Program-made: the position numbers and the translations under genes | Assembly (NCBI RefSeq): GCF_000019965.1 | Contig: NC_010571.1 | Coordinates: forward strand, 558,001 to 622,000 | From: Opitutus terrae PB90-1 | Lineage (GTDB): Bacteria > Verrucomicrobiota > Verrucomicrobiia > Opitutales > Opitutaceae | DNA: 64,000 nt | Direction: 5' to 3' | Shown here: positions 1-64,000 of the stretch, piece after piece | How positions within the stretch are numbered: position 1 is the stretch's first letter | Layout of the letters: every line of letters starts with the position of its first letter | The notes under the pieces: model-generated | The model's database searches: none | Seen by the model: only the letters and a program-made list of their open reading frames with translations | Told to the model about the DNA's origin: nothing

Positions 1-351
1 CTCGATCCGCGGCAGCTGCTGTTTCGCGAGGCTGACGCGTGCGAGAATGCTGACAAAAATCGACGACAGGAGGAAGAACACGCGCATCGCCTGGCCCACA
101 TAGCTGAACTGGAGCAGGCCGCTGAACGCGTCGTTGCGTCCGAGGAACGGCGAATGGAAGTCCCACGCAACCCAGCCGAGAATGCCAAACTGGCCGATGA
201 TCGCGATCGTCGCGATGAGGTCGTGCCGTTTTTTCGGCAGCACCATCTCCACCACGAGCAGCAGCAACGCGAGGCAGCCGAGTGCGATCTCGGGGATGAG
301 CCCGGACCACTCGTTCAACGAGGCGGCGTGTTTGACGGCTTCGAGATTCAT
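1..351 (-). CDS. nuoN: NADH-quinone oxidoreductase subunit N, 5' part only
   Basis: This is the first 117 codons of the last gene of the complex I operon; the rest lies beyond the left edge. NuoN is one of three antiporter-like membrane subunits of the proton-pumping arm. The visible protein starts MNLEAVKHAASLNEWSGLIP and shows three hydrophobic stretches (about residues 18-38, 44-62 and 85-108), as expected for the N-terminus. The ATG at 351-349 follows nuoM after a 172-bp spacer occupied by a long stem-loop. Identity rests on position directly after nuoM and on the hydrophobic profile. Confidence 0.85.
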   Translation of the reverse strand, partial: MNLEAVKHAASLNEWSGLIPEIALGCLALLLLVVEMVLPKKRHDLIATIAIIGQFGILGWVAWDFHSPFLGRNDAFSGLLQFSYVGQAMRVFFLLSSIFVSILARVSLAKQQLPRIE

Positions 352-367
352 GGCGACGTCGGAAGAG

Positions 368-531
368 CCCGCGAATCACGCGAATCCACGCGAACGGCGC
401 GGGGCCGGGAAGGGATACGATCGTTTATGCGGGCGACCAGCCTGCGGTGATCCACCGGACGATCGGCGGTGGTATCGCGTTCCGCGCGGAGAAAGGCTTT
501 CAGGTTCGCGTCCATTCGCGTGATTAGCGGG
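368..531. repeat. Long stem-loop between nuoM and nuoN (CGCGAATCA family)
   Basis: The left arm at 368-397 reads cccgcgaatcacgcgaatcc and continues with one more acgcgaa unit. The right arm at 503-531 is its near-perfect reverse complement. Each arm is built from units of about 9-10 nt. The nuoM stop codon TAA (526-524) lies inside the right arm, so the element ends the gene. Related copies occur in three other nuo spacers. Confidence 0.8.
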
Positions 532-2053
532 CGACGGCGGTTTGAATGGCTGCGGCGGGCGCGGATGCGCTCAACGCGGCGTTGATCGGCGTGGAGATCG
601 ACTTCGGCCAGAAGCCGACAAAAAGCAGCGCCGCGAGCAGGATCAACGCGGGCACCTTCTCGGACCAGCGGAGATCGGCCGGCGGATGCTGCGCCGTGAC
701 GGTCGCCAGCGCGGCGGTCGGCGCGCCGAAGAAAACGTTCGCCACCGAGCGCAACCCATAGATCGCGGAAATGATGATGCCGCTCACCGCCAGCGCCGTG
801 ATCAACGGTGAAAACCGCCACAGCGCGATGAAGATGGTGAACTCGCCCCAGAAATTTGCGAAGCCTGGCAGCCCGATGCTCGCGAATGTCGCCGCGGTGA
901 AGAACGCGGCGAGCACCGGCGTTTTCTGCGCAAGTCCGCCCATCTCGTCCATGGCGAACGTGTGCGTACGATGATGAATCGACGTCGCCAGCAGGAACAA
1001 CAGCGCCACCGAGAGGCCGTGTGCCACCATGATCATCACGACGCCGCCGACGCCGAGCGTGCTGCCCGCCGCGATGCCGAGGAACGCATAACCCATGTGC
1101 ATGACCGAGCTGTAACCGATCATCTGCTTCAGGTCGCGTTGCGCCATCGTGATGAGGCCGACGACGAGCACATTGCCGATCACAGCGAGCCACGCCAGCG
1201 GGTGCGACCAGTGCGCAAGGCCGGCGGGCAGCAGCGGTAGCGCAACCTGAATGAGACCGTACAAGCCGAACTTCTTGAGCACGCCGGCGTGCAGCATCGC
1301 GGCCGAGCTGGGAGCCGCGCCGTAGCCCAGCGGCGCCCAGGTGTGGAACGGCCAGAGCGAAACCAGGATGCCGAACCCGAACATCAGCACCGCAAAGATA
1401 TTCTGCTGCAGCGTCTCGCCCAGCGGCTGGCCGGCGACGTATTGGCGCAGCGTGATCAGGTCGAAGGAGTTCGCCCCACTCTTCACGTAGAGCGCGATCA
1501 GCCCCAGCAGCGACAGCATCGCGCCCACGGTGAGATAGATCGTCAGCTTCATCGCGGCGTAGCTGCGATCGCGGCCTCCCCACACGCCGACCATGATGAA
1601 CGTCGGAATCAGCGCGAGTTCGTGGAAAAAATAGAAGAAGAAGACGTCGACGCTCGCGAACACGCCCAGCAGTCCGCCCTGCATGATCAGCAGGAGCATC
1701 AGGTAAATCTTCAGTCGCTCCGCCTGTGATTGGATCGCGTAGAGGCCGGCCGCGAGGCCGACGAGCGCGGCGAGCACAAACAGCGGCAGCGAGATGCCGT
1801 TGAGCCCCAGCTTGAGGCCGATGCCATAGGCGCTGAGCCCCGTCGGATAGTTCGTCAAAAACGCGTAGCCGTTCTCCTGCGGAACGGCGCTGAAGTGCCA
1901 CCATACGTGCAGCGCGAGCAGCGCGGGAATTCCGAACGCCACGTAGGCCAGTCGGACCGACCAGCGTTTCGGCAGCCCGGCGGCGATGGCGAGCGCCAGC
2001 GCGAGCGGGGACGCGATCGAGACGAGGAGAGGATCGAAGGGCAGATTGCTCAT
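524..2053 (-). CDS. nuoM: NADH-quinone oxidoreductase subunit M
   Basis: Proton-translocating, antiporter-like membrane subunit of respiratory complex I, 509 residues, in the family's usual range. It is hydrophobic throughout, with about 14 predicted membrane helices. The conserved NuoM features are visible: FFYFFHELALIPTFIMVG carries the conserved glutamate, followed by the WPFHTWAPLGYGAAPSSAA segment and the KQMIGYSSVMHMGYA segment with its lysine. I chose ATG 2053 (MSNLPFDPLL); an upstream GTG would add nine unlikely residues that come from spacer DNA. It lies between nuoL and nuoN. Its stop codon is formed by the stem-loop that fills the downstream spacer. Confidence 0.96.
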   Translation of the reverse strand: MSNLPFDPLLVSIASPLALALAIAAGLPKRWSVRLAYVAFGIPALLALHVWWHFSAVPQENGYAFLTNYPTGLSAYGIGLKLGLNGISLPLFVLAALVGLAAGLYAIQSQAERLKIYLMLLLIMQGGLLGVFASVDVFFFYFFHELALIPTFIMVGVWGGRDRSYAAMKLTIYLTVGAMLSLLGLIALYVKSGANSFDLITLRQYVAGQPLGETLQQNIFAVLMFGFGILVSLWPFHTWAPLGYGAAPSSAAMLHAGVLKKFGLYGLIQVALPLLPAGLAHWSHPLAWLAVIGNVLVVGLITMAQRDLKQMIGYSSVMHMGYAFLGIAAGSTLGVGGVVMIMVAHGLSVALLFLLATSIHHRTHTFAMDEMGGLAQKTPVLAAFFTAATFASIGLPGFANFWGEFTIFIALWRFSPLITALAVSGIIISAIYGLRSVANVFFGAPTAALATVTAQHPPADLRWSEKVPALILLAALLFVGFWPKSISTPINAALSASAPAAAIQTAVAR

Positions 2054-2120
2054 CGCGAAAGCCGGACACAAACCAACCACCGATTACACGGATTCACATG
2101 GCTCGATCCGATCGGAATCA

Positions 2121-2197
2121 TTACAGAAGAGAACGAAGGAAACGAAGTATCGCCGGCAAACGAGGAGACCTTCGTTCCCTTCGTTGCCTTCTGTAGA
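2121..2197. repeat. Stem-loop between nuoL and nuoM (GAACGAAGGAAACGAAG type)
   Basis: The left arm at 2121-2147 contains gaacgaaggaaacgaag. The right arm at 2169-2197 contains the complementary ccttcgttcccttcgttgcc. Both outer ends match too (ttacagaag against cttctgtag). The arms again consist of short near-tandem units. A single arm of a further type (accaccgattacacggattc) lies next to it at about 2078-2099 with no visible partner. Confidence 0.75.
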
Positions 2198-2219
2198 AAA
2201 GGTTCGACATCGAAGCTCA

Positions 2220-4088
2220 TCACAGCACTCCCTTCGCGAACAGCCAGAGGACGGCGACGCCGCCGAGGAACCAATACACGTAAGCGTTCAGCTTGCCGAC
2301 GTGCACGGCGCGCGCGCCGAGCCCGAAAAGTCCGACCACGCCGGCGAGTCCGCGGATGATCAGGCCGGCGAGGAAGATCTGCTCGAGGAAGTTCAGCAGC
2401 ATCGCGAACCGCTGCTGCACTTTCGCCACGTAGTAATCGTAGGCGGCGTCGAACGAATTGCGCAGTCCAACCAGCGAGGTGAACGCACCGGGCGACTTCA
2501 CCGCGAGGGCGTCCTCGGCCCCCGGCCGATAGAAGGCGTAGCCGGCTCCCGCGCCGATCACCATCACCGCCAGGCTCGTCAGCAGGATCGTGGTATGCGT
2601 GCTGCCGTGCGCCTCGGGCACAAGATCGAGCACGCCGGTGAACACGTCGGGATAGAGGCCGATGTAGCCGCCCAGGATCGCGAGCGCGGCGAGAACGATC
2701 AGCGGCATCGTCAACACGCTGCCGCTTTCGTGTGCATGCTCCGCGTGTTCGCTGCGTGGCGCGCCGAAGAAGGTGATCTTCCACACGCGCACCATATAGC
2801 ACGCGGTGAGGATCGCGGTGAATGCGAGCACCACGAAGACGGCGGCATTCTTTTGGTACGCGAGGAGCAGGATCGCGTCCTTCGAGAAAAAGCCGGCGAG
2901 TCCCGGCATGCCAATGATCGCGAGCACGCCGATCGTGAAGGTGGCGAACGTGACCGGCATCCGCTTCACCAGTCCGCCCATCTTGAAAATGTCCTGTTCG
3001 TGGTGACAGCCGTGGATGACCGAGCCAGAGCCGAGGAAGAGCAGTGCCTTGAAAAAGGCGTGCGTGACGAGGTGGAACATCGCCGCGCCCACGCCGGCGG
3101 CGATCACGATCTCGTGCACGGCGCCGCCCATCTCGTGTCGCTCCGCGAGCGAACCGAGTCCGAACGCCGCCACCATGTAGCCGAGTTGGGAGAGCGTGGA
3201 GTAAGCGAGGACCTTTTTGATGTCGCTCTGCACGATGGCGCAGAGCGCGGCGTAGAGCGCAGTGGCGGTGCCGACCCACATGATCACGGTGAGCGCCTCG
3301 GGCACCATCAGCACGTTGATCCGGCACAGCATGTAGATGCCGGCGGCGACCATCGTGGCCGCGTGGATCAAGGCGGAGACCGGCGTCGGGCCCTCCATCG
3401 CGTCGGGCAGCCAGACCTGCAGTGGCATCTGCGCGGACTTGCCGACGGCGCCGCAGAACAGCAGCAGCGGCAGCAGCGCGCCGACCGGCTGCACGCCGTC
3501 GAGTTCGCTGAGAGTCACCGTGCCGTGAACCCAGTAACACATCGCGATACCGAGCAGGAAACCAAAGTCGCCCACGCGATTGACGATGAAAGCTTTTTTG
3601 GCGGCGGCGCTGGCGGACGGACGCTCGTGCCAGTGGCCGATCAGCAGCCAGGAGCTGAAGCCGACCAGCTCCCAAAAAACGAACATCATGAACAGATTGT
3701 CGGCGACGGTGATGCCGATCATCGAGAACATGAAGATCGAGAGTCCGCCGAAGTAGCGCGCCTTGGCGGTGTCCTCGCGCATGTAACCGAACGAAAAGAC
3801 GTGGATGAAGAAACCCACGACGCCGACGACGAAGAGCATCAGCGCGGCGAGATCATCGAACTTGAACCCAAGCGGGAACGAGAAGTCGCCCAGCCGCAGC
3901 CACTCGGCGGTCGCTTCGAAACGGTGATTGCCGAAGGCGAGGATCAACGCGCCGGTGGCGATCCCCGCGGCCGCGAGCACAGAAACCACGGCCGCGATCT
4001 CACCGGCCCGACGGAGGAACAACGCGATCACCGCCGCCGAGGCGAGCGGCAGAAGCAGGACGAGCAAAGCGAGCTGGGTCGGCGTCAT
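2220..4088 (-). CDS. nuoL: NADH-quinone oxidoreductase subunit L
   Basis: Largest antiporter-like membrane subunit of complex I, 622 residues, normal for NuoL. It starts MTPTQLALLVLLLPLASAAV at ATG 4088. Typical elements are FMMFVFWELVGFSSWLLIGH with the conserved glutamate, GAVGKSAQMPLQVWLPDAME with the conserved lysine and WLPDAMEGPTPVSALIHAAT, and the C-terminal lateral region ending in a last membrane helix (WFLGGVAVLWLFAKG). It is separated from nuoK and nuoM by spacers of about 165 bp, both holding stem-loops, although one operon is the simplest reading. Confidence 0.96.
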   Translation of the reverse strand: MTPTQLALLVLLLPLASAAVIALFLRRAGEIAAVVSVLAAAGIATGALILAFGNHRFEATAEWLRLGDFSFPLGFKFDDLAALMLFVVGVVGFFIHVFSFGYMREDTAKARYFGGLSIFMFSMIGITVADNLFMMFVFWELVGFSSWLLIGHWHERPSASAAAKKAFIVNRVGDFGFLLGIAMCYWVHGTVTLSELDGVQPVGALLPLLLFCGAVGKSAQMPLQVWLPDAMEGPTPVSALIHAATMVAAGIYMLCRINVLMVPEALTVIMWVGTATALYAALCAIVQSDIKKVLAYSTLSQLGYMVAAFGLGSLAERHEMGGAVHEIVIAAGVGAAMFHLVTHAFFKALLFLGSGSVIHGCHHEQDIFKMGGLVKRMPVTFATFTIGVLAIIGMPGLAGFFSKDAILLLAYQKNAAVFVVLAFTAILTACYMVRVWKITFFGAPRSEHAEHAHESGSVLTMPLIVLAALAILGGYIGLYPDVFTGVLDLVPEAHGSTHTTILLTSLAVMVIGAGAGYAFYRPGAEDALAVKSPGAFTSLVGLRNSFDAAYDYYVAKVQQRFAMLLNFLEQIFLAGLIIRGLAGVVGLFGLGARAVHVGKLNAYVYWFLGGVAVLWLFAKGVL

Positions 4089-4102
4089 GAACAGAAATCG
4101 GG

Positions 4103-4245
4103 CAGGGCCCCAGAGCGCACAGAGCGCAGCCGAGAGACCACAGAGAGTCGCTGGTCGGCGGATGTCGGAACGCTGCTAATACCCGGTGTCATGTTGTATT
4201 TCTCTGTGATCTCTGTGTCTGGGCTCTGTGGTCTCTGTGACAGAA
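4103..4245. repeat. Stem-loop between nuoK and nuoL (CACAGAG type)
   Basis: The left arm at about 4103-4149 is made of cagagcgcacagagcgcagc and ccgagagaccacagagagtc. The right arm at about 4199-4243 is made of tctctgtgatctctgtgtct and gggctctgtggtctctgtga. They pair with each other imperfectly along more than 40 nt. This is a third sequence type with the same architecture as the other nuo spacers. Confidence 0.75.
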
Positions 4246-4251
4246 ATCGCC

Positions 4252-4560
4252 TCAGTTTTTCAGGCTGTTGAGTTCGTCGACCTCGACCGTCTGGCGCTTG
4301 CGGAAGAGCGCAACGATGATGGCGAGACCGACGGCGACCTCCGCCGCGGCGACGGTCAGGATGAAGAACACAAACACGTTGCCGCCGCCGGTCCCGTTGA
4401 ACCGGGAGAATGCGACGAAGCCGAGCGTCGACGCGACGAGCATCAGCTCGAGTCCCATGAACAGGATCAGCGTATTGCGGCGGAAGAGCACACCGATGAA
4501 GCCGATCGCGAACAGCACGGCACTGAGCACGAGGTAGGTGTTGAGCGTGGCCGGGATCAT
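4252..4560 (-). CDS. nuoK: NADH-quinone oxidoreductase subunit K
   Basis: Small three-helix membrane subunit of complex I, 102 residues, the usual length. It starts [20 protein letters not shown]. The conserved NuoK core [16 protein letters not shown] contains the membrane glutamate needed for proton transfer, and a second buried glutamate lies in [19 protein letters not shown]. The start ATG overlaps the nuoJ stop (ATGA, 4560-4557), pointing to coupled translation. Confidence 0.97.
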
Positions 4561-5066
4561 TTCGCTCCCTCCGTGGTGTCGAACTTCTTGCTGAGCACGA
4601 TCACGCCGAGCATCGCGATGAGCAGGAGGAAACCGACGATCTGCACCGGCAGCAGGTAGGTGGTGAACAGCTCGTACGCGTAGACCTTGAGCGAAGCGCC
4701 GACGGCGGTTGGTACCGGCGCGGCGGCAAGGCCGGGCGCCTGATAAAGTGTGAGCACGCCGACCGCGAGCAGCGCGACGGAGACCAGCGTCGCGAACATG
4801 CCGAGCGGCCGGCGCGGGCGAACCTTAGTCGTGTGGGTGTCGAGCAGCATCACGATAAAGAGGAACAGCGCGGCGACTGCCCCCGCATAGACCAGCAGCA
4901 GCACGAACGCGAGCAGGTAGGCCTCGAGCATCACGAAGAGGCCCGTCACGCCGATCAACGAAAGCATGAAGCACATCGCGGCGTTGACCGTGTTGCGATT
5001 GAGCACGGCGCCGAGCGCGGCAATCACCGCGAGCAGGACGAAGACGTTGAAGAGGAACGAGGCCAT
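4557..5066 (-). CDS. nuoJ: NADH-quinone oxidoreductase subunit J
   Basis: Membrane subunit of complex I, 169 residues, five predicted helices. It starts [20 protein letters not shown]. The conserved NuoJ segment is visible around [20 protein letters not shown], where the family has its pi-bulge helix. It begins 4 bp after the nuoI stop and overlaps nuoK by 4 bp, so nuoI, nuoJ and nuoK form a tight translational block. Confidence 0.95.
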
Positions 5067-5070
5067 GATC

Positions 5071-5613
5071 TCAGTGGTGCGCCTTGTTGTGCAGCTCGGC
5101 GGCCTTCTTCTTGTCCCATTTGAAATGCTGGTCGGGCAGCGTGCCGCCGAGCTCGTAGAGCCGCTGCTTGTTGTTGACCATTTCGGCGCGGGTGTAGCCG
5201 GTCATCGTGTACTGCTGCTGCAGGAAAATCGCCTCCTCGGGACAAACCTCCTGGCACATGCCGCAGTAGATGCAGCGGAGCATGTCGATCTCGAACTCGC
5301 GTGGCGCGCGCTCGACGTGCGCGGTCGGCGCATCGGCGGCAATCTCGCCCGGCCAGATCCGGATCGCCTTCGGCGGGCAGACGAATTCGCACAACTGGCA
5401 GGAGACGCATTTCTCGCGGCCGTTCGGATCCTTCACCAGCGTGGGCACGCCGCGATAGCCGGGCGGGATTGCCGGCCGCTGCTCCGGATACTCCATCGTC
5501 TGCTTCTTGCGGACGAGATGGCGGAACGTGGTCTTCAGCCCGCCGAGGATTTGCGGGATGTAGGTGCGCTCGGCGAGAGTGAGCGGCTTACGTTCGACGG
5601 GGACGACGGGCAT
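5071..5613 (-). CDS. nuoI: NADH-quinone oxidoreductase subunit I, 2x[4Fe-4S]
   Basis: Ferredoxin-like subunit of the peripheral arm of complex I that carries electrons to NuoB. It has 180 residues and two classic motifs: CVSCQLCEFVCP and CIYCGMCQEVCP, each binding one [4Fe-4S] cluster. It starts MPVVPVERKPLTLAERTYIP at ATG 5613, 10 bp after the nuoH stop. The EEAIFL segment after the second motif is also typical. Confidence 0.97.
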   Translation of the reverse strand: MPVVPVERKPLTLAERTYIPQILGGLKTTFRHLVRKKQTMEYPEQRPAIPPGYRGVPTLVKDPNGREKCVSCQLCEFVCPPKAIRIWPGEIAADAPTAHVERAPREFEIDMLRCIYCGMCQEVCPEEAIFLQQQYTMTGYTRAEMVNNKQRLYELGGTLPDQHFKWDKKKAAELHNKAHH

Positions 5614-5623
5614 TGGGAAGGAG

Positions 5624-6868
5624 TTAGATTGTCGCAGCTTTCTGCGGCCGGAACATGAAGGCCAGGAACCCGAGCGTGGCCACGGCGATCACCGCGTAGG
5701 CGGGCAGCCCCAGCTGCAGGTCCTTCGCGGCGATGACCGCCGCGTAGAAAATGAGATTGGCGATGGAGAGCGGGAGAAGCTTGCGCCAGCCGATCTGCAT
5801 CACCTGGTCGTAGCGGAACCGCGGCAGCGTCCAGCGGACCCACATGAAGAAGAAGATCATCGCGAGGACCTTCGCGAGGAAGATGACGATCGACAACACG
5901 CCGAGCAGGAAGGGGTGGCTGGTGAGGTTCAGCCACTCGGCCAGCGTGGTGAGCGGGAGCCAGGGCAGCGGATTCCAACCGCCGCCGAAGAGCAGCATGA
6001 ACACCGCGGAACCCACGATCATGTGCGAATACTCCGCGACAAAGAACAGGCCCCACTTGAACGCGCCGTATTCGGTGTGGAAACTGCCGACAAGGTCCGC
6101 CTCCGACTCGATCGTGTCGAACGGCTGGCGATTCGTTTCGGCAAACAGCGCGACGAGGAAGATGAACGCGGACACCGGCATGTAGAAGCCGAACCAGAGT
6201 CCGTTGAGCTGCGGGAACGTGCCGCTCTGCATCTCGACCGCACGCGTGAAGCCCATCGTCGCCTCCGCGCCGGGCGTGTTGATCCAGAGGAAAACCGGCA
6301 GCACGGCGAGCGTCATCGAAAGCTCGTAGGAGATCAGCTGCGCCGAGGCGCGAATGCTCCCGAGGAACGGATACTTCGAATTCGAGGCCCAGCCGGCGAG
6401 GATCAGCGAGTAGACGCTGAGCGAGGCGACCGCAAACACGCCGAGGATGCCGATGTCGACCGGCGCGAGTCCGAGTGCGATCAACCGCCCCGCCTCGTCC
6501 AGGTAGGCGCCGAACGGCACGACGGTCACGGTCGTCAGCGCAGGGATCATCGCGAGGATCGGCGCCGCGATGAAGTAGAACTTGTTTACGTGTCCCGGCG
6601 TGGAGTCTTCCTTGAAGAGCATCTTGCCGCCGTCGGCCATGACGTGAAACAGGCCGAGCCGCTGCAGGAACCGGCCGAGGAACGGAATCCACCCGATCCA
6701 CGGCACGATGGCGCGGTTCGGCCCCGGACGATCCTGCACCCACGCCGCGACCTTGCGCTCCGCCATCGAGCAGATGCCCGCGATCGGGAAGATCACGAGG
6801 ATCACCGCCAGGCCCTTGAGCAGACCCTGGATGAGCGGGTGGAGGTTGAAATAGAAGTCAGCGATCAC
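5624..6868 (-). CDS. nuoH: NADH-quinone oxidoreductase subunit H
   Basis: Membrane subunit of complex I next to the quinone site. The family marks AERKVAAWVQDRPGPNRA, LFAETNRQPFD and ESEADLVGSFHTEY are all present. The start is unclear. GTG 6868 gives 414 residues starting VIADFYFNLHPLIQG, and a TTG at 6916 would add 16 residues but lies inside a palindromic element at 6887-6950. If that 64-bp element is removed, the ATG at 6980, which overlaps the nuoG stop as ATGA, comes into frame and gives MNALQLSIDV followed by LFLLPPVIADF. I infer that the element displaced the ancestral start. The rest of the gene is intact. Confidence 0.93.
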   Translation of the reverse strand: MIADFYFNLHPLIQGLLKGLAVILVIFPIAGICSMAERKVAAWVQDRPGPNRAIVPWIGWIPFLGRFLQRLGLFHVMADGGKMLFKEDSTPGHVNKFYFIAAPILAMIPALTTVTVVPFGAYLDEAGRLIALGLAPVDIGILGVFAVASLSVYSLILAGWASNSKYPFLGSIRASAQLISYELSMTLAVLPVFLWINTPGAEATMGFTRAVEMQSGTFPQLNGLWFGFYMPVSAFIFLVALFAETNRQPFDTIESEADLVGSFHTEYGAFKWGLFFVAEYSHMIVGSAVFMLLFGGGWNPLPWLPLTTLAEWLNLTSHPFLLGVLSIVIFLAKVLAMIFFFMWVRWTLPRFRYDQVMQIGWRKLLPLSIANLIFYAAVIAAKDLQLGLPAYAVIAVATLGFLAFMFRPQKAATI

Positions 6869-6886
6869 GGGAGGTAACAGAAATAG

Positions 6887-6950
6887 GTAGGGCGCGACCG
6901 CTGGGCGCGCCAGCAACGACGAACCAGACGGCCCGGCGGTCCGTCCCTAC
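6887..6950. repeat. 64-bp palindromic element at the nuoG/nuoH junction
   Basis: Read on the minus strand it begins gtagggacggaccgccgggc, and its other end, on the plus strand, begins gtagggcgcgaccgctgggc. The two ends therefore form an imperfect inverted repeat with arms of about 25 nt. The length is not a multiple of three. It sits between the ATG that overlaps the nuoG stop and the conserved body of nuoH. Confidence 0.75.
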
Positions 6951-6976
6951 CACGTCGATGGACAGCTGAAGCGCGT

Positions 6977-8863
6977 TCATGAGTTCGACGGTGTCGAAGG
7001 CTTGCTGGCCTCGGGGTTCGCGGCGCGCGACGGGCCCTTGTAGTGGAGTGATTCGCCTTCGACGAACGGCTGGTCCGCCCACGCGCTGCCGTCGAGCAGC
7101 AGGCCGCCCCATGGAATATTGCCAAAGCTCATCGTGTCGAGCGCCGGCACCTCGGCGGCGATATGCTTCCAGAGCGCGTTGATGTCGGTCGGCAACGCTG
7201 GACCGGCCTGGACTATCGCGAGCAACTGCGCGAGCGCTGTCAGATCATCGGTCGCGCCGGCCGGACCGGGAACCGCCTTCGCGAACTTCTGGATCCGGAA
7301 CTGCTGATTGATGAAGGTACCGTTCTTCTCGAACACGGTACGCGTCGGCAACACGACGCGCGCCGCCGCGGTGGTCGGATTCGCGTGCGTGCCGAGGTAA
7401 ACGACGGCGACTTTCGCGAGCTGCGCCGCAGTCAAACCAGCGGCGAGCAGATCCTCGCCGAGCGAGACCACCGTCTTCACCTTGTCGGCATCGATGTCGG
7501 TGCCGAGCGCATGCAAGCCGGTCACGACCGCCGGTCCGGGATGAGCGCCCGGGAGCGCGGGCAGTTCGCCCGCAGTTTCGACCGGAGCGGCCGGGACGGC
7601 CGCGCTCCCAGCAGGCCGCGACGAGGGCGTCGCGGCTCCATGATGGAGTTTGGACACGAGCCCCGTCACCAGCGCGCCGCGGAGGTTGGGCGTGCGATCC
7701 GCGGAAACGAGGATTCCGTCTCCCTGCCCCACGTAGCTGACGAGGTGCACCGACGCGCCCAGCGCCGCCACGAGCTTTTTCGCGAGGAATTGCTCCTCGA
7801 CCGAGCTGCGGCCGGAAACGACGAAGGCGATGGGCTGGTGAGGCTCGCGGCCGGCGGCAAGCGCCGGCCCTACAGAACGGAGGATTTCGGCCGCGGCGGC
7901 GAAGGCGGCGTCCGCGGCGGCGTCCGCGCCGTTGACCTTCGGCGCCAGCAGCCGGTCGGGCGAATTCACCTGCTTGTAGAGCACGCGACCGCTGTCGGCC
8001 ATCCAGTCGTCGTTCACCTCGTCGTTGCGCCGCGGAGTGATCCGATAGATCACGCCCTCGCGCGACCAGACGATCGTGTTCGCGCCGGCCGACGACTCGG
8101 TGTCGATGCTGTTCGTCTGCTTCAGGAACCAGACGCGCATCTTGAACCGAAAATCCGTCGAAGTGAGCGCGCCGACCGGGCAGATATCCACGGTACAGAG
8201 CGAGTAGTTGTTCGCGAGCGGCTTGCCGGGGAAACACGTCAGCGTCGAATAGCTGCCGCGGTCGATGAAGCCGAGCACGTCGTCCTTCACGATCTCCTTG
8301 CAGAACCGGATGCAGCGCGAGCAGAGGATGCAGCGCTCGTCATCGAGCGTCACGCGCGGGCCGAGCTGCGTGCGCTTCGGCTTGACGTTTTTCGGCTCGA
8401 TGAAACGCGAGTAGCCGCGGCCGTAGCCGGTGGCCTGTTCCTGCAGCTTGCACTCGCCGGCCTGATCGCAGATCGGGCAATCGAGCGGATGATTGATCAG
8501 CAGGAACTCCATCACGCCCTCGCGGCAGTTCTTCACGAGTTCCGACGTCGTGCGGATGTGGAGACCGGGCGAGGCGTTCGTGCCGCAGCCGATCTGCGGG
8601 CGCGGGATCCAATTGATCTTCTGCTTGCCGGTGGCCGGGTCGATGACCGGCGCCTTGGTCGCGGGATCCACTGCCGGCATGCCCATCTCGACGAGACACA
8701 TCCGGCAATTGCCGACGATCGAGAGCTTCGGGTGGTAGCAGTAGTGGGGCACATCCACGCCCACGAGTCGCGCGGCCTCGATTACGTTCGTGCCTTTCGG
8801 CACGGCGATCTCCTTGCCGTCGATGTTGACGGTGACGAGGTCGGGTTTGGGCGGAGCGATCAT
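6977..8863 (-). CDS. nuoG: NADH-quinone oxidoreductase subunit G
   Basis: Iron-sulphur subunit of the peripheral arm of complex I, 628 residues. It starts MIAPPKPDLVTVNIDGKEIA. The N-terminal [2Fe-2S] ferredoxin domain has HYCYHPKL and GNCRMCLVEMG. The His/Cys-type motif HPLDCPICDQAGEC and the DERCILCSRCIRFC motif with CTVDICPVGAL follow, for the further clusters. The C-terminal molybdopterin-oxidoreductase-like part is short. Two stretches, about residues 329-340 (VGPALAAGRE) and 408-437 (rich in Ala and Pro), are encoded by palindromic repeats and look like inserted peptides. The stop TGA overlaps an ATG at 6980. Confidence 0.95.
   Translation of the reverse strand: MIAPPKPDLVTVNIDGKEIAVPKGTNVIEAARLVGVDVPHYCYHPKLSIVGNCRMCLVEMGMPAVDPATKAPVIDPATGKQKINWIPRPQIGCGTNASPGLHIRTTSELVKNCREGVMEFLLINHPLDCPICDQAGECKLQEQATGYGRGYSRFIEPKNVKPKRTQLGPRVTLDDERCILCSRCIRFCKEIVKDDVLGFIDRGSYSTLTCFPGKPLANNYSLCTVDICPVGALTSTDFRFKMRVWFLKQTNSIDTESSAGANTIVWSREGVIYRITPRRNDEVNDDWMADSGRVLYKQVNSPDRLLAPKVNGADAAADAAFAAAAEILRSVGPALAAGREPHQPIAFVVSGRSSVEEQFLAKKLVAALGASVHLVSYVGQGDGILVSADRTPNLRGALVTGLVSKLHHGAATPSSRPAGSAAVPAAPVETAGELPALPGAHPGPAVVTGLHALGTDIDADKVKTVVSLGEDLLAAGLTAAQLAKVAVVYLGTHANPTTAAARVVLPTRTVFEKNGTFINQQFRIQKFAKAVPGPAGATDDLTALAQLLAIVQAGPALPTDINALWKHIAAEVPALDTMSFGNIPWGGLLLDGSAWADQPFVEGESLHYKGPSRAANPEASKPSTPSNS
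7551..7632. repeat. Palindromic repeats inside nuoG
   Basis: Positions 7551-7609 begin gggagcgcgggcagttcgcc and end gacggccgcgctccc, so the termini are inverted copies. Directly beside it, 7615-7632 is a stem with arms ccgcgacg and cgtcgcgg. Both are within the nuoG reading frame (about residues 410-437) and are translated as an Ala/Pro-rich segment that does not resemble conserved NuoG sequence. Confidence 0.65.
7845..7875. repeat. In-frame copy of a 29-bp palindromic repeat in nuoG
   Basis: On the minus strand it begins gtagggccggcgcttgccgc and continues cggccgcga. It is translated as VGPALAAGRE. The same 29 bases occur at 20861-20891 in an unrelated gene, in the same frame, and a close relative begins at 50380 in a spacer. 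Confidence 0.85.
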
Positions 8864-8882
8864 TGCAAAAGGAAAAGGGTTG

Positions 8883-8966
8883 CCCGCGAATCACGCGAAA
8901 GCTCGCGAATTATCCAAAAGATCGAGAGTCAGTTTCTGATTCGTGTGCATTCGCGTGATTCGCGGG
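8883..8966. repeat. Long stem-loop between nuoF and nuoG (CGCGAATCA family)
   Basis: The left arm at 8883-8910 begins cccgcgaatcacgcgaaagc. The right arm at 8939-8966 ends attcgcgtgattcgcggg. The outer 17 nt pair perfectly. It has the same arm sequence as the copies at 368-531 and 10356-10437. Confidence 0.8.
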
Positions 8967-8980
8967 CCAAAATGATTGAG

Positions 8981-10339
<1,359 letters not shown>

Positions 10340-10355
10340 GGACGAAAGGTTATTA

Positions 10356-10437
10356 CCCGCTAATCACGCGAATAGGTGCTAATGAGAAGAGTAGTCGGCG
10401 GTTGTGTGGATTCGCGGGGATTGGCGTGATTCGCGGG
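10356..10437. repeat. Long stem-loop between nuoE and nuoF (CGCGAATCA family)
   Basis: The left arm at 10356-10373 reads cccgctaatcacgcgaat. The right arm at 10405-10437 contains gattcgcggggattggcgtg and ends attcgcggg. The pairing is less perfect than in the copy at 8883-8966. Confidence 0.7.
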
Positions 10438-10451
10438 AGAAAGGATTGGGA

Positions 10452-10940
10452 TCACCGCCGCTTCGCGGCTTCGGCTTTGATTTGCTCGGCGAGCTGCTTG
10501 GCCTTCGCGGCGTCGACGTTCTCGTGGAGATCGTCGTCGATCATCACAACGGGCGCGGTGCCGCAGCTGGCGAGACACTCGACGAACTCGACCGTCACCT
10601 CGCCGTCGGGCGAGATCTCGCCGGTCTTGGTGTTGAATTCTTTCTCAAACTGCTCGCAGACCTTGTAGCCGCCGCGCAGCGCGCACGAGAGCGTGCGGCA
10701 CACCTTCACGTGGCGGCGGCCGATCGGCTTCTGCCGGAACATCGGGTAAAACGTCACGACCTCGTAAACGTTGATCGGCTGAATCTCGAGCTTCGCCGCG
10801 ATCCACTCGTGCGCTTCCGCGGGAATGTAGCCGATGTCCTCTTGGATGAGGTGCAGCAGCGGCAGCGTGGCGCTCCGTTTCGTCGGGTAATGCGTGATTA
10901 CCTCGTCGATTTTCTGGAGAGTTTCCGGCTTGAGATTCAT
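10452..10940 (-). CDS. nuoE: NADH-quinone oxidoreductase subunit E
   Basis: Thioredoxin-like [2Fe-2S] subunit of the NADH module of complex I. From ATG 10940 (MNLKPETLQKIDEVITHYPT) it has 162 residues; a GTG eight codons upstream is possible. The four cluster cysteines are in VCRTLSCALRGG, with two further ones in ECLASCGTAP. The N-terminal helical part with YIPAEAHEWIA and the VVTFYPMF segment are typical of NuoE. Confidence 0.95.
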   Translation of the reverse strand: MNLKPETLQKIDEVITHYPTKRSATLPLLHLIQEDIGYIPAEAHEWIAAKLEIQPINVYEVVTFYPMFRQKPIGRRHVKVCRTLSCALRGGYKVCEQFEKEFNTKTGEISPDGEVTVEFVECLASCGTAPVVMIDDDLHENVDAAKAKQLAEQIKAEAAKRR

Positions 10941-10966
10941 CGAACGGAGATAGTCCCAAGCCACTG

Positions 10967-11037
10967 CCCGCGAATCACGCGAAGGGTCGCGAATTCCGAT
11001 CGGGATTGGGTGGGAAAGTTGGCGTTCATTCGCGGGA
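10967..11037. repeat. Partly decayed stem-loop between nuoD and nuoE (CGCGAATCA family)
   Basis: The left arm at 10967-10994 begins cccgcgaatcacgcgaaggg. The right side keeps only gcgttcattcgcggg at 11023-11037. It looks like a degenerate copy of the family seen in the nearby nuo spacers. Confidence 0.65.
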
Positions 11038-11046
11038 GACCATTGA

Positions 11047-12327
11047 TCATCGGTCGCATTCGCCCATGACGAAGTCGAGCGAGCCGAGGATCGCGACCAC
11101 GTCCGAGATGAGCACGCCCTGACAGAGCTTCGGGACCAGCGACAGGTTGCAGAACGAGGGCGAGCGGATTTTCAGGCGGTAAGGCACGCCACCACCTTTG
11201 CTGACGATGTAGAAACCAAGGATCCCCTTCGGATTCTCCGCTTCGAAGTAGACCTCGCCCGCCGGCATCTGGGGCCCTTCCGTGACCAGCATGAACTGCT
11301 GGATCAGCTCCTCCATCGAGCTCAGCACCTTGCCCTTCGGCGGCAGGAAAACCTTCTTCGCCTCCGTCGCATACCAGTCGCCGCCGGGGAAATTCTTGAT
11401 CACCTGCCGGATGATCCGCACCGACTGCCGCATCTCCTCGCCGCGGACCAGATAACGGTCGTAGCAGTCGCCTTTCGTGCCGACCGGCACGTCGAACTCA
11501 TACTGCTCGTAGCCCGAGTAGGGCCGGTCCTTGCGGAGATCCGTCGCGATGCCGCTGCCGCGCGCGTTCGGGCCGGTGATGCCGTAGGCGATCGCGTCCT
11601 CCTTCGAGATCACGCCGACGCCGACGGTGCGATCGAGGAAGATCTTGTTGCGCGTGAGCAGCGAGAGAATCTCTTCCAACGCCGGCAGGAACTTGTCGCA
11701 GAAGGTGCCCACGTTCTCCAGCCAGCCCGGCGGCACGTCGCGCGTGACGCCACCGATGCGCGTGTAGCTGGTCGTGAAGCGCGCGCCCGTTAGATCCTCG
11801 AAGAGATTGTAGAGAAACTCGCGTTGGTTGAGCGACAACACCAGCACGGTCCAAGCTCCGACATCGAGGCCGAATGCGCCGAGGCCCATCAGGTGCGACG
11901 AGATACGCGCCAGCTCCGCCGTGATCACGCGGATCGCCTGGCAGCGCGGCGGCACTGTGAGGCCCGCGAGCTTCTCGACGGCGATAACGTAAGCCATGTT
12001 GTTGGCCAGCGGCGCGAGGTAGTCCAACCGGTCCGTGTACGGCACGAACTGGTTGTAAGTCATGTTCTCGGCGATCTTCTCGTCGCCACGATGCAGGTAA
12101 CCGATAATCGGATCCGCCTTCGTCAGGATCTCGCCCTCGAGCTCCATCTGGATCCGCAGCACGCCGTGCGTCGACGGATGCGACGGGCCCATCGACAGCG
12201 ACATGCGGTCGCCGCTGAACTCGCCGCCCTCGTCGGGCGGGCCGGAACGCACCGGCGTGCCGCCGCCGGCCTGCTGGGCGGTGGCGATGCGTGCGGCGCT
12301 GTCGGGAACGGTAAATTCAGTGGCCAT
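11047..12327 (-). CDS. nuoD: NADH-quinone oxidoreductase subunit D
   Basis: The 49-kDa-type subunit of complex I that forms the quinone-binding site with NuoB; 426 residues. The conserved start of the fold, SMGPSHPSTHGVLRI, includes the histidine of the quinone site. Further marks are IGYLHRGDEKIAENMTYNQF and the C-terminal LDFVMGECDR. The first 40 residues form a variable, probably disordered leader rich in Ala, Gly and Pro. It starts at ATG 12327, 12 bp after nuoC. NuoC and NuoD are separate here, not fused as in enterobacteria. Confidence 0.97.
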   Translation of the reverse strand: MATEFTVPDSAARIATAQQAGGGTPVRSGPPDEGGEFSGDRMSLSMGPSHPSTHGVLRIQMELEGEILTKADPIIGYLHRGDEKIAENMTYNQFVPYTDRLDYLAPLANNMAYVIAVEKLAGLTVPPRCQAIRVITAELARISSHLMGLGAFGLDVGAWTVLVLSLNQREFLYNLFEDLTGARFTTSYTRIGGVTRDVPPGWLENVGTFCDKFLPALEEILSLLTRNKIFLDRTVGVGVISKEDAIAYGITGPNARGSGIATDLRKDRPYSGYEQYEFDVPVGTKGDCYDRYLVRGEEMRQSVRIIRQVIKNFPGGDWYATEAKKVFLPPKGKVLSSMEELIQQFMLVTEGPQMPAGEVYFEAENPKGILGFYIVSKGGGVPYRLKIRSPSFCNLSLVPKLCQGVLISDVVAILGSLDFVMGECDR

Positions 12328-12339
12328 CGTTCGCGGCGA

Positions 12340-12969
12340 TCAGGATTTCTGTCCCAGTTTCGGCTTCTTCTCGTTCCACGACTCGTCCTTCGCTCGTGGC
12401 TCGGCTTCGGTGAGATTGATCTGCCCCACTTGGGCGACGAACGGTCCACCCATCATCGGCGCCTGAATCACCGGCGTCCCGGTCACTGCGGAGATCTCCG
12501 GATCAGGCAACGCCGTCTCCACGCCCGCCAAGGGGAACTCCTTGCGCAAGGGCCAGCCGGGATACCCCTCCCACATCAGGATGCGGCGCAGATCGGGATG
12601 CCCCTCGAACTTGATCCCGAACATGTCGTAGCATTCGCGCTCGTGCCAGTTGGCCGCCGGCCAGAGGCTCACGATGCTCGGCGCCACGGGAGCAACATCG
12701 TCGGCGCAGTCCGCCGCCACGCGCACATAGTCGTGATGCGTCGTCGAGTAGACGTGATAGACGACGGTGAACCGGGGCGAGCTGGTCTCGGACCAGTCGA
12801 TCGCGGTGACGTCCATCAACACGTCGTAACCGTGCTCGTCGCGCAGCGTTTTCAGCGCCGCGACCAGTTCGGTCACCGCCACGTTCACGGCCGGGTGATC
12901 CGCGCTCGCACGGTCGGTCACAGCGGGGAACTTTTGCTTCAGCGCGGCGGCAGCAATGGTCGCGGTCAT
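12340..12969 (-). CDS. nuoC: NADH-quinone oxidoreductase subunit C
   Basis: The 30-kDa-type connecting subunit of complex I; 209 residues. The family signature is around NWHERECYDMFGIKFEGHPD, followed by LRRILMWEGYPGWPLRKEFP. It starts MTATIAAAALKQKFPAVTDR at ATG 12969. The tail after about residue 170 is variable and ends in a charged stretch. It lies between nuoB and nuoD as usual. Confidence 0.96.
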   Translation of the reverse strand: MTATIAAAALKQKFPAVTDRASADHPAVNVAVTELVAALKTLRDEHGYDVLMDVTAIDWSETSSPRFTVVYHVYSTTHHDYVRVAADCADDVAPVAPSIVSLWPAANWHERECYDMFGIKFEGHPDLRRILMWEGYPGWPLRKEFPLAGVETALPDPEISAVTGTPVIQAPMMGGPFVAQVGQINLTEAEPRAKDESWNEKKPKLGQKS

Positions 12970-12993
12970 GCGAAAGAGAATCCGGAGCAGCGG

Positions 12994-13509
12994 CTAGACG
13001 GTGGCTTTGAAGAGGTTTTGACCCGCGCGTTCTGTGCGGATCTTGGCCTGCAATTTCATCAGCGCGTCGAGAATCCCTTCCGGGCGCGGCGGGCAACCGC
13101 TGATGTAAACGTCCACCGGCAGGATCCGGTCGACGCCCTGCATGTGCGCGTAGCTGCGGTACATCCCGCCGGAGCTGGCGCAGGCGCCCATCGCGATCAC
13201 CCATTTTGGCGACATCATCTGGTCGTAGATGCGGCGGATCTGCGGCGCCATCTTGTACGTGACGCTGCCCGCCACGATCATGCAGTCGGATTGCCGCGGC
13301 GAGAAGCGCATGACCTCGGCCCCGAATCGCGCAATGTCGAACCGGCCGTTGCCGACCTGCATCAGCTCGATCGCGCAGCAGGCCAGTCCCATGGGCATCG
13401 GCCACATTGAATTCGTCCGGATCCAGTTGATCACCGCATCGGCTTTGGAAACGACGATGCCGCCTTCGATGGCGCTGCTGTAGGTGAGATCGGTGTTGGA
13501 GGAGACCAT
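12994..13509 (-). CDS. nuoB: NADH-quinone oxidoreductase subunit B
   Basis: Subunit holding cluster N2, the last iron-sulphur centre before quinone; 171 residues. The ligands are visible as GLACCAIE (adjacent cysteines), GACASSGG and GCPPRPE. It starts [20 protein letters not shown] at ATG 13509. It is the first nuo gene in transcription order. No nuoA-like membrane protein is encoded in the 310 bp in front of it. Confidence 0.97.
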
Positions 13510-13819
13510 GTGTGTGGTGGATCCCGGACAAAAATCCTGCTCAGGGTTGGCCGCCCGGTTCTGTCGCGCAAGACGGTTTTGGAAAAAGTTGATCTGCTGC
13601 GTGCATCAGGGTGGCGCCTGCCGGCACCGATTCCTGGCCGCCCGTGTCTTCGCTGCGAGGTGCCAGCTGGTCACCGTTCCCAAACGAGAGCCACGCTGCA
13701 GTTTGTAGCGTTCGCAACCGCCGCCCATGCTGTCCGTCAATCCACCGCGCTGCCCGCGGTCGGCTCACTCCGGCGGAGAGCGAAACGCCACTTTCTCATT
13801 AAACTCGCTTGTTGCCCTT
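13510..13819. promoter_or_regulatory. Divergent spacer between nuoB and the esterase gene
   Basis: The 310 bp hold no convincing gene; short open frames on both strands lack recognisable similarity. The region must contain the promoter of the nuo operon (leftward) and probably that of the esterase operon (rightward). I cannot assign -35/-10 boxes with confidence. Confidence 0.4.
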
Positions 13820-15112
13820 ATGAAACGATTCCTTGGCTCCGCCCGCCTGCTCTGCGCCACCAGTCTCGCGCTGCTGGTACTGCTCACCGCCAGTCACGCC
13901 GCCCCGGCAGTGCTGCAGCCGCTCAAGGCGTCCGGTATTTACGACCTCGGCGAGAAGGCGGGCTGGACCGTGACAATGCCGGCGGACGCCACGCTCCCGA
14001 CCGGCGGCTACAACTACACGATTAAGAAAAACGACACGACGACACTCGCCTCGGGCCCGCTCGACCCAAGCGGCGGTCCGGTCGAGATCGCGGTCACGTT
14101 GAACGAGCCCGCGATGCTTTTCGCCGAAGTCACCTCGGCCGCGGGCGAAGCCGATCGCGCCATCGCGGGCGCCGCGGTCGCGCCGACGCAGTTGCAGCCG
14201 GTGGTGGCGCGTCCGGCGGATTTCGATGCGTTCTGGACGTGGATGATCCAGGTGTTGCACCGGATCCCGGTCGAACCCGCGCTGAAAAACGGCGAGAGCG
14301 GCCGCGACGGCGTCGAGTACGCGACGATTCGGATGAACAACATCGACGGCTCGCACGTCTACGGGCAGCTGGCGAAGCCTGCGCGCGAAGGGAAGTTTCC
14401 CGCCCTGCTGATGCTCCAGTGGGCCGGCGGACCTTATCCGCTGCAAAAGCCCTGGGTGGTCGATCACGCCGCCGAAGGCTGGCTGGCGTTGAACATCGAG
14501 CCGCACGACGTCCCCGGCGACATGCCCAAGGAGTTTTACGACGCGCTGCCGGCGATGATCAAAAGCTACAACACGATCTACAACGACAGCCGCGATCGGA
14601 ACTATTTTCTCCGGATGTATCTCGGCGCCTATCGCGCCGTCGATTACCTCGCCGGTCGCCCGGATTGGGACGGTCGCACTCTCCTCGTCACCGGCACCAG
14701 CATGGGAGGACAGCAAAGCCTCGCGGTCGCCGGCCTGCATCCCCAAATCACGCACGTGATCGTACACGTGCCCGCCGGCGCCGATGCGAACGCGGCGCTG
14801 CACGGCCGCTCCGAAGGTTATCCGAACTGGGACCGCACCAACCCGAAGGTGATGGAAACCGCGCGTTATTTCGACACGGTCAACTTCGCCCCGCACATCA
14901 AGGCGCGCAGCCTCGTCTCCCTGGGTTTTCTCGATCGCGTGTGTCCGCCCGCCGGCATCTGGACCGCCTTCAATTTGATCGCCGGGCCCAAGGAAGTCGT
15001 GCCGCTCGTCGAGGCCGCGCACAACCACCAATCGACGCCGGAGCAGCAGCGCGCCTACTACGATCGCTCGAAGGCATGGATGGACGCGCTGGTCAAAGGC
15101 CAGGAGCCTTGA
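13820..15112 (+). CDS. Secreted acetylxylan esterase / cephalosporin-C deacetylase-like hydrolase
   Basis: Alpha/beta-hydrolase of the AXE1 type, 430 residues, expected to remove acetyl groups from xylan or other substituted sugars. It starts MKRFLGSARLLCATSLALLV, a clear signal peptide with likely cleavage after SHA (about residue 27). The nucleophile is Ser294 in GTSMGG. Asp372 in FLDRVCPP and His401 in EAAHNHQ complete a plausible triad; DRVCPP is typical of the family. An upstream in-frame ATG at 13727 would put the signal peptide inside the protein and is rejected. The gene is followed by an FG-GAP lipoprotein gene on the same strand. The exact substrate is unknown. Confidence 0.85.
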   Translation: MKRFLGSARLLCATSLALLVLLTASHAAPAVLQPLKASGIYDLGEKAGWTVTMPADATLPTGGYNYTIKKNDTTTLASGPLDPSGGPVEIAVTLNEPAMLFAEVTSAAGEADRAIAGAAVAPTQLQPVVARPADFDAFWTWMIQVLHRIPVEPALKNGESGRDGVEYATIRMNNIDGSHVYGQLAKPAREGKFPALLMLQWAGGPYPLQKPWVVDHAAEGWLALNIEPHDVPGDMPKEFYDALPAMIKSYNTIYNDSRDRNYFLRMYLGAYRAVDYLAGRPDWDGRTLLVTGTSMGGQQSLAVAGLHPQITHVIVHVPAGADANAALHGRSEGYPNWDRTNPKVMETARYFDTVNFAPHIKARSLVSLGFLDRVCPPAGIWTAFNLIAGPKEVVPLVEAAHNHQSTPEQQRAYYDRSKAWMDALVKGQEP

Positions 15113-15135
15113 GCTGCGCGGCGGTCAGGGTGGAG

Positions 15136-15153
15136 CGCGTTGCCGGCAACGCG
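15136..15153. repeat. Perfect 18-bp palindrome after the esterase gene
   Basis: The sequence cgcgttgccggcaacgcg is its own reverse complement and is followed by tttt. It may act as a weak terminator or as one unit of the spacer-repeat population. It lies in the 151-bp gap before the FG-GAP lipoprotein gene. Confidence 0.6.
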
Positions 15154-15263
15154 TTTTCCGCTAGCCGCAGCAAGCTGGGCAACCCGGTCGCAACCTGTCG
15201 GAAAGCCGTTCGTCAAAGGGTTTTTTCGTGCAAGTTCGGGCCGAGCCGCGGAGACTCACCGCC

Positions 15264-16580
15264 ATGAGTCTGGCGCATCGGCCCTCCCCTTCGGTCGTGG
15301 TTGCCGGGCTGCTCGCGGTCGTGCTGTGCGTCGGCGGCTGCGGCCGGCCCGCCGCGCCGCGCGCGAGTGATGCCCGCTCGGCCGCTGCGCCACGCCCGGT
15401 GACAGACCTGAACGCTTTCCTGCCGCAGCCGATCGGCGCCGCGATCGGCCGGCCACCGTGGATCGGCCATGTCAATACGGTCGACCTCGATCGCGACGGA
15501 CTGCTCGACGTGATCTTCTGCGAATCGCAGGAAAACCAGGTGTTGTGGATCCGGCAGTCGCCGCGCGGCGTGTTCACCGAAAAACTCCTCGCCTCGGACA
15601 TGAGCGCGCCGGTGCACGTCGAAAGCGCGGACATGGACGGCGACGGCGATCTCGATGTGATCGTCTCGAGCATGGGCGTGGTTTTCCCCGACAACGACCG
15701 GATCGGCACCGTGTTCGTGCTGGAAAACGATGGCCGGCAGAATTTCACGCCGCATGCCGTGCTCGAGCACACCGCGCGCGTGGTCGACGCCCGCGCCGCC
15801 GACCTCAACCGCGACGGGAAAATGGACCTCGTGCTCGGGCAGTTCGGCTACGATCAGGGCGAAATCAGCTGGCTCGAGCGCACCGGTCCGTGGGAGTTCC
15901 AGCGACACGTGCTGCTCGATCTCTCCGGCGCGATCAATGTCTGCGTCGACGACTACAATGCGGACGGCCACCTCGATATCGTGGCGCTCATCTCGCAGCA
16001 GTGGGAGGAGATCTACTATTTCGAGGGCGACGGCCGCGGCGGTTTCAGCACGAAGCGCATGTGGGGCTCGACCAACGAGGACTACGGCAGCAGCGGACTC
16101 ACGTCGGCGGATCTGAATCGCGACGGCCGGCCCGATCTCGTTTACACGAACGGCGACGGCTTCGGCCCCGCCGCCACGCCTGGGCCGCGGCCGTGGCACG
16201 GCGTGCAGTGGTTCGAGAACAAGGGCGACGGCAACTTCCGCTTTCACCGGATCGCCAACTACCAGGGCGCGTACAGCCCGATCGTCGCCGACGTCGACGG
16301 TGATGGCGCCATGGATATCGTGGCGTCGTCGGCCTACGCCGATTGGAACAACACGAATCGCAGCGTCGTTTCGCTTGTCTGGTTCCGCAACGACGGCCGG
16401 ATGAACTTCGAGCCGCGCATCCTGGCGAAGGAGCCGAAGGATCTGATCACACTCGCCGCGGGCGATTTCGACGGCAACGGCCAGGTGTCGCTCGTGACCG
16501 GCGGGTTCTACATTTATCCGCCCTACGATTCGATGGGTCGCATTGTCCTGTGGCGGAAGCAGCCGCAGCCCACCCGATGA
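15264..16580 (+). CDS. FG-GAP/VCBS repeat lipoprotein
   Basis: Exported beta-propeller-like protein, 438 residues, start ATG 15264 (MSLAHRPSPSVVVAGLLAVV). The signal peptide ends in a lipobox, VGGC, so it is probably anchored in a membrane. About six to seven repeats carry calcium-loop motifs, such as DLDRDGLLDVIF, DMDGDGDLDVIV, DLNRDGKMDLVL, DYNADGHLDIVAL and DLNRDGRPDLVY. It is clearly paralogous to the protein encoded at 28454-29767: both have IRQSPR, ARAADxNxDG and a PxPGPRPWHG or PEPGHG segment. Its stop overlaps the start of the TPR gene (ATGA). Molecular function is unknown; ligand binding or a scaffold role at the cell surface is possible. Confidence 0.85.
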   Translation: MSLAHRPSPSVVVAGLLAVVLCVGGCGRPAAPRASDARSAAAPRPVTDLNAFLPQPIGAAIGRPPWIGHVNTVDLDRDGLLDVIFCESQENQVLWIRQSPRGVFTEKLLASDMSAPVHVESADMDGDGDLDVIVSSMGVVFPDNDRIGTVFVLENDGRQNFTPHAVLEHTARVVDARAADLNRDGKMDLVLGQFGYDQGEISWLERTGPWEFQRHVLLDLSGAINVCVDDYNADGHLDIVALISQQWEEIYYFEGDGRGGFSTKRMWGSTNEDYGSSGLTSADLNRDGRPDLVYTNGDGFGPAATPGPRPWHGVQWFENKGDGNFRFHRIANYQGAYSPIVADVDGDGAMDIVASSAYADWNNTNRSVVSLVWFRNDGRMNFEPRILAKEPKDLITLAAGDFDGNGQVSLVTGGFYIYPPYDSMGRIVLWRKQPQPTR

Positions 16581-18034
16581 AAACAAAACTCTGGATCGTG
16601 TTCGCCGTCCTGCTGCTGGCGGGGCTCGGCGTCGGTGGCTGGTGGTGGGTGCGCGCGGGCGCGGAGCAGGCGGTCGTCGCCACGGCACTGCCCGCGTTGC
16701 CCGATCTCACCAACGTTCTCGATCCGCTCCGCGAACGCATCGCGTCGGCCGACGCGCGAGCCACCTCCCGGTTCAGCGCGCGCACGGGTCTGGCGGAACT
16801 GAGCCGGCTCTATCACGCGAATGGTTTCCTCGAGGAAGCAATGCGCTGCTACGACGGACTCGAGCAGCTCGAGCCCAACGAACCGCGCTGGCCGCATTTG
16901 CACGCGACGATCGTCGCCGGCTATGGGGAGGTCGACCGCGCGCTGACGCTCTGGCGGCGGGTCGAGGCGCTCGCCCCCGATTACATCCCCGCGCGACTGC
17001 GCATCGCCGACTGCGAGCTCAAGGCCGACCGGCCGACGAAAGCCGCCGCGGAATATGCCGAGGTGCGGAAGATCCGGCCGGATGATCGCTATGCGCTGCT
17101 GGGCCTTGCCCGGATCGACTATGACGCTAGCCGTTGGGAGCAGGCGCGGGAAAAACTCGAAGCGCTCGTCGCGCAGACGAATTTCGAACTGGGTTATGAT
17201 TTGATCGTCAGCGTTTATGAAAAGCTCGGACAGCACGAGCGCGCCGAGTCGATTCGCGGCGCCGCGAAAGCCTTCGGCACGTATCGCGATCCGCCGGACC
17301 CGTGGGTCGACGAGCTGATGGCGGAGTGCTACGATCCCTACCGGCTCTCGCTCACGGCGGGCGTGCTCGCGCGCAGCGGCGGCCAGGACAAGGCGCTGCA
17401 GTTGCTCGAGCGGGCGGTGGAGCTCGCGCCGGCGGATATTTCCTCGCGGTTTCAGCTCGGCAACCTGCACGTCGAGATGGGCAATTTCTCGGCTGGCCGC
17501 GAAGCGCTGGAGACGTGCACGCGGCTCGCGCCGGAGTTTTCTGACGGCTGGGCGCGATTGAGCGCGCTGCAGGCACAGCTCGGTGAAATGTCCGCGGCCG
17601 AGCGCACGCTCGCGACCGGTCTGCAGAACTGCCCCCAGTCGCCGGCGCTACACTTGATGCGCGCGCGCAATCTCCGGCAGGCCGGTCGGACAGACGAGGC
17701 GATCAACGAGTACATGATTTCCATCCGGCTGCGGCCGAACGAGCCCGAGCCCTATATGGAGCTTGGCAACACGCTCATCGCCGCGGGGCGGGAGGAGGAA
17801 GGCGTCGAGCAAATCCGAGCCGCTCTGGTGGCCGAGCCGGCGGACCCGATGGCGCTCAGCGTGCTGGCGTTTCGCGCGATCCAGCTCCGCGACGAGGCAG
17901 AGGCGCAGCAATGGATGACCCGCGTGGAGAATCAGCCCCGCGTGAAGCCCGAGCAGCGCCAGCACCTGCGGGACCTCTATCGCCAGCAATTCGGCCACGA
18001 TTTTCCATCAAGGGGTCAGGCCGCTAATCGTTAA
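16577..18034 (+). CDS. Membrane-anchored TPR protein
   Basis: Tetratricopeptide-repeat protein of 485 residues from ATG 16577 (MKTKLWIVFAVLLLAGLGVG). One N-terminal membrane helix (about residues 5-23) is followed by an exported domain of about ten TPR-like helical pairs. Paralogues are encoded at 26697-28457 and 58642-60078. All three share ANG near residue 95, RWP, LAPDY and a DPWxxEL-C-P motif between two repeat blocks (here DPWVDELMAECYDP). It overlaps the FG-GAP lipoprotein gene by 4 bp. The last residues RGQAANR and the stop TAA are encoded by the terminal repeat of the neighbouring transposon, so the native C-terminus was probably replaced. Confidence 0.88.
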   Translation: MKTKLWIVFAVLLLAGLGVGGWWWVRAGAEQAVVATALPALPDLTNVLDPLRERIASADARATSRFSARTGLAELSRLYHANGFLEEAMRCYDGLEQLEPNEPRWPHLHATIVAGYGEVDRALTLWRRVEALAPDYIPARLRIADCELKADRPTKAAAEYAEVRKIRPDDRYALLGLARIDYDASRWEQAREKLEALVAQTNFELGYDLIVSVYEKLGQHERAESIRGAAKAFGTYRDPPDPWVDELMAECYDPYRLSLTAGVLARSGGQDKALQLLERAVELAPADISSRFQLGNLHVEMGNFSAGREALETCTRLAPEFSDGWARLSALQAQLGEMSAAERTLATGLQNCPQSPALHLMRARNLRQAGRTDEAINEYMISIRLRPNEPEPYMELGNTLIAAGREEEGVEQIRAALVAEPADPMALSVLAFRAIQLRDEAEAQQWMTRVENQPRVKPEQRQHLRDLYRQQFGHDFPSRGQAANR

Positions 18035-19013
18035 GTCGATCTCGGCGGGTCGCCAGATAGACCCGGACAGAGCTGGCGCTGCCCATCTTGAGTTGCTCGG
18101 CGATCCAAGAGGTGGGAGCTCCTCGTTCGCGTCTCAATCGGCGAGCGATTGCCACCTTCCAAGGGGCGCTCTTGGCGTCACGTTCCACATCATCCGCCGT
18201 CTTACCCACGTTAGCCAGGGCATCGCTCAACCCCTGCTGCCAACGCGCCGTTTGCATTTCACGCAGTTCGTCACGCGGAAGCCCGGGCGCCAGTGCCAGA
18301 TGAGCGAAGTCCTTTGCTACTGCGCGGCGCCAGGCCAAAGAGCCAATCGCCCAGCCGCGAGACATTTCGGTGAATCCCATCCGCTCCTGCGCGATGCGAT
18401 CGCCCGCCAGATCGACCAAATGACGAACGTAGTCCCGCCAGTGCTCGGGAGTTTCCTCGTATCCGTTCGCGGCCAGCCAGTCGCGCGCGACCAACCACGC
18501 GGGCCGTGCGGGCTTCAGGAAACGCGCCAAACTGCTCCAACGAAATGCCGCAACCTGCCCCGCAGCGACAATTCCCGCTCGTACCGGATTGAGGTGAATG
18601 TAGTCCACGACTCGAGCCAGCGACGCGGCATCTTCGACGAGCAAAGCTTGGTATCGACCTTGGAAAAGATGCCCGCGTTCTGAACGGAAACGATTGAACC
18701 GCGTCGCGAAAGTCGTCTGCAGCCAGTGCATTCCCTCCACGAGATTCGCTTCCGGCGTCTCAAGGGCGAGGTGGTAGTGGTTGCGCATGATTGCGAATGC
18801 GTGCAAGCGCCACCGGTACTGCTCACACGCCTCCGCCAGCGTCGCCTCGAACGACTGCGCCGTTGCGGGTGTCTCAAACACATCTCGTCGGTAGTTGCCG
18901 CGGTTGATAACGTGGTAGATCGCACCTTCGTACTGGACTCGCAATCGCCTCGCCATGCCGCCATTACGCTGATGATGTGGGAGCTGTCAATTAACGACTA
19001 GCGGCCTGACCCC
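18012..19013. mobile_element. RAYT element with 23-bp terminal inverted repeats
   Basis: About 1.0 kb. The left end at 18012-18034 begins ggggtcaggccgctaatcgt. The right end at 18991-19013 is its reverse complement with one mismatch (22 of 23). The only gene is the transposase at 18024-18956. The outer 14 bases (ggggtcaggccgct) are identical at both ends. No target duplication is evident. Just outside the right end, ccccattccgcgct is repeated directly (19010-19023 and 19024-19037 approximately). Confidence 0.85.
18024..18956 (-). CDS. REP-associated tyrosine transposase (Y1 HUH family)
   Basis: Single-strand transposase related to IS200/IS605 TnpA, 310 residues. It starts MARRLRVQYEGAIYHVINRG. 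The HUH metal site is His60-x-His62 in RNHYHL. The likely catalytic tyrosine is Tyr119 in DYIHLNPVRAG. GHLFQGRYQALLVED is typical of RAYT proteins. A C-terminal extension ends in a helix-turn-helix-like segment (SWIAEQLKMGSASSVRVYL) that may bind DNA. Its stop codon (18026-18024) lies in the left terminal repeat and overlaps the 3' end of the convergent TPR gene by 11 bp. The frame is intact, so it may be active. Confidence 0.93.
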   Translation of the reverse strand: MARRLRVQYEGAIYHVINRGNYRRDVFETPATAQSFEATLAEACEQYRWRLHAFAIMRNHYHLALETPEANLVEGMHWLQTTFATRFNRFRSERGHLFQGRYQALLVEDAASLARVVDYIHLNPVRAGIVAAGQVAAFRWSSLARFLKPARPAWLVARDWLAANGYEETPEHWRDYVRHLVDLAGDRIAQERMGFTEMSRGWAIGSLAWRRAVAKDFAHLALAPGLPRDELREMQTARWQQGLSDALANVGKTADDVERDAKSAPWKVAIARRLRRERGAPTSWIAEQLKMGSASSVRVYLATRRDRLND

Positions 19014-19035
19014 ATTCCGCGCTCCCCATTCCGCG

Positions 19036-22000
19036 CTAGCGTGGGGCTTCGATGGTGAGCGTCGCACTCACGTCACGCACAGCGTGCTCGGTCGTGCGGC
19101 CGGACGGCCAGCGGATATGGATGCGGCGCGGCGGATTCGTTGCAGGATAGCCAAAGAAACACGCGGCGCTCGATTGTGAGGAGTAGCCGGCGCCCGCCTG
19201 AATCTCGGTCGTCTGGTTGGAGCCATCCGCCAGCTCGAGCACAACCCGCGCGCCGATTGCATCCGGATTACCCGCGGCACCGCGCAGCGCGACCCGCAGC
19301 GACTTGCGGCCTACGACGCCCGGATTCCGAAACGCGAGGGCGGTGTCGTTATTGCGCGAGATGAGAAAATCCGGCCAGCCGTCCTCGTTCAGGTCGAGCG
19401 TCACCAGCGCCTTCGCGTCGCCAGGAACGAGCAGCCGGCTCTCCGCCGGCGGCACGAGCGTGAATCCGCCGCGGCCGTCGCCGCGCAACAGCTGGCTCAC
19501 GCCGCCGTCGAAATGCCCGACCAACGGCACCGGCGCATAGGAGTTCTGCACCCCGTAGAGATCAGCCTTGCCGTCCCCATCGAAATCCCCTGCCGCCATG
19601 CCCTGCAGCGGCGCGATCTGCGCGAGTCGCGGCAGCGGCGAGAACACGAATCGACCGTCCGGCTGGCTGAGGAACACTCCACTGCGCAGCTCTGTCGCGG
19701 CGAACCGCTGCGCCGTCGCGAGCCGGTCCTCGCCGAGGATTTGGTCGAGCGTCGCGCGCGCATAGAGATCCTGCTTTGGGATCCGTCGCAGCAGCGTCGG
19801 GGTTTGCGCGCCGAGTTCCTTGCGCACACGACGCGGATACAGCCGGTCGCCTTCGTAATACGCCTCTACCAGCTGCGGTTCCGCACGGTCGGCAAACCGG
19901 CCGAAGAAAATCAGCGCCGGCTGCTGCAGGCTCGCCTGGTATTGCGTGTTCAGCCCCACGTTGCCCGCAGCGTAGTCGAGCCGCCCATCGCCGTTGAAAT
20001 CCGCCGCCGCGAGCGAGGTCCACCAGCCTGTCCCCGCCGCCGCAAAACCTGCCTCAACCGAGCGGTCCTCAAAACGCCGACCTTGGTCGTTCCGCCAAAA
20101 CCGAACCCCGCCCCACTCCAGCGCGACAAGCAGGTCGATCCACCCGTCGCCGTCCACGTCGCTCCACAGCGCGGAGCTGACCATCCCGATTTCGCGCAGT
20201 CCGGGCGCGAGCGCGTCAGTCACGTTTTCGAACCGAACTTCGCCGCCCGTGCTGTGGTTCGCGAGCAGTGCGCTCTGCGGCGCGAGCGGATAGTGACCGG
20301 GAATCACCCGCCCGCCGATAAACACATCGAGCCGTCCGTCCCGATCGAAATCGGCCGCCGCCGCCGCACCCGCACTGATCGGCAGCGCTGGCAAAGCCGC
20401 GGGATCGGCGGCAGCAAACCGCGCCTGCCCATCGTTGAGTAGCAGCGTCGGCTGATAACCGGCCGCGCCCGCCGGCAGGTTGTTGCCCGCTCGCGTGAGC
20501 AGCACGTCGCTGTCGCCATCGCCGTCCACATCAAATGCCAGGACCGGGCCATCGTCGGCCGCGCCCGCTTTTGCCGCGAGCGGCTGCGGCAGCGTGTAGC
20601 GTTGGGCTGTCGTGCGCGCCATGACCCGCGCCGGGTCGAGCGTCGTGCCGCCGAGCAGCACGTCGTCCTGTGCGTCACCGTCGAGATCCGCGACCACGAG
20701 CGCGGGCCCACGCCGATTGAAACGCGTCGGGATCAACGGCTGTGATTCGCGTTCGTCGACGGGTTCCTCACGTGAGCGAACCGCGAGGCCCGCTGCGGCT
20801 GAAACCTCGCTAAATCCGTAGGGCGGCCGCTCGCCGGCAGCCGGAAGCCTTGCTCGTTGTTCGCGGCCGGCGGCAAGCGCCGGCCCTACGACTACACCAG
20901 CGCCCGGCTCGGTGATCGTGAACCGCTGATCCACCGGCAGATCCTCAAACACCTGCGTCGCCCCGCTCGGCCACGCGACCATGAGCCGACGAATGCGTGC
21001 CGCGTCGCCCAATCCGAAGTGAACGACCGGTTCGCTGCTCGAGAGATAGCCGCGTGCGAGCACAAGCTCCCGGACCTGCACGCCCGCGTCGGTCTCGAGC
21101 CGCACGTTGGCCCCGACGCCAAATCGATTCGAGCGGGTGCCGCGCAGCGCAATCACCACGCGATGGCCCGTGGTCGAGTCGTTCCGCGCCACGGTCGCAC
21201 TGCTCTGGTAGTTGCCGAACACCGGATCGAGATCCCCGTCTCCATCGAGATCGCCAAAAGCGGAGCCGAAACTCACGCCTTTGTGGTCCAGCCCCCACGC
21301 CACGCCGACGTTCTCAAACGCGACCTCGCCCAGGTTCCGGTAGGCGCGATTTGCTTCCGCGAGCACCGGGCTGGCGCGGATGATTCGCCGTGATTCGTTC
21401 ACGTTCTCCGCCGCCATCGTGCGCTCGAGCAGATCGACGTTGTGATACTCGCGGACCATGCCGTTGGTGACGTGCAGGTCGAGCCGGCCGTCGTTGTCGA
21501 GGTCCTCGAGCCGCGGCGACCAGGTCCAGTCCGTCGCCGGAAATCCCGCGAGAAACACCGCCTCGCGCATCCGTCCAAGCCCGGTGTTCAGATAAAGCGC
21601 GTTGCGCAGATACTGCGGCGTGGCGGTGACGTTTTCGTTGTTGTCCTTGATCAGCGTGCGCGAGCTCGCCATCCCGCGGTGATCCTTTTCGTGGGTCGAA
21701 CCGGCCATGTCGGCGACGAAGAAGTCGAACAATCCATCGTTATCGACGTCGCCGAAGTCCGCGCCCATCGCGTAATACGGCGTGTGCGGCACGACGTCGC
21801 CGAGCCGGTTGGTAAATCCCGCGGCCGCGGGATCGCCGTTGTTGTGGTAGAGCGAATCAGGCACGCCGTAGTCGTTCGCCACGTAAAGATCGGGCCAGCC
21901 GTCCTGATCGTAGTCCCACCATGTAGCCGAGTGGCCCGAGCTCTCGCCGCGAATCCCGGCGCGCTCCGTCACGTTCTCGAAGGTGCCATTACCCTTGTTG

Positions 22001-22836
22001 TGGAACAGGTAGTCGCGCTGGCCGTTCGGATGCGCGGTCGCGCTGAGCATGTTCGTCTGCACGTAGACGTCGAGCCAGCCATCGCGGTCGTAATCGCAGA
22101 ACGCCCCCATGCCGCTCGCATCCGTGACCGCCAGCCCGCGCGCCGCCGCCTCTTCCTTGAACGTGCCGTCGCCCTGATTGATGTAGAGCAGATTGGGCGC
22201 CGCGAACCGGCAGAGATACAGATCGAGCCGGCCGTCGTTGTTCACGTCGGCAAACGTCGCGCCCTGCGTCCACGGATTCGCGCCCGCACTGTCGCTGCCG
22301 ACGAGCCGCTTTGCCCAGGCCAGACCTTCATCGAGCACCCCGCCGCCGCCCGCAAGTCCCGCCTTCTCCGTCACGTCCTCGAACTTCCAGTCGCCAAGAT
22401 TGCGAAATAGCCGCGACGCGTCGGCTTTGCTCACGATGAACAAATCGGGCCGGCCGTCGTTGTCGTAGTCGCCAATCGCCACGCCGGTGCCCATCGCACC
22501 AAACGTGAGTTCCTGATACAGTTCGCCCCACATCCGCGGATCCGCGTAACGGTTTTCCGCCACGACGCCGGTTTGCTCCGGCGCGAGCGTGGTGAACAAC
22601 GTTCGTCCGCCCGGCTGCGAGCGTGGCGCAAGCGGCACCGCAGTGATCTCGGGTGCAGCTTCGGCATGGGCAAACGATCCGCCGACGAACGCCGCGGCCG
22701 CACTCAACAACACTGAAAGCGCAATGCCGCCTCGGGTAGAGCGCGCCCTCAACGCGCTTCTCCTTCGATTGGCGCGCCAGCGAAAGCACGGATCGCCTGG
22801 CAGCTGTCGCGGGTAAACTGGAGGTTGCTCGCTCAC
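19036..22836 (-). CDS. Giant FG-GAP / ASPIC-UnbV protein (CRTAC1-like)
   Basis: Exported protein of 1266 residues made of two similar halves, each a run of FG-GAP/VCBS calcium loops and an ASPIC-UnbV domain. Loops include DYDNDGRPDLF, DYDRDGWLDVYV, DYDQDGWPDLYV and DLDGDGDLDPVF, then in the second half DFDRDGRLDVFI, DVDGDGWIDLLV and DFDGDGKADLY. The first ASPIC-UnbV domain (about 560-650) has RGTRSNRFGVGA and WPSGATQVF; the second is at the C-terminus with WPSGRTTEH. GTG 22836 overlaps the stop of the upstream paralogue (GTGA). The N-terminal 30 residues before the signal helix partly derive from a repeat. VGPALAAGRE in the linker after the first ASPIC domain is encoded by a repeat that also occurs in nuoG. 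Function unknown. Confidence 0.88.
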   Translation of the reverse strand: MSEQPPVYPRQLPGDPCFRWRANRRRSALRARSTRGGIALSVLLSAAAAFVGGSFAHAEAAPEITAVPLAPRSQPGGRTLFTTLAPEQTGVVAENRYADPRMWGELYQELTFGAMGTGVAIGDYDNDGRPDLFIVSKADASRLFRNLGDWKFEDVTEKAGLAGGGGVLDEGLAWAKRLVGSDSAGANPWTQGATFADVNNDGRLDLYLCRFAAPNLLYINQGDGTFKEEAAARGLAVTDASGMGAFCDYDRDGWLDVYVQTNMLSATAHPNGQRDYLFHNKGNGTFENVTERAGIRGESSGHSATWWDYDQDGWPDLYVANDYGVPDSLYHNNGDPAAAGFTNRLGDVVPHTPYYAMGADFGDVDNDGLFDFFVADMAGSTHEKDHRGMASSRTLIKDNNENVTATPQYLRNALYLNTGLGRMREAVFLAGFPATDWTWSPRLEDLDNDGRLDLHVTNGMVREYHNVDLLERTMAAENVNESRRIIRASPVLAEANRAYRNLGEVAFENVGVAWGLDHKGVSFGSAFGDLDGDGDLDPVFGNYQSSATVARNDSTTGHRVVIALRGTRSNRFGVGANVRLETDAGVQVRELVLARGYLSSSEPVVHFGLGDAARIRRLMVAWPSGATQVFEDLPVDQRFTITEPGAGVVVGPALAAGREQRARLPAAGERPPYGFSEVSAAAGLAVRSREEPVDERESQPLIPTRFNRRGPALVVADLDGDAQDDVLLGGTTLDPARVMARTTAQRYTLPQPLAAKAGAADDGPVLAFDVDGDGDSDVLLTRAGNNLPAGAAGYQPTLLLNDGQARFAAADPAALPALPISAGAAAAADFDRDGRLDVFIGGRVIPGHYPLAPQSALLANHSTGGEVRFENVTDALAPGLREIGMVSSALWSDVDGDGWIDLLVALEWGGVRFWRNDQGRRFEDRSVEAGFAAAGTGWWTSLAAADFNGDGRLDYAAGNVGLNTQYQASLQQPALIFFGRFADRAEPQLVEAYYEGDRLYPRRVRKELGAQTPTLLRRIPKQDLYARATLDQILGEDRLATAQRFAATELRSGVFLSQPDGRFVFSPLPRLAQIAPLQGMAAGDFDGDGKADLYGVQNSYAPVPLVGHFDGGVSQLLRGDGRGGFTLVPPAESRLLVPGDAKALVTLDLNEDGWPDFLISRNNDTALAFRNPGVVGRKSLRVALRGAAGNPDAIGARVVLELADGSNQTTEIQAGAGYSSQSSAACFFGYPATNPPRRIHIRWPSGRTTEHAVRDVSATLTIEAPR
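20861..20891. repeat. In-frame copy of the 29-bp palindromic repeat in an ASPIC-UnbV gene
   Basis: On the minus strand it begins gtagggccggcgcttgccgc and is identical over 29 bases to 7845-7875 in nuoG. It is read in the same frame and gives VGPALAAGRE. It lies in the variable linker between the first ASPIC-UnbV domain and the second propeller, where an insertion should be tolerated. Confidence 0.85.
22734..22765. repeat. Repeat unit within the 5' end of an ASPIC-UnbV gene
   Basis: The sequence gggtagagcgcgccctcaac with the following gcgcttctcc is an imperfect palindrome around gcgcgccctcaacgcgc. It encodes part of the basic stretch SALRARSTRGG just before the signal helix, so the N-terminus of this protein is partly repeat-derived, or the true start is nearer the helix. 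Confidence 0.45.
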
Positions 22837-25800
22837 GGCGCCGAGATCGTGAGTGTGGTTGCGCCGGGTTCAACCTCGTGCGTCGAACTCGCGCCCGACG
22901 GCCACCGGACTTGCACCCGTCGCAGCGGTTGGTCGTCAGGAGAAGCAAGGAACAGCGTCGCGGTGGACTGGCTCAGCCAGCCTTCGCCCGCATGCACCTC
23001 GGCGATCTGCCGTGCACCCTTCGCGAGCTCCGCGGTCACGCGCGCGCCAATCGCCGCAGGATTTCCGACAGGACCGCGAAGGCGCACTGCGATGGCATGC
23101 CGACCGCCGACTGAGCTATTGCGAAAGGCCAGCGTCGCCGTGTTGTTCCGGGTAATCAGAAAATCCGGCCGGCCACCGCCCCGCAGGCCGATCAGCGCGA
23201 GCGCTTTCGCGTCGCCCGGCACGATGAGCCCGCTCTCCGCCTGCGACACCGTCACGAATCCGCCGCGCCCGTCGCCGCGCAGCAGCTGGCTCAGTCCGCC
23301 ATCGAAGCGACCCACCAGCGGCACCGGCGCATAGGAGTTCTGCACGGCGTAAATGTCCGCGTGGCCGTCGCCATCGAAATCTCCGGCGACCATTCCCTGC
23401 AGCGGTGCGATCTGCGCCAGCCGCGGCAGCGGCGCAAATCGGAACCGGCCATCCGGCTGGCTGAGGAAGACACCGCTGCGCAGCTCCGTCGCGGCAAACG
23501 ACCGCGCCGCCTGCAACCGCTCTTCCCCAAAGATCTCGCCGAGCGTCGCGCGAGCGTAGACGTCGTTGCGTGGAAACCGGCGCATGATCGACGGAATGCG
23601 CGTCGCAAACTCGTTCCGGCTTCGCCGCGGATAAAGCCGGCCTTCCTCGTAGTAGCCCTCCAGCAACAGCGGCGGTCCGCTTTCAGCGAACGCGCCGTAG
23701 AACAACCGCGCGGGCGCCTCCGCGGTCGCGCGATACGGCGTGTTCAGCCCGACATTGCCGACGACGTAATCGAGCCGGCCATCACCGTTGAAATCCGCGG
23801 CCGTCAGCGAGGTCCACCACCCAGCGCCGGCCGCGGCGAAGCCCAGCCGCTCCGACCCGTCGTCGAAGCGCCGGCCTGCGTCGTTGCGGAAACATTTCAC
23901 GGGGCCCCAGTCGAGCGCGACCAACAGGTCGATCCAGCCATCGTCATCGACATCCGTCGCCAGCGCCGAGGTCACCATTCCGATCTCCTTCAGCCCCGGC
24001 GCCCACGCGTCGGTCACGTCAGCGAAGCCCTGCCAGCCCCCGCCGACGCTGCCCCGATTGCGCAGTAACGCACTCTGCGGAGTCAGCGGATACTGTCCGG
24101 GAATCGATCGCGCGCCGAGAAACACATCGAGTTGCCCGTCGCGATCGAAATCAGCGGCCACCGCGGCGCCGGCGTTGATCGGCAGCACGGGCAGCGCGGT
24201 AGCGTCTGCCGCGAGGAAAACGCCCTGACCGTTGTTCAGCAACAGCCGCGGCTGGTAATCCGCCGCACCGGCCGGACGCGTCGTGCCCGACCTCGTGAGC
24301 AGAAGATCGTTCGCGCCATCGCCATTCACATCGATCGCGAGCACGGGCCCGTCGACGAGCGGTGGGGGCGCAGCGATGTTTGCTGTTTTCGCTTCAACGA
24401 ACTTTCCGTCCGCGCCACCCACGAGCAGCCGCGCAGCGTCGCGCGTGGTGCCGCCAAGCACCACATCGTCGCGCCCGTCGCCGGTCAGGTCGGCGACCGC
24501 GAGCGACGGACCGCGCCGGTTCAGCCGCAGCGGCAGAAACGGCTGTTCCGAGGTGACTGGGATCGTTTCTTCGCGGGCTTCGAGCGCGAAGCCGATCTCG
24601 GCGGAGACGTCAGCAAAAGTCTTGTCCGTTTTCGCCTGGCTCGTTGAGTCCGGACCGATGTCGGCGACCCCGGCTACGACGTCCGCCGGTTCCGTGATCG
24701 TCAGTCGCTGATCCGCCTTCACCCTTTCAAACCTCTGCACAGCTCCACTGGGCCAGTTCACGGTTAGCCGCTGAACGATCGCGTCGTCGCCTAATCCGAA
24801 ATGCAGGATCGGTTCGCTACTGGAGTTGTAGCCGCGCGCGAGCACGAGTTGCCGCACCTGCCGGCCCGCGGCGGTCTCGATCTGCACGACGGCGCCGACG
24901 CCGAATCGATTCGAACGCGTGCCGCGAAGCGCGACAATCAAACGATGCCCATCGGCGCTGTCGTTGCGCAACACCGACGGGCCCTCGAGATAATTGCCGT
25001 AAACCAGGTCGAGATCGCCGTCGCCATCGAAGTCGGCCAACACCGATCCGAAGCTCACTCCTTTGCGGTCGAGCCCCCACTCCGGCCCGACCGGCACGAA
25101 CTGCAGATCACCGAGATTGCGGAACGCGAGGTTCGTTTCGACGAGCACCGGACTCGCTTTCATCACACGGGCACCTTCGGCCAGGCTCTCGCTCGCGGAC
25201 ATCCGCTGGTTCAGGTCAACGTTGTGCAGCTCACGAACCATCCCGTTGGTGACGTACAGGTCGAGCCGGCCATCGTTGTCGAGATCCTCGAACCGCGGCG
25301 ACCAGGTCCAGTCCGTCGCCTCGAGGCCCGCGAGATGCGCCGCCTCGAGCATCCGGCCCGTGCCCGTGTTTACATAGAGCACGTTCCGCATGGTTTGCGG
25401 GGCCCCCGCCGCACTTTCGTCCATGCCCGTGAGCAGCGAGCGGATTTTCGCCATGCCGCGCATGTCGGCGGCATGCGAGGTGGTCGCCATGTCTGCGACG
25501 AACAGGTCGAGCCTACCGTCGTTGTTCACGTCGCCGAGATCCGAGCCCATCGAGGAGTGCGGCGTGTGCGGCACGACCGCGTCGAGCCGGTTGGTGAACG
25601 TGCCGTCGCGGTTGTTGTGATAGAGCGAGTCCGGTACCGCGAAGTCGTTCGCGACATAGAGGTCGGGCCAGCCGTCCTGGTCGTAGTCCCACCACGTCGC
25701 CGAATGCGCCTGATTCTCGCCGATGATTCCCGCGCGCTCCGTCACATCGACGAATTTTCCGTCGCCCGCATTGTGGAACAGATAGTCGCGCTGTCCGCTG

Positions 25801-26543
25801 GGCTTCGTCTGTCCGTCGAGGATGTTCGTGTAGACATACACATCGAGCCAGCCGTCGCGGTCGTAATCGCAGAACGCTGCCATGCCGCTCGCGTCGACGA
25901 TCGCCAGCCCGCGCGCCGCCGCTTCCTCCTTGAACGTGCCGTCGCGCTGGTTGACGTAGAGGAGATTCGGCGCGTTGAACCGGCACACGTAGAGATCGAG
26001 CCAGCCGTCGTTGTTCACATCCGCCCACGTCGCGCCCTGCTTCCATGCCTCGTCCGGAGGCGCATCGCCCTGGCCGACGCTGCGCTTCAACCAAGCGACC
26101 CCTTCCGCCAGCACGCTTTTGGGCGGCAGCAGCCCGGCGCGTTCGGTCACGTCCTCGAATTTCCAGCCGCCGAGGTTGCGAAACAGCTTCGAAGTCTCCG
26201 TCTTGCTGACGACGAACAGGTCAGGCCGGCCATCGTTGTCGTAATCGCCGACCGCGACGCCGGTGCCGACCGCGCCGAACTTGAATTCCTCGCGGCGTTC
26301 CCACCACATCTTCGGATCGGCGTAGTTGTTCGCCACCACCACTCCGGTCTGCTCCGGCGGGAGCGAGGCGAACATCGTGCCGCCGCGCGGTCCCGAGCGC
26401 GGTGCGAGTGGTTCGGCGATCGGTTCGGTGGTGGCTGCACGCACCCCGGACACCGCGGCGATCAAGACGATCAGCCGGCCCGCGTCGGAGAGACGGCGGG
26501 CAACAACACGGGCGCGATCGGGGTAACTCGCGAAGGCAGGCAT
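22833..26543 (-). CDS. Giant FG-GAP / ASPIC-UnbV protein (CRTAC1-like)
   Basis: Exported protein of 1236 residues from ATG 26543 (MPAFASYPDRARVVARRLSD); signal helix about 23-37. First half: EQTGVVV at 65, then loops DYDNDGRPDLF (100), DVNNDGWLDLYV (175), DYDRDGWLDVYV (227), DYDQDGWPDLYV (287), DVNNDGRLDLFV (338), DLDNDGRLDLYV (420) and DFDGDGDLDLVY (504), ending in an ASPIC-UnbV domain at about 530-618. The second half repeats this plan and ends with another ASPIC-UnbV domain at about 1145-1236. It is a close paralogue of the gene at 19036-22836, with which it overlaps by 4 bp, and of 54735-58316. It follows a TPR gene after 153 bp. Biochemical role unknown. Confidence 0.88.
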   Translation of the reverse strand: MPAFASYPDRARVVARRLSDAGRLIVLIAAVSGVRAATTEPIAEPLAPRSGPRGGTMFASLPPEQTGVVVANNYADPKMWWERREEFKFGAVGTGVAVGDYDNDGRPDLFVVSKTETSKLFRNLGGWKFEDVTERAGLLPPKSVLAEGVAWLKRSVGQGDAPPDEAWKQGATWADVNNDGWLDLYVCRFNAPNLLYVNQRDGTFKEEAAARGLAIVDASGMAAFCDYDRDGWLDVYVYTNILDGQTKPSGQRDYLFHNAGDGKFVDVTERAGIIGENQAHSATWWDYDQDGWPDLYVANDFAVPDSLYHNNRDGTFTNRLDAVVPHTPHSSMGSDLGDVNNDGRLDLFVADMATTSHAADMRGMAKIRSLLTGMDESAAGAPQTMRNVLYVNTGTGRMLEAAHLAGLEATDWTWSPRFEDLDNDGRLDLYVTNGMVRELHNVDLNQRMSASESLAEGARVMKASPVLVETNLAFRNLGDLQFVPVGPEWGLDRKGVSFGSVLADFDGDGDLDLVYGNYLEGPSVLRNDSADGHRLIVALRGTRSNRFGVGAVVQIETAAGRQVRQLVLARGYNSSSEPILHFGLGDDAIVQRLTVNWPSGAVQRFERVKADQRLTITEPADVVAGVADIGPDSTSQAKTDKTFADVSAEIGFALEAREETIPVTSEQPFLPLRLNRRGPSLAVADLTGDGRDDVVLGGTTRDAARLLVGGADGKFVEAKTANIAAPPPLVDGPVLAIDVNGDGANDLLLTRSGTTRPAGAADYQPRLLLNNGQGVFLAADATALPVLPINAGAAVAADFDRDGQLDVFLGARSIPGQYPLTPQSALLRNRGSVGGGWQGFADVTDAWAPGLKEIGMVTSALATDVDDDGWIDLLVALDWGPVKCFRNDAGRRFDDGSERLGFAAAGAGWWTSLTAADFNGDGRLDYVVGNVGLNTPYRATAEAPARLFYGAFAESGPPLLLEGYYEEGRLYPRRSRNEFATRIPSIMRRFPRNDVYARATLGEIFGEERLQAARSFAATELRSGVFLSQPDGRFRFAPLPRLAQIAPLQGMVAGDFDGDGHADIYAVQNSYAPVPLVGRFDGGLSQLLRGDGRGGFVTVSQAESGLIVPGDAKALALIGLRGGGRPDFLITRNNTATLAFRNSSVGGRHAIAVRLRGPVGNPAAIGARVTAELAKGARQIAEVHAGEGWLSQSTATLFLASPDDQPLRRVQVRWPSGASSTHEVEPGATTLTISAP

Positions 26544-26696
26544 CGCGACGGAAAGCACGGAGTTCCGGCCGGTGAGTCAAGGCCGCGCCAAACGGCGCGC
26601 GGTGCCGGTCGGCCAGCGGTTCGGTGGCCTACGGCACATCCATGGCGGAAAAGCCGGTTTGATTCGCTCCGGCTCCCCGACTCAGCCGTACCTCGT

Positions 26697-28457
26697 TCAG
26701 TAGAGTTGATCGAGACGCGTCTCGAATTCGGCATGCTTGGCCGTGTCACCGATTTTCGCCGCCATTTCGCTGCCGCGCTCCAGGGCACGTTCCAGCAACT
26801 CTGGCCGCTGGATCTCGCGATAAGCCTCGGCGAGCAGGATGTAGGCCTCGAGATCGCGCGGCGCGAGCCGGAGATAACGTTCCAGCCACTCGACCACCTG
26901 GCCATATTGGGCGCGCCGCGCTGCGAGCAACGCCCCTTCGTGCAGCAGGGGCGCGAACTGCGGCGAAACCTCGAGCCCCGCGCGATAGCGTCGATCGGCC
27001 TCTTCGAATTTGCGTTCATCACGGGCGCGATTCCCGAGTTCGTGATGCAGTGCCGCGTAGAGCAGCCGCGAGCCGGGCTCGTCGGGCCGGAGTTCAAACA
27101 ATGCGAGAATGTGCCGTTGCGCCGCGGCGACGTCGCCATTGTCCAGCTCGAGGCCGCCCAGCATGACGAGCGCTTCCGGGTAATCCGGCCGCAGGGTCAG
27201 GGCCCGCTGTACCGCCACCTGCGCGGCTTCGCGCTGGCGCAGGGCCATCAGGCAAAAAGCCAGGTTGTACTGCGCCTCGACGAGCGTCGGGTTGAGCCGC
27301 AGCGCCTCGCGCAGCGCCGCCAGCGCGGTTTCGTTCTCCCGGGCGTCCCGCCATGCGTAACCCACCGCCGCGTGCAACCCGGCGTGTTCGGGCCAGCAGG
27401 CCAGCGCCGCCTGCGCAATCGCCACGGCCTCGAGCGGCTTGTGCTCCTGGCAGAGCACGCGCGCCAGCGCGATCGGCACCATCGGCTCGTCGGGACACTC
27501 CACCAACGCCTGTTCGAGCACGGTGCGCGCATCGCGAATCCGCTCGCTGCTCACCAGCAGCTGCGCCAGCGCCGACCGCGGAGTGGGATCCGCCGGGCTC
27601 AACGAGGTCGCGCGCCGCAGCAGCGATTCGGCGAGGTCCAGTCGTTTCTCCGCGGCGAAACGCTGCGCGGCACGTTGGAGCCGGTTCGGTTCATAGCAAT
27701 GCTCGAGCAACTCCTCCATCCACGGATCCGGCATGCCCAGTCGCCGGTCCGCTCGCTCCAGCAGCCGCTGCTCTTGCTGGGCGCGAACCGGATCGCCTGC
27801 AGCCGCATGCAACTGCGCGAGGAGTTCGTGCAGTTCCCGAATGCCAGGATTATCGCGGGCGAGCACGATCAAGCTTGGTCGCGGATCGGTGCGCCGGCCG
27901 TGCCGCGCCTCGAAGGCGATCACCGCGAACCGTGTCCGCACTTCGCCCGGAGCCACGAGGCTCGCCTGCTGAAAACAGCGCTGCGCGCGGCCGAACAGTT
28001 TCTGTTCGAGCATCAGGTCACCGAGTCGCAGCCAGGCCGGCGCGTAGTCCGGTGCGAGCGCGACCGTCATCTCGAGCGCCTGCTCGACGCGATCCCGATC
28101 GCCCGCGCGCCGGTGCAGCTCGGCGAGCAGATAAGGCCAGCGCGCCTCCTTCGGCTGCAATCGCCGCAGGGCGTGCAGCAACCGCTCGGCTTCGCTCCCG
28201 AAGCCATTCGCGACATAGAGCATGGCGAGCTGGCCCAACGGCTTCACCGGGTCGCGCGATGCGCGCACGGCCGCAGCCGCCTCCTGCACGGCAGCCACCA
28301 TCTCGGCCGGCCAGCGAATCAAATTCGGAGTCGGCGGCAGGGCCGCCCACGCCCGCGCCGCACGCGATTGCTCGCGCCAGAGCCGGAACGCCGCGGTGCC
28401 CGCGACCGCCGTCGCGGCGACCAGCACAAGGCCGAGGATGAGTTGCCGGCGGGTCAT
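26697..28457 (-). CDS. Membrane-anchored TPR protein
   Basis: TPR protein of 586 residues from ATG 28457 (MTRRQLILGLVLVAATAVAG), with one N-terminal membrane helix and then about 14 helical repeat pairs. It has the same marks as its paralogues at 16577-18034 and 58642-60078: YVANG, EARWP, LAPDYAPAWLRLGD and DPWMEELLEHCYEP. It is longer at its C-terminus than the other two. The start overlaps the stop of the FG-GAP gene upstream (ATGA), the same coupling as in the plus-strand operon. It probably works as an exported interaction scaffold with its neighbours, which is inference from order and coupling. Confidence 0.88.
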   Translation of the reverse strand: MTRRQLILGLVLVAATAVAGTAAFRLWREQSRAARAWAALPPTPNLIRWPAEMVAAVQEAAAAVRASRDPVKPLGQLAMLYVANGFGSEAERLLHALRRLQPKEARWPYLLAELHRRAGDRDRVEQALEMTVALAPDYAPAWLRLGDLMLEQKLFGRAQRCFQQASLVAPGEVRTRFAVIAFEARHGRRTDPRPSLIVLARDNPGIRELHELLAQLHAAAGDPVRAQQEQRLLERADRRLGMPDPWMEELLEHCYEPNRLQRAAQRFAAEKRLDLAESLLRRATSLSPADPTPRSALAQLLVSSERIRDARTVLEQALVECPDEPMVPIALARVLCQEHKPLEAVAIAQAALACWPEHAGLHAAVGYAWRDARENETALAALREALRLNPTLVEAQYNLAFCLMALRQREAAQVAVQRALTLRPDYPEALVMLGGLELDNGDVAAAQRHILALFELRPDEPGSRLLYAALHHELGNRARDERKFEEADRRYRAGLEVSPQFAPLLHEGALLAARRAQYGQVVEWLERYLRLAPRDLEAYILLAEAYREIQRPELLERALERGSEMAAKIGDTAKHAEFETRLDQLY

Positions 28458-29767
28458 GGGAGGGGTGGCGCCGTGCGCCGCCAAAGCGTCACCCGCGTCA
28501 TGCGGGCGAACGGCGGATACGCGTGAAACGCACCGGTGACCAGCATCGGCACACCATTACCTTCGAGGTCACCCGCCACCAGGCAGATCAAGCGCGACGG
28601 ATCGCGCGCCAATGGTTCCGCGCGAAAATGCTGTTGTCCGTCGTTGAGCCACGCGGTGAGCCACACCGAGGCCGGGTCAAGCGCATGATTGATCGCCGAC
28701 ACGCTCACGACGTCGACATCGCCATCGCCGTCCACATCCACGGCGATGGGACTGAAACAGCCGGGCGCCGCACCGAGGCGATGAGCCTCGAACGCGCCAG
28801 CGCGGTTTTGCAGCCAATGCAGTCCGTGCCCCGGCTCGGGTTCCGGCAACCCGCCGCTGAAGCTGTTGCCGTTCGCCAGGAGAAGATCGGGGAAGCCATC
28901 GCGATTCAGATCGCAGACTTCGAGCCCACTGCCGCCCCACGCTGCATGGGTCGCGGTCCAGATCACCGTATCCGAAAACGCGTGATCCGGCGCCTGCCGG
29001 AACAGCCTGACCTGGTCCCGCTCACCGGCGAACAGCACGGCCAGGTCCAGATCCCCGTCGCCGTCATAGTCCGCCGGCGCCAGCGACACCGCTCCGGGCT
29101 GCGCCGCGAGGGCGTGACTCTCGAACTTCCAGTCGCCGCGGTTCTCGAGCCAGCGCACCTCCCCTTGGGCGAGCCCGGACTGGCCTACGATCACGTCGGG
29201 GCGACCGTCGGCGTTGACGTCGGCAGCGCGAGCGTCCGTGACGCGAGCCACGTCGCCCATCAACACCCGGTTCTGGAATTTCCCTTCGCCGAGATTTTCC
29301 AGCACCACGACCGCACCGACGCGGTCGTTGGTCGGTTCGCTCGAGCCGAGACTCGCCACCAACACATCGGGCCGCCCGTCCTGGTTGAGGTCACAGACAC
29401 TGACGCGTACGGGCGCGATCACCCGGTCGCCGATGAACGTCTCCATGAAAACATCGCGTGGAGACTGGCGAATCCAACCGATGCGGTTGGCGGCAGCGTC
29501 GCAGACCAGCACGTCCGTCAGCCCATCCGCATCCAGATCCGTCAGCGCGAGGTGCGGGATCAGCGGGTGCCCCTCGACGGGCAAGCCGATCGGCACGGAT
29601 AGATAAGCCACGTCGCGCGCAGATCGCTCGGCGGTAGCGGGGATCAGCGAGGACTCCGGCGGAGGGGCGGGCGGGTTGAGCAAAAGATACAACCACGCGC
29701 TGCCCGCCCCGAGCGCGAGGAGCGACAGGCAGACGAGAAACACCGTGGTTTTGGAGCGGTTGGCCAT
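28454..29767 (-). CDS. FG-GAP/VCBS repeat protein, membrane-anchored
   Basis: Exported propeller-like protein of 437 residues from ATG 29767 (MANRSKTTVFLVCLSLLALG). The N-terminal hydrophobic helix lacks a clear lipobox (Cys13 lies inside the helix), unlike its paralogue at 15264-16580, so it may stay anchored by that helix. Calcium-loop repeats include DLDADGLTDVLV, DLNQDGRPDVLV, DVNADGRPDVIV, DYDGDGDLDLAV, DLNRDGFPDLLL and DVDGDGDVDVVS. It is the first gene of a four-gene minus-strand operon (FG-GAP, TPR, two ASPIC-UnbV proteins) and overlaps the TPR gene by 4 bp. Confidence 0.86.
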   Translation of the reverse strand: MANRSKTTVFLVCLSLLALGAGSAWLYLLLNPPAPPPESSLIPATAERSARDVAYLSVPIGLPVEGHPLIPHLALTDLDADGLTDVLVCDAAANRIGWIRQSPRDVFMETFIGDRVIAPVRVSVCDLNQDGRPDVLVASLGSSEPTNDRVGAVVVLENLGEGKFQNRVLMGDVARVTDARAADVNADGRPDVIVGQSGLAQGEVRWLENRGDWKFESHALAAQPGAVSLAPADYDGDGDLDLAVLFAGERDQVRLFRQAPDHAFSDTVIWTATHAAWGGSGLEVCDLNRDGFPDLLLANGNSFSGGLPEPEPGHGLHWLQNRAGAFEAHRLGAAPGCFSPIAVDVDGDGDVDVVSVSAINHALDPASVWLTAWLNDGQQHFRAEPLARDPSRLICLVAGDLEGNGVPMLVTGAFHAYPPFARMTRVTLWRRTAPPLP

Positions 29768-29931
29768 GAGCTCGTGGCCGAACAGGATGCCGGCGCCTGA
29801 GCAGTCTCGGGCGGCACCGCCGGTCCGGCCGGAAGAGTTGTCTTGTCACATCGGCACAGGGGCCGCCGCACTTCGGTGCAAACTTCGAGCGATTCTCGGC
29901 AGATTGCGGGCAACGTGCCGCTACGGGTGTG

Positions 29932-30738
29932 TCAGCGGGCTCCGGGCGGGCGACGTGACGCCGGCGCGGCGAATTTGCGCAGGTATTTGAGTGCAATCTC
30001 GAATTCGTGAGGCAACGGCGCCTGAAGCGTCAGCAACTCGCGAGTGGCAGGATGCCGGAAAGTGAGCTCGCTCGCGTGGAGCGCCAGTCGGTCGATGAGT
30101 GGCTTCTCCTCGTCGCGGCCCTTGTAGCGGCGTTTCAGGTCGGAAAGCAGCAGCTTGATCTCCGGGTTGCCGTAAAACGGATCGTTGAGGATCGGGGCCC
30201 CGGCCGCGGCCAGATGCACCCGGATCTGGTGGGTCCGGCCCGTCTGCGGATGACACGAGACCAGCGCGAACCGGCCAAAGCGCTCAAGCACCCGAAAATC
30301 GGTGACGCAGTCCTTGCCGCCGCGGCCTTTGAACACGCGCATCCGACCTGGCTGCCGTTCGTCCTGGCCCAAGGCCAAATCGACCTGAAACGCGTCCGGC
30401 AGCCCGCCCGCGTCGTCGCGGATCGGCTTTACCACCTTCATCGCCTCCTCCGGGGGCAGGACCACCACGAGCGAGAGATAGGTTTTCTGCACCGTTTTGG
30501 CCTGGAACTGGCCGCTGAGAAAATCCAGCGCCGGCTTCGTCTTGGCGCAAAGCAACAGCCCGCTGGTATCCGCATCGAGCCGGTGCACGTTGGCGACACC
30601 ATGGCCGAAGCGCGCGTGCACGAGGCCCATCAGGTTTTCACGCTGCTTGTCCCAGCGATCGGGCGCGATCAACAGTCCGCTGGGCTTGTCGAACGCGATC
30701 ATCGCATCGTCTTCAAACAGGATGGGCGGCAGCGGCAT
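29932..30738 (-). CDS. RluA-family RNA pseudouridine synthase
   Basis: Converts uridine to pseudouridine in rRNA or tRNA; 268 residues, no S4 domain visible, so a short RluA-type enzyme. The catalytic motif HRLDADTSG carries Asp55. The family segments GLLIAP, QKTYLSLV and GRTHQIRVHLAAAGAPILND are present. It starts MPLPPILFEDDAMIAFDKPS at ATG 30738. The Arg-rich C-terminus is not conserved. It is divergent from the GH3 gene across a 162-bp spacer. Target site cannot be told from sequence. Confidence 0.93.
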   Translation of the reverse strand: MPLPPILFEDDAMIAFDKPSGLLIAPDRWDKQRENLMGLVHARFGHGVANVHRLDADTSGLLLCAKTKPALDFLSGQFQAKTVQKTYLSLVVVLPPEEAMKVVKPIRDDAGGLPDAFQVDLALGQDERQPGRMRVFKGRGGKDCVTDFRVLERFGRFALVSCHPQTGRTHQIRVHLAAAGAPILNDPFYGNPEIKLLLSDLKRRYKGRDEEKPLIDRLALHASELTFRHPATRELLTLQAPLPHEFEIALKYLRKFAAPASRRPPGAR

Positions 30739-30900
30739 GGAACGGAGACGTTACGCATTTCCAGGGAGGTGCGAAGCGAAGAATCGCGGAAGTTAAAGGC
30801 GCCGCGCGCGAGTCAAAACGCGGTAAGCTTGTCGCCGACGCCGGAATGCGCTTGCCGCTTGGTTACCGGGAGGACTGGCTGTCGGGTGCCCCGTGTTCCG

Positions 30901-32487
30901 ATGGCGGTCCTGCCCAAAAGCCTCTTCGTCCTCGGCACCAGCTTTCAGACGGCGCTGGCCTCGCGGCGCATCAAGCAGAAAGGCGCGATGGAGCGGGCCC
31001 AGCAGCAGCAGACCTTCCGGCGGTTGCTGCCGAAACTCGCGGCGACCCAGTTCGGTCGCGACACCGGCCTGGAGCCCGGACTCGACTACGAGAAATTCCG
31101 CGCGCGCGTCCCGCTCCGCAGTTACGAGCAATTGGCGCCGTGGATCGACCGGATGGTGCGCGGCGAAGCCGACGTGCTCTGGCCGGGGCGCTGCGCGCTC
31201 TACGTGTTGACGTCCGGCACGACAACCGGGCAGCCCCGGCGACTGCCGGTCAGCGAAGAAATGCTTACGCATTTTCGCGCGGCCACGCGCGCGGCGATGC
31301 TCTGCTACACGAGTCGCGTAGGCCACGCCGGCGTGCTGCGCGGCCGGCATCTGCTCCTGAGCGGTTCGACCGAGCTCACGCCACTCACCACCCCGCCGGT
31401 ACCGCCCGCCTTCGGTGGCGATCTCGCCACGATGCTGACGCTCAGCCTGCCGCGCTGGGCCGAACAGCATTTGTATGAACCGGGGAGCGAGCTCGCGCGG
31501 CAGCCGGATTCTGCAGAAAAAATCGCTGCGATCATCGCGCGCACCCGCCGACTGGACCTTAGCCTGGTTGCGGGCCGGCCGCCGCGGTTGCTCGAGTTCG
31601 CGGAGGCGCTGGCGGAGCAACGAACCGGCACGGAGCCCGCCACCCTGCAATCGCTCTGGCCCAATCTCGAGTGCTTGGTGCTGGGCGGCACGGTGTTGAG
31701 TCCGTATCACGACGCGCTGCGACGCGCCGCGGGCGCCGGCGTACGCTTTCACGAGGTGTATGCGGCGGCCGAGGGAATGTTCGCGGCGCAGGATGGCGAA
31801 CCCGCCCTGGGACTGCGGCTGCTCGCCGATCTCGGCCTGTTCTTCGAGTTTCTCCCGCTGGCGCTTTACGACGAATCGCTCCCGGCCGGACTCGGCGCGC
31901 GCGCACTGCCGCTCCACGAGGTGCGCGCCGGCGAGGACTACGTGCTGCTGCTCACCACACCCGGCGGTCTCTGCCGTTATGTCTGCGGCGATATCGTGCG
32001 CTTCCTCTCGACCGAGCCGCCGCGGCTGGTGTTCGCCGGCCGTACACGCACGCAACTCACCGCGTTCGGCGAGCACGTCGCCGAGCGCGATCTCACCGAG
32101 GCGCTGGTATCCATTTGCCAGAAACACGCCTGGAGCATCACGCACTTCCACGTGGCGCCGCTGTTCCTCCCCTCCCGCACCGGCACCAGCCGGGGCGGCC
32201 ACGAATGGTGGGTGGAGCTGCGGCCCGGTACGGTCGCGACCCCGACGGGCCCGATCCTGGCCGGGCACCTCGACCAGGAACTCTGCAGCCGGCACGAAGG
32301 CTATCGCGCCAAACGCCGCAGCGGTGCGATGGAAGCCCCAGTGGTCCGGCTGGTGATGCCGGGATTTTTCGCGCACTGGCTCCAGCACCACGCGGCCCGG
32401 CTCAGCGCCACGGAGGTACCGCGCAGCCGCAGTGATCGGCGCATCGCGGACAACCTGACCGCGCTCGCCTGCTTCAATCCCGACTAG
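30901..32487 (+). CDS. GH3-family (auxin-responsive promoter family) acyl-adenylate-forming enzyme
   Basis: Protein of 528 residues related to plant GH3 acyl-acid-amido synthetases and bacterial GH3-like proteins, which activate carboxylic acids with ATP. It starts MAVLPKSLFVLGTSFQTALA. The ATP motif is LTSGTTTGQPRRLP (about residues 102-115). A second family motif, YAAAEGMFAAQ, follows in mid-protein, and CRYVCGDIVRFL and FAGRTRTQLTAFGEHV mark the C-terminal domain. The natural substrate in bacteria is not known. ATG 30901 was chosen because all conserved sequence starts there. It is tail to tail with the TlpA-like gene. Confidence 0.88.
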   Translation: MAVLPKSLFVLGTSFQTALASRRIKQKGAMERAQQQQTFRRLLPKLAATQFGRDTGLEPGLDYEKFRARVPLRSYEQLAPWIDRMVRGEADVLWPGRCALYVLTSGTTTGQPRRLPVSEEMLTHFRAATRAAMLCYTSRVGHAGVLRGRHLLLSGSTELTPLTTPPVPPAFGGDLATMLTLSLPRWAEQHLYEPGSELARQPDSAEKIAAIIARTRRLDLSLVAGRPPRLLEFAEALAEQRTGTEPATLQSLWPNLECLVLGGTVLSPYHDALRRAAGAGVRFHEVYAAAEGMFAAQDGEPALGLRLLADLGLFFEFLPLALYDESLPAGLGARALPLHEVRAGEDYVLLLTTPGGLCRYVCGDIVRFLSTEPPRLVFAGRTRTQLTAFGEHVAERDLTEALVSICQKHAWSITHFHVAPLFLPSRTGTSRGGHEWWVELRPGTVATPTGPILAGHLDQELCSRHEGYRAKRRSGAMEAPVVRLVMPGFFAHWLQHHAARLSATEVPRSRSDRRIADNLTALACFNPD

Positions 32488-32504
32488 CCGGCGTCGGACG
32501 CGGG

Positions 32505-33005
32505 CTACTTCAGATAGGTCGCGAGCCGTTTTTCGAACTCCTCCGTGGGCTCAGCGCCCAGCTTGCGGTCGCGGATCTGGCCCGTGCGATCGATGATGAA
32601 CGTCGTGGGAATCGCGTTGATCCCCTCATCGCCGCCGAAGGCCTGCACCACGTCGTCGTTCGCCATCACGATCTGATAGTCGACCTTGTTCGCCGCGACG
32701 AACTTCTTCACCACGTCCGGCCCGCGGTCGACCGACATGCCGATGATCGCCAGCTTGTCGCGGCCGTATTTTTTTTGCAGCGCCACATAGCCGGGAATTT
32801 CCATCCGGCACGGGCCGCACCACGTAGCCCAGAAATCGACCACGACCACCTTGCCCTTGAACTGCTCGGAGCTGACCTCCGCCCCCATCAGGTCCTTCAG
32901 TTTCCAATCGGGCGCCGGCGTGGGCGGAACGGGCGCGGCTTGGGCGTGCGTGAGCACGGCGGCAGCAACCAACAACACGGGGAAGGCAAGGCGTGACAAG
33001 TTCAT
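32505..33005 (-). CDS. TlpA/ResA-like thiol-disulfide protein
   Basis: Exported thioredoxin-fold protein, 166 residues. A signal peptide (MNLSRLAFPVLLVAAAVLTH, cut near AQA) is followed by an AhpC/TSA-type thioredoxin domain. The redox motif WCGPC has Cys63 and Cys66, and the cis-proline is in AIPTTF. It probably reduces or exchanges disulfides in the periplasm, for example during cytochrome c maturation, but no partner gene is adjacent. Confidence 0.92.
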   Translation of the reverse strand: MNLSRLAFPVLLVAAAVLTHAQAAPVPPTPAPDWKLKDLMGAEVSSEQFKGKVVVVDFWATWCGPCRMEIPGYVALQKKYGRDKLAIIGMSVDRGPDVVKKFVAANKVDYQIVMANDDVVQAFGGDEGINAIPTTFIIDRTGQIRDRKLGAEPTEEFEKRLATYLK

Positions 33006-33096
33006 GGTGACGGGAGGACGGTGAGAGTCCGCACCGTGGCGCGTTATTCCCGATTCGCAACCCCGGCGGCCACACCTCGTCGGCGCGGCGCGCGCA

Positions 33097-33981
33097 TCAC
33101 TTCAAGTCCAGCCCGAGGATCTCGATGAACTTCTTCATCGCCGGCGTGAGCACCCGGCCCTTGCGATGGAGGATCGCCAGCGGCCGTGTGAACTCCTTCC
33201 CCTTGAAATGGACTTCCGCGAGCGTGCCCTGCTGGACTTCCTGCTGCACCGTCGCCTGCGGGACGATCGCCACGCCGTGGTCGATCTCGACCGCGCGCTT
33301 CACCGTCTCGATGTTGTCGAACTCCATTACCGGCTCGATCTCGAGCTTGTTGTCGCGGAAAATCTGGTCGACCGCCTTGCGCGTCGGGATGTCCGGATCG
33401 AAGCCGATGAACCGCTGTGACGTCAGCTGCTTCATTTCGATCTCGCCCGCCTTGGAAAGCGGGTGGATCGGATGGGTGATCAGCACGAGGTGGTCGTTGC
33501 GGAACGGCAGCACATCGATTTGCCGCTGCTTAACCGGGAAGGCGACAAGCCCGAAATCAACCGAGTTGTGCAGGATGTCCTCATACACGAGGTTCGAACG
33601 GCGGTATTCAACTCGCACGTTCACGGAGGGGTAATCGTGAAGGAACTTCTTGATGTAGGGCGGCAGCTCGTGGAGTCCGATGGAGTAGATGGTGGAAATC
33701 CGGATGGTGCCGCTGATCACCTTCTTCATCTCCTGCAGCTCGCTCAACAGCTTGTCGTAGGTGTGCAGGACCTCCTTCGCCGATTCATAGACCCGATGCC
33801 CCTCGCGGGTGAGCTGAAACTGTTTCTGGCTCCGGTCGATCAGCAGAGTCTTGAAATGGCGCTCCATCGCCCGCGCCTGCTGGCTCACCGCCGATTGGGT
33901 GATGCCATTGAGTTTTGCCGATTTCGAGAAGCTCTTGGTCTCAACCAAGTCCGCGAAAATCTTGAAGTTTTCGATTTGCAT
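33097..33981 (-). CDS. LysR-type transcriptional regulator
   Basis: DNA-binding regulator of 294 residues. The N-terminal winged helix-turn-helix is clear (FADLVETKSFSKSAKLNGIT, QSAVSQQARAMER). The remainder is the periplasmic-binding-protein-like effector domain (about 90-294) with ISTIYSIGLHELPPYIKKF. It is divergent from the yggS-like gene over 64 bp that hold two inverted repeats, which suits autoregulation and control of the neighbour. The inducer is unknown. Confidence 0.93.
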   Translation of the reverse strand: MQIENFKIFADLVETKSFSKSAKLNGITQSAVSQQARAMERHFKTLLIDRSQKQFQLTREGHRVYESAKEVLHTYDKLLSELQEMKKVISGTIRISTIYSIGLHELPPYIKKFLHDYPSVNVRVEYRRSNLVYEDILHNSVDFGLVAFPVKQRQIDVLPFRNDHLVLITHPIHPLSKAGEIEMKQLTSQRFIGFDPDIPTRKAVDQIFRDNKLEIEPVMEFDNIETVKRAVEIDHGVAIVPQATVQQEVQQGTLAEVHFKGKEFTRPLAILHRKGRVLTPAMKKFIEILGLDLK

Positions 33982-33993
33982 GGTGCGCAGTCT

Positions 33994-34024
33994 GTCTCTC
34001 GACCATAAAGAGACCTAATTTAGG
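33994..34024. promoter_or_regulatory. Inverted repeats between lysR and yggS, candidate LysR operator
   Basis: Two inverted repeats overlap in the 64-bp divergent spacer: gtctct-N9-agagac at 33994-34014 and cctaatttagg at 34014-34024. LysR proteins usually bind such dyads beside their own gene. Function here is inferred from position. Confidence 0.45.
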
Positions 34025-34045
34025 GTGATCTAACAAGCAATTCTG

Positions 34046-34753
34046 ATGTTCCTGTCCTACGAAGCGTTTCGCGCAGCCGCCGACGCCATTAGCAAGGCGA
34101 TTGTCGAAGCCTGCATAGAAGCCGGCCGCCGCCCCGGTGAGGTGCAACTGCTGCCGGTGACGAAAACCCAGCCGGCCGCGGCGGCCGATTACGTGGCGCG
34201 GTACGGACTCCCCGCAGTCGGCGAGAACCGCGTGCAGGAGGCGATCGAGAAACGTGCGCAGACTCAGGCTTCCGTGCGTTGGGAGTTGATCGGCCATCTT
34301 CAGTCCAACAAGGCGCGGATTGCGGCGCAGCAGTTCGACCGGATCCAAAGCGTCGACCGCGCGAAGTTGCTCGATCCGCTCGATCGCGCGGCCGCGGAGC
34401 TCGGCAAAACCCTGCCGGTGCTGCTGCAGGTCAACGCGGGGCGCGATCCAGCGAAGTTCGGCGCGGAGCTCGAGGACGCGCCGCAGCTGCTGGAGCAGGC
34501 GCTGGGCCGCCCGCATCTCCGCGTGGAGGGGCTGATGACGATCGCGCCGCTGTCGTCGGACCCCGAGGTCGCGCGTCGCACCTTTGCCGCGCTGCGCACG
34601 CTCCGCGATGAGCTCGCGGCGCGTTTTGGCGTGCCGCTGTCGGAACTTTCGATGGGAATGACCAGCGATTTCCGCGTGGCGATCGCCGAGGGAAGCACCA
34701 CGGTTCGCGTTGGTACTGCGCTGTTCGGAGCGCGCGCCGCCCTGGGTCAATAA
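34046..34753 (+). CDS. yggS: YggS/PROSC-family pyridoxal-phosphate-binding protein
   Basis: Single-domain PLP-binding protein of the alanine racemase fold type, 235 residues, involved in vitamin B6 and amino acid balance. The PLP lysine is Lys40 in [30 protein letters not shown] and [18 protein letters not shown] are all typical. It starts [20 protein letters not shown] at ATG 34046. It is followed by a SirB1-like gene on the same strand. Confidence 0.95.
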
Positions 34754-34831
34754 GTTGCACGACGCCGAAACTCGCCCCGCTGGCGCAAGTTTTTTTCTGC
34801 CGCCGCGGCAAGTTTCCTGATTGCTGCATCG

Positions 34832-34853
34832 GGGAAAACGGCATCGTTTTCCC
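34832..34853. other. Hairpin directly before the SirB1-like GTG start
   Basis: gggaaaacg and cgttttccc form a perfect 9-bp stem with loop gcat. It ends 2 bp before the GTG start at 34856 and could block ribosome access. No Shine-Dalgarno motif is present there. Confidence 0.4.
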
Positions 34854-34855
34854 GC

Positions 34856-35722
34856 GTGAAAACTGAGAGTCTGAGCGGGGCGACACGGGAGGCGTTTCTG
34901 GGGCTGTTGGATGATCCCACCCCGCAAGTGCGCAAGGCGTTGCTGGCGCATTTCGTGACTCTCGGCCAGCCGGCCGTTCAATTTCTGCAGGAGGTGGCGC
35001 ATGGCTCGCATCGGATCCTTGCCCGCCACGCGCTGTGGTATCTCGACGAGATCAAGTTCAGCGATCCGGTGGCGGAGTTCCTCGGGTTCATTCGCTCGCT
35101 GAATTACGAGCTCGAGACCGGCGCGCTGCTGCTGAGCCGCACCGTCTCGCCCACGCTCGACGTGGCGGCCTGCTGCATGGCGCTCGACCAGATCGCCGAC
35201 CGCTGTCGCGAGCTGATCACTCCGCCCGCGACGGTCCGCGAACAGTGCCGGATCGTGAACCGCGTGCTCTTCCACGAGTGGGGCTTTCGGGGCAACGTCG
35301 AGAACTACACCGATCCGCTCAACAGCCTGCTCGACCAGGTGCTGTTGCGCCGGAAGGGCATCCCGCTCACCCTTAGCACGGTCTACCTGCTGATCGCGGA
35401 GCGGCTGGGCCTCGAGCTCGAGCCGGTGGGCCTGCCGGGGCATTTTATCGTCGGCTGCTTCACCGAGAAAAAACCGTTCTTCATCGATCCGTTCGACGGT
35501 GGCATCTTCCTCGAAACCGACGAGGTGTTCGCGCTCCTGCGCGCCAACAAGATCGTGCCGAAGAGCACGGATCTGATGCCGACGCCGATCCGCGAGGTGC
35601 TGTGCCGCAACTGCCGCAATCTCGTCAACCACTACAAGGCTGGCGGCGACAGCGATCACGCGAAACTCTTCGCGAGCTTCGTGGAGGAGTTCGACGCCAC
35701 CTACGAGCGGCACACGACGTAA
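34856..35722 (+). CDS. SirB1-like transglutaminase-fold protein
   Basis: Protein of 288 residues related to the SirB1 N-terminal family (transglutaminase-like superfamily). The core, about residues 95-220, has NRVLFHEWGFRGNVENYTDP, LLRRKGIPLTLSTVYLLIAE and LPGHFIVGCF. The histidine in GLPGHF and the following aspartate in FIDPFDGG fit the fold, but the usual cysteine nucleophile is not obvious, so enzymatic activity is doubtful. The start is GTG 34856. The biological role of this family is poorly known. Confidence 0.8.
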   Translation: MKTESLSGATREAFLGLLDDPTPQVRKALLAHFVTLGQPAVQFLQEVAHGSHRILARHALWYLDEIKFSDPVAEFLGFIRSLNYELETGALLLSRTVSPTLDVAACCMALDQIADRCRELITPPATVREQCRIVNRVLFHEWGFRGNVENYTDPLNSLLDQVLLRRKGIPLTLSTVYLLIAERLGLELEPVGLPGHFIVGCFTEKKPFFIDPFDGGIFLETDEVFALLRANKIVPKSTDLMPTPIREVLCRNCRNLVNHYKAGGDSDHAKLFASFVEEFDATYERHTT

Positions 35723-35819
35723 TCTGCGGTCCCGGATCTGAGAGTCCCGAGCGCGATTCTCAAAGTCCGATCCTCGAGATCCGACCTTCGAGACCCGGCC
35801 GTATTTCTGATTTTCGATT

Positions 35820-36776
35820 TTGCCCGCCCTGCCCGGCGCCGTTTCAATCGAAAATCTGAAATCCAAATTCGAAAATCCCGACGTCCTCACACTGCGCGAT
35901 CTCGACGCGTGGTCCTTCGCTGGGGTCGCGCTCGCGGTGTTGGGCCAGCCGATCAAGCATTCGATCAGCCCGGCGATGCACCAGGCCGCGCTGGCGGAAA
36001 TGGCGGCGCACGACGCGCGGTTCTCGCACTGGCGCTATTTTCGTTTCGAAGTCGCACCCGCCGATCTCGCCGAAGCCCTCGCGCGATTGCACGCCGCGGG
36101 TTTTCTGGGCCTCAATCTGACCGTGCCGCACAAGGTGCTCGCCGTCGAGCTGGTGAAAGACGTCGCGCCCCACGCGCAGCCGATCGGCGCCGTCAATACC
36201 CTGCTGCGCACGAACGATGGCTGGCGCGGCGATAACACCGATGGTCATGGTCTCGCCCTGGGCTTGCGCGCGGACCTCGGACTCGATCTCGAAGGTGCGC
36301 CCGTGATCCTGCTCGGCGCGGGTGGCGCCGCGCGGGGCGCGGCGGTCGAATGCCTGCGTCGCCGCTGCGCCTCGCTGGCGATCGTCAACCGCACGCCAGC
36401 GCGACTCCAGGCGTTGCTCGAATCGCTCGCGCCGCTCGCCGGGCCGACGCAGGTCCGCGGGTTCGCGCCGGACCAACTCCCGCGTGATCTGCCCGCCGGC
36501 GCGATCGTGATCAATGCCACCAGCGCGGGGCTGCGCGCGGCGGATCCCCTGCCACTCGATCTCGCCCTGCTGCCACGGCCGGCGGGCGTCTACGACATGA
36601 TCTACAATCCGCCGCGTACGCCGCTGCTGCAGCTGGCCGCGCGGCTCGGACTGCCACACGCCAACGGGCTCTCGATGCTCGTGCATCAAGGTGCGCGTTC
36701 GCTCGCGCTCTGGAGCGGCACCGAGGTTCCCGTTACGGCGATGAGTCGGGCCGCCCTGGCCGCACTGGCCCCGTGA
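35820..36776 (+). CDS. aroE: Shikimate dehydrogenase
   Basis: NADP-dependent reduction of 3-dehydroshikimate in aromatic amino acid synthesis. Substrate-binding motif GQPIKHSISPAMHQAAL, catalytic lysine in NLTVPHK, NTDGHG, and the nucleotide loop GAGGAARG are all present. The start is uncertain. TTG 35820 gives 318 residues, but the first 20 or so (IENLKSKFENP) are encoded by a repeat-like inverted sequence. GTG 35937 would start right at the first beta strand. The real start is probably in between or at 35820. Confidence 0.92.
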   Translation: MPALPGAVSIENLKSKFENPDVLTLRDLDAWSFAGVALAVLGQPIKHSISPAMHQAALAEMAAHDARFSHWRYFRFEVAPADLAEALARLHAAGFLGLNLTVPHKVLAVELVKDVAPHAQPIGAVNTLLRTNDGWRGDNTDGHGLALGLRADLGLDLEGAPVILLGAGGAARGAAVECLRRRCASLAIVNRTPARLQALLESLAPLAGPTQVRGFAPDQLPRDLPAGAIVINATSAGLRAADPLPLDLALLPRPAGVYDMIYNPPRTPLLQLAARLGLPHANGLSMLVHQGARSLALWSGTEVPVTAMSRAALAALAP

Positions 36777-36843
36777 GCCCTCGGCGTCGGTCCGTTTTCA
36801 GGTGGGAATGTCACTTACTGAAACTTACCCGAAGCAGTGATGC

Positions 36844-36926
36844 CGGGGTAGCGCGGCGAGTTCCGGCGTCTCTCGTGGCTTGCCACTCCGGACTGCGTCC
36901 GCGACTCTAGCTGTCGGCCTACCCCA
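36844..36926. repeat. Repeat element between aroE and the prepilin peptidase gene
   Basis: It begins ggggtagcgcggcgagttcc and ends gtcggcctacccc, so the outer ggggta is inverted at the far end. It fills half of the 162-bp spacer. It appears to belong to the same gtagg-bounded population as elements near 6887, 50380 and 50883. Confidence 0.5.
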
Positions 36927-36938
36927 GGTCTCCACTTC

Positions 36939-37853
36939 ATGAATTCCGCCGCGATCGCCGAAGTCTCCGCCGCGTTCCCGTGGTTTTTTCCCGCCGTGGC
37001 GTTCCTGGTCGGCGCGTGCATTGGCAGTTTCCTCAACGTGGTGATTTACCGGCTGCCCGCGGGCCAGTCGATCGTTCACCCCGGCTCGCATTGCGCCTGC
37101 GGCGCGCCGATTGCGTGGCACGACAATATTCCAATTCTCAGCTGGTTCATCCTGCGCGGCCGCGCTCGCTGCTGCGGCCGGCCCTATTCGTTCCGCTATG
37201 CCTTCGTCGAGGCGCTGACCGCCACGCTGTTCCTGCTCTGCTGGCTTTTTTTCCCGCCCGCCAAGGCGGTGTGCGTGATGCTCTTCCTCAGCGCGCTGAT
37301 CGCCGCCACGTTCATCGATCTCGATCACCTGATCATTCCCGACGTATTTAGTCTCGGGCTTGGCGTGCTCGGCGTGATCCTGTCGTTCGTCGTCCCGTCG
37401 CTGCACGGTCATGAGGGCAATCTTTTCATCATCGACAGCATGCGGGCCGGAGTCGCTGCGCTGCAGGGGCTGCTGATCGGCTCCGGACTGGTGCTGTGGA
37501 TCGCACTGGTGGCGGAAGTGTTGCTCAAAAAAGAGGCCATGGGCTTTGGCGACGTGAAATTTGCCGGCGCGATCGGCGCGTTTTGCGGCTGGCAGGGGGC
37601 GGTGTTCGCGCTCTTCGGCGGCGCGATGGTCGGAACGGTGTGGTTCGTCGTTGCGCTCGTCTGGCAGAAGCTCGCCGGCCGGCCGTCGCCGGTCGCCCCA
37701 CCGACCGAAACCCCCGAGGGGGAGCCGGCGCCGCTGGGCTTCGGCGTGCATGTACCGTTCGGCCCCATGCTGGCGATTGCCGGCGCCCTTTATCTGCTGT
37801 TCTTTCAGCGCGCGGTGGCCGTCTGGTTCGCCCAAGTCGGCGAATTGCTCTGA
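36939..37853 (+). CDS. Prepilin peptidase / N-methyltransferase (type IV)
   Basis: Integral membrane aspartic peptidase of 304 residues that cuts and methylates type IV prepilins or type II secretion pseudopilins. N-terminal methylase domain GCIGSFLNVVIYRLP-like (ACIGSFLNVVIYRLP at 27-41). The two peptidase aspartates are in FIDLDH (Asp127) and GFGDVK. About eight membrane helices. The usual pair of CxxC zinc motifs is altered: CAC at 52-54 and CC at 78-79. A Pro-rich insert (PVAPPTETPEGEPAP) lies before the last helix. No pilus gene is adjacent. Confidence 0.93.
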   Translation: MNSAAIAEVSAAFPWFFPAVAFLVGACIGSFLNVVIYRLPAGQSIVHPGSHCACGAPIAWHDNIPILSWFILRGRARCCGRPYSFRYAFVEALTATLFLLCWLFFPPAKAVCVMLFLSALIAATFIDLDHLIIPDVFSLGLGVLGVILSFVVPSLHGHEGNLFIIDSMRAGVAALQGLLIGSGLVLWIALVAEVLLKKEAMGFGDVKFAGAIGAFCGWQGAVFALFGGAMVGTVWFVVALVWQKLAGRPSPVAPPTETPEGEPAPLGFGVHVPFGPMLAIAGALYLLFFQRAVAVWFAQVGELL

Positions 37854-37888
37854 CCAGTCGCAGCCCTCGGAGGCAGTCGGGCGACTCT

Positions 37889-39043
37889 CTACGCGCGCAG
37901 CACCGTCGCACCGTCGCCGGTCTCGGTGTGCAGCACGTCCGGCTTGGCCCCAAACTGCTTGGCGTAACGCGCCGCCACCTTGCGGGCCTGCGCCGCGCCA
38001 AATTCCGCCGACGTCAGCGCCATCACCGCGCCGCCGAAACCCCCGCCCGTCAGTCTCGCACCGTAGACGTGCGACGTCTCGACGAGTTCGTCGACGAGGA
38101 AGTCCAGCTCCGGCGTGCTGTTCTCGAACAGCATCTGCGAGCTGCGGTGCGATGCCGTGAGCAACCGGCCGACAGCGGTGAGATCCTTCTTTTTCAGCGC
38201 CTTCACCGTCGCCGCCACGCGCGCGATCTCCTCGATCACGTGCTGCGCCCGCTTGAACACATCGGGCTTCAGTTTCTCGCGGGCGGCGTTGAGCTGCGCC
38301 AGCGTTGCGTCGGCCAGCAGCGTCACACCGAGCGCCTTTGCGGCCGCCATGCACGCTTTGTGCCGCGCCGCATACAGGCCATCGACGAGCGCGTGCTTGG
38401 TGTGCGTGTTGAAAATCCAGAACTGCGCGCCGGCCGGCATCGGCACGGTCGCGAATTTCGGGCCGCGGCAATCGATCCACACGAGTCGGTCTTTCTGGCC
38501 GAACCCCGACACGCCCTGGTCGAGAATGCCACACGGCACGCCCACAAAATGGTTCTCCGCATGCCGTCCGATCTTCACTACGTCTTCGCGCGGAGCCTTC
38601 TGGCCGGTGAGTTCGAGGAAGGCGAGCGCGGAGGACAGCTCGAGCGCCGCACTGCTGCTCAGCCCGGCGCCGATGGGCAGGTCCGAGGTGATGAGATAAT
38701 CGAATCCCGCGGGCGCTTTCAGCCCAAACTTCGTGAACGCCGCGATCACGCCGAGCGGATAATTCAACCAGCTGCGCGCGCCGGTCTGCTTTTTCGGTTT
38801 GCCGCCGGGAAGAGAAAGCACGCGCCGGTCGCGCAAATCAGCGAATCGGCGGCGCCCGTCGGCACGAGGCGCTATGGCCACAGCCACGCCGCGCGCGATC
38901 GCCGCGCCCAGGACCGTGCCGCCGTTGTAGTCGGTGTGATTGCCGATGAACTCCACGCGACCGGGGGCGCGCGTCACCGCCACGGGCGGCCGGCCGTAGA
39001 GGGCGGTGAATTCGCGGACCAGTTGCGGGCGGAGTTGCTTCAC
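37889..39043 (-). CDS. galK: Galactokinase
   Basis: GHMP kinase of 384 residues that phosphorylates galactose in the Leloir pathway. It starts at GTG 39043 (MKQLRPQLVREFTALYGRPP). The galactokinase signature GRVEFIGNHTDYNGG lies at about 28-42, the ATP loop LPIGAGLSSSAALE at about 122-135, and GGGFGGAVMAL near the C-terminus. CGILDQ carries the catalytic aspartate. It starts 10 bp after the HU gene, so the two are probably co-transcribed. Confidence 0.95.
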   Translation of the reverse strand: MKQLRPQLVREFTALYGRPPVAVTRAPGRVEFIGNHTDYNGGTVLGAAIARGVAVAIAPRADGRRRFADLRDRRVLSLPGGKPKKQTGARSWLNYPLGVIAAFTKFGLKAPAGFDYLITSDLPIGAGLSSSAALELSSALAFLELTGQKAPREDVVKIGRHAENHFVGVPCGILDQGVSGFGQKDRLVWIDCRGPKFATVPMPAGAQFWIFNTHTKHALVDGLYAARHKACMAAAKALGVTLLADATLAQLNAAREKLKPDVFKRAQHVIEEIARVAATVKALKKKDLTAVGRLLTASHRSSQMLFENSTPELDFLVDELVETSHVYGARLTGGGFGGAVMALTSAEFGAAQARKVAARYAKQFGAKPDVLHTETGDGATVLRA

Positions 39044-39053
39044 GGGAAAAATG

Positions 39054-39329
39054 TCAGGCGACGGCCCGCAGCGCCTGGCCGGCCTTGAACCGGATCGTTT
39101 TCATCGCGCGGATTTTCATCGGCTGCTGCGTATGCGGATTAAAACCACGGCGCGCCGCCCGCGTTGCCACCGCGAAGGCGCCGAACCCGACGAGCTGCAC
39201 TTCCTTGTCCCGGTGCAATCCCCGCGTAACCGCCGCGAGCACCGCATCGACCGCTCGTTCCGCCGCGGCCGTGGACGTCTCGGCCCCGAGCAGCTTGCGC
39301 ACTTCATCAACCAGTTCGGCTTTGTTCAT
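39054..39329 (-). CDS. HU-family DNA-binding protein
   Basis: Nucleoid protein of 91 residues that bends DNA as a dimer. It starts MNKAELVDEVRKLLGAETST. The signature GFGAFAVATRAARRGFNPHT and the following MKIRAMKTIRFKAG match HU/IHF. Whether it is HU or IHF-like cannot be decided. It is upstream of galK and downstream of ygfZ and a small hypothetical gene. Confidence 0.95.
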   Translation of the reverse strand: MNKAELVDEVRKLLGAETSTAAAERAVDAVLAAVTRGLHRDKEVQLVGFGAFAVATRAARRGFNPHTQQPMKIRAMKTIRFKAGQALRAVA

Positions 39330-39435
39330 GACGCGAGAAGAGGAGGGGTTCGAACGAACGGACGCACCTCGCCGCGGTCAACTGCATTCCCTTGCGCAGA
39401 CCCGTCTCGCGCGCAGGAGAAACCCCGATGTGCGC

Positions 39436-39660
39436 TCAATGCTCGGGCGGCGGTGCGGACGACCAGCTCGACGGAGTCTCGCCCTGGCGGCCTTTCACCA
39501 CCAGATCGATCAAGTAGGCCAGCGCCGCGGTGCGGCCGATGCCGCGTTCCACCGCGAGCTGCTCGGCGCGTTTGAGCAATTGCGCCGCCATTGTCCCGGC
39601 TTGGCCCGTTGGCGCACCGAGTCGCTCGCAGAGTCGCGTCAGTTGTTCGAGTTCGTTCAT
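39436..39660 (-). CDS. Small hypothetical protein coupled to YgfZ
   Basis: 74 residues, start MNELEQLTRLCERLGAPTGQ. Mostly helical (RAEQLAVERGIGRTAALAYL) with a disordered tail SSWSSAPPPEH. No family recognised. Its ATG overlaps the ygfZ stop (ATGA at 39660-39657), the main reason to think it is real. Confidence 0.65.
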   Translation of the reverse strand: MNELEQLTRLCERLGAPTGQAGTMAAQLLKRAEQLAVERGIGRTAALAYLIDLVVKGRQGETPSSWSSAPPPEH

Positions 39661-40571
39661 GTCGGATCGATCACGCAGCCGTTTTCCGCTGCCGCGCCCG
39701 GCGCGAACACCAGCGGGACCTCCGGCTGCAGATTCAGCAACGTGAGCAGCGCGAGTCCCCGGAATCCCTCGCCGTTTTCGTTCGCGATCGCGCTTCGCAG
39801 TTCGCCGAGTTGCCGCTCGCCTTGAAAGAGCGGCGCCGGCCGCGCGGGCATCGCGTCGGTCCCGCGCACGAGAAAAAGCCGCCGCCGCACCTGCCCCATC
39901 GATCTCAACCGGGCGATGACTTCCTGGCCCAGGTAGCAGCCTTTGGTGTAGGAAATGGCGACCGCTTCGAGCCCGCCTTCGTTAGGCAACTCTCCCGGGC
40001 CAATATCCGTCGGCACGGCGGGAATGCGCGCGCCGACCCGGCGCCGTTCCATTTCTGCCGCGTTCAACTCAACTGCGCCGCCCAGCCTTTCGTTGACCCG
40101 CTCCGCCTCTTCGATCGGCAGGAACCATTCGCGTGCCTGGTCGATGCCACGCCGCCCCGCGAATTCAAATCGCCGCTCTCTCAGCGTGCGGCTGACGTTC
40201 TCGCCAACCTCGCTTCCGGAGACCGTAAGCCCGACCCACGACGCGGTCCGATCCTCGACCGTCACGTCGTCAGCGATGATATAGGCCTCGAGCCGCTCGC
40301 TGATCGTTCGCGCCGCCGCGAAGTAGCTCCCGACCCAAAACTCGTCCTCCGCCGTCCGGAAAACGAAGCTGTCCGCCAGCACGCGCGCCTTCTGGTTCAG
40401 CCAGAGTCCATACACCGGTCCTGCCGCTATCGCCCGCAAGTCGTTGGTAAACTGACCTTGGAGAAACGTAAACGCGTCCGGGCCGCTCACGCGCAGCCAC
40501 GCAGCCGGCTTCCAGCGATGAAAAGCGCCGTTCCCGGCTCGGGTATCTTTTGGGCTAAAATCTGTGTTCAC
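39657..40571 (-). CDS. ygfZ: YgfZ/GcvT-fold folate-binding protein
   Basis: Tetrahydrofolate-dependent factor for assembly or repair of some iron-sulphur enzymes; 304 residues. The diagnostic motif is KGCYLGQEVIAR with its conserved cysteine. The N-terminal GcvT-like part has FLQGQFTNDLRA. It starts MNTDFSPKDTRAGNGAFHRW at ATG 40571. The iron-sulphur link fits with the clusters of complex I but there is no operon link. Confidence 0.92.
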   Translation of the reverse strand: MNTDFSPKDTRAGNGAFHRWKPAAWLRVSGPDAFTFLQGQFTNDLRAIAAGPVYGLWLNQKARVLADSFVFRTAEDEFWVGSYFAAARTISERLEAYIIADDVTVEDRTASWVGLTVSGSEVGENVSRTLRERRFEFAGRRGIDQAREWFLPIEEAERVNERLGGAVELNAAEMERRRVGARIPAVPTDIGPGELPNEGGLEAVAISYTKGCYLGQEVIARLRSMGQVRRRLFLVRGTDAMPARPAPLFQGERQLGELRSAIANENGEGFRGLALLTLLNLQPEVPLVFAPGAAAENGCVIDPT

Positions 40572-40663
40572 GCGGTTTACGGAAAGGTGTAGCTGTTTTT
40601 TCGAACTAAGAGTTGACGGTGCAGCGAACCCGATTACTTCTCAAATCATCACTTTTAACACTT

Positions 40664-40684
40664 CTCCCGCCTAGCGGGAGTTTT
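40664..40684 (+). terminator. Rho-independent terminator 1
   Basis: Stem ctcccgc / gcgggag with loop cta, followed by tttt. Confidence 0.65.
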
Positions 40685-40704
40685 GGGGTAACTAAGAAAG
40701 CAAA

Positions 40705-40743
40705 GGCGGGCCGCTTAGGGGTAAGCGGCCCGCCACTTTTTTT
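40705..40743 (+). terminator. Rho-independent terminator 2
   Basis: Perfect 13-bp stem ggcgggccgctta / taagcggcccgcc with loop gggg, then ac and seven T. The strongest terminator in the window. Confidence 0.85.
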
Positions 40744-40899
40744 GGCCGGATTTCAGCGATTGGCAAATCCCTCCGCGCCAAACCGTCCCATTCCGCAGTC
40801 CAGCAACACCGCCCCGCGCGCTCTCGTGCCACGCCCCCGCCCGCCAGGACTGAGCCCGGGCTTGCACCGGGCCGGGGCCGGGCTGCAAGCTGGCGGCTC

Positions 40900-41955
40900 A
40901 TGCAGCGAACCTCGGACATCAACATCATCGAGACACGCGCCTTGCCCTCGCCGGCCGCGCTGCTCGCCGAGTTGCCCAAAACCGAAACGCAGGCCGATTT
41001 CGTCACCCGCGCCCGACACGAGATCAACCAGCTGATCTTCACCGCCGACAAACGGTTCCTCTTCGTCGTCGGCCCATGCTCGATCCACGATCTGGACGCC
41101 GGCCGGGAGTATGCCCGCCGGCTCGCCGCCCTCGCCCGCCAAGTCGCCGACCGCGTCACGATCGCCATGCGGGTCTATTTCGAAAAACCCCGCACCACCG
41201 TCGGCTGGAAGGGGTTGATCATGGACCCGCACCTCGACGGTTCCCACGACATCGCCGCCGGACTCCGACTCGCGCGCGCGTTCCTGCGTGACGTGTTGGA
41301 CCTCGGCCTGCCGACCGCCACGGAACTGCTCGATCCGATCACGCCTCAATACATTGCCGACTTGGTCTGCTGGTCCGCGATCGGCGCGCGCACGACCGAA
41401 TCGCAGACGCATCGGCAAATGGCCTCGGGCCTTTCGATGCCGCTCGGGTTCAAGAATGGCACCGACGGCTCGATCGGCAGCGCGATCAACGCCATCCGGG
41501 CCGCGGCCCAGCCCCAGACCTTCCTCGGCATCAACGTCGAGGGTGCCGCATCCGCGCTCGTCACCCGCGGCAATCCACATTGTCACATCGTCTTGCGCGG
41601 CGGCTCAGCGGGGCCGAACTACGCGCCGGAGCACATCGCCCGCACGGAACAGCTGCTCGCGAAGGCCGGACTGCCCAAATCCATTCTCGTCGATTGTTCG
41701 CACGACAACTCAGCCAAGCAGCCCGAGCGGCAGCCGGAGGTGCTGCGCGCCGTGCTCGCCCAGATCGTGGCTGGCAACACGTCGCTCATGGGTGCGATGA
41801 TCGAAAGCAATCTTGCCGCGGGCAACCAGCCGTTCCCGCAGCCCAAGGATCAGCTGCGCTACGGCGTCTCGATTACCGACGGCTGCATCGATTGGTCCGC
41901 CACCGAGGCACTCGTCCACGAGATCCACGCCGCGCTCGCGCCGCGTTTCGCCTGA
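40900..41955 (+). CDS. 3-deoxy-7-phosphoheptulonate (DAHP) synthase, class I
   Basis: First enzyme of the shikimate pathway, joining phosphoenolpyruvate and erythrose 4-phosphate; 351 residues of the AroF/G/H type. VVGPCSIHD (about 55-63), the substrate segment YFEKPRTTVGWKG, LGFKNGTDGS, LRGG and DCSHDN with metal ligands are all present. It starts MQRTSDINIIETRALPSPAA. A double terminator 160 bp upstream hints at a regulated leader. Confidence 0.95.
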   Translation: MQRTSDINIIETRALPSPAALLAELPKTETQADFVTRARHEINQLIFTADKRFLFVVGPCSIHDLDAGREYARRLAALARQVADRVTIAMRVYFEKPRTTVGWKGLIMDPHLDGSHDIAAGLRLARAFLRDVLDLGLPTATELLDPITPQYIADLVCWSAIGARTTESQTHRQMASGLSMPLGFKNGTDGSIGSAINAIRAAAQPQTFLGINVEGAASALVTRGNPHCHIVLRGGSAGPNYAPEHIARTEQLLAKAGLPKSILVDCSHDNSAKQPERQPEVLRAVLAQIVAGNTSLMGAMIESNLAAGNQPFPQPKDQLRYGVSITDGCIDWSATEALVHEIHAALAPRFA

Positions 41956-41989
41956 GGCGCGGGCGGCGATCGCCGCCTGGTTCGCCCCT

Positions 41990-44900
41990 TTACGCCTTCT
42001 CTGCCGTTCGGTGTGATTCCCCGTTCGGCGGCGGCATGAGCGAATACAGCACCGGCGTCACGAGTCGCGACAACAGCAGCGAGCTGATCAGCCCGCCCAT
42101 GATCACGATCGCCAAAGGCGAGTAGAGCCCCGACCGCTGCAACGCCAGCGGCGCCAGCGCGCCCAACGCCGTGAGCGTCGTCAGCACGACCGGCAGGAAG
42201 CGGATTTCGCCCGCGCGCTCGATCGCCTCCTTCAACCCCACGCCCTGCGCCCGGAGCTGGTTCGTGAAATCGACGAGCAGGATCGAGTTCTTCGTCTCGA
42301 TCCCGATCAGCGCCACAAACCCGATTGCCGCCGTGAACGACAGCGAGTAGCCGGTGAGCCACAGCGCCAGCAGCCCGCCGATCACCCCCAGCGGAATAAC
42401 CGACGCGACGATGGCCGTGCCGCGGAAGCTGCGGAACTCGAGCACCAGGATCGCGAGAATGCCGAACGCCGCGATCACCACTGCGCTGCCGAGTCCGCCA
42501 AAACTTTCGCTGCGGCTCTCGACTTCGCCGCCAAACTCCCAGCGCGTGCCCGTCGGCCAGCTCAGCCGCTCCAGCTCCCGACCGGTCCGACGCGTGAGCT
42601 GATCCACGTTGAATCCGTCCGCCACCAACGCCGTCACGGTGGCGGAACGCTCCCGGTTGAATCGCTGGATCACGGGCGGCGCCGATTCGAACTGCAGTCG
42701 CGCCAGCTGCGCGAGCGGCAGATACGCGCCACTTCGTGACTGCACTTGGATCCGGCCCCAGTTTTCGAGCGTCGCGCGCTCGCCGCGCGGCAGCGCCAGC
42801 TGAATGTCGTATTCGTCGCCATCCGCCTCACGAAACCGGCTCACATCCAACCCGCCGAACGCCAGCCGGACCGCGCGATCAATCTCGATCTCCGGCACGC
42901 CGAGCAGCGCCGCCTTCGGCTTGTCGATGACGAGTCGCAGATCCGTCCGCCGGATCCGGACGGGATTCGTGATGGAGTGCGTGCCGGGAATTCCGCGCAG
43001 CACACGTTCGACGTTCGCCGCCAGTTCCGCGATCTGGTCGATGTTCTCGGCAAAAACGCGCACGGCGATCGGCGCCTCGATCGGCGGACCGTTTTCAAGC
43101 TCCTTCACCACAATCTGCGCGCCGGGAAGCTTCGCCACTTCGGACCGCAGCTCGTCGAAAAACCGCGGATTCGATTCCGAGTTCGCCACCTTCAACGAAA
43201 CGAACAACTCGGCCACGCTCGCCTTCGCCGCCTGCGGAACTTCGTTGTAGTAAATCTGGGGATTGCTGTCGCCAACCGTGGTGAAGTAATTCGCCACCTC
43301 CGGCCGCTGCGCAAGCAGCGCCTCGACCCGCCGCGCCACCGCGTCCGTCGCCGCCACGCTCGCCCCCTCTTCCATCTCGATCTGCACCAGGAACTGCGGC
43401 AACCCGGCCTTGGGGAAAAGCGAGAACCCGATCCGCGGCACCAACGCGAGGCTGCCGACGATCAGCAGCGCAGCCGCGCCCAGCGTGATGCCCCGGTGCT
43501 GCATGCACCAATGCAACACCGGCCGGTAGCCCGACTCGATGCCGCGGTGCAGCAGCCGCAGCAGGAGGTTGCCTTCCGGTTTCTCGTTCCCGCGCAGCGT
43601 CAGGCTCGCGAGCAATGGGATGATTGTCAGTGCCACGACCATCGAGGCGAGCACGGTGTAGACGACGGCCACCGGCAGACTGCGGATGTATTGGCCCGGA
43701 CCGCCCGGCAGCATCAGCAAAGGCAAAAATGCGAACAGCAGAGTCGCCGTCGTGCCCGCCACCGCCACCGCGATCTGCTCGGTCGCCCGCACCGCCGCCT
43801 CGATCGGCGGCGTGCCCATCCGCCGGAACCGCGCAATATTTTCCACCACCACGATCGAGTCGTCCACCAGCAGCCCGAGCGCGATTACGAAGCCGACGAT
43901 GCTGAGCTGGTTCAGGCTGAACCCGGTGAAATACAGCGCGGCCACCCCCATCGCCAGCGACAGCGGGATCGACAGCATCACCAGCACCGACGCGCGCAAC
44001 CCCAGCGGCAGCACGGTCAGCAGCACCAGCGCGAACGCGAAGAGAAAATCCTCCTGCAGCCGGCCGAGCCGGCGCTCCACGTTTTGCGACTGGTCCCAGC
44101 CAATCTCCAGCCGTACGTCGCCGGCCAGTGAGGAGCGAAACGCCTCCACCTCGGTGCGCAACGCCTGGCTCAGCACCGAAAGGTTCTGCTGCGCGCGCGG
44201 CCGCACGGTGACGAACACCGCCCGCTCGCCGTTGTAGCGGCCGAAGGTCTCGAGATCCTCGGTCGTCCAACGCACGTCAGCGACGTCCTTCAGATACACC
44301 ACCGCTCCCGCGTCGCCCGCGATCGGCGTCATACGCACTTCGTCGAGATCCGCGTAGTTGCCGCTCGTCTTGATGTTGAAGCGGCGATCACCGGCTTCCA
44401 CCGAGCCACCCGCAATCGAGACGTTGGCCCCCTGCAGCGCGTTGACGATCTGACCGAGCGGAATTCGCAGCTGCGTGAGCCGGTCGATGTCCAGCGAGAC
44501 GCGCACCTGCTTTTCGGGAAACGCGTGCCGCCGGGCCTGACGCACGCCGTCAACGCGCTCGAAACGTTTCCGCAGCGCGTCCGCGAGATCCTGCAGCCGT
44601 GCGTAGCTCGCGTCCGGCGAGACGAGCGCGACCTGCATCATCGCGACGTTCGTCGTCTGCCATTTTCGCACGTCGACCTCCACGACCCCCGAGGGCAACT
44701 TCGGTCGCTCGACGTTCACCTGTCGCAGCACCTCGTCGTATTTTTCCTCCGGATCCGTGCCCCACGTGAAATCCAGCGTGAGATAGGCGAACCCGTCCTT
44801 CACCGTCGCGCGCAGCTTGTCGATGTCGTCGAGTTCCTTCAGCGCGTCCTCCAGCGGACGCGCGACCAATTGCTCGATGTCCGTGGCATTCGCACCGGGG

Positions 44901-45052
44901 TAAATCGCCACCACGCTGAACGACGGCACTCTCATCGCCGGATCTTCCATCCGCGGGATCGAGCGGAACGACGTCACGCCGAGCGCGATCAGGCAGACGA
45001 ACACGATCAACGTGAACTGCGAGTTCCGCACCGTGAGGTTGGTGATTTTCAT
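41990..45052 (-). CDS. RND efflux pump inner-membrane transporter (AcrB/MexB-like)
   Basis: Proton-driven trimeric exporter of 1020 residues, last gene of a tetR-tolC-MFP-RND operon. The start ATG 45052 (MKITNLTVRNSQFTLIVFVC) has a good Shine-Dalgarno, agaggag, 7 nt upstream; the longer frame to 45229 runs through a spacer repeat. Twelve membrane helices in the standard 1+5, 1+5 pattern with two large periplasmic loops. The helix-4 region has GLLVDDSIVVVENIARFRR with its two aspartates for proton relay. Substrates cannot be deduced. Confidence 0.94.
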   Translation of the reverse strand: MKITNLTVRNSQFTLIVFVCLIALGVTSFRSIPRMEDPAMRVPSFSVVAIYPGANATDIEQLVARPLEDALKELDDIDKLRATVKDGFAYLTLDFTWGTDPEEKYDEVLRQVNVERPKLPSGVVEVDVRKWQTTNVAMMQVALVSPDASYARLQDLADALRKRFERVDGVRQARRHAFPEKQVRVSLDIDRLTQLRIPLGQIVNALQGANVSIAGGSVEAGDRRFNIKTSGNYADLDEVRMTPIAGDAGAVVYLKDVADVRWTTEDLETFGRYNGERAVFVTVRPRAQQNLSVLSQALRTEVEAFRSSLAGDVRLEIGWDQSQNVERRLGRLQEDFLFAFALVLLTVLPLGLRASVLVMLSIPLSLAMGVAALYFTGFSLNQLSIVGFVIALGLLVDDSIVVVENIARFRRMGTPPIEAAVRATEQIAVAVAGTTATLLFAFLPLLMLPGGPGQYIRSLPVAVVYTVLASMVVALTIIPLLASLTLRGNEKPEGNLLLRLLHRGIESGYRPVLHWCMQHRGITLGAAALLIVGSLALVPRIGFSLFPKAGLPQFLVQIEMEEGASVAATDAVARRVEALLAQRPEVANYFTTVGDSNPQIYYNEVPQAAKASVAELFVSLKVANSESNPRFFDELRSEVAKLPGAQIVVKELENGPPIEAPIAVRVFAENIDQIAELAANVERVLRGIPGTHSITNPVRIRRTDLRLVIDKPKAALLGVPEIEIDRAVRLAFGGLDVSRFREADGDEYDIQLALPRGERATLENWGRIQVQSRSGAYLPLAQLARLQFESAPPVIQRFNRERSATVTALVADGFNVDQLTRRTGRELERLSWPTGTRWEFGGEVESRSESFGGLGSAVVIAAFGILAILVLEFRSFRGTAIVASVIPLGVIGGLLALWLTGYSLSFTAAIGFVALIGIETKNSILLVDFTNQLRAQGVGLKEAIERAGEIRFLPVVLTTLTALGALAPLALQRSGLYSPLAIVIMGGLISSLLLSRLVTPVLYSLMPPPNGESHRTAEKA

Positions 45053-45072
45053 GCGGCGGCTCCTCTCCGTTT

Positions 45073-45141
45073 GGAGGGCGGGGTTTTCCGACCCCGCCGG
45101 ACTGCGCGGATGCGCGGCGGGTTCAGGAGATCCCGCCCTAC
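45073..45141. repeat. Inverted repeat element between the MFP and RND genes
   Basis: One end begins ggagggcggggttttccgac; the other, read on the opposite strand, begins gtagggcgggatctcctgaa. The outer ends pair. It belongs to the gtaggg-bounded spacer elements. It sits just upstream of the RND Shine-Dalgarno. Confidence 0.65.
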
Positions 45142-45182
45142 AGCGCCGTTCTCGGGTGGGCGCACGATCCATCTGTTCACGC

Positions 45183-46274
45183 TCACTTTGGCGCCTCCGC
45201 CACCCGGCTGCCGTCGCGCAGATATTCACCGCCCCGCACCACGAGTCGGAGATCGGGTGACAACGCCGTCCGCAGATACGCCTTGGCGCCGTCGAGTGCT
45301 TCCACCTCGACCTTCTGCCGAAGCGCGACGTCTTGACCGGACCTCACCACAAACACACTCGCCACGCCACCTTCGCCTTCGATCAACACCGACGCCGGCA
45401 CGACCGGCCGCGGTGTGACGGGCCGCGGCCAAAGCGTGACGGCAACGGCCACGCCCGACCGCGCTGCAGTGGGCGGCTGCGCGAGGAGAATCTCCACCTC
45501 GGTCGTGCGGGTGCTGGAATTCGCCGCGCCCGCGATGCGCGTGATCGCGCCGGGCAGCGTCATCTCCGCGGCGTGGCTGAGCGTGACCTCCGCGCGATCG
45601 CCGGGCTGCAACCGTGCGAGATCGGCGTCCGCCACACCCGCGCGCACGAGCCAACCCGAGTCGTCCGCGGCGAATCCGAGCACGGCCTTACCCGGCGCCA
45701 CGATTTCGTTGGGCTCGACCAGCCGACGCAGGATCTGCCCGTCCGCCGGCGCAGTGATCACGGCGTACCGCCGATTAAATTCCGCGATCCGCATCTGTGC
45801 TGCCGCCACATCCACTCCGGTTCGCGCGTCCTGCAGATCCTCGAGCGTCGCGACCGCGTTGGCCTGCAGTCGCTCGACGCGGGCGAAGTCGCGTTCCGCC
45901 TTCGCCAGCGCGCTACGCGCCTGCGTGAGCTGCGCCTCGATTTCGTCGAGCCGAAGCCGCGCGAGCACTTGATCCTTCTTCACCGCTTCGCCGGTGCGCA
46001 CGAGCACCTCCTCCACCACGCCGCCGATTTTGAAGGCAAGCTCGGGTTCCTCCTGTCGCGAAAGCACACCGGGTACGCGCACGGGCACCGCGGCGTCGGA
46101 ATACTCGACCGGCGCCAGCGCCACCACCATCGGCGGCGGCTCCGGTTTCGCTGCATCTGGCGCCCGACCGCAACCGGCGACCGCCAGCAAGCCGGCGCAC
46201 AGCACGCCAAGCGGCGCGCCGTGGCGGAGCCGAGCTCGCAAGCGCAGGCGCTGAAGAGATTCCAATGTTTTCAT
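45183..46274 (-). CDS. RND efflux periplasmic adaptor (membrane fusion protein)
   Basis: HlyD/AcrA-like lipoprotein of 363 residues linking the RND pump to the TolC-like channel. Start ATG 46274 (MKTLESLQRLRLRARLRHGA). The signal peptide ends in a lipobox (AVAGC). Lipoyl-like half GVVEEVLVRTGEAVKKDQVL, coiled-coil hairpin (about 110-165), then the other half VITAPADGQILRRLVEPNE and beta-barrel domain. ATG overlaps the stop of the TolC-like gene (ATGA). Confidence 0.93.
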   Translation of the reverse strand: MKTLESLQRLRLRARLRHGAPLGVLCAGLLAVAGCGRAPDAAKPEPPPMVVALAPVEYSDAAVPVRVPGVLSRQEEPELAFKIGGVVEEVLVRTGEAVKKDQVLARLRLDEIEAQLTQARSALAKAERDFARVERLQANAVATLEDLQDARTGVDVAAAQMRIAEFNRRYAVITAPADGQILRRLVEPNEIVAPGKAVLGFAADDSGWLVRAGVADADLARLQPGDRAEVTLSHAAEMTLPGAITRIAGAANSSTRTTEVEILLAQPPTAARSGVAVAVTLWPRPVTPRPVVPASVLIEGEGGVASVFVVRSGQDVALRQKVEVEALDGAKAYLRTALSPDLRLVVRGGEYLRDGSRVAEAPK

Positions 46275-47674
46275 GGCAATGGGCTGAGCGCGGCCGCGCG
46301 ATCGAGGGCGGCGGCCGCGATGAAGAGTCGATGCTGCGTGATCGCGCGATTCAGGTCCGCGCGGGTGCGTTCGTTGCGGGCATCGAGGAAGCTCAGCTGC
46401 GCCACCATGCCTTCGCGTTCGCGCTGGGCCACGATCTCGAACGCCCGCGTGGCTGCCGCACCGCGACGCTCGGCCGACTGATAAGCCGCCCATGCCGCCC
46501 GGTAGTCGTCCTGGGCCCGCTGCAGCTGCAACGCGAGCTGCTGGCGGACCACGTCTTGCTCCAGCTCCGCGCGGCGCCGGGTGATCCGCGCCTGCTCCAG
46601 CTCGCTGCGCCGCTGCCGGCCGTCCCAGAGGTTCCACTCGGCCACCAGCGAGCCCTGGACGAAATTGTTGCCGCCGCCGGTCCGATACTCCGTGCCTTGA
46701 ACCCCGCCTTCAACCGCGAGGGCGAGCGTGGGCCGCAGCTTGGCGGCGGCGGACTGTTCTGCGGCCTCGGTCGCTTGCACGCGCCGCTGCAGTGCGAGGA
46801 GTTCCTCTCGCCGATCGGTCGCAAGCGAAGGAAGCTCGGCGCCGGTCAGCGTCTGCACGAGCGCCTGCAACTCCGCTTCGCTCGCGCGCTCGATCTCCGT
46901 TGCGAGCGGACGGTTCAGTAGGAAATTGAAATACGCCCGCGCCGCGTTGCGATCGCGCTCCGCCTCGACCCGCTGCTGCCGCACCGCCAGTTCGTCTGCT
47001 TCGGCACGCAGCACGCGATCCTCCGTCACCTTGTCCACCTCGGCGAGCAGCCGGTTCGTCCGCACCGCTTCCGCGGTTACGGCGGTGGCGCTGTCGAGGA
47101 TTTCGACGGCGGTCTCCGCCTGTAGATAGGTGTGATACGCCGTGAGCACGGCGAGCCGCAGCTCGCGCCGATACGCGGCCAGCTGCGCGTCGCGGCTCTC
47201 CGCCGCCGCGCGTGCCGCGGCGATCCCGCGCGTGAGCTCCGGCCGGTAGAGCGGCTGCACGAGCCGGAGCTTGGTTTCCTGCTCCCGCGCCCGCAGGAGC
47301 GGAATTGCCTGATTTTCCAACTGCGGAAAAGCCGGCGCCCGCCCCTGCGTCAGCAGGTATTCGTTCAGCGTGCGGTAAACCCCGTTCAGCAGGTCGCCCA
47401 CCGGGATGTCGATCGTCCGGCCGCCATCGGCCATCGAATAGCGTGCCACCAGGTCGAGCCGGGGCTGCAACGCACCGCTCACCTCCGCCAGCCGCGCCCG
47501 TGCCTCGGCCAAGTCGAGCGCCTGCGCCTGCAGCGCCAGGTTTTGCCGCAGCGCCTCGTCGACGTAACGCTGCGCGACGGTCGGCACCGGCGCCGCCCAG
47601 GCGTCCATCGCCCGGGCGGGCAGGCCGGAAAGGAAACACAGCAGTAGGAGCAGCATGGGCACGCGGGGGCACAT
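46271..47674 (-). CDS. TolC-family outer-membrane efflux channel
   Basis: Outer membrane efflux protein of 467 residues. It starts MCPRVPMLLLLLCFLSGLPA, a signal peptide. The mature part has the two long helical repeats typical of TolC (heptad-rich, many Ala, Arg, Glu), with ALRQNLALQAQALDLAEARA near the N-terminus. First structural gene after the regulator, coupled to the MFP gene by a 4-bp overlap. Confidence 0.9.
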   Translation of the reverse strand: MCPRVPMLLLLLCFLSGLPARAMDAWAAPVPTVAQRYVDEALRQNLALQAQALDLAEARARLAEVSGALQPRLDLVARYSMADGGRTIDIPVGDLLNGVYRTLNEYLLTQGRAPAFPQLENQAIPLLRAREQETKLRLVQPLYRPELTRGIAAARAAAESRDAQLAAYRRELRLAVLTAYHTYLQAETAVEILDSATAVTAEAVRTNRLLAEVDKVTEDRVLRAEADELAVRQQRVEAERDRNAARAYFNFLLNRPLATEIERASEAELQALVQTLTGAELPSLATDRREELLALQRRVQATEAAEQSAAAKLRPTLALAVEGGVQGTEYRTGGGNNFVQGSLVAEWNLWDGRQRRSELEQARITRRRAELEQDVVRQQLALQLQRAQDDYRAAWAAYQSAERRGAAATRAFEIVAQREREGMVAQLSFLDARNERTRADLNRAITQHRLFIAAAALDRAAALSPLP

Positions 47675-47694
47675 GGCGCGGACACCTTGACGAC

Positions 47695-47711
47695 CGTTGA
47701 CACTCTGTCAA
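47695..47711. promoter_or_regulatory. Palindromic operator candidate upstream of the efflux genes
   Basis: gttgacactctgtcaac has perfect 7-bp arms around ctc. It lies in the 50 bp between the tetR stop and the tolC start. Its arms also resemble a -35 box (TTGACA), so binding there would block a promoter. TetR proteins commonly bind dyads of this size. Confidence 0.55.
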
Positions 47712-47724
47712 CAGATCGCGCGGC

Positions 47725-48393
47725 CTATTTTTCCGTCCCCAGCGAAGTGCGCAGCAGCGCGAACCCGTGCTCCAGCGCCTGTTGCGCCGACAGCCCGAAG
47801 TACTGCTGCAGCATGCCTTCCTTCTGCGAGGCGATCTGGATCAGCCCGTGCGTGAACGCCCAGATGGCGACGGCCGATGCGCCGGGATCGCCGATGGATT
47901 TGCGCACCGAGCGGTCCTTCAGCCCACGCGCGAGCGATTCGGCGACGATCTTCAGGCAGTTCCAGCCGTGATCGTGCGCCTGCTCCTCCGGTGGGCGCTG
48001 CCCGTCGGGCACGAACTCCCGCGCCTGAAACACGGTGAGCAACTCGAAGTAGAGTTGTTCCTTTTCCGAGAACTCGTGGTACGCGCGGCCGATCGCCATC
48101 AGCTGATCCAGACCGCGGGGATTCTCGTCGACGGCTTTGCGGAATCGCCGCTCCAGATCCTCCATGCCGCGCTCGCAAACCGCATGAAACACGTCGTCCC
48201 GCGTGGGGAAGTAGAAGTAGACCAGCGACCGGCTCAGCCGCGCGGTTTTTGCAATTTCCCCGAAGTTGGTCGCCTCCCAGCCGCGCTTCCGGATCACGCG
48301 TTCGGCGGCATCGAGGATCTGCTGCCGGCGCTCCTCCTTCTCCTCGTCCCGCCGCGATTGCAGGGGGGACTTTTTGGCCGCGGGGTGCGTCAT
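47725..48393 (-). CDS. TetR-family transcriptional regulator
   Basis: DNA-binding repressor of 222 residues. N-terminal helix-turn-helix about 25-70: ILDAAERVIRKRGWEATNFG, EIAKTARLSRSLVYFYF. The C-terminal ligand domain is variable. It precedes the tolC-MFP-RND genes on the same strand and is likely their local regulator, with the palindrome at 47695 as the operator candidate. It is divergent from mdh. Confidence 0.94.
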   Translation of the reverse strand: MTHPAAKKSPLQSRRDEEKEERRQQILDAAERVIRKRGWEATNFGEIAKTARLSRSLVYFYFPTRDDVFHAVCERGMEDLERRFRKAVDENPRGLDQLMAIGRAYHEFSEKEQLYFELLTVFQAREFVPDGQRPPEEQAHDHGWNCLKIVAESLARGLKDRSVRKSIGDPGASAVAIWAFTHGLIQIASQKEGMLQQYFGLSAQQALEHGFALLRTSLGTEK

Positions 48394-48533
48394 GGCGAGT
48401 TCCTCACAAACGCGCGAAGTCCAAAAACGCCAGCCACAAAATGGCTTTACCGCGGCGGCGCCTAAATTTGCGCGGAAATCTGCAATTCCTGCGTTTCTGG
48501 CTTCAATAGAAACTGCTTAACTCCTCTTCGCCT

Positions 48534-49523
48534 ATGGCCATGAAACCTCCCATCCGTGTTGCAGTCACCGGCGCCGCCGGTCAAATCGGTTACGCCCTTC
48601 TGTTCCGGATCGCCTCCGGCGCGATGTTCGGCGCGGACCAGCCGGTGATTCTCCAGCTGATCGAAGCTCCGTTCGAGAAGGCCATGAAGGCCCTCGAAGG
48701 CGTCGCGATGGAATTGGACGACTGTGCGTTCCCGCTGCTCAAGGGCATCGTGCAAACCGACAAGCCGGAAGTCGGCTTCAAGGATGCCAACTGGTGCCTG
48801 CTCATCGGCGCCAAGCCGCGCGGTCCGGGCATGGAGCGCGCCGACCTGCTGAAGGACAACGGCAAGATCTTCATCGGCCAGGGCCAGATCATCGATGCCG
48901 TCGCCGCGGCTGACGCGCGCGTGGCCGTCGTCGGCAATCCGGCCAATACGAACTGCATGATCGCCGCCTCGCAGGCCAAGCGGCTTCCCGCGGAGCGCTT
49001 CACGGCGATGGTCCGGCTCGACCAGAACCGCGCGCAGACCCAGCTGGCGAAGAAGGCCGGCGTCGATCTCACGGCGGTCAAGGATATCTTCATCTACGGC
49101 AATCACAGCCCGTCGATGTTCCCGTCGTTCGCGCACGCGACGATCAACGGCAAGCCCGCCACGTCGGTGATCACCGACACGGCCTGGCTGCAAGGGCCGT
49201 TCTGCGAGACGGTCGGCAAGCGCGGTGCCGCGATCATCGCCGCGCGCGGTGCGTCGTCGGCGGCGTCCGCGGCCAACGCGCTCGTCGATCACGTCCGCAG
49301 CCTCGTCACGCCGGGCGCGGTGCACTCGATCGCGGTCAAATCGAACGGCGCCTACGGCTTCGACGCGAACGTCTGGGCCGGTATGCCCGTGCGTACGACC
49401 ACGCCCGGCAGCTATGAGGTCATCACCGGCTACGCGATGGACGACTTCGCGAAGTCGAAGCTCGCCGCGACGAACAAGGAGCTCGTCGAGGAGCGCGCGT
49501 TCGTGGCCGACATGATCAAGTAA
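48534..49523 (+). CDS. mdh: Malate dehydrogenase
   Basis: NAD-dependent interconversion of malate and oxaloacetate in the citric acid cycle; 329 residues, of the cytosolic-type (longer) malate dehydrogenases. NAD loop [18 protein letters not shown], the catalytic pair in RLDQNRA and YGNHSPSM (histidine), and NPANTNC are present. It starts [21 protein letters not shown] strong terminator follows 33 bp after the stop. Confidence 0.97.
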
Positions 49524-49555
49524 CGATCCCCTCCCCCGTCCGATATTTGTTTCAC

Positions 49556-49584
49556 GCGGCGCCTTCACCGGCGCCGCTTTTTTT
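49556..49584 (+). terminator. Rho-independent terminator of mdh
   Basis: Perfect 8-bp stem gcggcgcc / ggcgccgc with loop ttcacc, followed directly by seven T. Confidence 0.9.
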
Positions 49585-49606
49585 GCGGCGGCCGTCCGGC
49601 GTCAGC

Positions 49607-50302
49607 TCACCCCGTCAGTTTCGCGAGCACGGGATCGAACCGGAATGCCTCCCGCACGCTGGCAAACGCGTCGATCAACTCGCGCGGTGCACTTGCGCGC
49701 GGGAACACGATCTCCAGCGCCGTCGCCGTGCAGCGGACGCGCGCCTCGACCCCGGCGACGGCGATCTCGCATTCGTGACAATCCGATGGATAACTCACGC
49801 TCAACTCCGCGCCACGATCGGCGGCTTCGATCGCATCGATCACCGCCTCGACCGAGGCGCCTTTCCTGAGCAGGAACGAGATTTCGGAAAACCGTCCGGC
49901 AAAAACCTGCGTCATCGACTCGCCGCGCGCGATCGCCGCCTCGCGCAGACTGCGCAGCTGCGTCGTGACGGCGTAGCGCGACGGTTCGGCCGGCTCGAGT
50001 TCGTAGACGATCTCGACGACAAAATCTTTCGCGGTCAGGACGGCGGCGGGGCTGGCGAGTTCGAGCGAAAGTTCGCGGCGCTTGTAACCGAAGCCCGTGC
50101 GGATGGATTGGAAGAGGTCCTCCGCGTCGGTGCCGAGTTCACTCGCGCAGATTTTTCCGAGGAACGCGTTCGTGGTGGCGTTCGCCGCGTCGGGGACGGT
50201 GTGATGCGGCTTGCGGAAGCCGCTGAGCGTTTTCACCAGTCCCCCGCTCCGACCGACAAAGGCAATTTCTGCCACCACGCTGGAAGGAATATCGTCGGCC
50301 AT
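49607..50302 (-). CDS. Hypothetical protein
   Basis: 231 residues from the ATG at about 50302 (MADDIPSSVVAEIAFVGRSG). No family recognised. It is soluble, with no signal peptide or membrane helix, and has balanced charge, alternating strands and helices, and a single CxxC-less cysteine pair (DCHEC) near residue 185. The longer frame to 50509 runs into a palindromic element and is not credible as coding. It converges with mdh. Confidence 0.7.
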   Translation of the reverse strand: MADDIPSSVVAEIAFVGRSGGLVKTLSGFRKPHHTVPDAANATTNAFLGKICASELGTDAEDLFQSIRTGFGYKRRELSLELASPAAVLTAKDFVVEIVYELEPAEPSRYAVTTQLRSLREAAIARGESMTQVFAGRFSEISFLLRKGASVEAVIDAIEAADRGAELSVSYPSDCHECEIAVAGVEARVRCTATALEIVFPRASAPRELIDAFASVREAFRFDPVLAKLTG

Positions 50303-50379
50303 GCCCGCCCAACCAAGCGCGCCCGACGGCGCACGCCAACCTGAAATCACGCGGCGTGTTTGCCTCTCGCCGGGGTGCC

Positions 50380-50471
50380 GTAGGGCCGGCGCTCGACGCC
50401 GGCCGCGGCTGCCGGCCAGCCCATTCGACAAGCTCAGGGCGTCGAGCCTGCCGAGAGGCGGCAGCCCTACA
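50380..50471. repeat. Palindromic element with gtaggg ends
   Basis: It begins gtagggccggcgctcgacgc and its far end, read on the other strand, begins gtagggctgccgcctctcgg. The first 15 bases equal the repeat found inside nuoG and the ASPIC-UnbV gene. It also contains cattcgacaagctcagggc. Confidence 0.75.
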
Positions 50472-50530
50472 CGGCCGCGATAGCAACCCCGCCGTGGCCC
50501 ACGACCCACTCAGCCAATCGTTCCGCGCCC

Positions 50531-50821
50531 TTACGCCTTCGTAGCCGAAAACCGCTTGATCAGCGCGAGCACGCCGATCACGGCGAGCACCGGGATCCAG
50601 ATCGGCGAGAGGACCGCGACCGCGAGCAGCGCCACGACGATCAGCGCGGCGACCGCCGCGCCGACGCCGCCCAGCAGCACGCCGGCACCGCCGAGCAACA
50701 GTCCCGCGAGCAGGAGGATCATCAACGCCAGGAAAAAGACGCCGACGGTCAGCACGGGCAGAAACTTGATGGCGAGCAGCACGGCGACGAGGCAAAGCAG
50801 GACTTTAGCGAAAGTGTTCAT
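50531..50821 (-). CDS. Small membrane protein
   Basis: 96 residues, start MNTFAKVLLCLVAVLLAIKF. Almost entirely hydrophobic, with three or four predicted helices and a Gly-rich centre (GGAGVLLGGVGAAVAAL). No family recognised. It is flanked on both sides by palindromic elements. Confidence 0.65.
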   Translation of the reverse strand: MNTFAKVLLCLVAVLLAIKFLPVLTVGVFFLALMILLLAGLLLGGAGVLLGGVGAAVAALIVVALLAVAVLSPIWIPVLAVIGVLALIKRFSATKA

Positions 50822-50882
50822 GCCCCGAAAAACCCGGCTCGCCCCGAGAAGTTGCAGATCGCCGCGTACTCCCGACCGGCGG

Positions 50883-51022
50883 TGTAGCGCGGGGTCTCCC
50901 GACCCCGCCGTTCGGCGGGTTTCGGTCGCGCGGTCAGGCTGACCATGTCCGATACCCGCGGACGATCTGCGCGGCCAGACTGGCCGTGCTACGAACGGCG
51001 GGATCAGGAGATCCCGTCGTAC
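50883..51022. repeat. Compound palindromic element with gtag ends
   Basis: It begins gtagcgcggggtctcccgac, has internal inverted pieces (accccgccgttcggcggg) and ends gatcccgtcgtac. It resembles 45073-45141 in its gggtct and gagatccc parts. It occupies the spacer between the small membrane protein and the MFS gene. Confidence 0.65.
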
Positions 51023-51054
51023 AGGTCACCGCTTCCGCCCCGCGCGTCGTGCCC

Positions 51055-52749
51055 TCAGAACACCGCGCGGCCGGTGAAATACAGCACGCCGGCCGTAACC
51101 AGCAGACACACCACGGTCGCGATCTTGGCGCCACGCGCATTCCAGACGTAGGCGGCGCCAGCACCGCCCTGGGCCGCTTCGGCCGCTGTCTGCGCGGCGA
51201 ACTTAAACGTCCGCTGCGCGAGGAAAAGCTTCAGCGCCGCGCTCGCCAGCAGCAGCCAGAACTGCACTTGCCCCGTCCCATCCGCCCGATCCTGCAGCGA
51301 GCCGACGATCTTGGCATCGATCAGCAAGATCACGAGGATGCCGAGCATCGCATACACGGACGCGCGGCCGGCAATCCGTTGCACCGTTCGCTCGAGAGCT
51401 GTCAGCCGCGTCGGGTCGTCAGCCGTGATCATGACGTGATGGGCGTCAGGCGCGGGTTCCCGGCTTTCATCCGCAGCCAGTGGGAACGGCGCCTTCCACG
51501 CCGCCCAAACCGACGGCACGGAGGCGAACATCACGACGACGAAGAAGGTGGAGAACCCGAGCCACTCCGCCAGCGGGCCGGAGGCCATCGTCGTCGGCAC
51601 AAGCATCAGATTCATGAGCGACGTGGCGAACGCGTAGTGGGTCATCGTCGCGCGGCCCGGCGCCAGCTGTTGCATCATGTAAACCATGTTGCCGACGAAG
51701 CCGAACCCGTAGCCGAACTTCTCGATGCTCACGAGCGTCGCGATCGTGGAGTAGTCCAGCCCGTGGTGCGCAGCACCGTAGTGGCTGAGATACACGAAAG
51801 TGAAATGCGGCACGTTGAGGCAGAGCCCGAGGATCGGGAGCGCTTTCTTCAGTCCGATTTTGCCAAGGAAAAGCCCGCCGAGCACGCCACCGACGATGTT
51901 CGCGATGGTCCCCCAGACCGCATCGATGTTGGCGACCTGCCCGGCCGTCAGCCCAAGCCCGCCCGTTTCGGTGGACGACTGCATGAACAGCTTGCCTTCG
52001 ACCAACAGCAGGCCCTCCCCGAAGCGATAGAGGAACACGAACGCGATCATCCCCCAGAATGCCCGCTTGTGGAAAAACGTCGTCGCCGTATCGAGAAAGT
52101 CGCCCACCACTTCGCGCGCGCTGTGCGGCCGGTGCGCGATGCTGCCGGTCGGCAGCGCCCAGATGTGCCACACGGCAAACACACCCATCGCCACCGCGGC
52201 CGTGATCCAGACGGCCATCCACATCTTGACCGGCGACCACTGCTGCGCGTTGGCCAGCATCTCCATCCCGCTGATGAGCACGCCGGTCGCGAGCACTTTG
52301 CCGAGATTCCAGAACATGCTCTGGAACCCCGCGCTGTTGGCCTGCGACTTCCGGCTCAGCGCCGTCAGGTAGATGCCATCACCGCAGATATCCTGGGTCG
52401 ACGACGCGAACGCCGCGACCCACAGCAGCGCGATGGTGATCTTGAAGAATCCCGGCATCGGCAGCGCCATCGCCACGCCGACGAACAGCACCGCGATCAG
52501 CGCCTCCATCGCGAGCACGAAGAATTTCTTCGTGCGGTACATGTCGAGGAACGCCGCCCAGAGCGGCTTCAGCGACCACGCCACGATGATACTGCCTAAC
52601 GCAACCGTGTTCTGTCCGTCGCTCACCCCCAGCGCTTTGAACATCGTCGAGGCCGTGCCGTTGACGACGTTGAACGGGATGCCCATCGCGAGGTAGAGCG
52701 ACGGCACCCAAAACAAGGCATGGCGGACCTGATTCCGAAGTGGGGTCAT
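51055..52749 (-). CDS. MFS transporter, AmpG-like
   Basis: Membrane transporter of 564 residues with about 12-14 helices. Start ATG 52749 (MTPLRNQVRHALFWVPSLYL). The first helix pair and YLAMGIPFNVVNGTASTMFKALG, the SLKPLWAAFLDMYRTKKFF loop and the QDICGDGIYLTAL segment resemble the AmpG/PAT group that imports muropeptides, but Verrucomicrobia have many such carriers. A charged loop of about 50 residues (ADESREPAPDAHH) precedes the last helices. Substrate is unknown. No neighbour gene points to one. Confidence 0.8.
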   Translation of the reverse strand: MTPLRNQVRHALFWVPSLYLAMGIPFNVVNGTASTMFKALGVSDGQNTVALGSIIVAWSLKPLWAAFLDMYRTKKFFVLAMEALIAVLFVGVAMALPMPGFFKITIALLWVAAFASSTQDICGDGIYLTALSRKSQANSAGFQSMFWNLGKVLATGVLISGMEMLANAQQWSPVKMWMAVWITAAVAMGVFAVWHIWALPTGSIAHRPHSAREVVGDFLDTATTFFHKRAFWGMIAFVFLYRFGEGLLLVEGKLFMQSSTETGGLGLTAGQVANIDAVWGTIANIVGGVLGGLFLGKIGLKKALPILGLCLNVPHFTFVYLSHYGAAHHGLDYSTIATLVSIEKFGYGFGFVGNMVYMMQQLAPGRATMTHYAFATSLMNLMLVPTTMASGPLAEWLGFSTFFVVVMFASVPSVWAAWKAPFPLAADESREPAPDAHHVMITADDPTRLTALERTVQRIAGRASVYAMLGILVILLIDAKIVGSLQDRADGTGQVQFWLLLASAALKLFLAQRTFKFAAQTAAEAAQGGAGAAYVWNARGAKIATVVCLLVTAGVLYFTGRAVF

Positions 52750-53307
52750 CGGGAGGAGGAAACTGGGACTGGCCTGACGCAAGCGAGCATGAAACATCGC
52801 AGTTCAGTCGCGCTCCGCGCGATCGACGACGTGGCTTGATGTGGCACGGGCGTCCCGCCCGTGCACCGGTGCGGGCCGATCCTCCGCCTGGTCGGAGAGC
52901 GACAGTCTCTCAAACGAGCCGTTCGCGTCCACAGCACTGAGGCTTTTTCACGGGCGAGACGCCCGTGCCACCTTGGTCGCCGCGCTGGATGAAATTGGCC
53001 CCGCCAGGCCCACGCACATTCGGTTGGCCTACCCCTAGACATTGCCGAGGTTCACGAACCTGACGGGAAAGTGATTCTTCGCGCCGTCTGCCATAGTCAC
53101 GCCGCGTGGTTCAAATCTACCGCGGATTCGCTCCAACTCTAGCGCAGCAGAATGGGAGTGCGTGGGAACAGAAGTCATGGCGCCGGAAAACGGTCCACCG
53201 TGCCTGAGTGCCTCGCGCGGCGGAATCTCGGCCCACACTCTATCGTTAGGGTGCTCCCCCGCCGTCTGCTTCTCGATACGAGGAAGCAGGAGGCTGCCGA
53301 GTCCGGC
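52750..53307. other. Gene-free stretch with a palindromic element
   Basis: 558 bp between the MFS gene and the small lipoprotein gene. Only the element at 52841-52971 stands out. Short open frames on both strands look spurious. The end of this stretch must hold the 3' flank of the lipoprotein gene. Confidence 0.5.
52841..52971. repeat. Palindromic element with gtggcacgggcg ends
   Basis: It begins gtggcacgggcgtcccgccc and ends gggcgagacgcccgtgccac, so both ends are small hairpins and also inverted to each other. Length about 131 bp, no coding capacity. Confidence 0.8.
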
Positions 53308-53733
53308 CTATTTCGCACTAATCTTAATACGAAACGGCAGTCCCCGGCCCCAAGACACCCAGAGAGGATTCACCTGCGTAAAACTGGCAGTCGCCCAGAC
53401 AGTCGAGCCGTGCGGCTTGACGGACCAAAAATACTCGCCCGGAAGCAGCCCGCCTGGCGGAGTATGTTCGGTGCCTTCGATATTCTCTGTGTAGTATTGG
53501 CTCTCGCCGGGCGCACCGTCGGGCCCGACAAACCAAATCGCGAAATCGTAGGCTGCTACACCGGCCGCAGGCTTCCACGAGAATGTCGGATGCAGCGTAT
53601 GAACTTCCACCGCACTCTGCGGCATCACTCCACTCGGTCGAAAGCTTATCGGCTCAATCGTAGGAAACTTGGCCACGCCAACACACCCCGCCAACAAGGT
53701 GGTTACACAGCACAAAAACACTCGACGACGCAT
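53308..53733 (-). CDS. Small lipoprotein of unknown function
   Basis: 141 residues. Signal peptide with lipobox LLAGC (MRRRVFLCCVTTLLAGCVGV), so probably membrane-anchored. The mature part is predicted to be beta-rich, with HPTFSWKPAAGVAAYDFAIW and GEYFWSVKPHG, reminiscent of fibronectin-type III-like modules. No specific family recognised. Confidence 0.75.
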   Translation of the reverse strand: MRRRVFLCCVTTLLAGCVGVAKFPTIEPISFRPSGVMPQSAVEVHTLHPTFSWKPAAGVAAYDFAIWFVGPDGAPGESQYYTENIEGTEHTPPGGLLPGEYFWSVKPHGSTVWATASFTQVNPLWVSWGRGLPFRIKISAK

Positions 53734-53855
53734 AAAGATCTATCAGCGAAGCTGCAGGAAAAGGGTAGCGTGTCGAGGCCGGGTTGTTTGGCGTCGGAGC
53801 TGGCCGCTTCAATCAACCATGGCGGATGCGTGTGATCCACGGTGAAAGGAATCCC

Positions 53856-53932
53856 CTTTCGTGTCGTTCGTGTGTTTCGTGGTTCACTCCGCGCTGGCGG
53901 CCCAGGGCGGCCGTGCTCCCACGCCGGCCTAC
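53856..53932. repeat. Two repeat arms downstream of the FKBP gene
   Basis: 53856-53886 holds gtgtcgttcgtgtgtttcgt plus ggttca, a single arm of the kind seen paired in nuo spacers. 53896-53932, on the minus strand, begins gtaggccggcgtgggagcac. The TAG in this gtagg supplies the stop codon of the FKBP gene. Confidence 0.6.
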
Positions 53933-54738
53933 TTCGCTTTCGGCGCGATCTCGTGCAGCTCGACGAAAAATGCGAGCGGCACGCCGCGCGGAATGTCGGC
54001 CGGCCATTGCTGCGCCGGGAAGGCCAGCGTCGGCGGCACATACACGAGCGCCTTGCCGCCCACGCTCAACAGCTGCACGCCCTCGGCCAAGCCCGGCAAC
54101 AGATCCTTCACCGCCATCCGCACCCGCGCTCGGCTAAAATTCCGCAGCTCAGTGCCGTCCGGCAGCCGGCCCGCAAAACTAATCACGACGGTGTCCGCCG
54201 CCGTTGGGTGCGGCCCACCATAGCCTTCCTCAGTCACGCGATAGTGCAGCCCGCTCGCCGTCTGCTGTACGCCTTCTTTTTCGCGCAGGATCCGAAAATA
54301 CTCCTCGGCCGGATCCGGCTGCTCGACCGCGAGCATCTTCTGCACGCGCTGGCTGATTTCGTCGCGGAGTTGCTTCGCGTCGTCATCGAGCGGCACGCCG
54401 CGGCCTTCGTAGCTCGAGCGAAAGCCCGCCAAGAACTCGGTGAACTGCTGCTCCGTCCAGCCGAGATCCGGAATTCGGTTGTTCTCCGCCATGTAGGAGC
54501 CCAACGCCGCATACGGACCTCGTGCGACCACCGTGGCGGGCGTGGCCGCTGCCGGCGTCGGCGTCGACTTCGGCGCCACGGTGCTGCTCAGTTCCAGGGC
54601 GGCGGACTCGGGCGCGCGGTTTCGCCGCGCCATCATCACCAGCACGAGCGTGAGCAGCAGCACGTTCACGCCAAGCAGCACGAGGGCGAGGCCGCGCCAT
54701 GGCGGCGCGGAGGAGACGGGCGCAGAGGATGTTTTCAC
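53929..54738 (-). CDS. Membrane-anchored FKBP-type peptidyl-prolyl isomerase
   Basis: 269 residues from GTG 54738, which overlaps the stop of the ASPIC-UnbV gene (GTGA). One N-terminal membrane helix (about 14-36), a Pro/Ala-rich linker, an FKBP-N-type helical region (SYMAENNRIPDLGWTEQQF) and a C-terminal FKBP domain (about 165-265) with VVISFAGRLPDGTELRN, DLLPGLAEGVQLLSVGGKA and VYVPPTLAFP. It probably folds exported proteins, perhaps the co-encoded ASPIC-UnbV protein; this is inference. Its stop codon TAG is part of a spacer repeat. Confidence 0.9.
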   Translation of the reverse strand: MKTSSAPVSSAPPWRGLALVLLGVNVLLLTLVLVMMARRNRAPESAALELSSTVAPKSTPTPAAATPATVVARGPYAALGSYMAENNRIPDLGWTEQQFTEFLAGFRSSYEGRGVPLDDDAKQLRDEISQRVQKMLAVEQPDPAEEYFRILREKEGVQQTASGLHYRVTEEGYGGPHPTAADTVVISFAGRLPDGTELRNFSRARVRMAVKDLLPGLAEGVQLLSVGGKALVYVPPTLAFPAQQWPADIPRGVPLAFFVELHEIAPKAK

Positions 54739-57700
54739 GGAGCGGAGAACCGGATGATTTTCGCCGGAGGAGTGGAGAAGGTTTGGACCGATTCGCGTCC
54801 ATCCGGCCAGCGAATTTTCAATTCGGTCGGCAGAGCAGAATCGAGATAGCCGAAGAACACGGTCGCGCTCGACTGCGCGAAGTAGCCCGAACCGGCGGCG
54901 ATCTCCGCCGTCTGGTGCGAGCCGTCGGCCAGCGTCAGCGTGAGTCGCGCGCCGATCGCCGCCGGATTGCCCCGCGCAGCTTGCAGCGCCACACCGAAAC
55001 TCCGGCGGCCGGGCAGCGCGCGGTTGAGATAGGCCAGCGGCCGGTCGTTGTTGCGCGTGGCGAAAAAGTCCGGCCACCCGTCCTGATTGAGATCGGCGAC
55101 GAGGAGGGACTTCGCGTCGCGGCGCACGATCACGCCGCTCTCCCCTGCCGAGATGGGCATGAATCCGCCGCGGCCATCGCCGCGCAGCAGCCAGCCCACG
55201 CCACCATCCATCCGCCCGAGAAACGGCACCGCCGCGTAGGAGTTGCCCACGAGGAGGATGTCCGCGCGACCGTCACCGTCGAAATCGCCCGCCGCCGTGC
55301 CGAACACCGGCGCGATCTGCGCCAACCGCGGCAGCGGTGCGAACCGGAACGTCCCGTCCAGCTGTGACAGGAACACGCCGCTCTGCAGTTTCGTCACCGC
55401 GAATTTCGTCGCCGCCGCAAGCGACGCGGCCGGGAACACATCCTCGAGCGGGGCGCGCGCATACGACTCCGCGTCGCGGAACCGTTTCGCCAGCGAGGGG
55501 AACAGCTTCAGCATCTCCAGCCGCGTGCGCCGCGGATACCACACGCCATTCTCCGCGTGCGCCTCGATCAACTGCGGCGCCGAGCCATCGACGCTCACGC
55601 CGACGTAGAGCAGCGCGGGTTCCGCCGACGACGCGCGGAACGGCGTGTTCAGTCCCACGTTGCCGGCGACGTAGTCCGGCCGTCCATCGCCGTTGAAATC
55701 CGCCGCCGACAGCGAGCGCCACCAGCCCGTGCCCGCCGCCGCAAAACCCAGCCGCTCGGTCGCGTCCTCGAACGTTTTTCCTTCGATATTCCGGTAGCAC
55801 GCGACGTGGCCCCAATCGTAGGCGACGAGCAGGTCGATCCAGCCGTCCGCATCAACGTCGCTCCACAACGCGCCGGTCACCATGCCGCGGTTCGCAAGCA
55901 TCGGCGCCGCCTCCGCGGTCACGTCCACGAGCCGGCCATCGCGTGACGCGAGCAGCACGCTCGGGGCCGGCTTGGCATAGCTGCCCGGCACCACGCGTCC
56001 GCCGAGGAAAACGCCGAGCCGCCCGCTGTGTTCAAAATCCGCCGCCGCTGCCGCGCCTACACTCATCGGTGGAGCGGCGACGATGTCCGCCGGCGCGCCT
56101 GAGAATCGGCCCGAGCCGTCGTTCAGCAGCAACCGCGGCCGGTAAACCGGGTCGTCCGCGGGCGCGGCAATGCCCGCCTTGGTCAGCAGCAGGTCGAGAT
56201 CGCCGTCGGCGTCCACGTCGAGCGCCACCATCGGTCCGTCTGCGACCGCGGCAAGTTCGCTGAAATCGCTGCGGCCGTAACCGAGGAACTGGCCGCCGCC
56301 CATGTTCGAGAAAAATTGACCGGGTTCGCCCGTGACGCCGCCCAGCACCAGATCGTCCTCGCGATCGGAATCGAGATTCGCGAACAACGCCGGCGGTCCC
56401 GGACGGTTCAGCCGGAACGAGATCAGCGGTTGCTCCTTTACCTGGCTCCACGGCGTGTCGCGATTCGGCACGTTGAGCCGCGCCGCATCGGTCGCGGGCA
56501 CGAACTGCGGCGTGGGCAACGTCGGCGGCGGCGCCACGGGAGCCTCCGCCGATTCAGTGATCGTGTAGCGCCGGTCGGCCACGAGATCGGTGAACGCCTG
56601 GTGCCGGCCGCTCGGCCATTCGATCGTGAGCCGCTTGATCTGCGTCTGTTCGCCGAGACCGAAATGCACGATCGGCTCGCTCGTCGAATCATAGCCGCGC
56701 GCCAGGGTAAGCGACCGCGCTTGTTCGCCAGCGTCTGTCTCGATCCGCACGATCGCACCGACGCCGTAGCGATTCGAGGTCGTGCCACGGAGCGCCAGAG
56801 TCACCGCATGTCCGCTGTCGGTGTCGTTGCGACACAGCGTGACGTTTCCATCCATGTTCACGAACGCGAGATCGAGATCGCCATCGCCGTCCAGATCGCC
56901 GGTCGCGGCGCCGAAGCTCACGCCGAGGTGATCGAGCCCCCAGCTCTGGCTCACGTTCTCGAACCGCAGCTCGCCGCGATTTCGAAACGCGAGGTTATTC
57001 TCATTCAGCACCGGACTGGACTTCATGATCTTGATCCGGTCCGCGATCCGCTCCTTCGTCGCCATCTGCTGCAGGATGTCGATGCCGTGCAGCTCGCGCA
57101 TGATCCCGTTGGTGAAATGCACGTCGACCCAGCCGTCGTTATCGTAGTCCTCGAACCGCACCGACCAGGTCCAATCCGTCGAGGCGAGCCCGGCCAGCTG
57201 CGCCGCCTCCAACATCACGCCGGCACCGGTGTTGAGGTAGAGGGCGTTCCGCATGATCTGCACCGCCGCCTCGGGCCGCTGCTCGTCATCGAGCAGCTGC
57301 GCGCGCAGCTTGGCCATCCCGCGGTGGTCCTTGTAGCGCGTGGTCGGATCCATATCCAGGACGAGCAGGTCGAGGTGACCATCGTTGTTCACATCCGCGA
57401 GATCCGCGCCCATCGAGGAGTTGGGCGTGTGCGGCACGACCAGGCTCAGGACGTTGCGGAAAGTCCCGTCGTGTTGGTTGTGATAGAGTACGTCCGGATC
57501 GATGAAATCGTTGTCGATGTAGATGTCGGGCCAGCCGTCCTCGTCGAAATCCCACCACGTCGCCGCGTGCCCTTGCGTGTCGCCGCCGATCCCGGCGCGT
57601 TCGCTCACGTCGGTGAACGTGCCGTTGCCGTTGTTGTGGTAGAGATGATCGGGCTGGCCGTTCGGCCGGCGTTCGCCATCGAGCAGGTTCGTCTGCACGT

Positions 57701-58316
57701 AGACGTCGAGCCAGCCGTCGCGATCGTAGTCGCAGAACGCCGCCATGCCGCTGGCGTCGTTCAACGCAAGCCCGCGGGCCGCCGCTTCTTCGCGAAACGT
57801 GCCGTCGCGCTGGTTGATGTAGAGTAGATTCGCGCCGCGCGTGCGGCAGACGTAGAGGTCGAGCCAGCCGTCGTTGTTCACGTCGGCAAACGCCGCGCCA
57901 TTGTTCCAGACGCCGCTCGCGATCGACCCGCCGAGCCCGCCGGCCTTGTCCGTCACGTCTTCGAACCGCCAGCCGCCGAGGTTGCGAAAGAGCCGGTTCG
58001 GGCCGGTTTTGCAGACCGCGAAAAGATCGGGCCGACCGTCATTGTCATAATCGCCGATGGCGAGTCCGTTGCCGATCGCCCCGAGCGAATACTCGTTGTA
58101 GTGCTCCCACCACATCGTGGGATCGTTATAGGCGTTGATCGCGACCACACCCGTTTGCTCCGCCGGGAGCGTAGCGAACATCGTCGCCCCGCGTGGTCCG
58201 GAACGTGCCGCCAGCGGCTGCGATTCGATCGCCTCCGCCGCCCGCGCGAAGGTCGCGGCCAGCAAGCCCACGCCTGCAACCACGCAACGTGCGACTCGAC
58301 CGAACGAGATGAACAT
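54735..58316 (-). CDS. Giant FG-GAP / ASPIC-UnbV protein (CRTAC1-like)
   Basis: Exported protein of 1193 residues from ATG 58316 (MFISFGRVARCVVAGVGLLA), signal peptide cut near ARA. Same plan as the paralogues at 19036-22836 and 22833-26543: propeller loops (DYDNDGRPDLFAV, DYDRDGWLDVYV, DFDEDGWPDIYI, DLDGDGDLDLAF), ASPIC-UnbV domain at about 520-610, a second set of loops, and a C-terminal ASPIC-UnbV domain ending at KIIRFSAP. Highly conserved block shared by all three near the C-terminus: NSYAxVP, then GRMDGG and LLRGDGRGGF. The longer frame to 58526 includes no plausible signal peptide. It is co-transcribed with the FKBP gene and divergent from a TPR gene. Confidence 0.88.
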   Translation of the reverse strand: MFISFGRVARCVVAGVGLLAATFARAAEAIESQPLAARSGPRGATMFATLPAEQTGVVAINAYNDPTMWWEHYNEYSLGAIGNGLAIGDYDNDGRPDLFAVCKTGPNRLFRNLGGWRFEDVTDKAGGLGGSIASGVWNNGAAFADVNNDGWLDLYVCRTRGANLLYINQRDGTFREEAAARGLALNDASGMAAFCDYDRDGWLDVYVQTNLLDGERRPNGQPDHLYHNNGNGTFTDVSERAGIGGDTQGHAATWWDFDEDGWPDIYIDNDFIDPDVLYHNQHDGTFRNVLSLVVPHTPNSSMGADLADVNNDGHLDLLVLDMDPTTRYKDHRGMAKLRAQLLDDEQRPEAAVQIMRNALYLNTGAGVMLEAAQLAGLASTDWTWSVRFEDYDNDGWVDVHFTNGIMRELHGIDILQQMATKERIADRIKIMKSSPVLNENNLAFRNRGELRFENVSQSWGLDHLGVSFGAATGDLDGDGDLDLAFVNMDGNVTLCRNDTDSGHAVTLALRGTTSNRYGVGAIVRIETDAGEQARSLTLARGYDSTSEPIVHFGLGEQTQIKRLTIEWPSGRHQAFTDLVADRRYTITESAEAPVAPPPTLPTPQFVPATDAARLNVPNRDTPWSQVKEQPLISFRLNRPGPPALFANLDSDREDDLVLGGVTGEPGQFFSNMGGGQFLGYGRSDFSELAAVADGPMVALDVDADGDLDLLLTKAGIAAPADDPVYRPRLLLNDGSGRFSGAPADIVAAPPMSVGAAAAADFEHSGRLGVFLGGRVVPGSYAKPAPSVLLASRDGRLVDVTAEAAPMLANRGMVTGALWSDVDADGWIDLLVAYDWGHVACYRNIEGKTFEDATERLGFAAAGTGWWRSLSAADFNGDGRPDYVAGNVGLNTPFRASSAEPALLYVGVSVDGSAPQLIEAHAENGVWYPRRTRLEMLKLFPSLAKRFRDAESYARAPLEDVFPAASLAAATKFAVTKLQSGVFLSQLDGTFRFAPLPRLAQIAPVFGTAAGDFDGDGRADILLVGNSYAAVPFLGRMDGGVGWLLRGDGRGGFMPISAGESGVIVRRDAKSLLVADLNQDGWPDFFATRNNDRPLAYLNRALPGRRSFGVALQAARGNPAAIGARLTLTLADGSHQTAEIAAGSGYFAQSSATVFFGYLDSALPTELKIRWPDGRESVQTFSTPPAKIIRFSAP

Positions 58317-58641
58317 GCTCCAACTCGTTCGCAGCGAGGCACTGCCGCAATGCTCATGGCGGCGTGCAAGCCGGGGCGAGGGCGCACGCCGTGGCGGGCG
58401 AGGACAGAAAAACATGCGGGCTAACATGCGGGGGCGCGCCAGAGGACACTCATGCAGTCGCGAAGAGAAGCAGAATTTGTGGATCACAGATCCCGCTTGG
58501 CCAGCCGAAGGTTCCCGTACACACACTAAACGTTAGAGCTCGCGCCCGCTTGAGCCGATCCGGGGACCGGACGTGATGCTGCCACACCTTACCCACCGCG
58601 CCACCACGCGGACGTCCTGACCACCACCTCCGTCCTGCCCC
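58317..58641. promoter_or_regulatory. Divergent control region of the third accessory locus
   Basis: 325 bp between the ASPIC-UnbV gene (leftward) and the TPR-lacI-lacI operon (rightward). It contains ctaaacgttag at 58526-58536, an imperfect dyad with central CG of the kind LacI-family regulators bind. Two LacI genes lie in the rightward operon, so this is a reasonable but weak operator candidate. No gene is supported in this stretch. Confidence 0.35.
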
Positions 58642-60078
58642 ATGAAACGGCTGCTGCCACGCCTGCTGCTCGTGCTTGCCGTACTTTGTGCCGGCGTCGC
58701 GGGCACCTTCGGCTGGCAGCGCTACTCCGCCGCCCGCCGTTGGGCAAAACTCCGTCCGCCCGCGCCCGCCACGCTGGGCACCACCGCGCCTGGGTTTGAC
58801 GCGCAGGTCGCGGCCTGCGCCGCGAAGATTCAGGCATGGCCGCCCGATCAGGCCGCACTCGCCGAATTCGCCAACCTCTGCCACGCGAACGGCCAGCTTG
58901 AATCCGCCGCGGCCGCCTACGACGTGTTGATGCAGTTGCAGCCGACCGAAGCCCGCTGGCCGCACCGGCTCGCGGTAATCGTCGCCGGCTACGGCCAGCT
59001 CGATCAGGCCATCCCGCTGCTGCAGAAAACCACGCAGCTCGCCCCCGATTACATCGTCGCGTGGCTCAAGCTCGGCGACGCGTATCTGAAGTCGAACGCC
59101 GTTCCGGAAGCCAGCGCCGCCTACGACGAGGTGCTGCGCCGCGAACCGGACAGCCGCTACGCGCTGATCGGCCTCGCGCGTTGCGACCTGCTGTCCGAAC
59201 GGCTTACCGCCGCGCGCGCGCACCTGCAACGCGCGGTGGCGGGCGTGACGGATTTCGCCGGCGCACAGAGCCTGCTCGCCGTCGTGTTCGACCGGCTCGG
59301 CAACACGGAAGCCGCGGCTACGGCCCGCAGTCGCGTGCAGCGCAGCGGGCACTACACCGAGCCGACAGACCCGTGGATGGAAGAACTGATGCTGCAATGC
59401 CACGATCCTTACGTGCTCCTCACCGCGGCCTCGACCGCGTGGGTCGAGGAACGTGCCGAGCGGGCATTCGCGCTGCTCGAACGGGCGCTCACGCTCGCGC
59501 CCGGCGATGCCCGGCTGCACCGGCAGATGGCCAAAATGCTCAGCGCACGCGGCGATCTGGCCGGAGCCCGCCGCCATCTCGAGGAAGGCGTCGCGCTCGC
59601 GCCGACCAATGACTCCATCCAACTCGACCTGATCGGAATCCTCCATCAGTTGAACGACACCGCGGCGCTGCAGCGCGTGGTTGCGGCGGGCCTTGCGGCG
59701 AATCCTGAAAGCCCCGCGATGCACTTCGAGGCCGGCATGGCCGCAGCCGCCGCGGGCCGGCTCGAGGAAGCCGCCCAACACCTCGAGTTCACCTGGCGCA
59801 CCAGCCCCGACCAGATCGCCGCGGCGATCGAGCTGGCGAATGTTTACTTTCGCGCCGGACGCGGCGACGACGGCGTCGCGCTGCTGCAGGACGCGATCAC
59901 GAAGTTTTCCCACAAGCCCGCGCCGCTGCTGCTGGTGCTGATTCGCCACGGCATCGAGACGGGCGATCCACGCACGCGCGAGTGGCTGCAGCAGGCCGTG
60001 GCGAGCGATCCGCCCGCCGGTCTCCTCGCCGACATCCGGCGCGACTATCAGCGCCGTTTCGGAGAGCCGCCGCCATGA
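58642..60078 (+). CDS. Membrane-anchored TPR protein
   Basis: 478 residues, start MKRLLPRLLLVLAVLCAGVA, one N-terminal membrane helix, then about ten TPR-like pairs. Same marks as the paralogues at 16577-18034 and 26697-28457: CHANGQLESAAAAYD, EARWPHRL, LAPDYIVAWLKLGD and DPWMEELMLQCHDP. The stop overlaps the start of the first lacI gene (ATGA), an unusual pairing of an exported TPR protein with a regulator. Confidence 0.88.
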   Translation: MKRLLPRLLLVLAVLCAGVAGTFGWQRYSAARRWAKLRPPAPATLGTTAPGFDAQVAACAAKIQAWPPDQAALAEFANLCHANGQLESAAAAYDVLMQLQPTEARWPHRLAVIVAGYGQLDQAIPLLQKTTQLAPDYIVAWLKLGDAYLKSNAVPEASAAYDEVLRREPDSRYALIGLARCDLLSERLTAARAHLQRAVAGVTDFAGAQSLLAVVFDRLGNTEAAATARSRVQRSGHYTEPTDPWMEELMLQCHDPYVLLTAASTAWVEERAERAFALLERALTLAPGDARLHRQMAKMLSARGDLAGARRHLEEGVALAPTNDSIQLDLIGILHQLNDTAALQRVVAAGLAANPESPAMHFEAGMAAAAAGRLEEAAQHLEFTWRTSPDQIAAAIELANVYFRAGRGDDGVALLQDAITKFSHKPAPLLLVLIRHGIETGDPRTREWLQQAVASDPPAGLLADIRRDYQRRFGEPPP

Positions 60079-61148
60079 GCCTCACGTCGCCCAACGATTC
60101 CGCCAGTTCCCGCCGGCCGACGCTGAAGGACGTGGCGCGCGAAGCGGGTTATCACATCACGACGATCTCGCTCGCGCTGCGCCAGCACCCGAGCATCCCG
60201 GAGGCGACGCGGAAGCGGATCCAGGAAATCGCCGACCGGATCGGCTACGAGCGCAACCCGGTGTATCACGCGCTCAGCCGGTTCCGGCAGCAAGGCACCG
60301 TGTGCGCGCCCGCACCGCGGATCGCCTACTTGGAAAACTTCGGACTCGGCTCAGGCAACCAGCGCTCGCCGCACCTCCAGGCCATCCTCGACGGCGCCTG
60401 CCGGCAGGCCGAGCTGCTCGGTTACCAAATCGATCCGCTCGCCGTCGGCGAGGACGACCACGACTCGCGCAGCCTCACCGGTTATCTGCGCGAGCACCAA
60501 ATCACCGGGATCGTGATGGGCTCGTTCATCCCCGGATTCGCGGAGATCGCGTTGAACTGGGACGATTATGCCGTGTGCAAGATTCACTCGCGGCACACCG
60601 AGCCGGCGGCCACGGTCGTCGGCAACGACCAGCTCCGCGAGGTGCGGCTGGCGTTTCGCCGGCTCGCCGCACTCGGCTACGAGCGCATCGGGCTCGCGGT
60701 CGGCCGCTCCGACGAGGATGCGTGTGGCCACCGGCATACCGCCGGCTATCTGATGGAAGAGGCGTCGCTGCCGCTCGAGCGGCGCGTGCCGCCGCTGCTG
60801 TTTCCCTACAACCTCAGCGAATCGGCGCTCGGCGGCATGATCGCGCGCTGGGTGCGACGCCACCGGCTCGACGCGGTGCTGTGCAATTGGGCGACGATCC
60901 GGACCATGCTTGAGCGCGAGGGGCTGCGCGTGCCCGACGATGTCGCCTGCGCCAGCCTGTGCATCTGCGATCCGCTCTCCGCGGCGATGGCCGGCGTCCG
61001 GCCGTATCTCAATCTCGTCGGCGAGCGCGCGGTCTCGATCGTGGTGGCGCAACTCAAGACGAGCGAACGCGGACTGCCCGAATTTCCTTCCTCGATTTAT
61101 GTCCAAAGTGTCTGGCAAGACGGCGACAGTGCTCCCCGGCGCAATTGA
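60075..61148 (+). CDS. LacI-family transcriptional regulator 1
   Basis: DNA-binding regulator of 357 residues. Helix-turn-helix at about 15-60: TLKDVAREAGYHITTISLAL then RQHPSIPEATRKRIQEIADR. The remainder is a sugar-binding-protein-like effector domain. Start ATG 60075 overlaps the TPR stop. It is followed by a paralogue overlapping by 50 bp. It likely controls this locus in response to a sugar, judging from family and position. Confidence 0.93.
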   Translation: MSLTSPNDSASSRRPTLKDVAREAGYHITTISLALRQHPSIPEATRKRIQEIADRIGYERNPVYHALSRFRQQGTVCAPAPRIAYLENFGLGSGNQRSPHLQAILDGACRQAELLGYQIDPLAVGEDDHDSRSLTGYLREHQITGIVMGSFIPGFAEIALNWDDYAVCKIHSRHTEPAATVVGNDQLREVRLAFRRLAALGYERIGLAVGRSDEDACGHRHTAGYLMEEASLPLERRVPPLLFPYNLSESALGGMIARWVRRHRLDAVLCNWATIRTMLEREGLRVPDDVACASLCICDPLSAAMAGVRPYLNLVGERAVSIVVAQLKTSERGLPEFPSSIYVQSVWQDGDSAPRRN

Positions 61149-62223
61149 CGGCGCTCTGCCGGCGAAGCGCTACTACACCCTGGCCGACATCGCGGCCAAG
61201 GCGGGGGTGCACGTCACCACGGTGTCACTGGCGCTGCGCGATCATCCGAGCATCCCGCCGGTGACGCGCACGCGGATCCGGAGCGTCGCGCGCGAGCTGG
61301 GCTACCGCCGCGACCCGTTGCTCGATGCGTTGAATTTTCACCGCGCCCGACAGACGCAGCAAACCCGCTCGGTCAGCTCGGCGTTCGTGGTGCACGCCGG
61401 CACGACGCGGTTGTTCGGCGGCAATCACTACCAGCCGCTCGTCTACGCCGGCGCGAAAGCCGCTGCGGAAGCGCGCGGCCACGCGCTCGATATTCTCGTG
61501 GTCGGACACGGGCACCTCGCGCCCGCCCGGCTCAACACGATCCTCAACGCGCGCGGCATCACCGGCGTGCTGCTCTCGACCTTCGAGATCGACATCGAAC
61601 AACTCGACCTCGACTGGGCGCAGTTCTGCGCCGTCAAGGTCGAGTGCCTCCACCTCACGCCGAATCTGGACGCCGTTTCCAACGACCAGCTGCAAGTCGC
61701 GCGACTGGCGATGCGGCAGCTACGCAAGCTCGGGTACCGGCGCATCGGGCTGGCCACGGCGCGTGAGGATCAGACTCGGCTCGGCGAGTCCTTCGGCATG
61801 GGCGTGTTGATCGAACAGGATTCGCTGCCGCAGGAGGAATGCGTGCCGCCGCTGATCTTCAGCCTCGCCGAGGTCCCCACGCTGCCGCGGCTGATTCCGG
61901 AATGGATGCGCGCCAACAAGGTGGACGTGATCATCTCGAACTGGAACGAGCTCTTCGACACGTTTGCCACCGCGGGCATCCGGCTGCCGGAGGACGTGGC
62001 GTTCGCGTCGTTGGATGTGCCGCCCAGCATGCCGCATATCGCGGGGGTGGTGCAGAATCACGGGTTGGTCGGCCAGCGCGCCATGGAGCAGCTCGCGATC
62101 ATGACCGACGCTTACCAACGCGGCGTGCCCGAGGCGCAGACCATCACCTACATTCCCGGCTACTGGCAGGACGGCGTCACGGCGCCAACTCGTCCGGGAC
62201 GCAACGGACGCGAGCCGCAGTAA
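61099..62223 (+). CDS. LacI-family transcriptional regulator 2
   Basis: 374 residues from ATG 61099, overlapping the preceding lacI gene by 50 bp in another frame; a later start would reduce the overlap. Helix-turn-helix YTLADIAAKAGVHVTTVSLA then LRDHPSIPPVTRTRIRSVAR. It is a paralogue of regulator 1: both carry TTxSLALRxHPSIP, GLVGxRA-like segments and a C-terminal WQDG. The TonB-dependent receptor gene follows after 234 bp. Confidence 0.92.
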   Translation: MSKVSGKTATVLPGAIDGALPAKRYYTLADIAAKAGVHVTTVSLALRDHPSIPPVTRTRIRSVARELGYRRDPLLDALNFHRARQTQQTRSVSSAFVVHAGTTRLFGGNHYQPLVYAGAKAAAEARGHALDILVVGHGHLAPARLNTILNARGITGVLLSTFEIDIEQLDLDWAQFCAVKVECLHLTPNLDAVSNDQLQVARLAMRQLRKLGYRRIGLATAREDQTRLGESFGMGVLIEQDSLPQEECVPPLIFSLAEVPTLPRLIPEWMRANKVDVIISNWNELFDTFATAGIRLPEDVAFASLDVPPSMPHIAGVVQNHGLVGQRAMEQLAIMTDAYQRGVPEAQTITYIPGYWQDGVTAPTRPGRNGREPQ

Positions 62224-62270
62224 CCTCCGGCTCGAGAGCCTGAATCCATCACCGGACGAACTACCGTCCG

Positions 62271-62300
62271 CGGGGTCAGACTATAGTGTTAGAGTCGCGA
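62271..62300. repeat. Possible REP remnant
   Basis: cggggtcagactatagtgtt then agagtcgcga. The ggggtcag core is the same as the first eight bases of the RAYT element termini at 18012 and 19013. It lies in the 234-bp spacer before the TonB receptor gene, with no transposase nearby. Confidence 0.4.
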
Positions 62301-62457
62301 ACTTTTTGCACCCTACGGGCCGCTGCCGCTGAGTGCCCGGCAGTTACCCCGATTTGTCGGCCGTCCACCCCGGCCTACCCACCACTCACCGTTTACCTGT
62401 CCGTTTTGCCTACCCCCGCCGGCCATCAGGTCGGCGCATGTCGCAAACAGAAGCCAA

Positions 62458-64000
62458 ATGAACGATCGACCACCACCCAACCAAACAGCAAGTCACGCCG
62501 GTCCATTCCGGACTGGCTTTTTGCTCGCGCTCGCGGCGCTCTGCAGCGTCGCGGTGCAAGCACAAACCACCGCCCCTGCCACGGCCACTCCCGCTGCGGA
62601 TGACGACGAAGTCGTGAAGCTTGATGCCTTCACGGTCTCGACGGACCGCGACGTGGGTTACCGGGCCACCAACTCCATCGCAGGTACCCGCACCAACACG
62701 CCCATCAAGGACGTGCCGTTGAACATCCAGGTCTTCACCAAGGACCTCGCCGAGGACCTGTTGATCAAAAATCAAGTCCAGTTCGAAACGTACAACGCCT
62801 CCCTCGTGGCCGGCGGTATCGACGTGTTCTCGGACAATCACATTCAGCAGCCGTACGAGCAGTTCCTCTATCGCGGTTTCAAGCAGAACTGGGGTCTGCG
62901 CGACGGCGTGCGTGAATACGACCCGGTCGATTCCCAAGGCCTTGCCCGCGTCGAAGTCGTGAAGGGTCCGGCCGCCGCGCTCTACGGCCTCGCCTACCCC
63001 GGCGGCATCATGCAGAACATCAGTAAGACGGTCGAGCTGGAGAAGAACTTCACGAGCCTCCGTCTCACTGGCGGCATGTATGGCGACTATCGCGCCACCG
63101 CCGATATCAACGCCACGGGAACGATTGCCGGACAAAAGATCGGCGTCCGCTTCAATGGCGCGTACGAGAAGACGGAGGACAATCGCGAGCACTCGCAGGG
63201 TGACGTCCGGCTCTTGAACGTCGCCGTTGCCTGGCAGCCGACCGCCACCACGAAGCTCGAGTTCATGGCGGAAGACGGTTACCGCGCGAAGCCGAACGGC
63301 CTGGGCTATTTCCTGACCGGTGAGGCGGGCGCCGCTAACAACCAAGCCCAAATCCCGCTGCAGATCCTCAATCCCTCGATCGACTGGGATTGGAACTGGG
63401 CCAACGACAACAACCTCAACGTACTCGAAACCAAGCGCTACAAGGGCACGGTCACCCAGCAAATTGGCGAGGATGTCACCGTCCAAGCCTACTTGCAGTA
63501 CTCACGGCGCCTGGAAATTCCCGGCAATGGCTGGGACGCTTCAGGTTCGGGTGGCGCCAATGCTTGGGAATCGGCCAGCAGCGGCTGGGACCAGGCCACC
63601 AATACCATCCGCAGCACCTACAACTACCGTGACTGGGGCAACCAGATGCACGCCTACGGTGCGACCGCCGTCTACAAGCTGAACTTCGAGCAGATCAAGA
63701 ACACGTTCGCGTTCGGTGCGAACGTCTGGAAGGAAGATGAACTCTCGCGCCACAGCGCCCCGTTGAACCCGCTCGCGTCCGCGCTGGTTTATCCCGTCCA
63801 GATGGGCGTTCCGATCAACGTGCCTCCGTTCCCGCCGGCGGACCTCCAGCCCGACCTGACCGGTGGCAACGGCTACCACCACGAGGACAACTCGAACGAT
63901 TACTACTTCGTGAATTGGCAGGCCTCGATGTTCAACGATCGCCTGAAGACGAACATCGGCGTCAACAAGACGAACCTGAAAACGATCGCTTGGGACAATG
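62458..64000 (+). CDS. TonB-dependent outer-membrane receptor, 5' part only
   Basis: The first 514 codons are visible; the gene runs off the right edge. The signal peptide (MNDRPPPNQTASHAGPFRTG then FLLALAALCSVAVQA) is followed by VVKLDAFTVSTDRDVGYRAT, which may serve as a TonB-box-like start, and a plug domain with IAGTRTNTPIKDVPLNIQVF, YRGF and VEVVKGPAAALYGLAYPGG. The beta-barrel begins at about residue 200. It probably imports an oligosaccharide or siderophore; the two lacI genes upstream favour a sugar. A 7-codon open frame (MSQTEAK, 62438-62461) ends with ATGA overlapping this start. Confidence 0.93.
   Translation, partial: MNDRPPPNQTASHAGPFRTGFLLALAALCSVAVQAQTTAPATATPAADDDEVVKLDAFTVSTDRDVGYRATNSIAGTRTNTPIKDVPLNIQVFTKDLAEDLLIKNQVQFETYNASLVAGGIDVFSDNHIQQPYEQFLYRGFKQNWGLRDGVREYDPVDSQGLARVEVVKGPAAALYGLAYPGGIMQNISKTVELEKNFTSLRLTGGMYGDYRATADINATGTIAGQKIGVRFNGAYEKTEDNREHSQGDVRLLNVAVAWQPTATTKLEFMAEDGYRAKPNGLGYFLTGEAGAANNQAQIPLQILNPSIDWDWNWANDNNLNVLETKRYKGTVTQQIGEDVTVQAYLQYSRRLEIPGNGWDASGSGGANAWESASSGWDQATNTIRSTYNYRDWGNQMHAYGATAVYKLNFEQIKNTFAFGANVWKEDELSRHSAPLNPLASALVYPVQMGVPINVPPFPPADLQPDLTGGNGYHHEDNSNDYYFVNWQASMFNDRLKTNIGVNKTNLKTIAWDN

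Follow-up and report, generated by a model that had tools for sequence, protein, structure and literature searches.

In a 64,000-nt window of the Opitutus terrae genome, an element with a Y1 (HUH) transposase gene lies between two convergent genes. The TPR-repeat gene on its left (positions 16577-18034 of the window, plus strand) has its last 7 codons and stop inside the element. On its right, the stop codon of a convergent FG-GAP/ASPIC-UnbV gene (19036-22836, minus strand) abuts a tandem duplication. Next to this gene lies a second large minus-strand gene (22833-26558); the two are very alike by eye, and the FG-GAP/ASPIC-UnbV domains were found in the first. The transposase is encoded by an intact open reading frame of 310 amino acids (18024-18956, minus strand) and matched Y1_Tnp (PF01797) with an E-value of 3.4e-16. 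In an alignment of 26 proteins N59, H62, and Y119 were invariant and H60 was nearly invariant. By arithmetic from the reading frame, the HUH motif H60-Y61-H62 (in NHYH) was placed at 18771-18779 and the catalytic tyrosine Y119 (in YIHLNP) at 18600-18602, both on the minus strand. An earlier sequence-only reading had described the frame and the residues His60, His62, and Tyr119 as intact, and the alignment agrees with it.

The AF2 model of the transposase (pLDDT 86.9, pTM 0.70) had its best PDB match in 4er8, TnpAREP bound to a REP hairpin (E 1.2e-6 over 163 columns; TM 0.73 by target length and 0.41 by query length), followed by IS200-type transposases. The C-terminal part was modeled with three terminal helices (265-278, 282-289, and 294-308), and no HTH family was recognized by Pfam at E ≤ 1 in the 26 proteins. 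Against the NCBIfam models, the protein scored 72 bits for REP_Tyr_transpos, below the curated cut-off of 80, and 30.7 bits for IS200, far below the cut-off of 55. Its tyrosine motif Y119IHLNP does not follow the Y---Q motif of IS200/IS605. Three more Y1_Tnp matches are present in the O. terrae genome (L004-L006; G000:C1:3173458, 2530483, and 5390221, with 37.9, 29.8, and 22.5 bits, the last below the cut-off of 23); none is close to the transposase of the element.

The element spans 18012-19013 by its inverted arms (18012-18034 and 18991-19013), which match in 22 of 23 positions, as the sequence-only reading had reported. Because related elements from Opitutales share the end consensus A-N-GGGG-TCA with an A at -6, positions 18010 and 19015 are the more fitting limits of the element. 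The terminal inverted repeat at the transposase 3' end (AAGGGGTCAGGCCGCTAATCGTTAA, 18010-18034, plus strand) thus includes the A-N extension and contains both the RGQAANR-TAA of the TPR gene and the transposase stop; the one at the transposase 5' end (ATGGGGTCAGGCCGCTAGTCGTTAA, 18991-19015, minus strand) was drawn from the arm match together with the relatives' consensus. GGGGTCAG is present at both ends, which are long terminal inverted repeats (TIRs) unrelated to REPs and carry the GGGGWSAS motif of TIRtrons. No REP-like hairpin was marked at either end (folding z -1.4 to -2.1). A feature absent from the sequence-only reading is a perfect tandem duplication of a 14-bp unit (CCCCATTCCGCGCT, two copies, 19010-19037), which consists of the last 4 bases of the element end (CCCC) plus flank and places AGCGCGGAATGGGG twice at the transposase 5' end. 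Other copies of the 23-bp ends were sought in vain. When up to 3 mismatches were allowed, the end had no third site in the window (and 0 hits in 100 shuffles) and no further place in the one-contig genome of 5,957,605 bp, where the shorter end ANGGGGTCAGGCC occurred nowhere except in the two arms. The element is thus present as a single copy in a genome without solo ends, and the O. terrae copy gives no sign of recent activity.

The influence of the element on the TPR gene was read from the overlap and from homologous proteins. The TPR frame, whose final letters read FGHDFPS-RGQAANR-TAA, closes at 18034; tail to tail, it shares 11 bp (18024-18034) with the transposase frame within the element end, exactly as had been noted from the sequence. 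In 14 of 19 homologous TPR loci the stop lies 2-9 residues past the shared FG motif; in the O. terrae protein it lies 12 residues past it, and the last 7 of these are encoded by the element. The suspected rewriting of the TPR C-terminus is thereby upheld. The other 5 loci are less clear: L088 and L095 stop at or just beyond F, L096 has FR and then six residues, L093 continues, and L087 is out of register. A general role of the TIRs as gene ends was considered and rejected as a rule, since the excess of frames ending within a TIR in the Opitutales set (7/44 ends versus 9/216 control windows, long ORFs) was missing from the second set (4/89 versus 18/428 control windows, among the matches listed).

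Three syntenic relatives have the neighbor-gene junction free of the element, with gaps of 33 bp (G034), 45 bp (G054), and 121 bp (G001). G034 preserves the whole arrangement of an upstream FG-GAP gene, the TPR gene, and the convergent ASPIC gene, the last aligned to residue 1,264 of 1,266, and its 33 bp separate the two stops. For G001 and G054, the alignment of the convergent homologue ends near residue 1,170 of 1,266, and their gaps are therefore not base-homologous. None of the three relatives has GGGGTCA in the 400 bp that follow the TPR stop. One congener was searched and contained only a decayed transposase fragment of 50 residues at another place. Judged from the shorter TPR tails of the homologues and from the three gaps lacking GGGGTCA, the element is a lineage-specific insertion among the relatives seen. 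The same element at the same site with diverged ends, named beforehand as the mark of an old fixed copy, was looked for in relatives and not seen.

The transposase had matches in 65 of 95 related genomes. The first set held 70 Opitutales loci including the O. terrae element, and 69 after L062 (no stop) was left out. The second held 68 of 80 loci from a scan of genome contigs in which at least 585 stretches matched; 5 loci taken as already in the first set, 6 partial matches, and L193 were left out. Inverted ends scoring at least 15 were found in 55 of 69 Opitutales elements compared with 13 of 600 cross-element end pairs, and in 50 of 68 second-set elements, among the matches listed, compared with 8 of 400. 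Record titles with such ends, among the matches listed, name Verrucomicrobiota, Kiritimatiellota, Thermodesulfovibrionia, Desulfobacteria, Geobacteraceae, Gamma- and Betaproteobacteria, Aminicenantes, Omnitrophota, Bipolaricaulis, Planctomycetota, and one Actinomycetes MAG, a spread in which many records are MAGs and may be mis-binned. The element of a Rheinheimera genome (L212) is identical to that of a Paraglaciecola MAG (L214), as are 1.87 kb of flank; this points to mis-binning, not to transfer.

The Opitutales consensus A-N-GGGG-TCA was derived from 50 anchored elements of the 55 (5 unanchored ones were left out); 48 of these 50 had the A at -6 at one end, and 48 at the other. The same pattern was shared by the ends of 101 elements from both sets and many phyla (A in 76 and 69, TCA nearly fixed), a count from which L063 and L214, a copy of L212 with its flanks, were omitted. 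Inward of the core the picture differs. Over the inner 16 nt the two ends of one element were 90% identical, compared with 40% across elements (n = 101) and about 26% by chance. End identity increased with protein identity, from 0.37-0.42 at 20-49% to 0.59 at 50-59%, 0.70 at 60-69%, and 0.95 for proteins at least 90% identical (5 pairs). Since the arms stay matched while end identity rises with protein identity, the ends co-diverge with their transposase. Among the arm mismatches of the 101 elements, G.T was not in excess over A.C on the coding strand (43 versus 37, p 0.58), so pairing of the arms within one strand is not supported. The Mantel correlations did not discriminate which part of the protein reads the ends (r 0.20 for residues 1-130 and 0.20 for 131-305, each p 0.001); the partial values were 0.06 and 0.07, from data with at least 2 mis-anchored elements and one duplicate.

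The tandem duplication found in O. terrae recurs at the ends of relatives. Direct repeats of at least 12 bp with a period of at most 90 were counted within 90 bp of an end, and windows from the same loci served as controls. In the Opitutales set, repeats occurred at 25 of 120 ends (20 of 60 elements) compared with 6 of 508 control windows, or 9 of 592 with a looser control. For the second set, among the matches listed, the values were 32 of 110 ends (26 of 57 elements) and 11 of 701. Tandem duplications were thus about 18 times as frequent at the ends as in control DNA, with the O. terrae copy among the carriers. The 57 runs, 41 of them full tandem copies, had periods of 10-80 bp, and their inner limits varied between 0 and +73 relative to the T of TCA. 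The core was crossed by 43 runs, whereas 7 were confined to the outside of the element and 0 to its interior. Single run boundaries are approximate, a few anchors (including L008 and L010) sitting on the outer repeat. Cutting and repair at the ends may have produced the duplications as a side effect. A rival origin, replication slippage at the long inverted repeats without any action of the transposase, has only a little less than an even chance in our estimation: varying periods and inner limits are what slippage would yield, whereas the clustering of the runs at the outer edge, mostly across the core and never wholly inside, argues against it. These end-linked duplications are a measurable footprint for any mechanism to explain.

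Near-identical copies at unrelated sites were found in the relatives G006 and G010; the O. terrae genome is without any. G006 holds three copies, 97.9, 91.0, and 91.1% identical over 1,040-1,046 bp, and G010 holds two that are 92.7% identical over 1,055 bp, with a third at a contig edge (94% over 897 bp). No flank similarity was detectable over about 500 bp on each side, either between the three G006 copies or between the first two G010 copies. For several copies, the homology blocks run end to end and stop at the inverted repeats. With 91-98% identical copies in unrelated flanks in two genomes, the little-studied group of TIR-flanked Y1 elements looks mobile as a unit, as far as can be read from the comparison of draft genomes in which several copies lie near contig ends. 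G010 also has four solo ends (L253-L256) of 25 nt with 0-2 mismatches and differing flanks; the 0.6-kb stretches read around them contain no transposase. Two 93% copies in G020 adjoin one another; the 220-bp match between their flanks arises where the compared stretches overlap, and the pair may be a local duplication. In G005 a repeat of about 130 bp (L104:12013-12139) occurs in several dozen copies with about 93-99% identity, is partly inverted-symmetrical, has no GGGGTCA ends, and is perhaps a MITE or REPIN-like family.

Empty sites in relatives, which the sequence-only reading had advised looking for, were obtained in part. The three syntenic relatives lack the element, but no base-exact empty site was found around the elements in G051, G005, G006, and G010, because flank synteny was too poor. 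One candidate in G006 was rejected. There, a 986-bp segment is duplicated at 97% identity on the same contig (L111:1502-2487 and 5168-6153), and one copy ends at the element. In the element-free copy, homology breaks off 13 bp before GGGG is reached, and no copy of the other flank exists, so that it is not a clean empty site. The segment presumably belongs to an RHS/YD-repeat gene, as which it reads. Among plasmid and phage records, 14 and 1 matched, respectively, none over more than 80% of the query.

The multicopy relatives bear on the possibility that the O. terrae transposase is an old domesticated gene, retained for a host function, with the matched ends as binding sites that do not serve movement. 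The single copy with its open frame in a genome without another copy or solo end would suit such a gene, and class 2 TnpAY1 proteins are treated in the literature as probably domesticated. We nevertheless consider it unlikely, given that the element is missing from three syntenic relatives, that the congener has only a decayed fragment elsewhere, and that related elements are multicopy with unrelated flanks. Very improbable is a REPtron, that is, a RAYT whose ends resemble REPs and which propagates REP sequences instead of its own copies: the REP_Tyr_transpos match at 72 bits, the TnpAREP fold, and the solo ends of G010 speak for it, whereas the score is below the cut-off of 80, neither end has a marked hairpin, and the end is not dispersed in its own genome.

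Our preferred explanation, which we regard as probable, is an autonomous TIRtron of about 1,006 bp (18010-19015) with symmetrical ends and one Y1/HUH transposase of TnpAY1 subclass 2.1 (TIRYT). It inserted into the short gap between the two convergent genes in the O. terrae lineage, and its end now acts as the last 7 codons and stop of the TPR gene. The transposase would recognize the fixed core ANGGGGTCA together with an element-specific inner stretch and would cut single-stranded DNA at the core through Y119. The arms would stay matched because one protein has to read both of them, or because one arm pairs with the other. The flank-plus-end tandem duplications, here and in many relatives, would result when cut ends break and are copied again. 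We extend this only tentatively, as a rather doubtful generalization, to the TIR-flanked Y1 elements at large. They might form a widespread autonomous mobile class, unlike IS200/IS605 or REP/RAYT, with the constant ANGGGGTCA core and a rapidly evolving inner stretch identical at both ends, in which one-ended cutting and re-copying stacks flank-plus-end copies and rewrites the tails of adjacent genes. The multicopy relatives with sharp ends provide concrete elements for testing mobility, and the TPR case indicates how such an end can turn into the C-terminus and stop codon of a gene.

Among known systems, the element fits the TIRtron/TIRYT kind and, by its motifs, TnpAY1 subclass 2.1. The paper by Di Nocera, De Gregorio, and Rocco (2013, PMC3733652) names Y1 transposases with terminal inverted repeats TIRYT and their loci TIRtrons, with the motif GGGGWSAS; the Y1 gene between long TIRs and GGGGWSAS at a set distance are common to the element here. 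It also describes solo or grouped repeats in some genomes and mentions O. terrae for GTAG repeats. A later count puts its TIRtron examples at 26 (PMC6006769). The sequence-only reading had called the element a RAYT. Its intact, packaged Y1 gene stands, and that reading rightly singled out mobility as the point to pursue; a strict REP-associated identity was rejected on the lack of a REP-like hairpin, the score of 72 against 80 bits, and the separate status already given to TIRYT/TIRtron in PMC3733652.

Subclass 2.1 (Quentin et al., 2018, PMC6006769, Table 1) has the motif set NHVH/NH[YF]H, W[EQ]/FQ, and YIELNP/Y[IV]HLNP, and the NHYH, FQ, and YIHLNP found here correspond to NH[YF]H, FQ, and Y[IV]HLNP. 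The long C-terminal tail and the lack of a REP are also shared. The protein has 310 residues compared with a subclass median of 238, and the subclass tail is reported with an HTH (Bac_DnaA_C, HTH_23, or HTH_28), whereas here the model shows three terminal helices and Pfam recognized no HTH family. Evidence for mobility is lacking according to that survey, and no demonstration of movement of TIRtron/TIRYT elements was found in literature titles or abstracts. Within-genome copies averaged 49% identity in the survey, compared with 91-98% in two genomes here. With RAYT/REPtrons (the group of E. coli TnpAREP, PDB 4er8), the element shares the HUH/Y1 core and the nearest solved fold; it differs in having no REP hairpins, no dispersal of its ends in the genome, and ends that are symmetrical inverted repeats. 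The TnpA of IS200/IS605 shares the HUH/Y1 chemistry and fold, but these elements have subterminal hairpins and no terminal inverted repeats. New here is the A-N-GGGG-TCA end pattern across 101 elements, with an inner stretch matched within and different between elements; the available part of PMC3733652 contains neither this within/between contrast for some 100 elements nor the A at position -6 nor the flank-plus-end tandem duplications.
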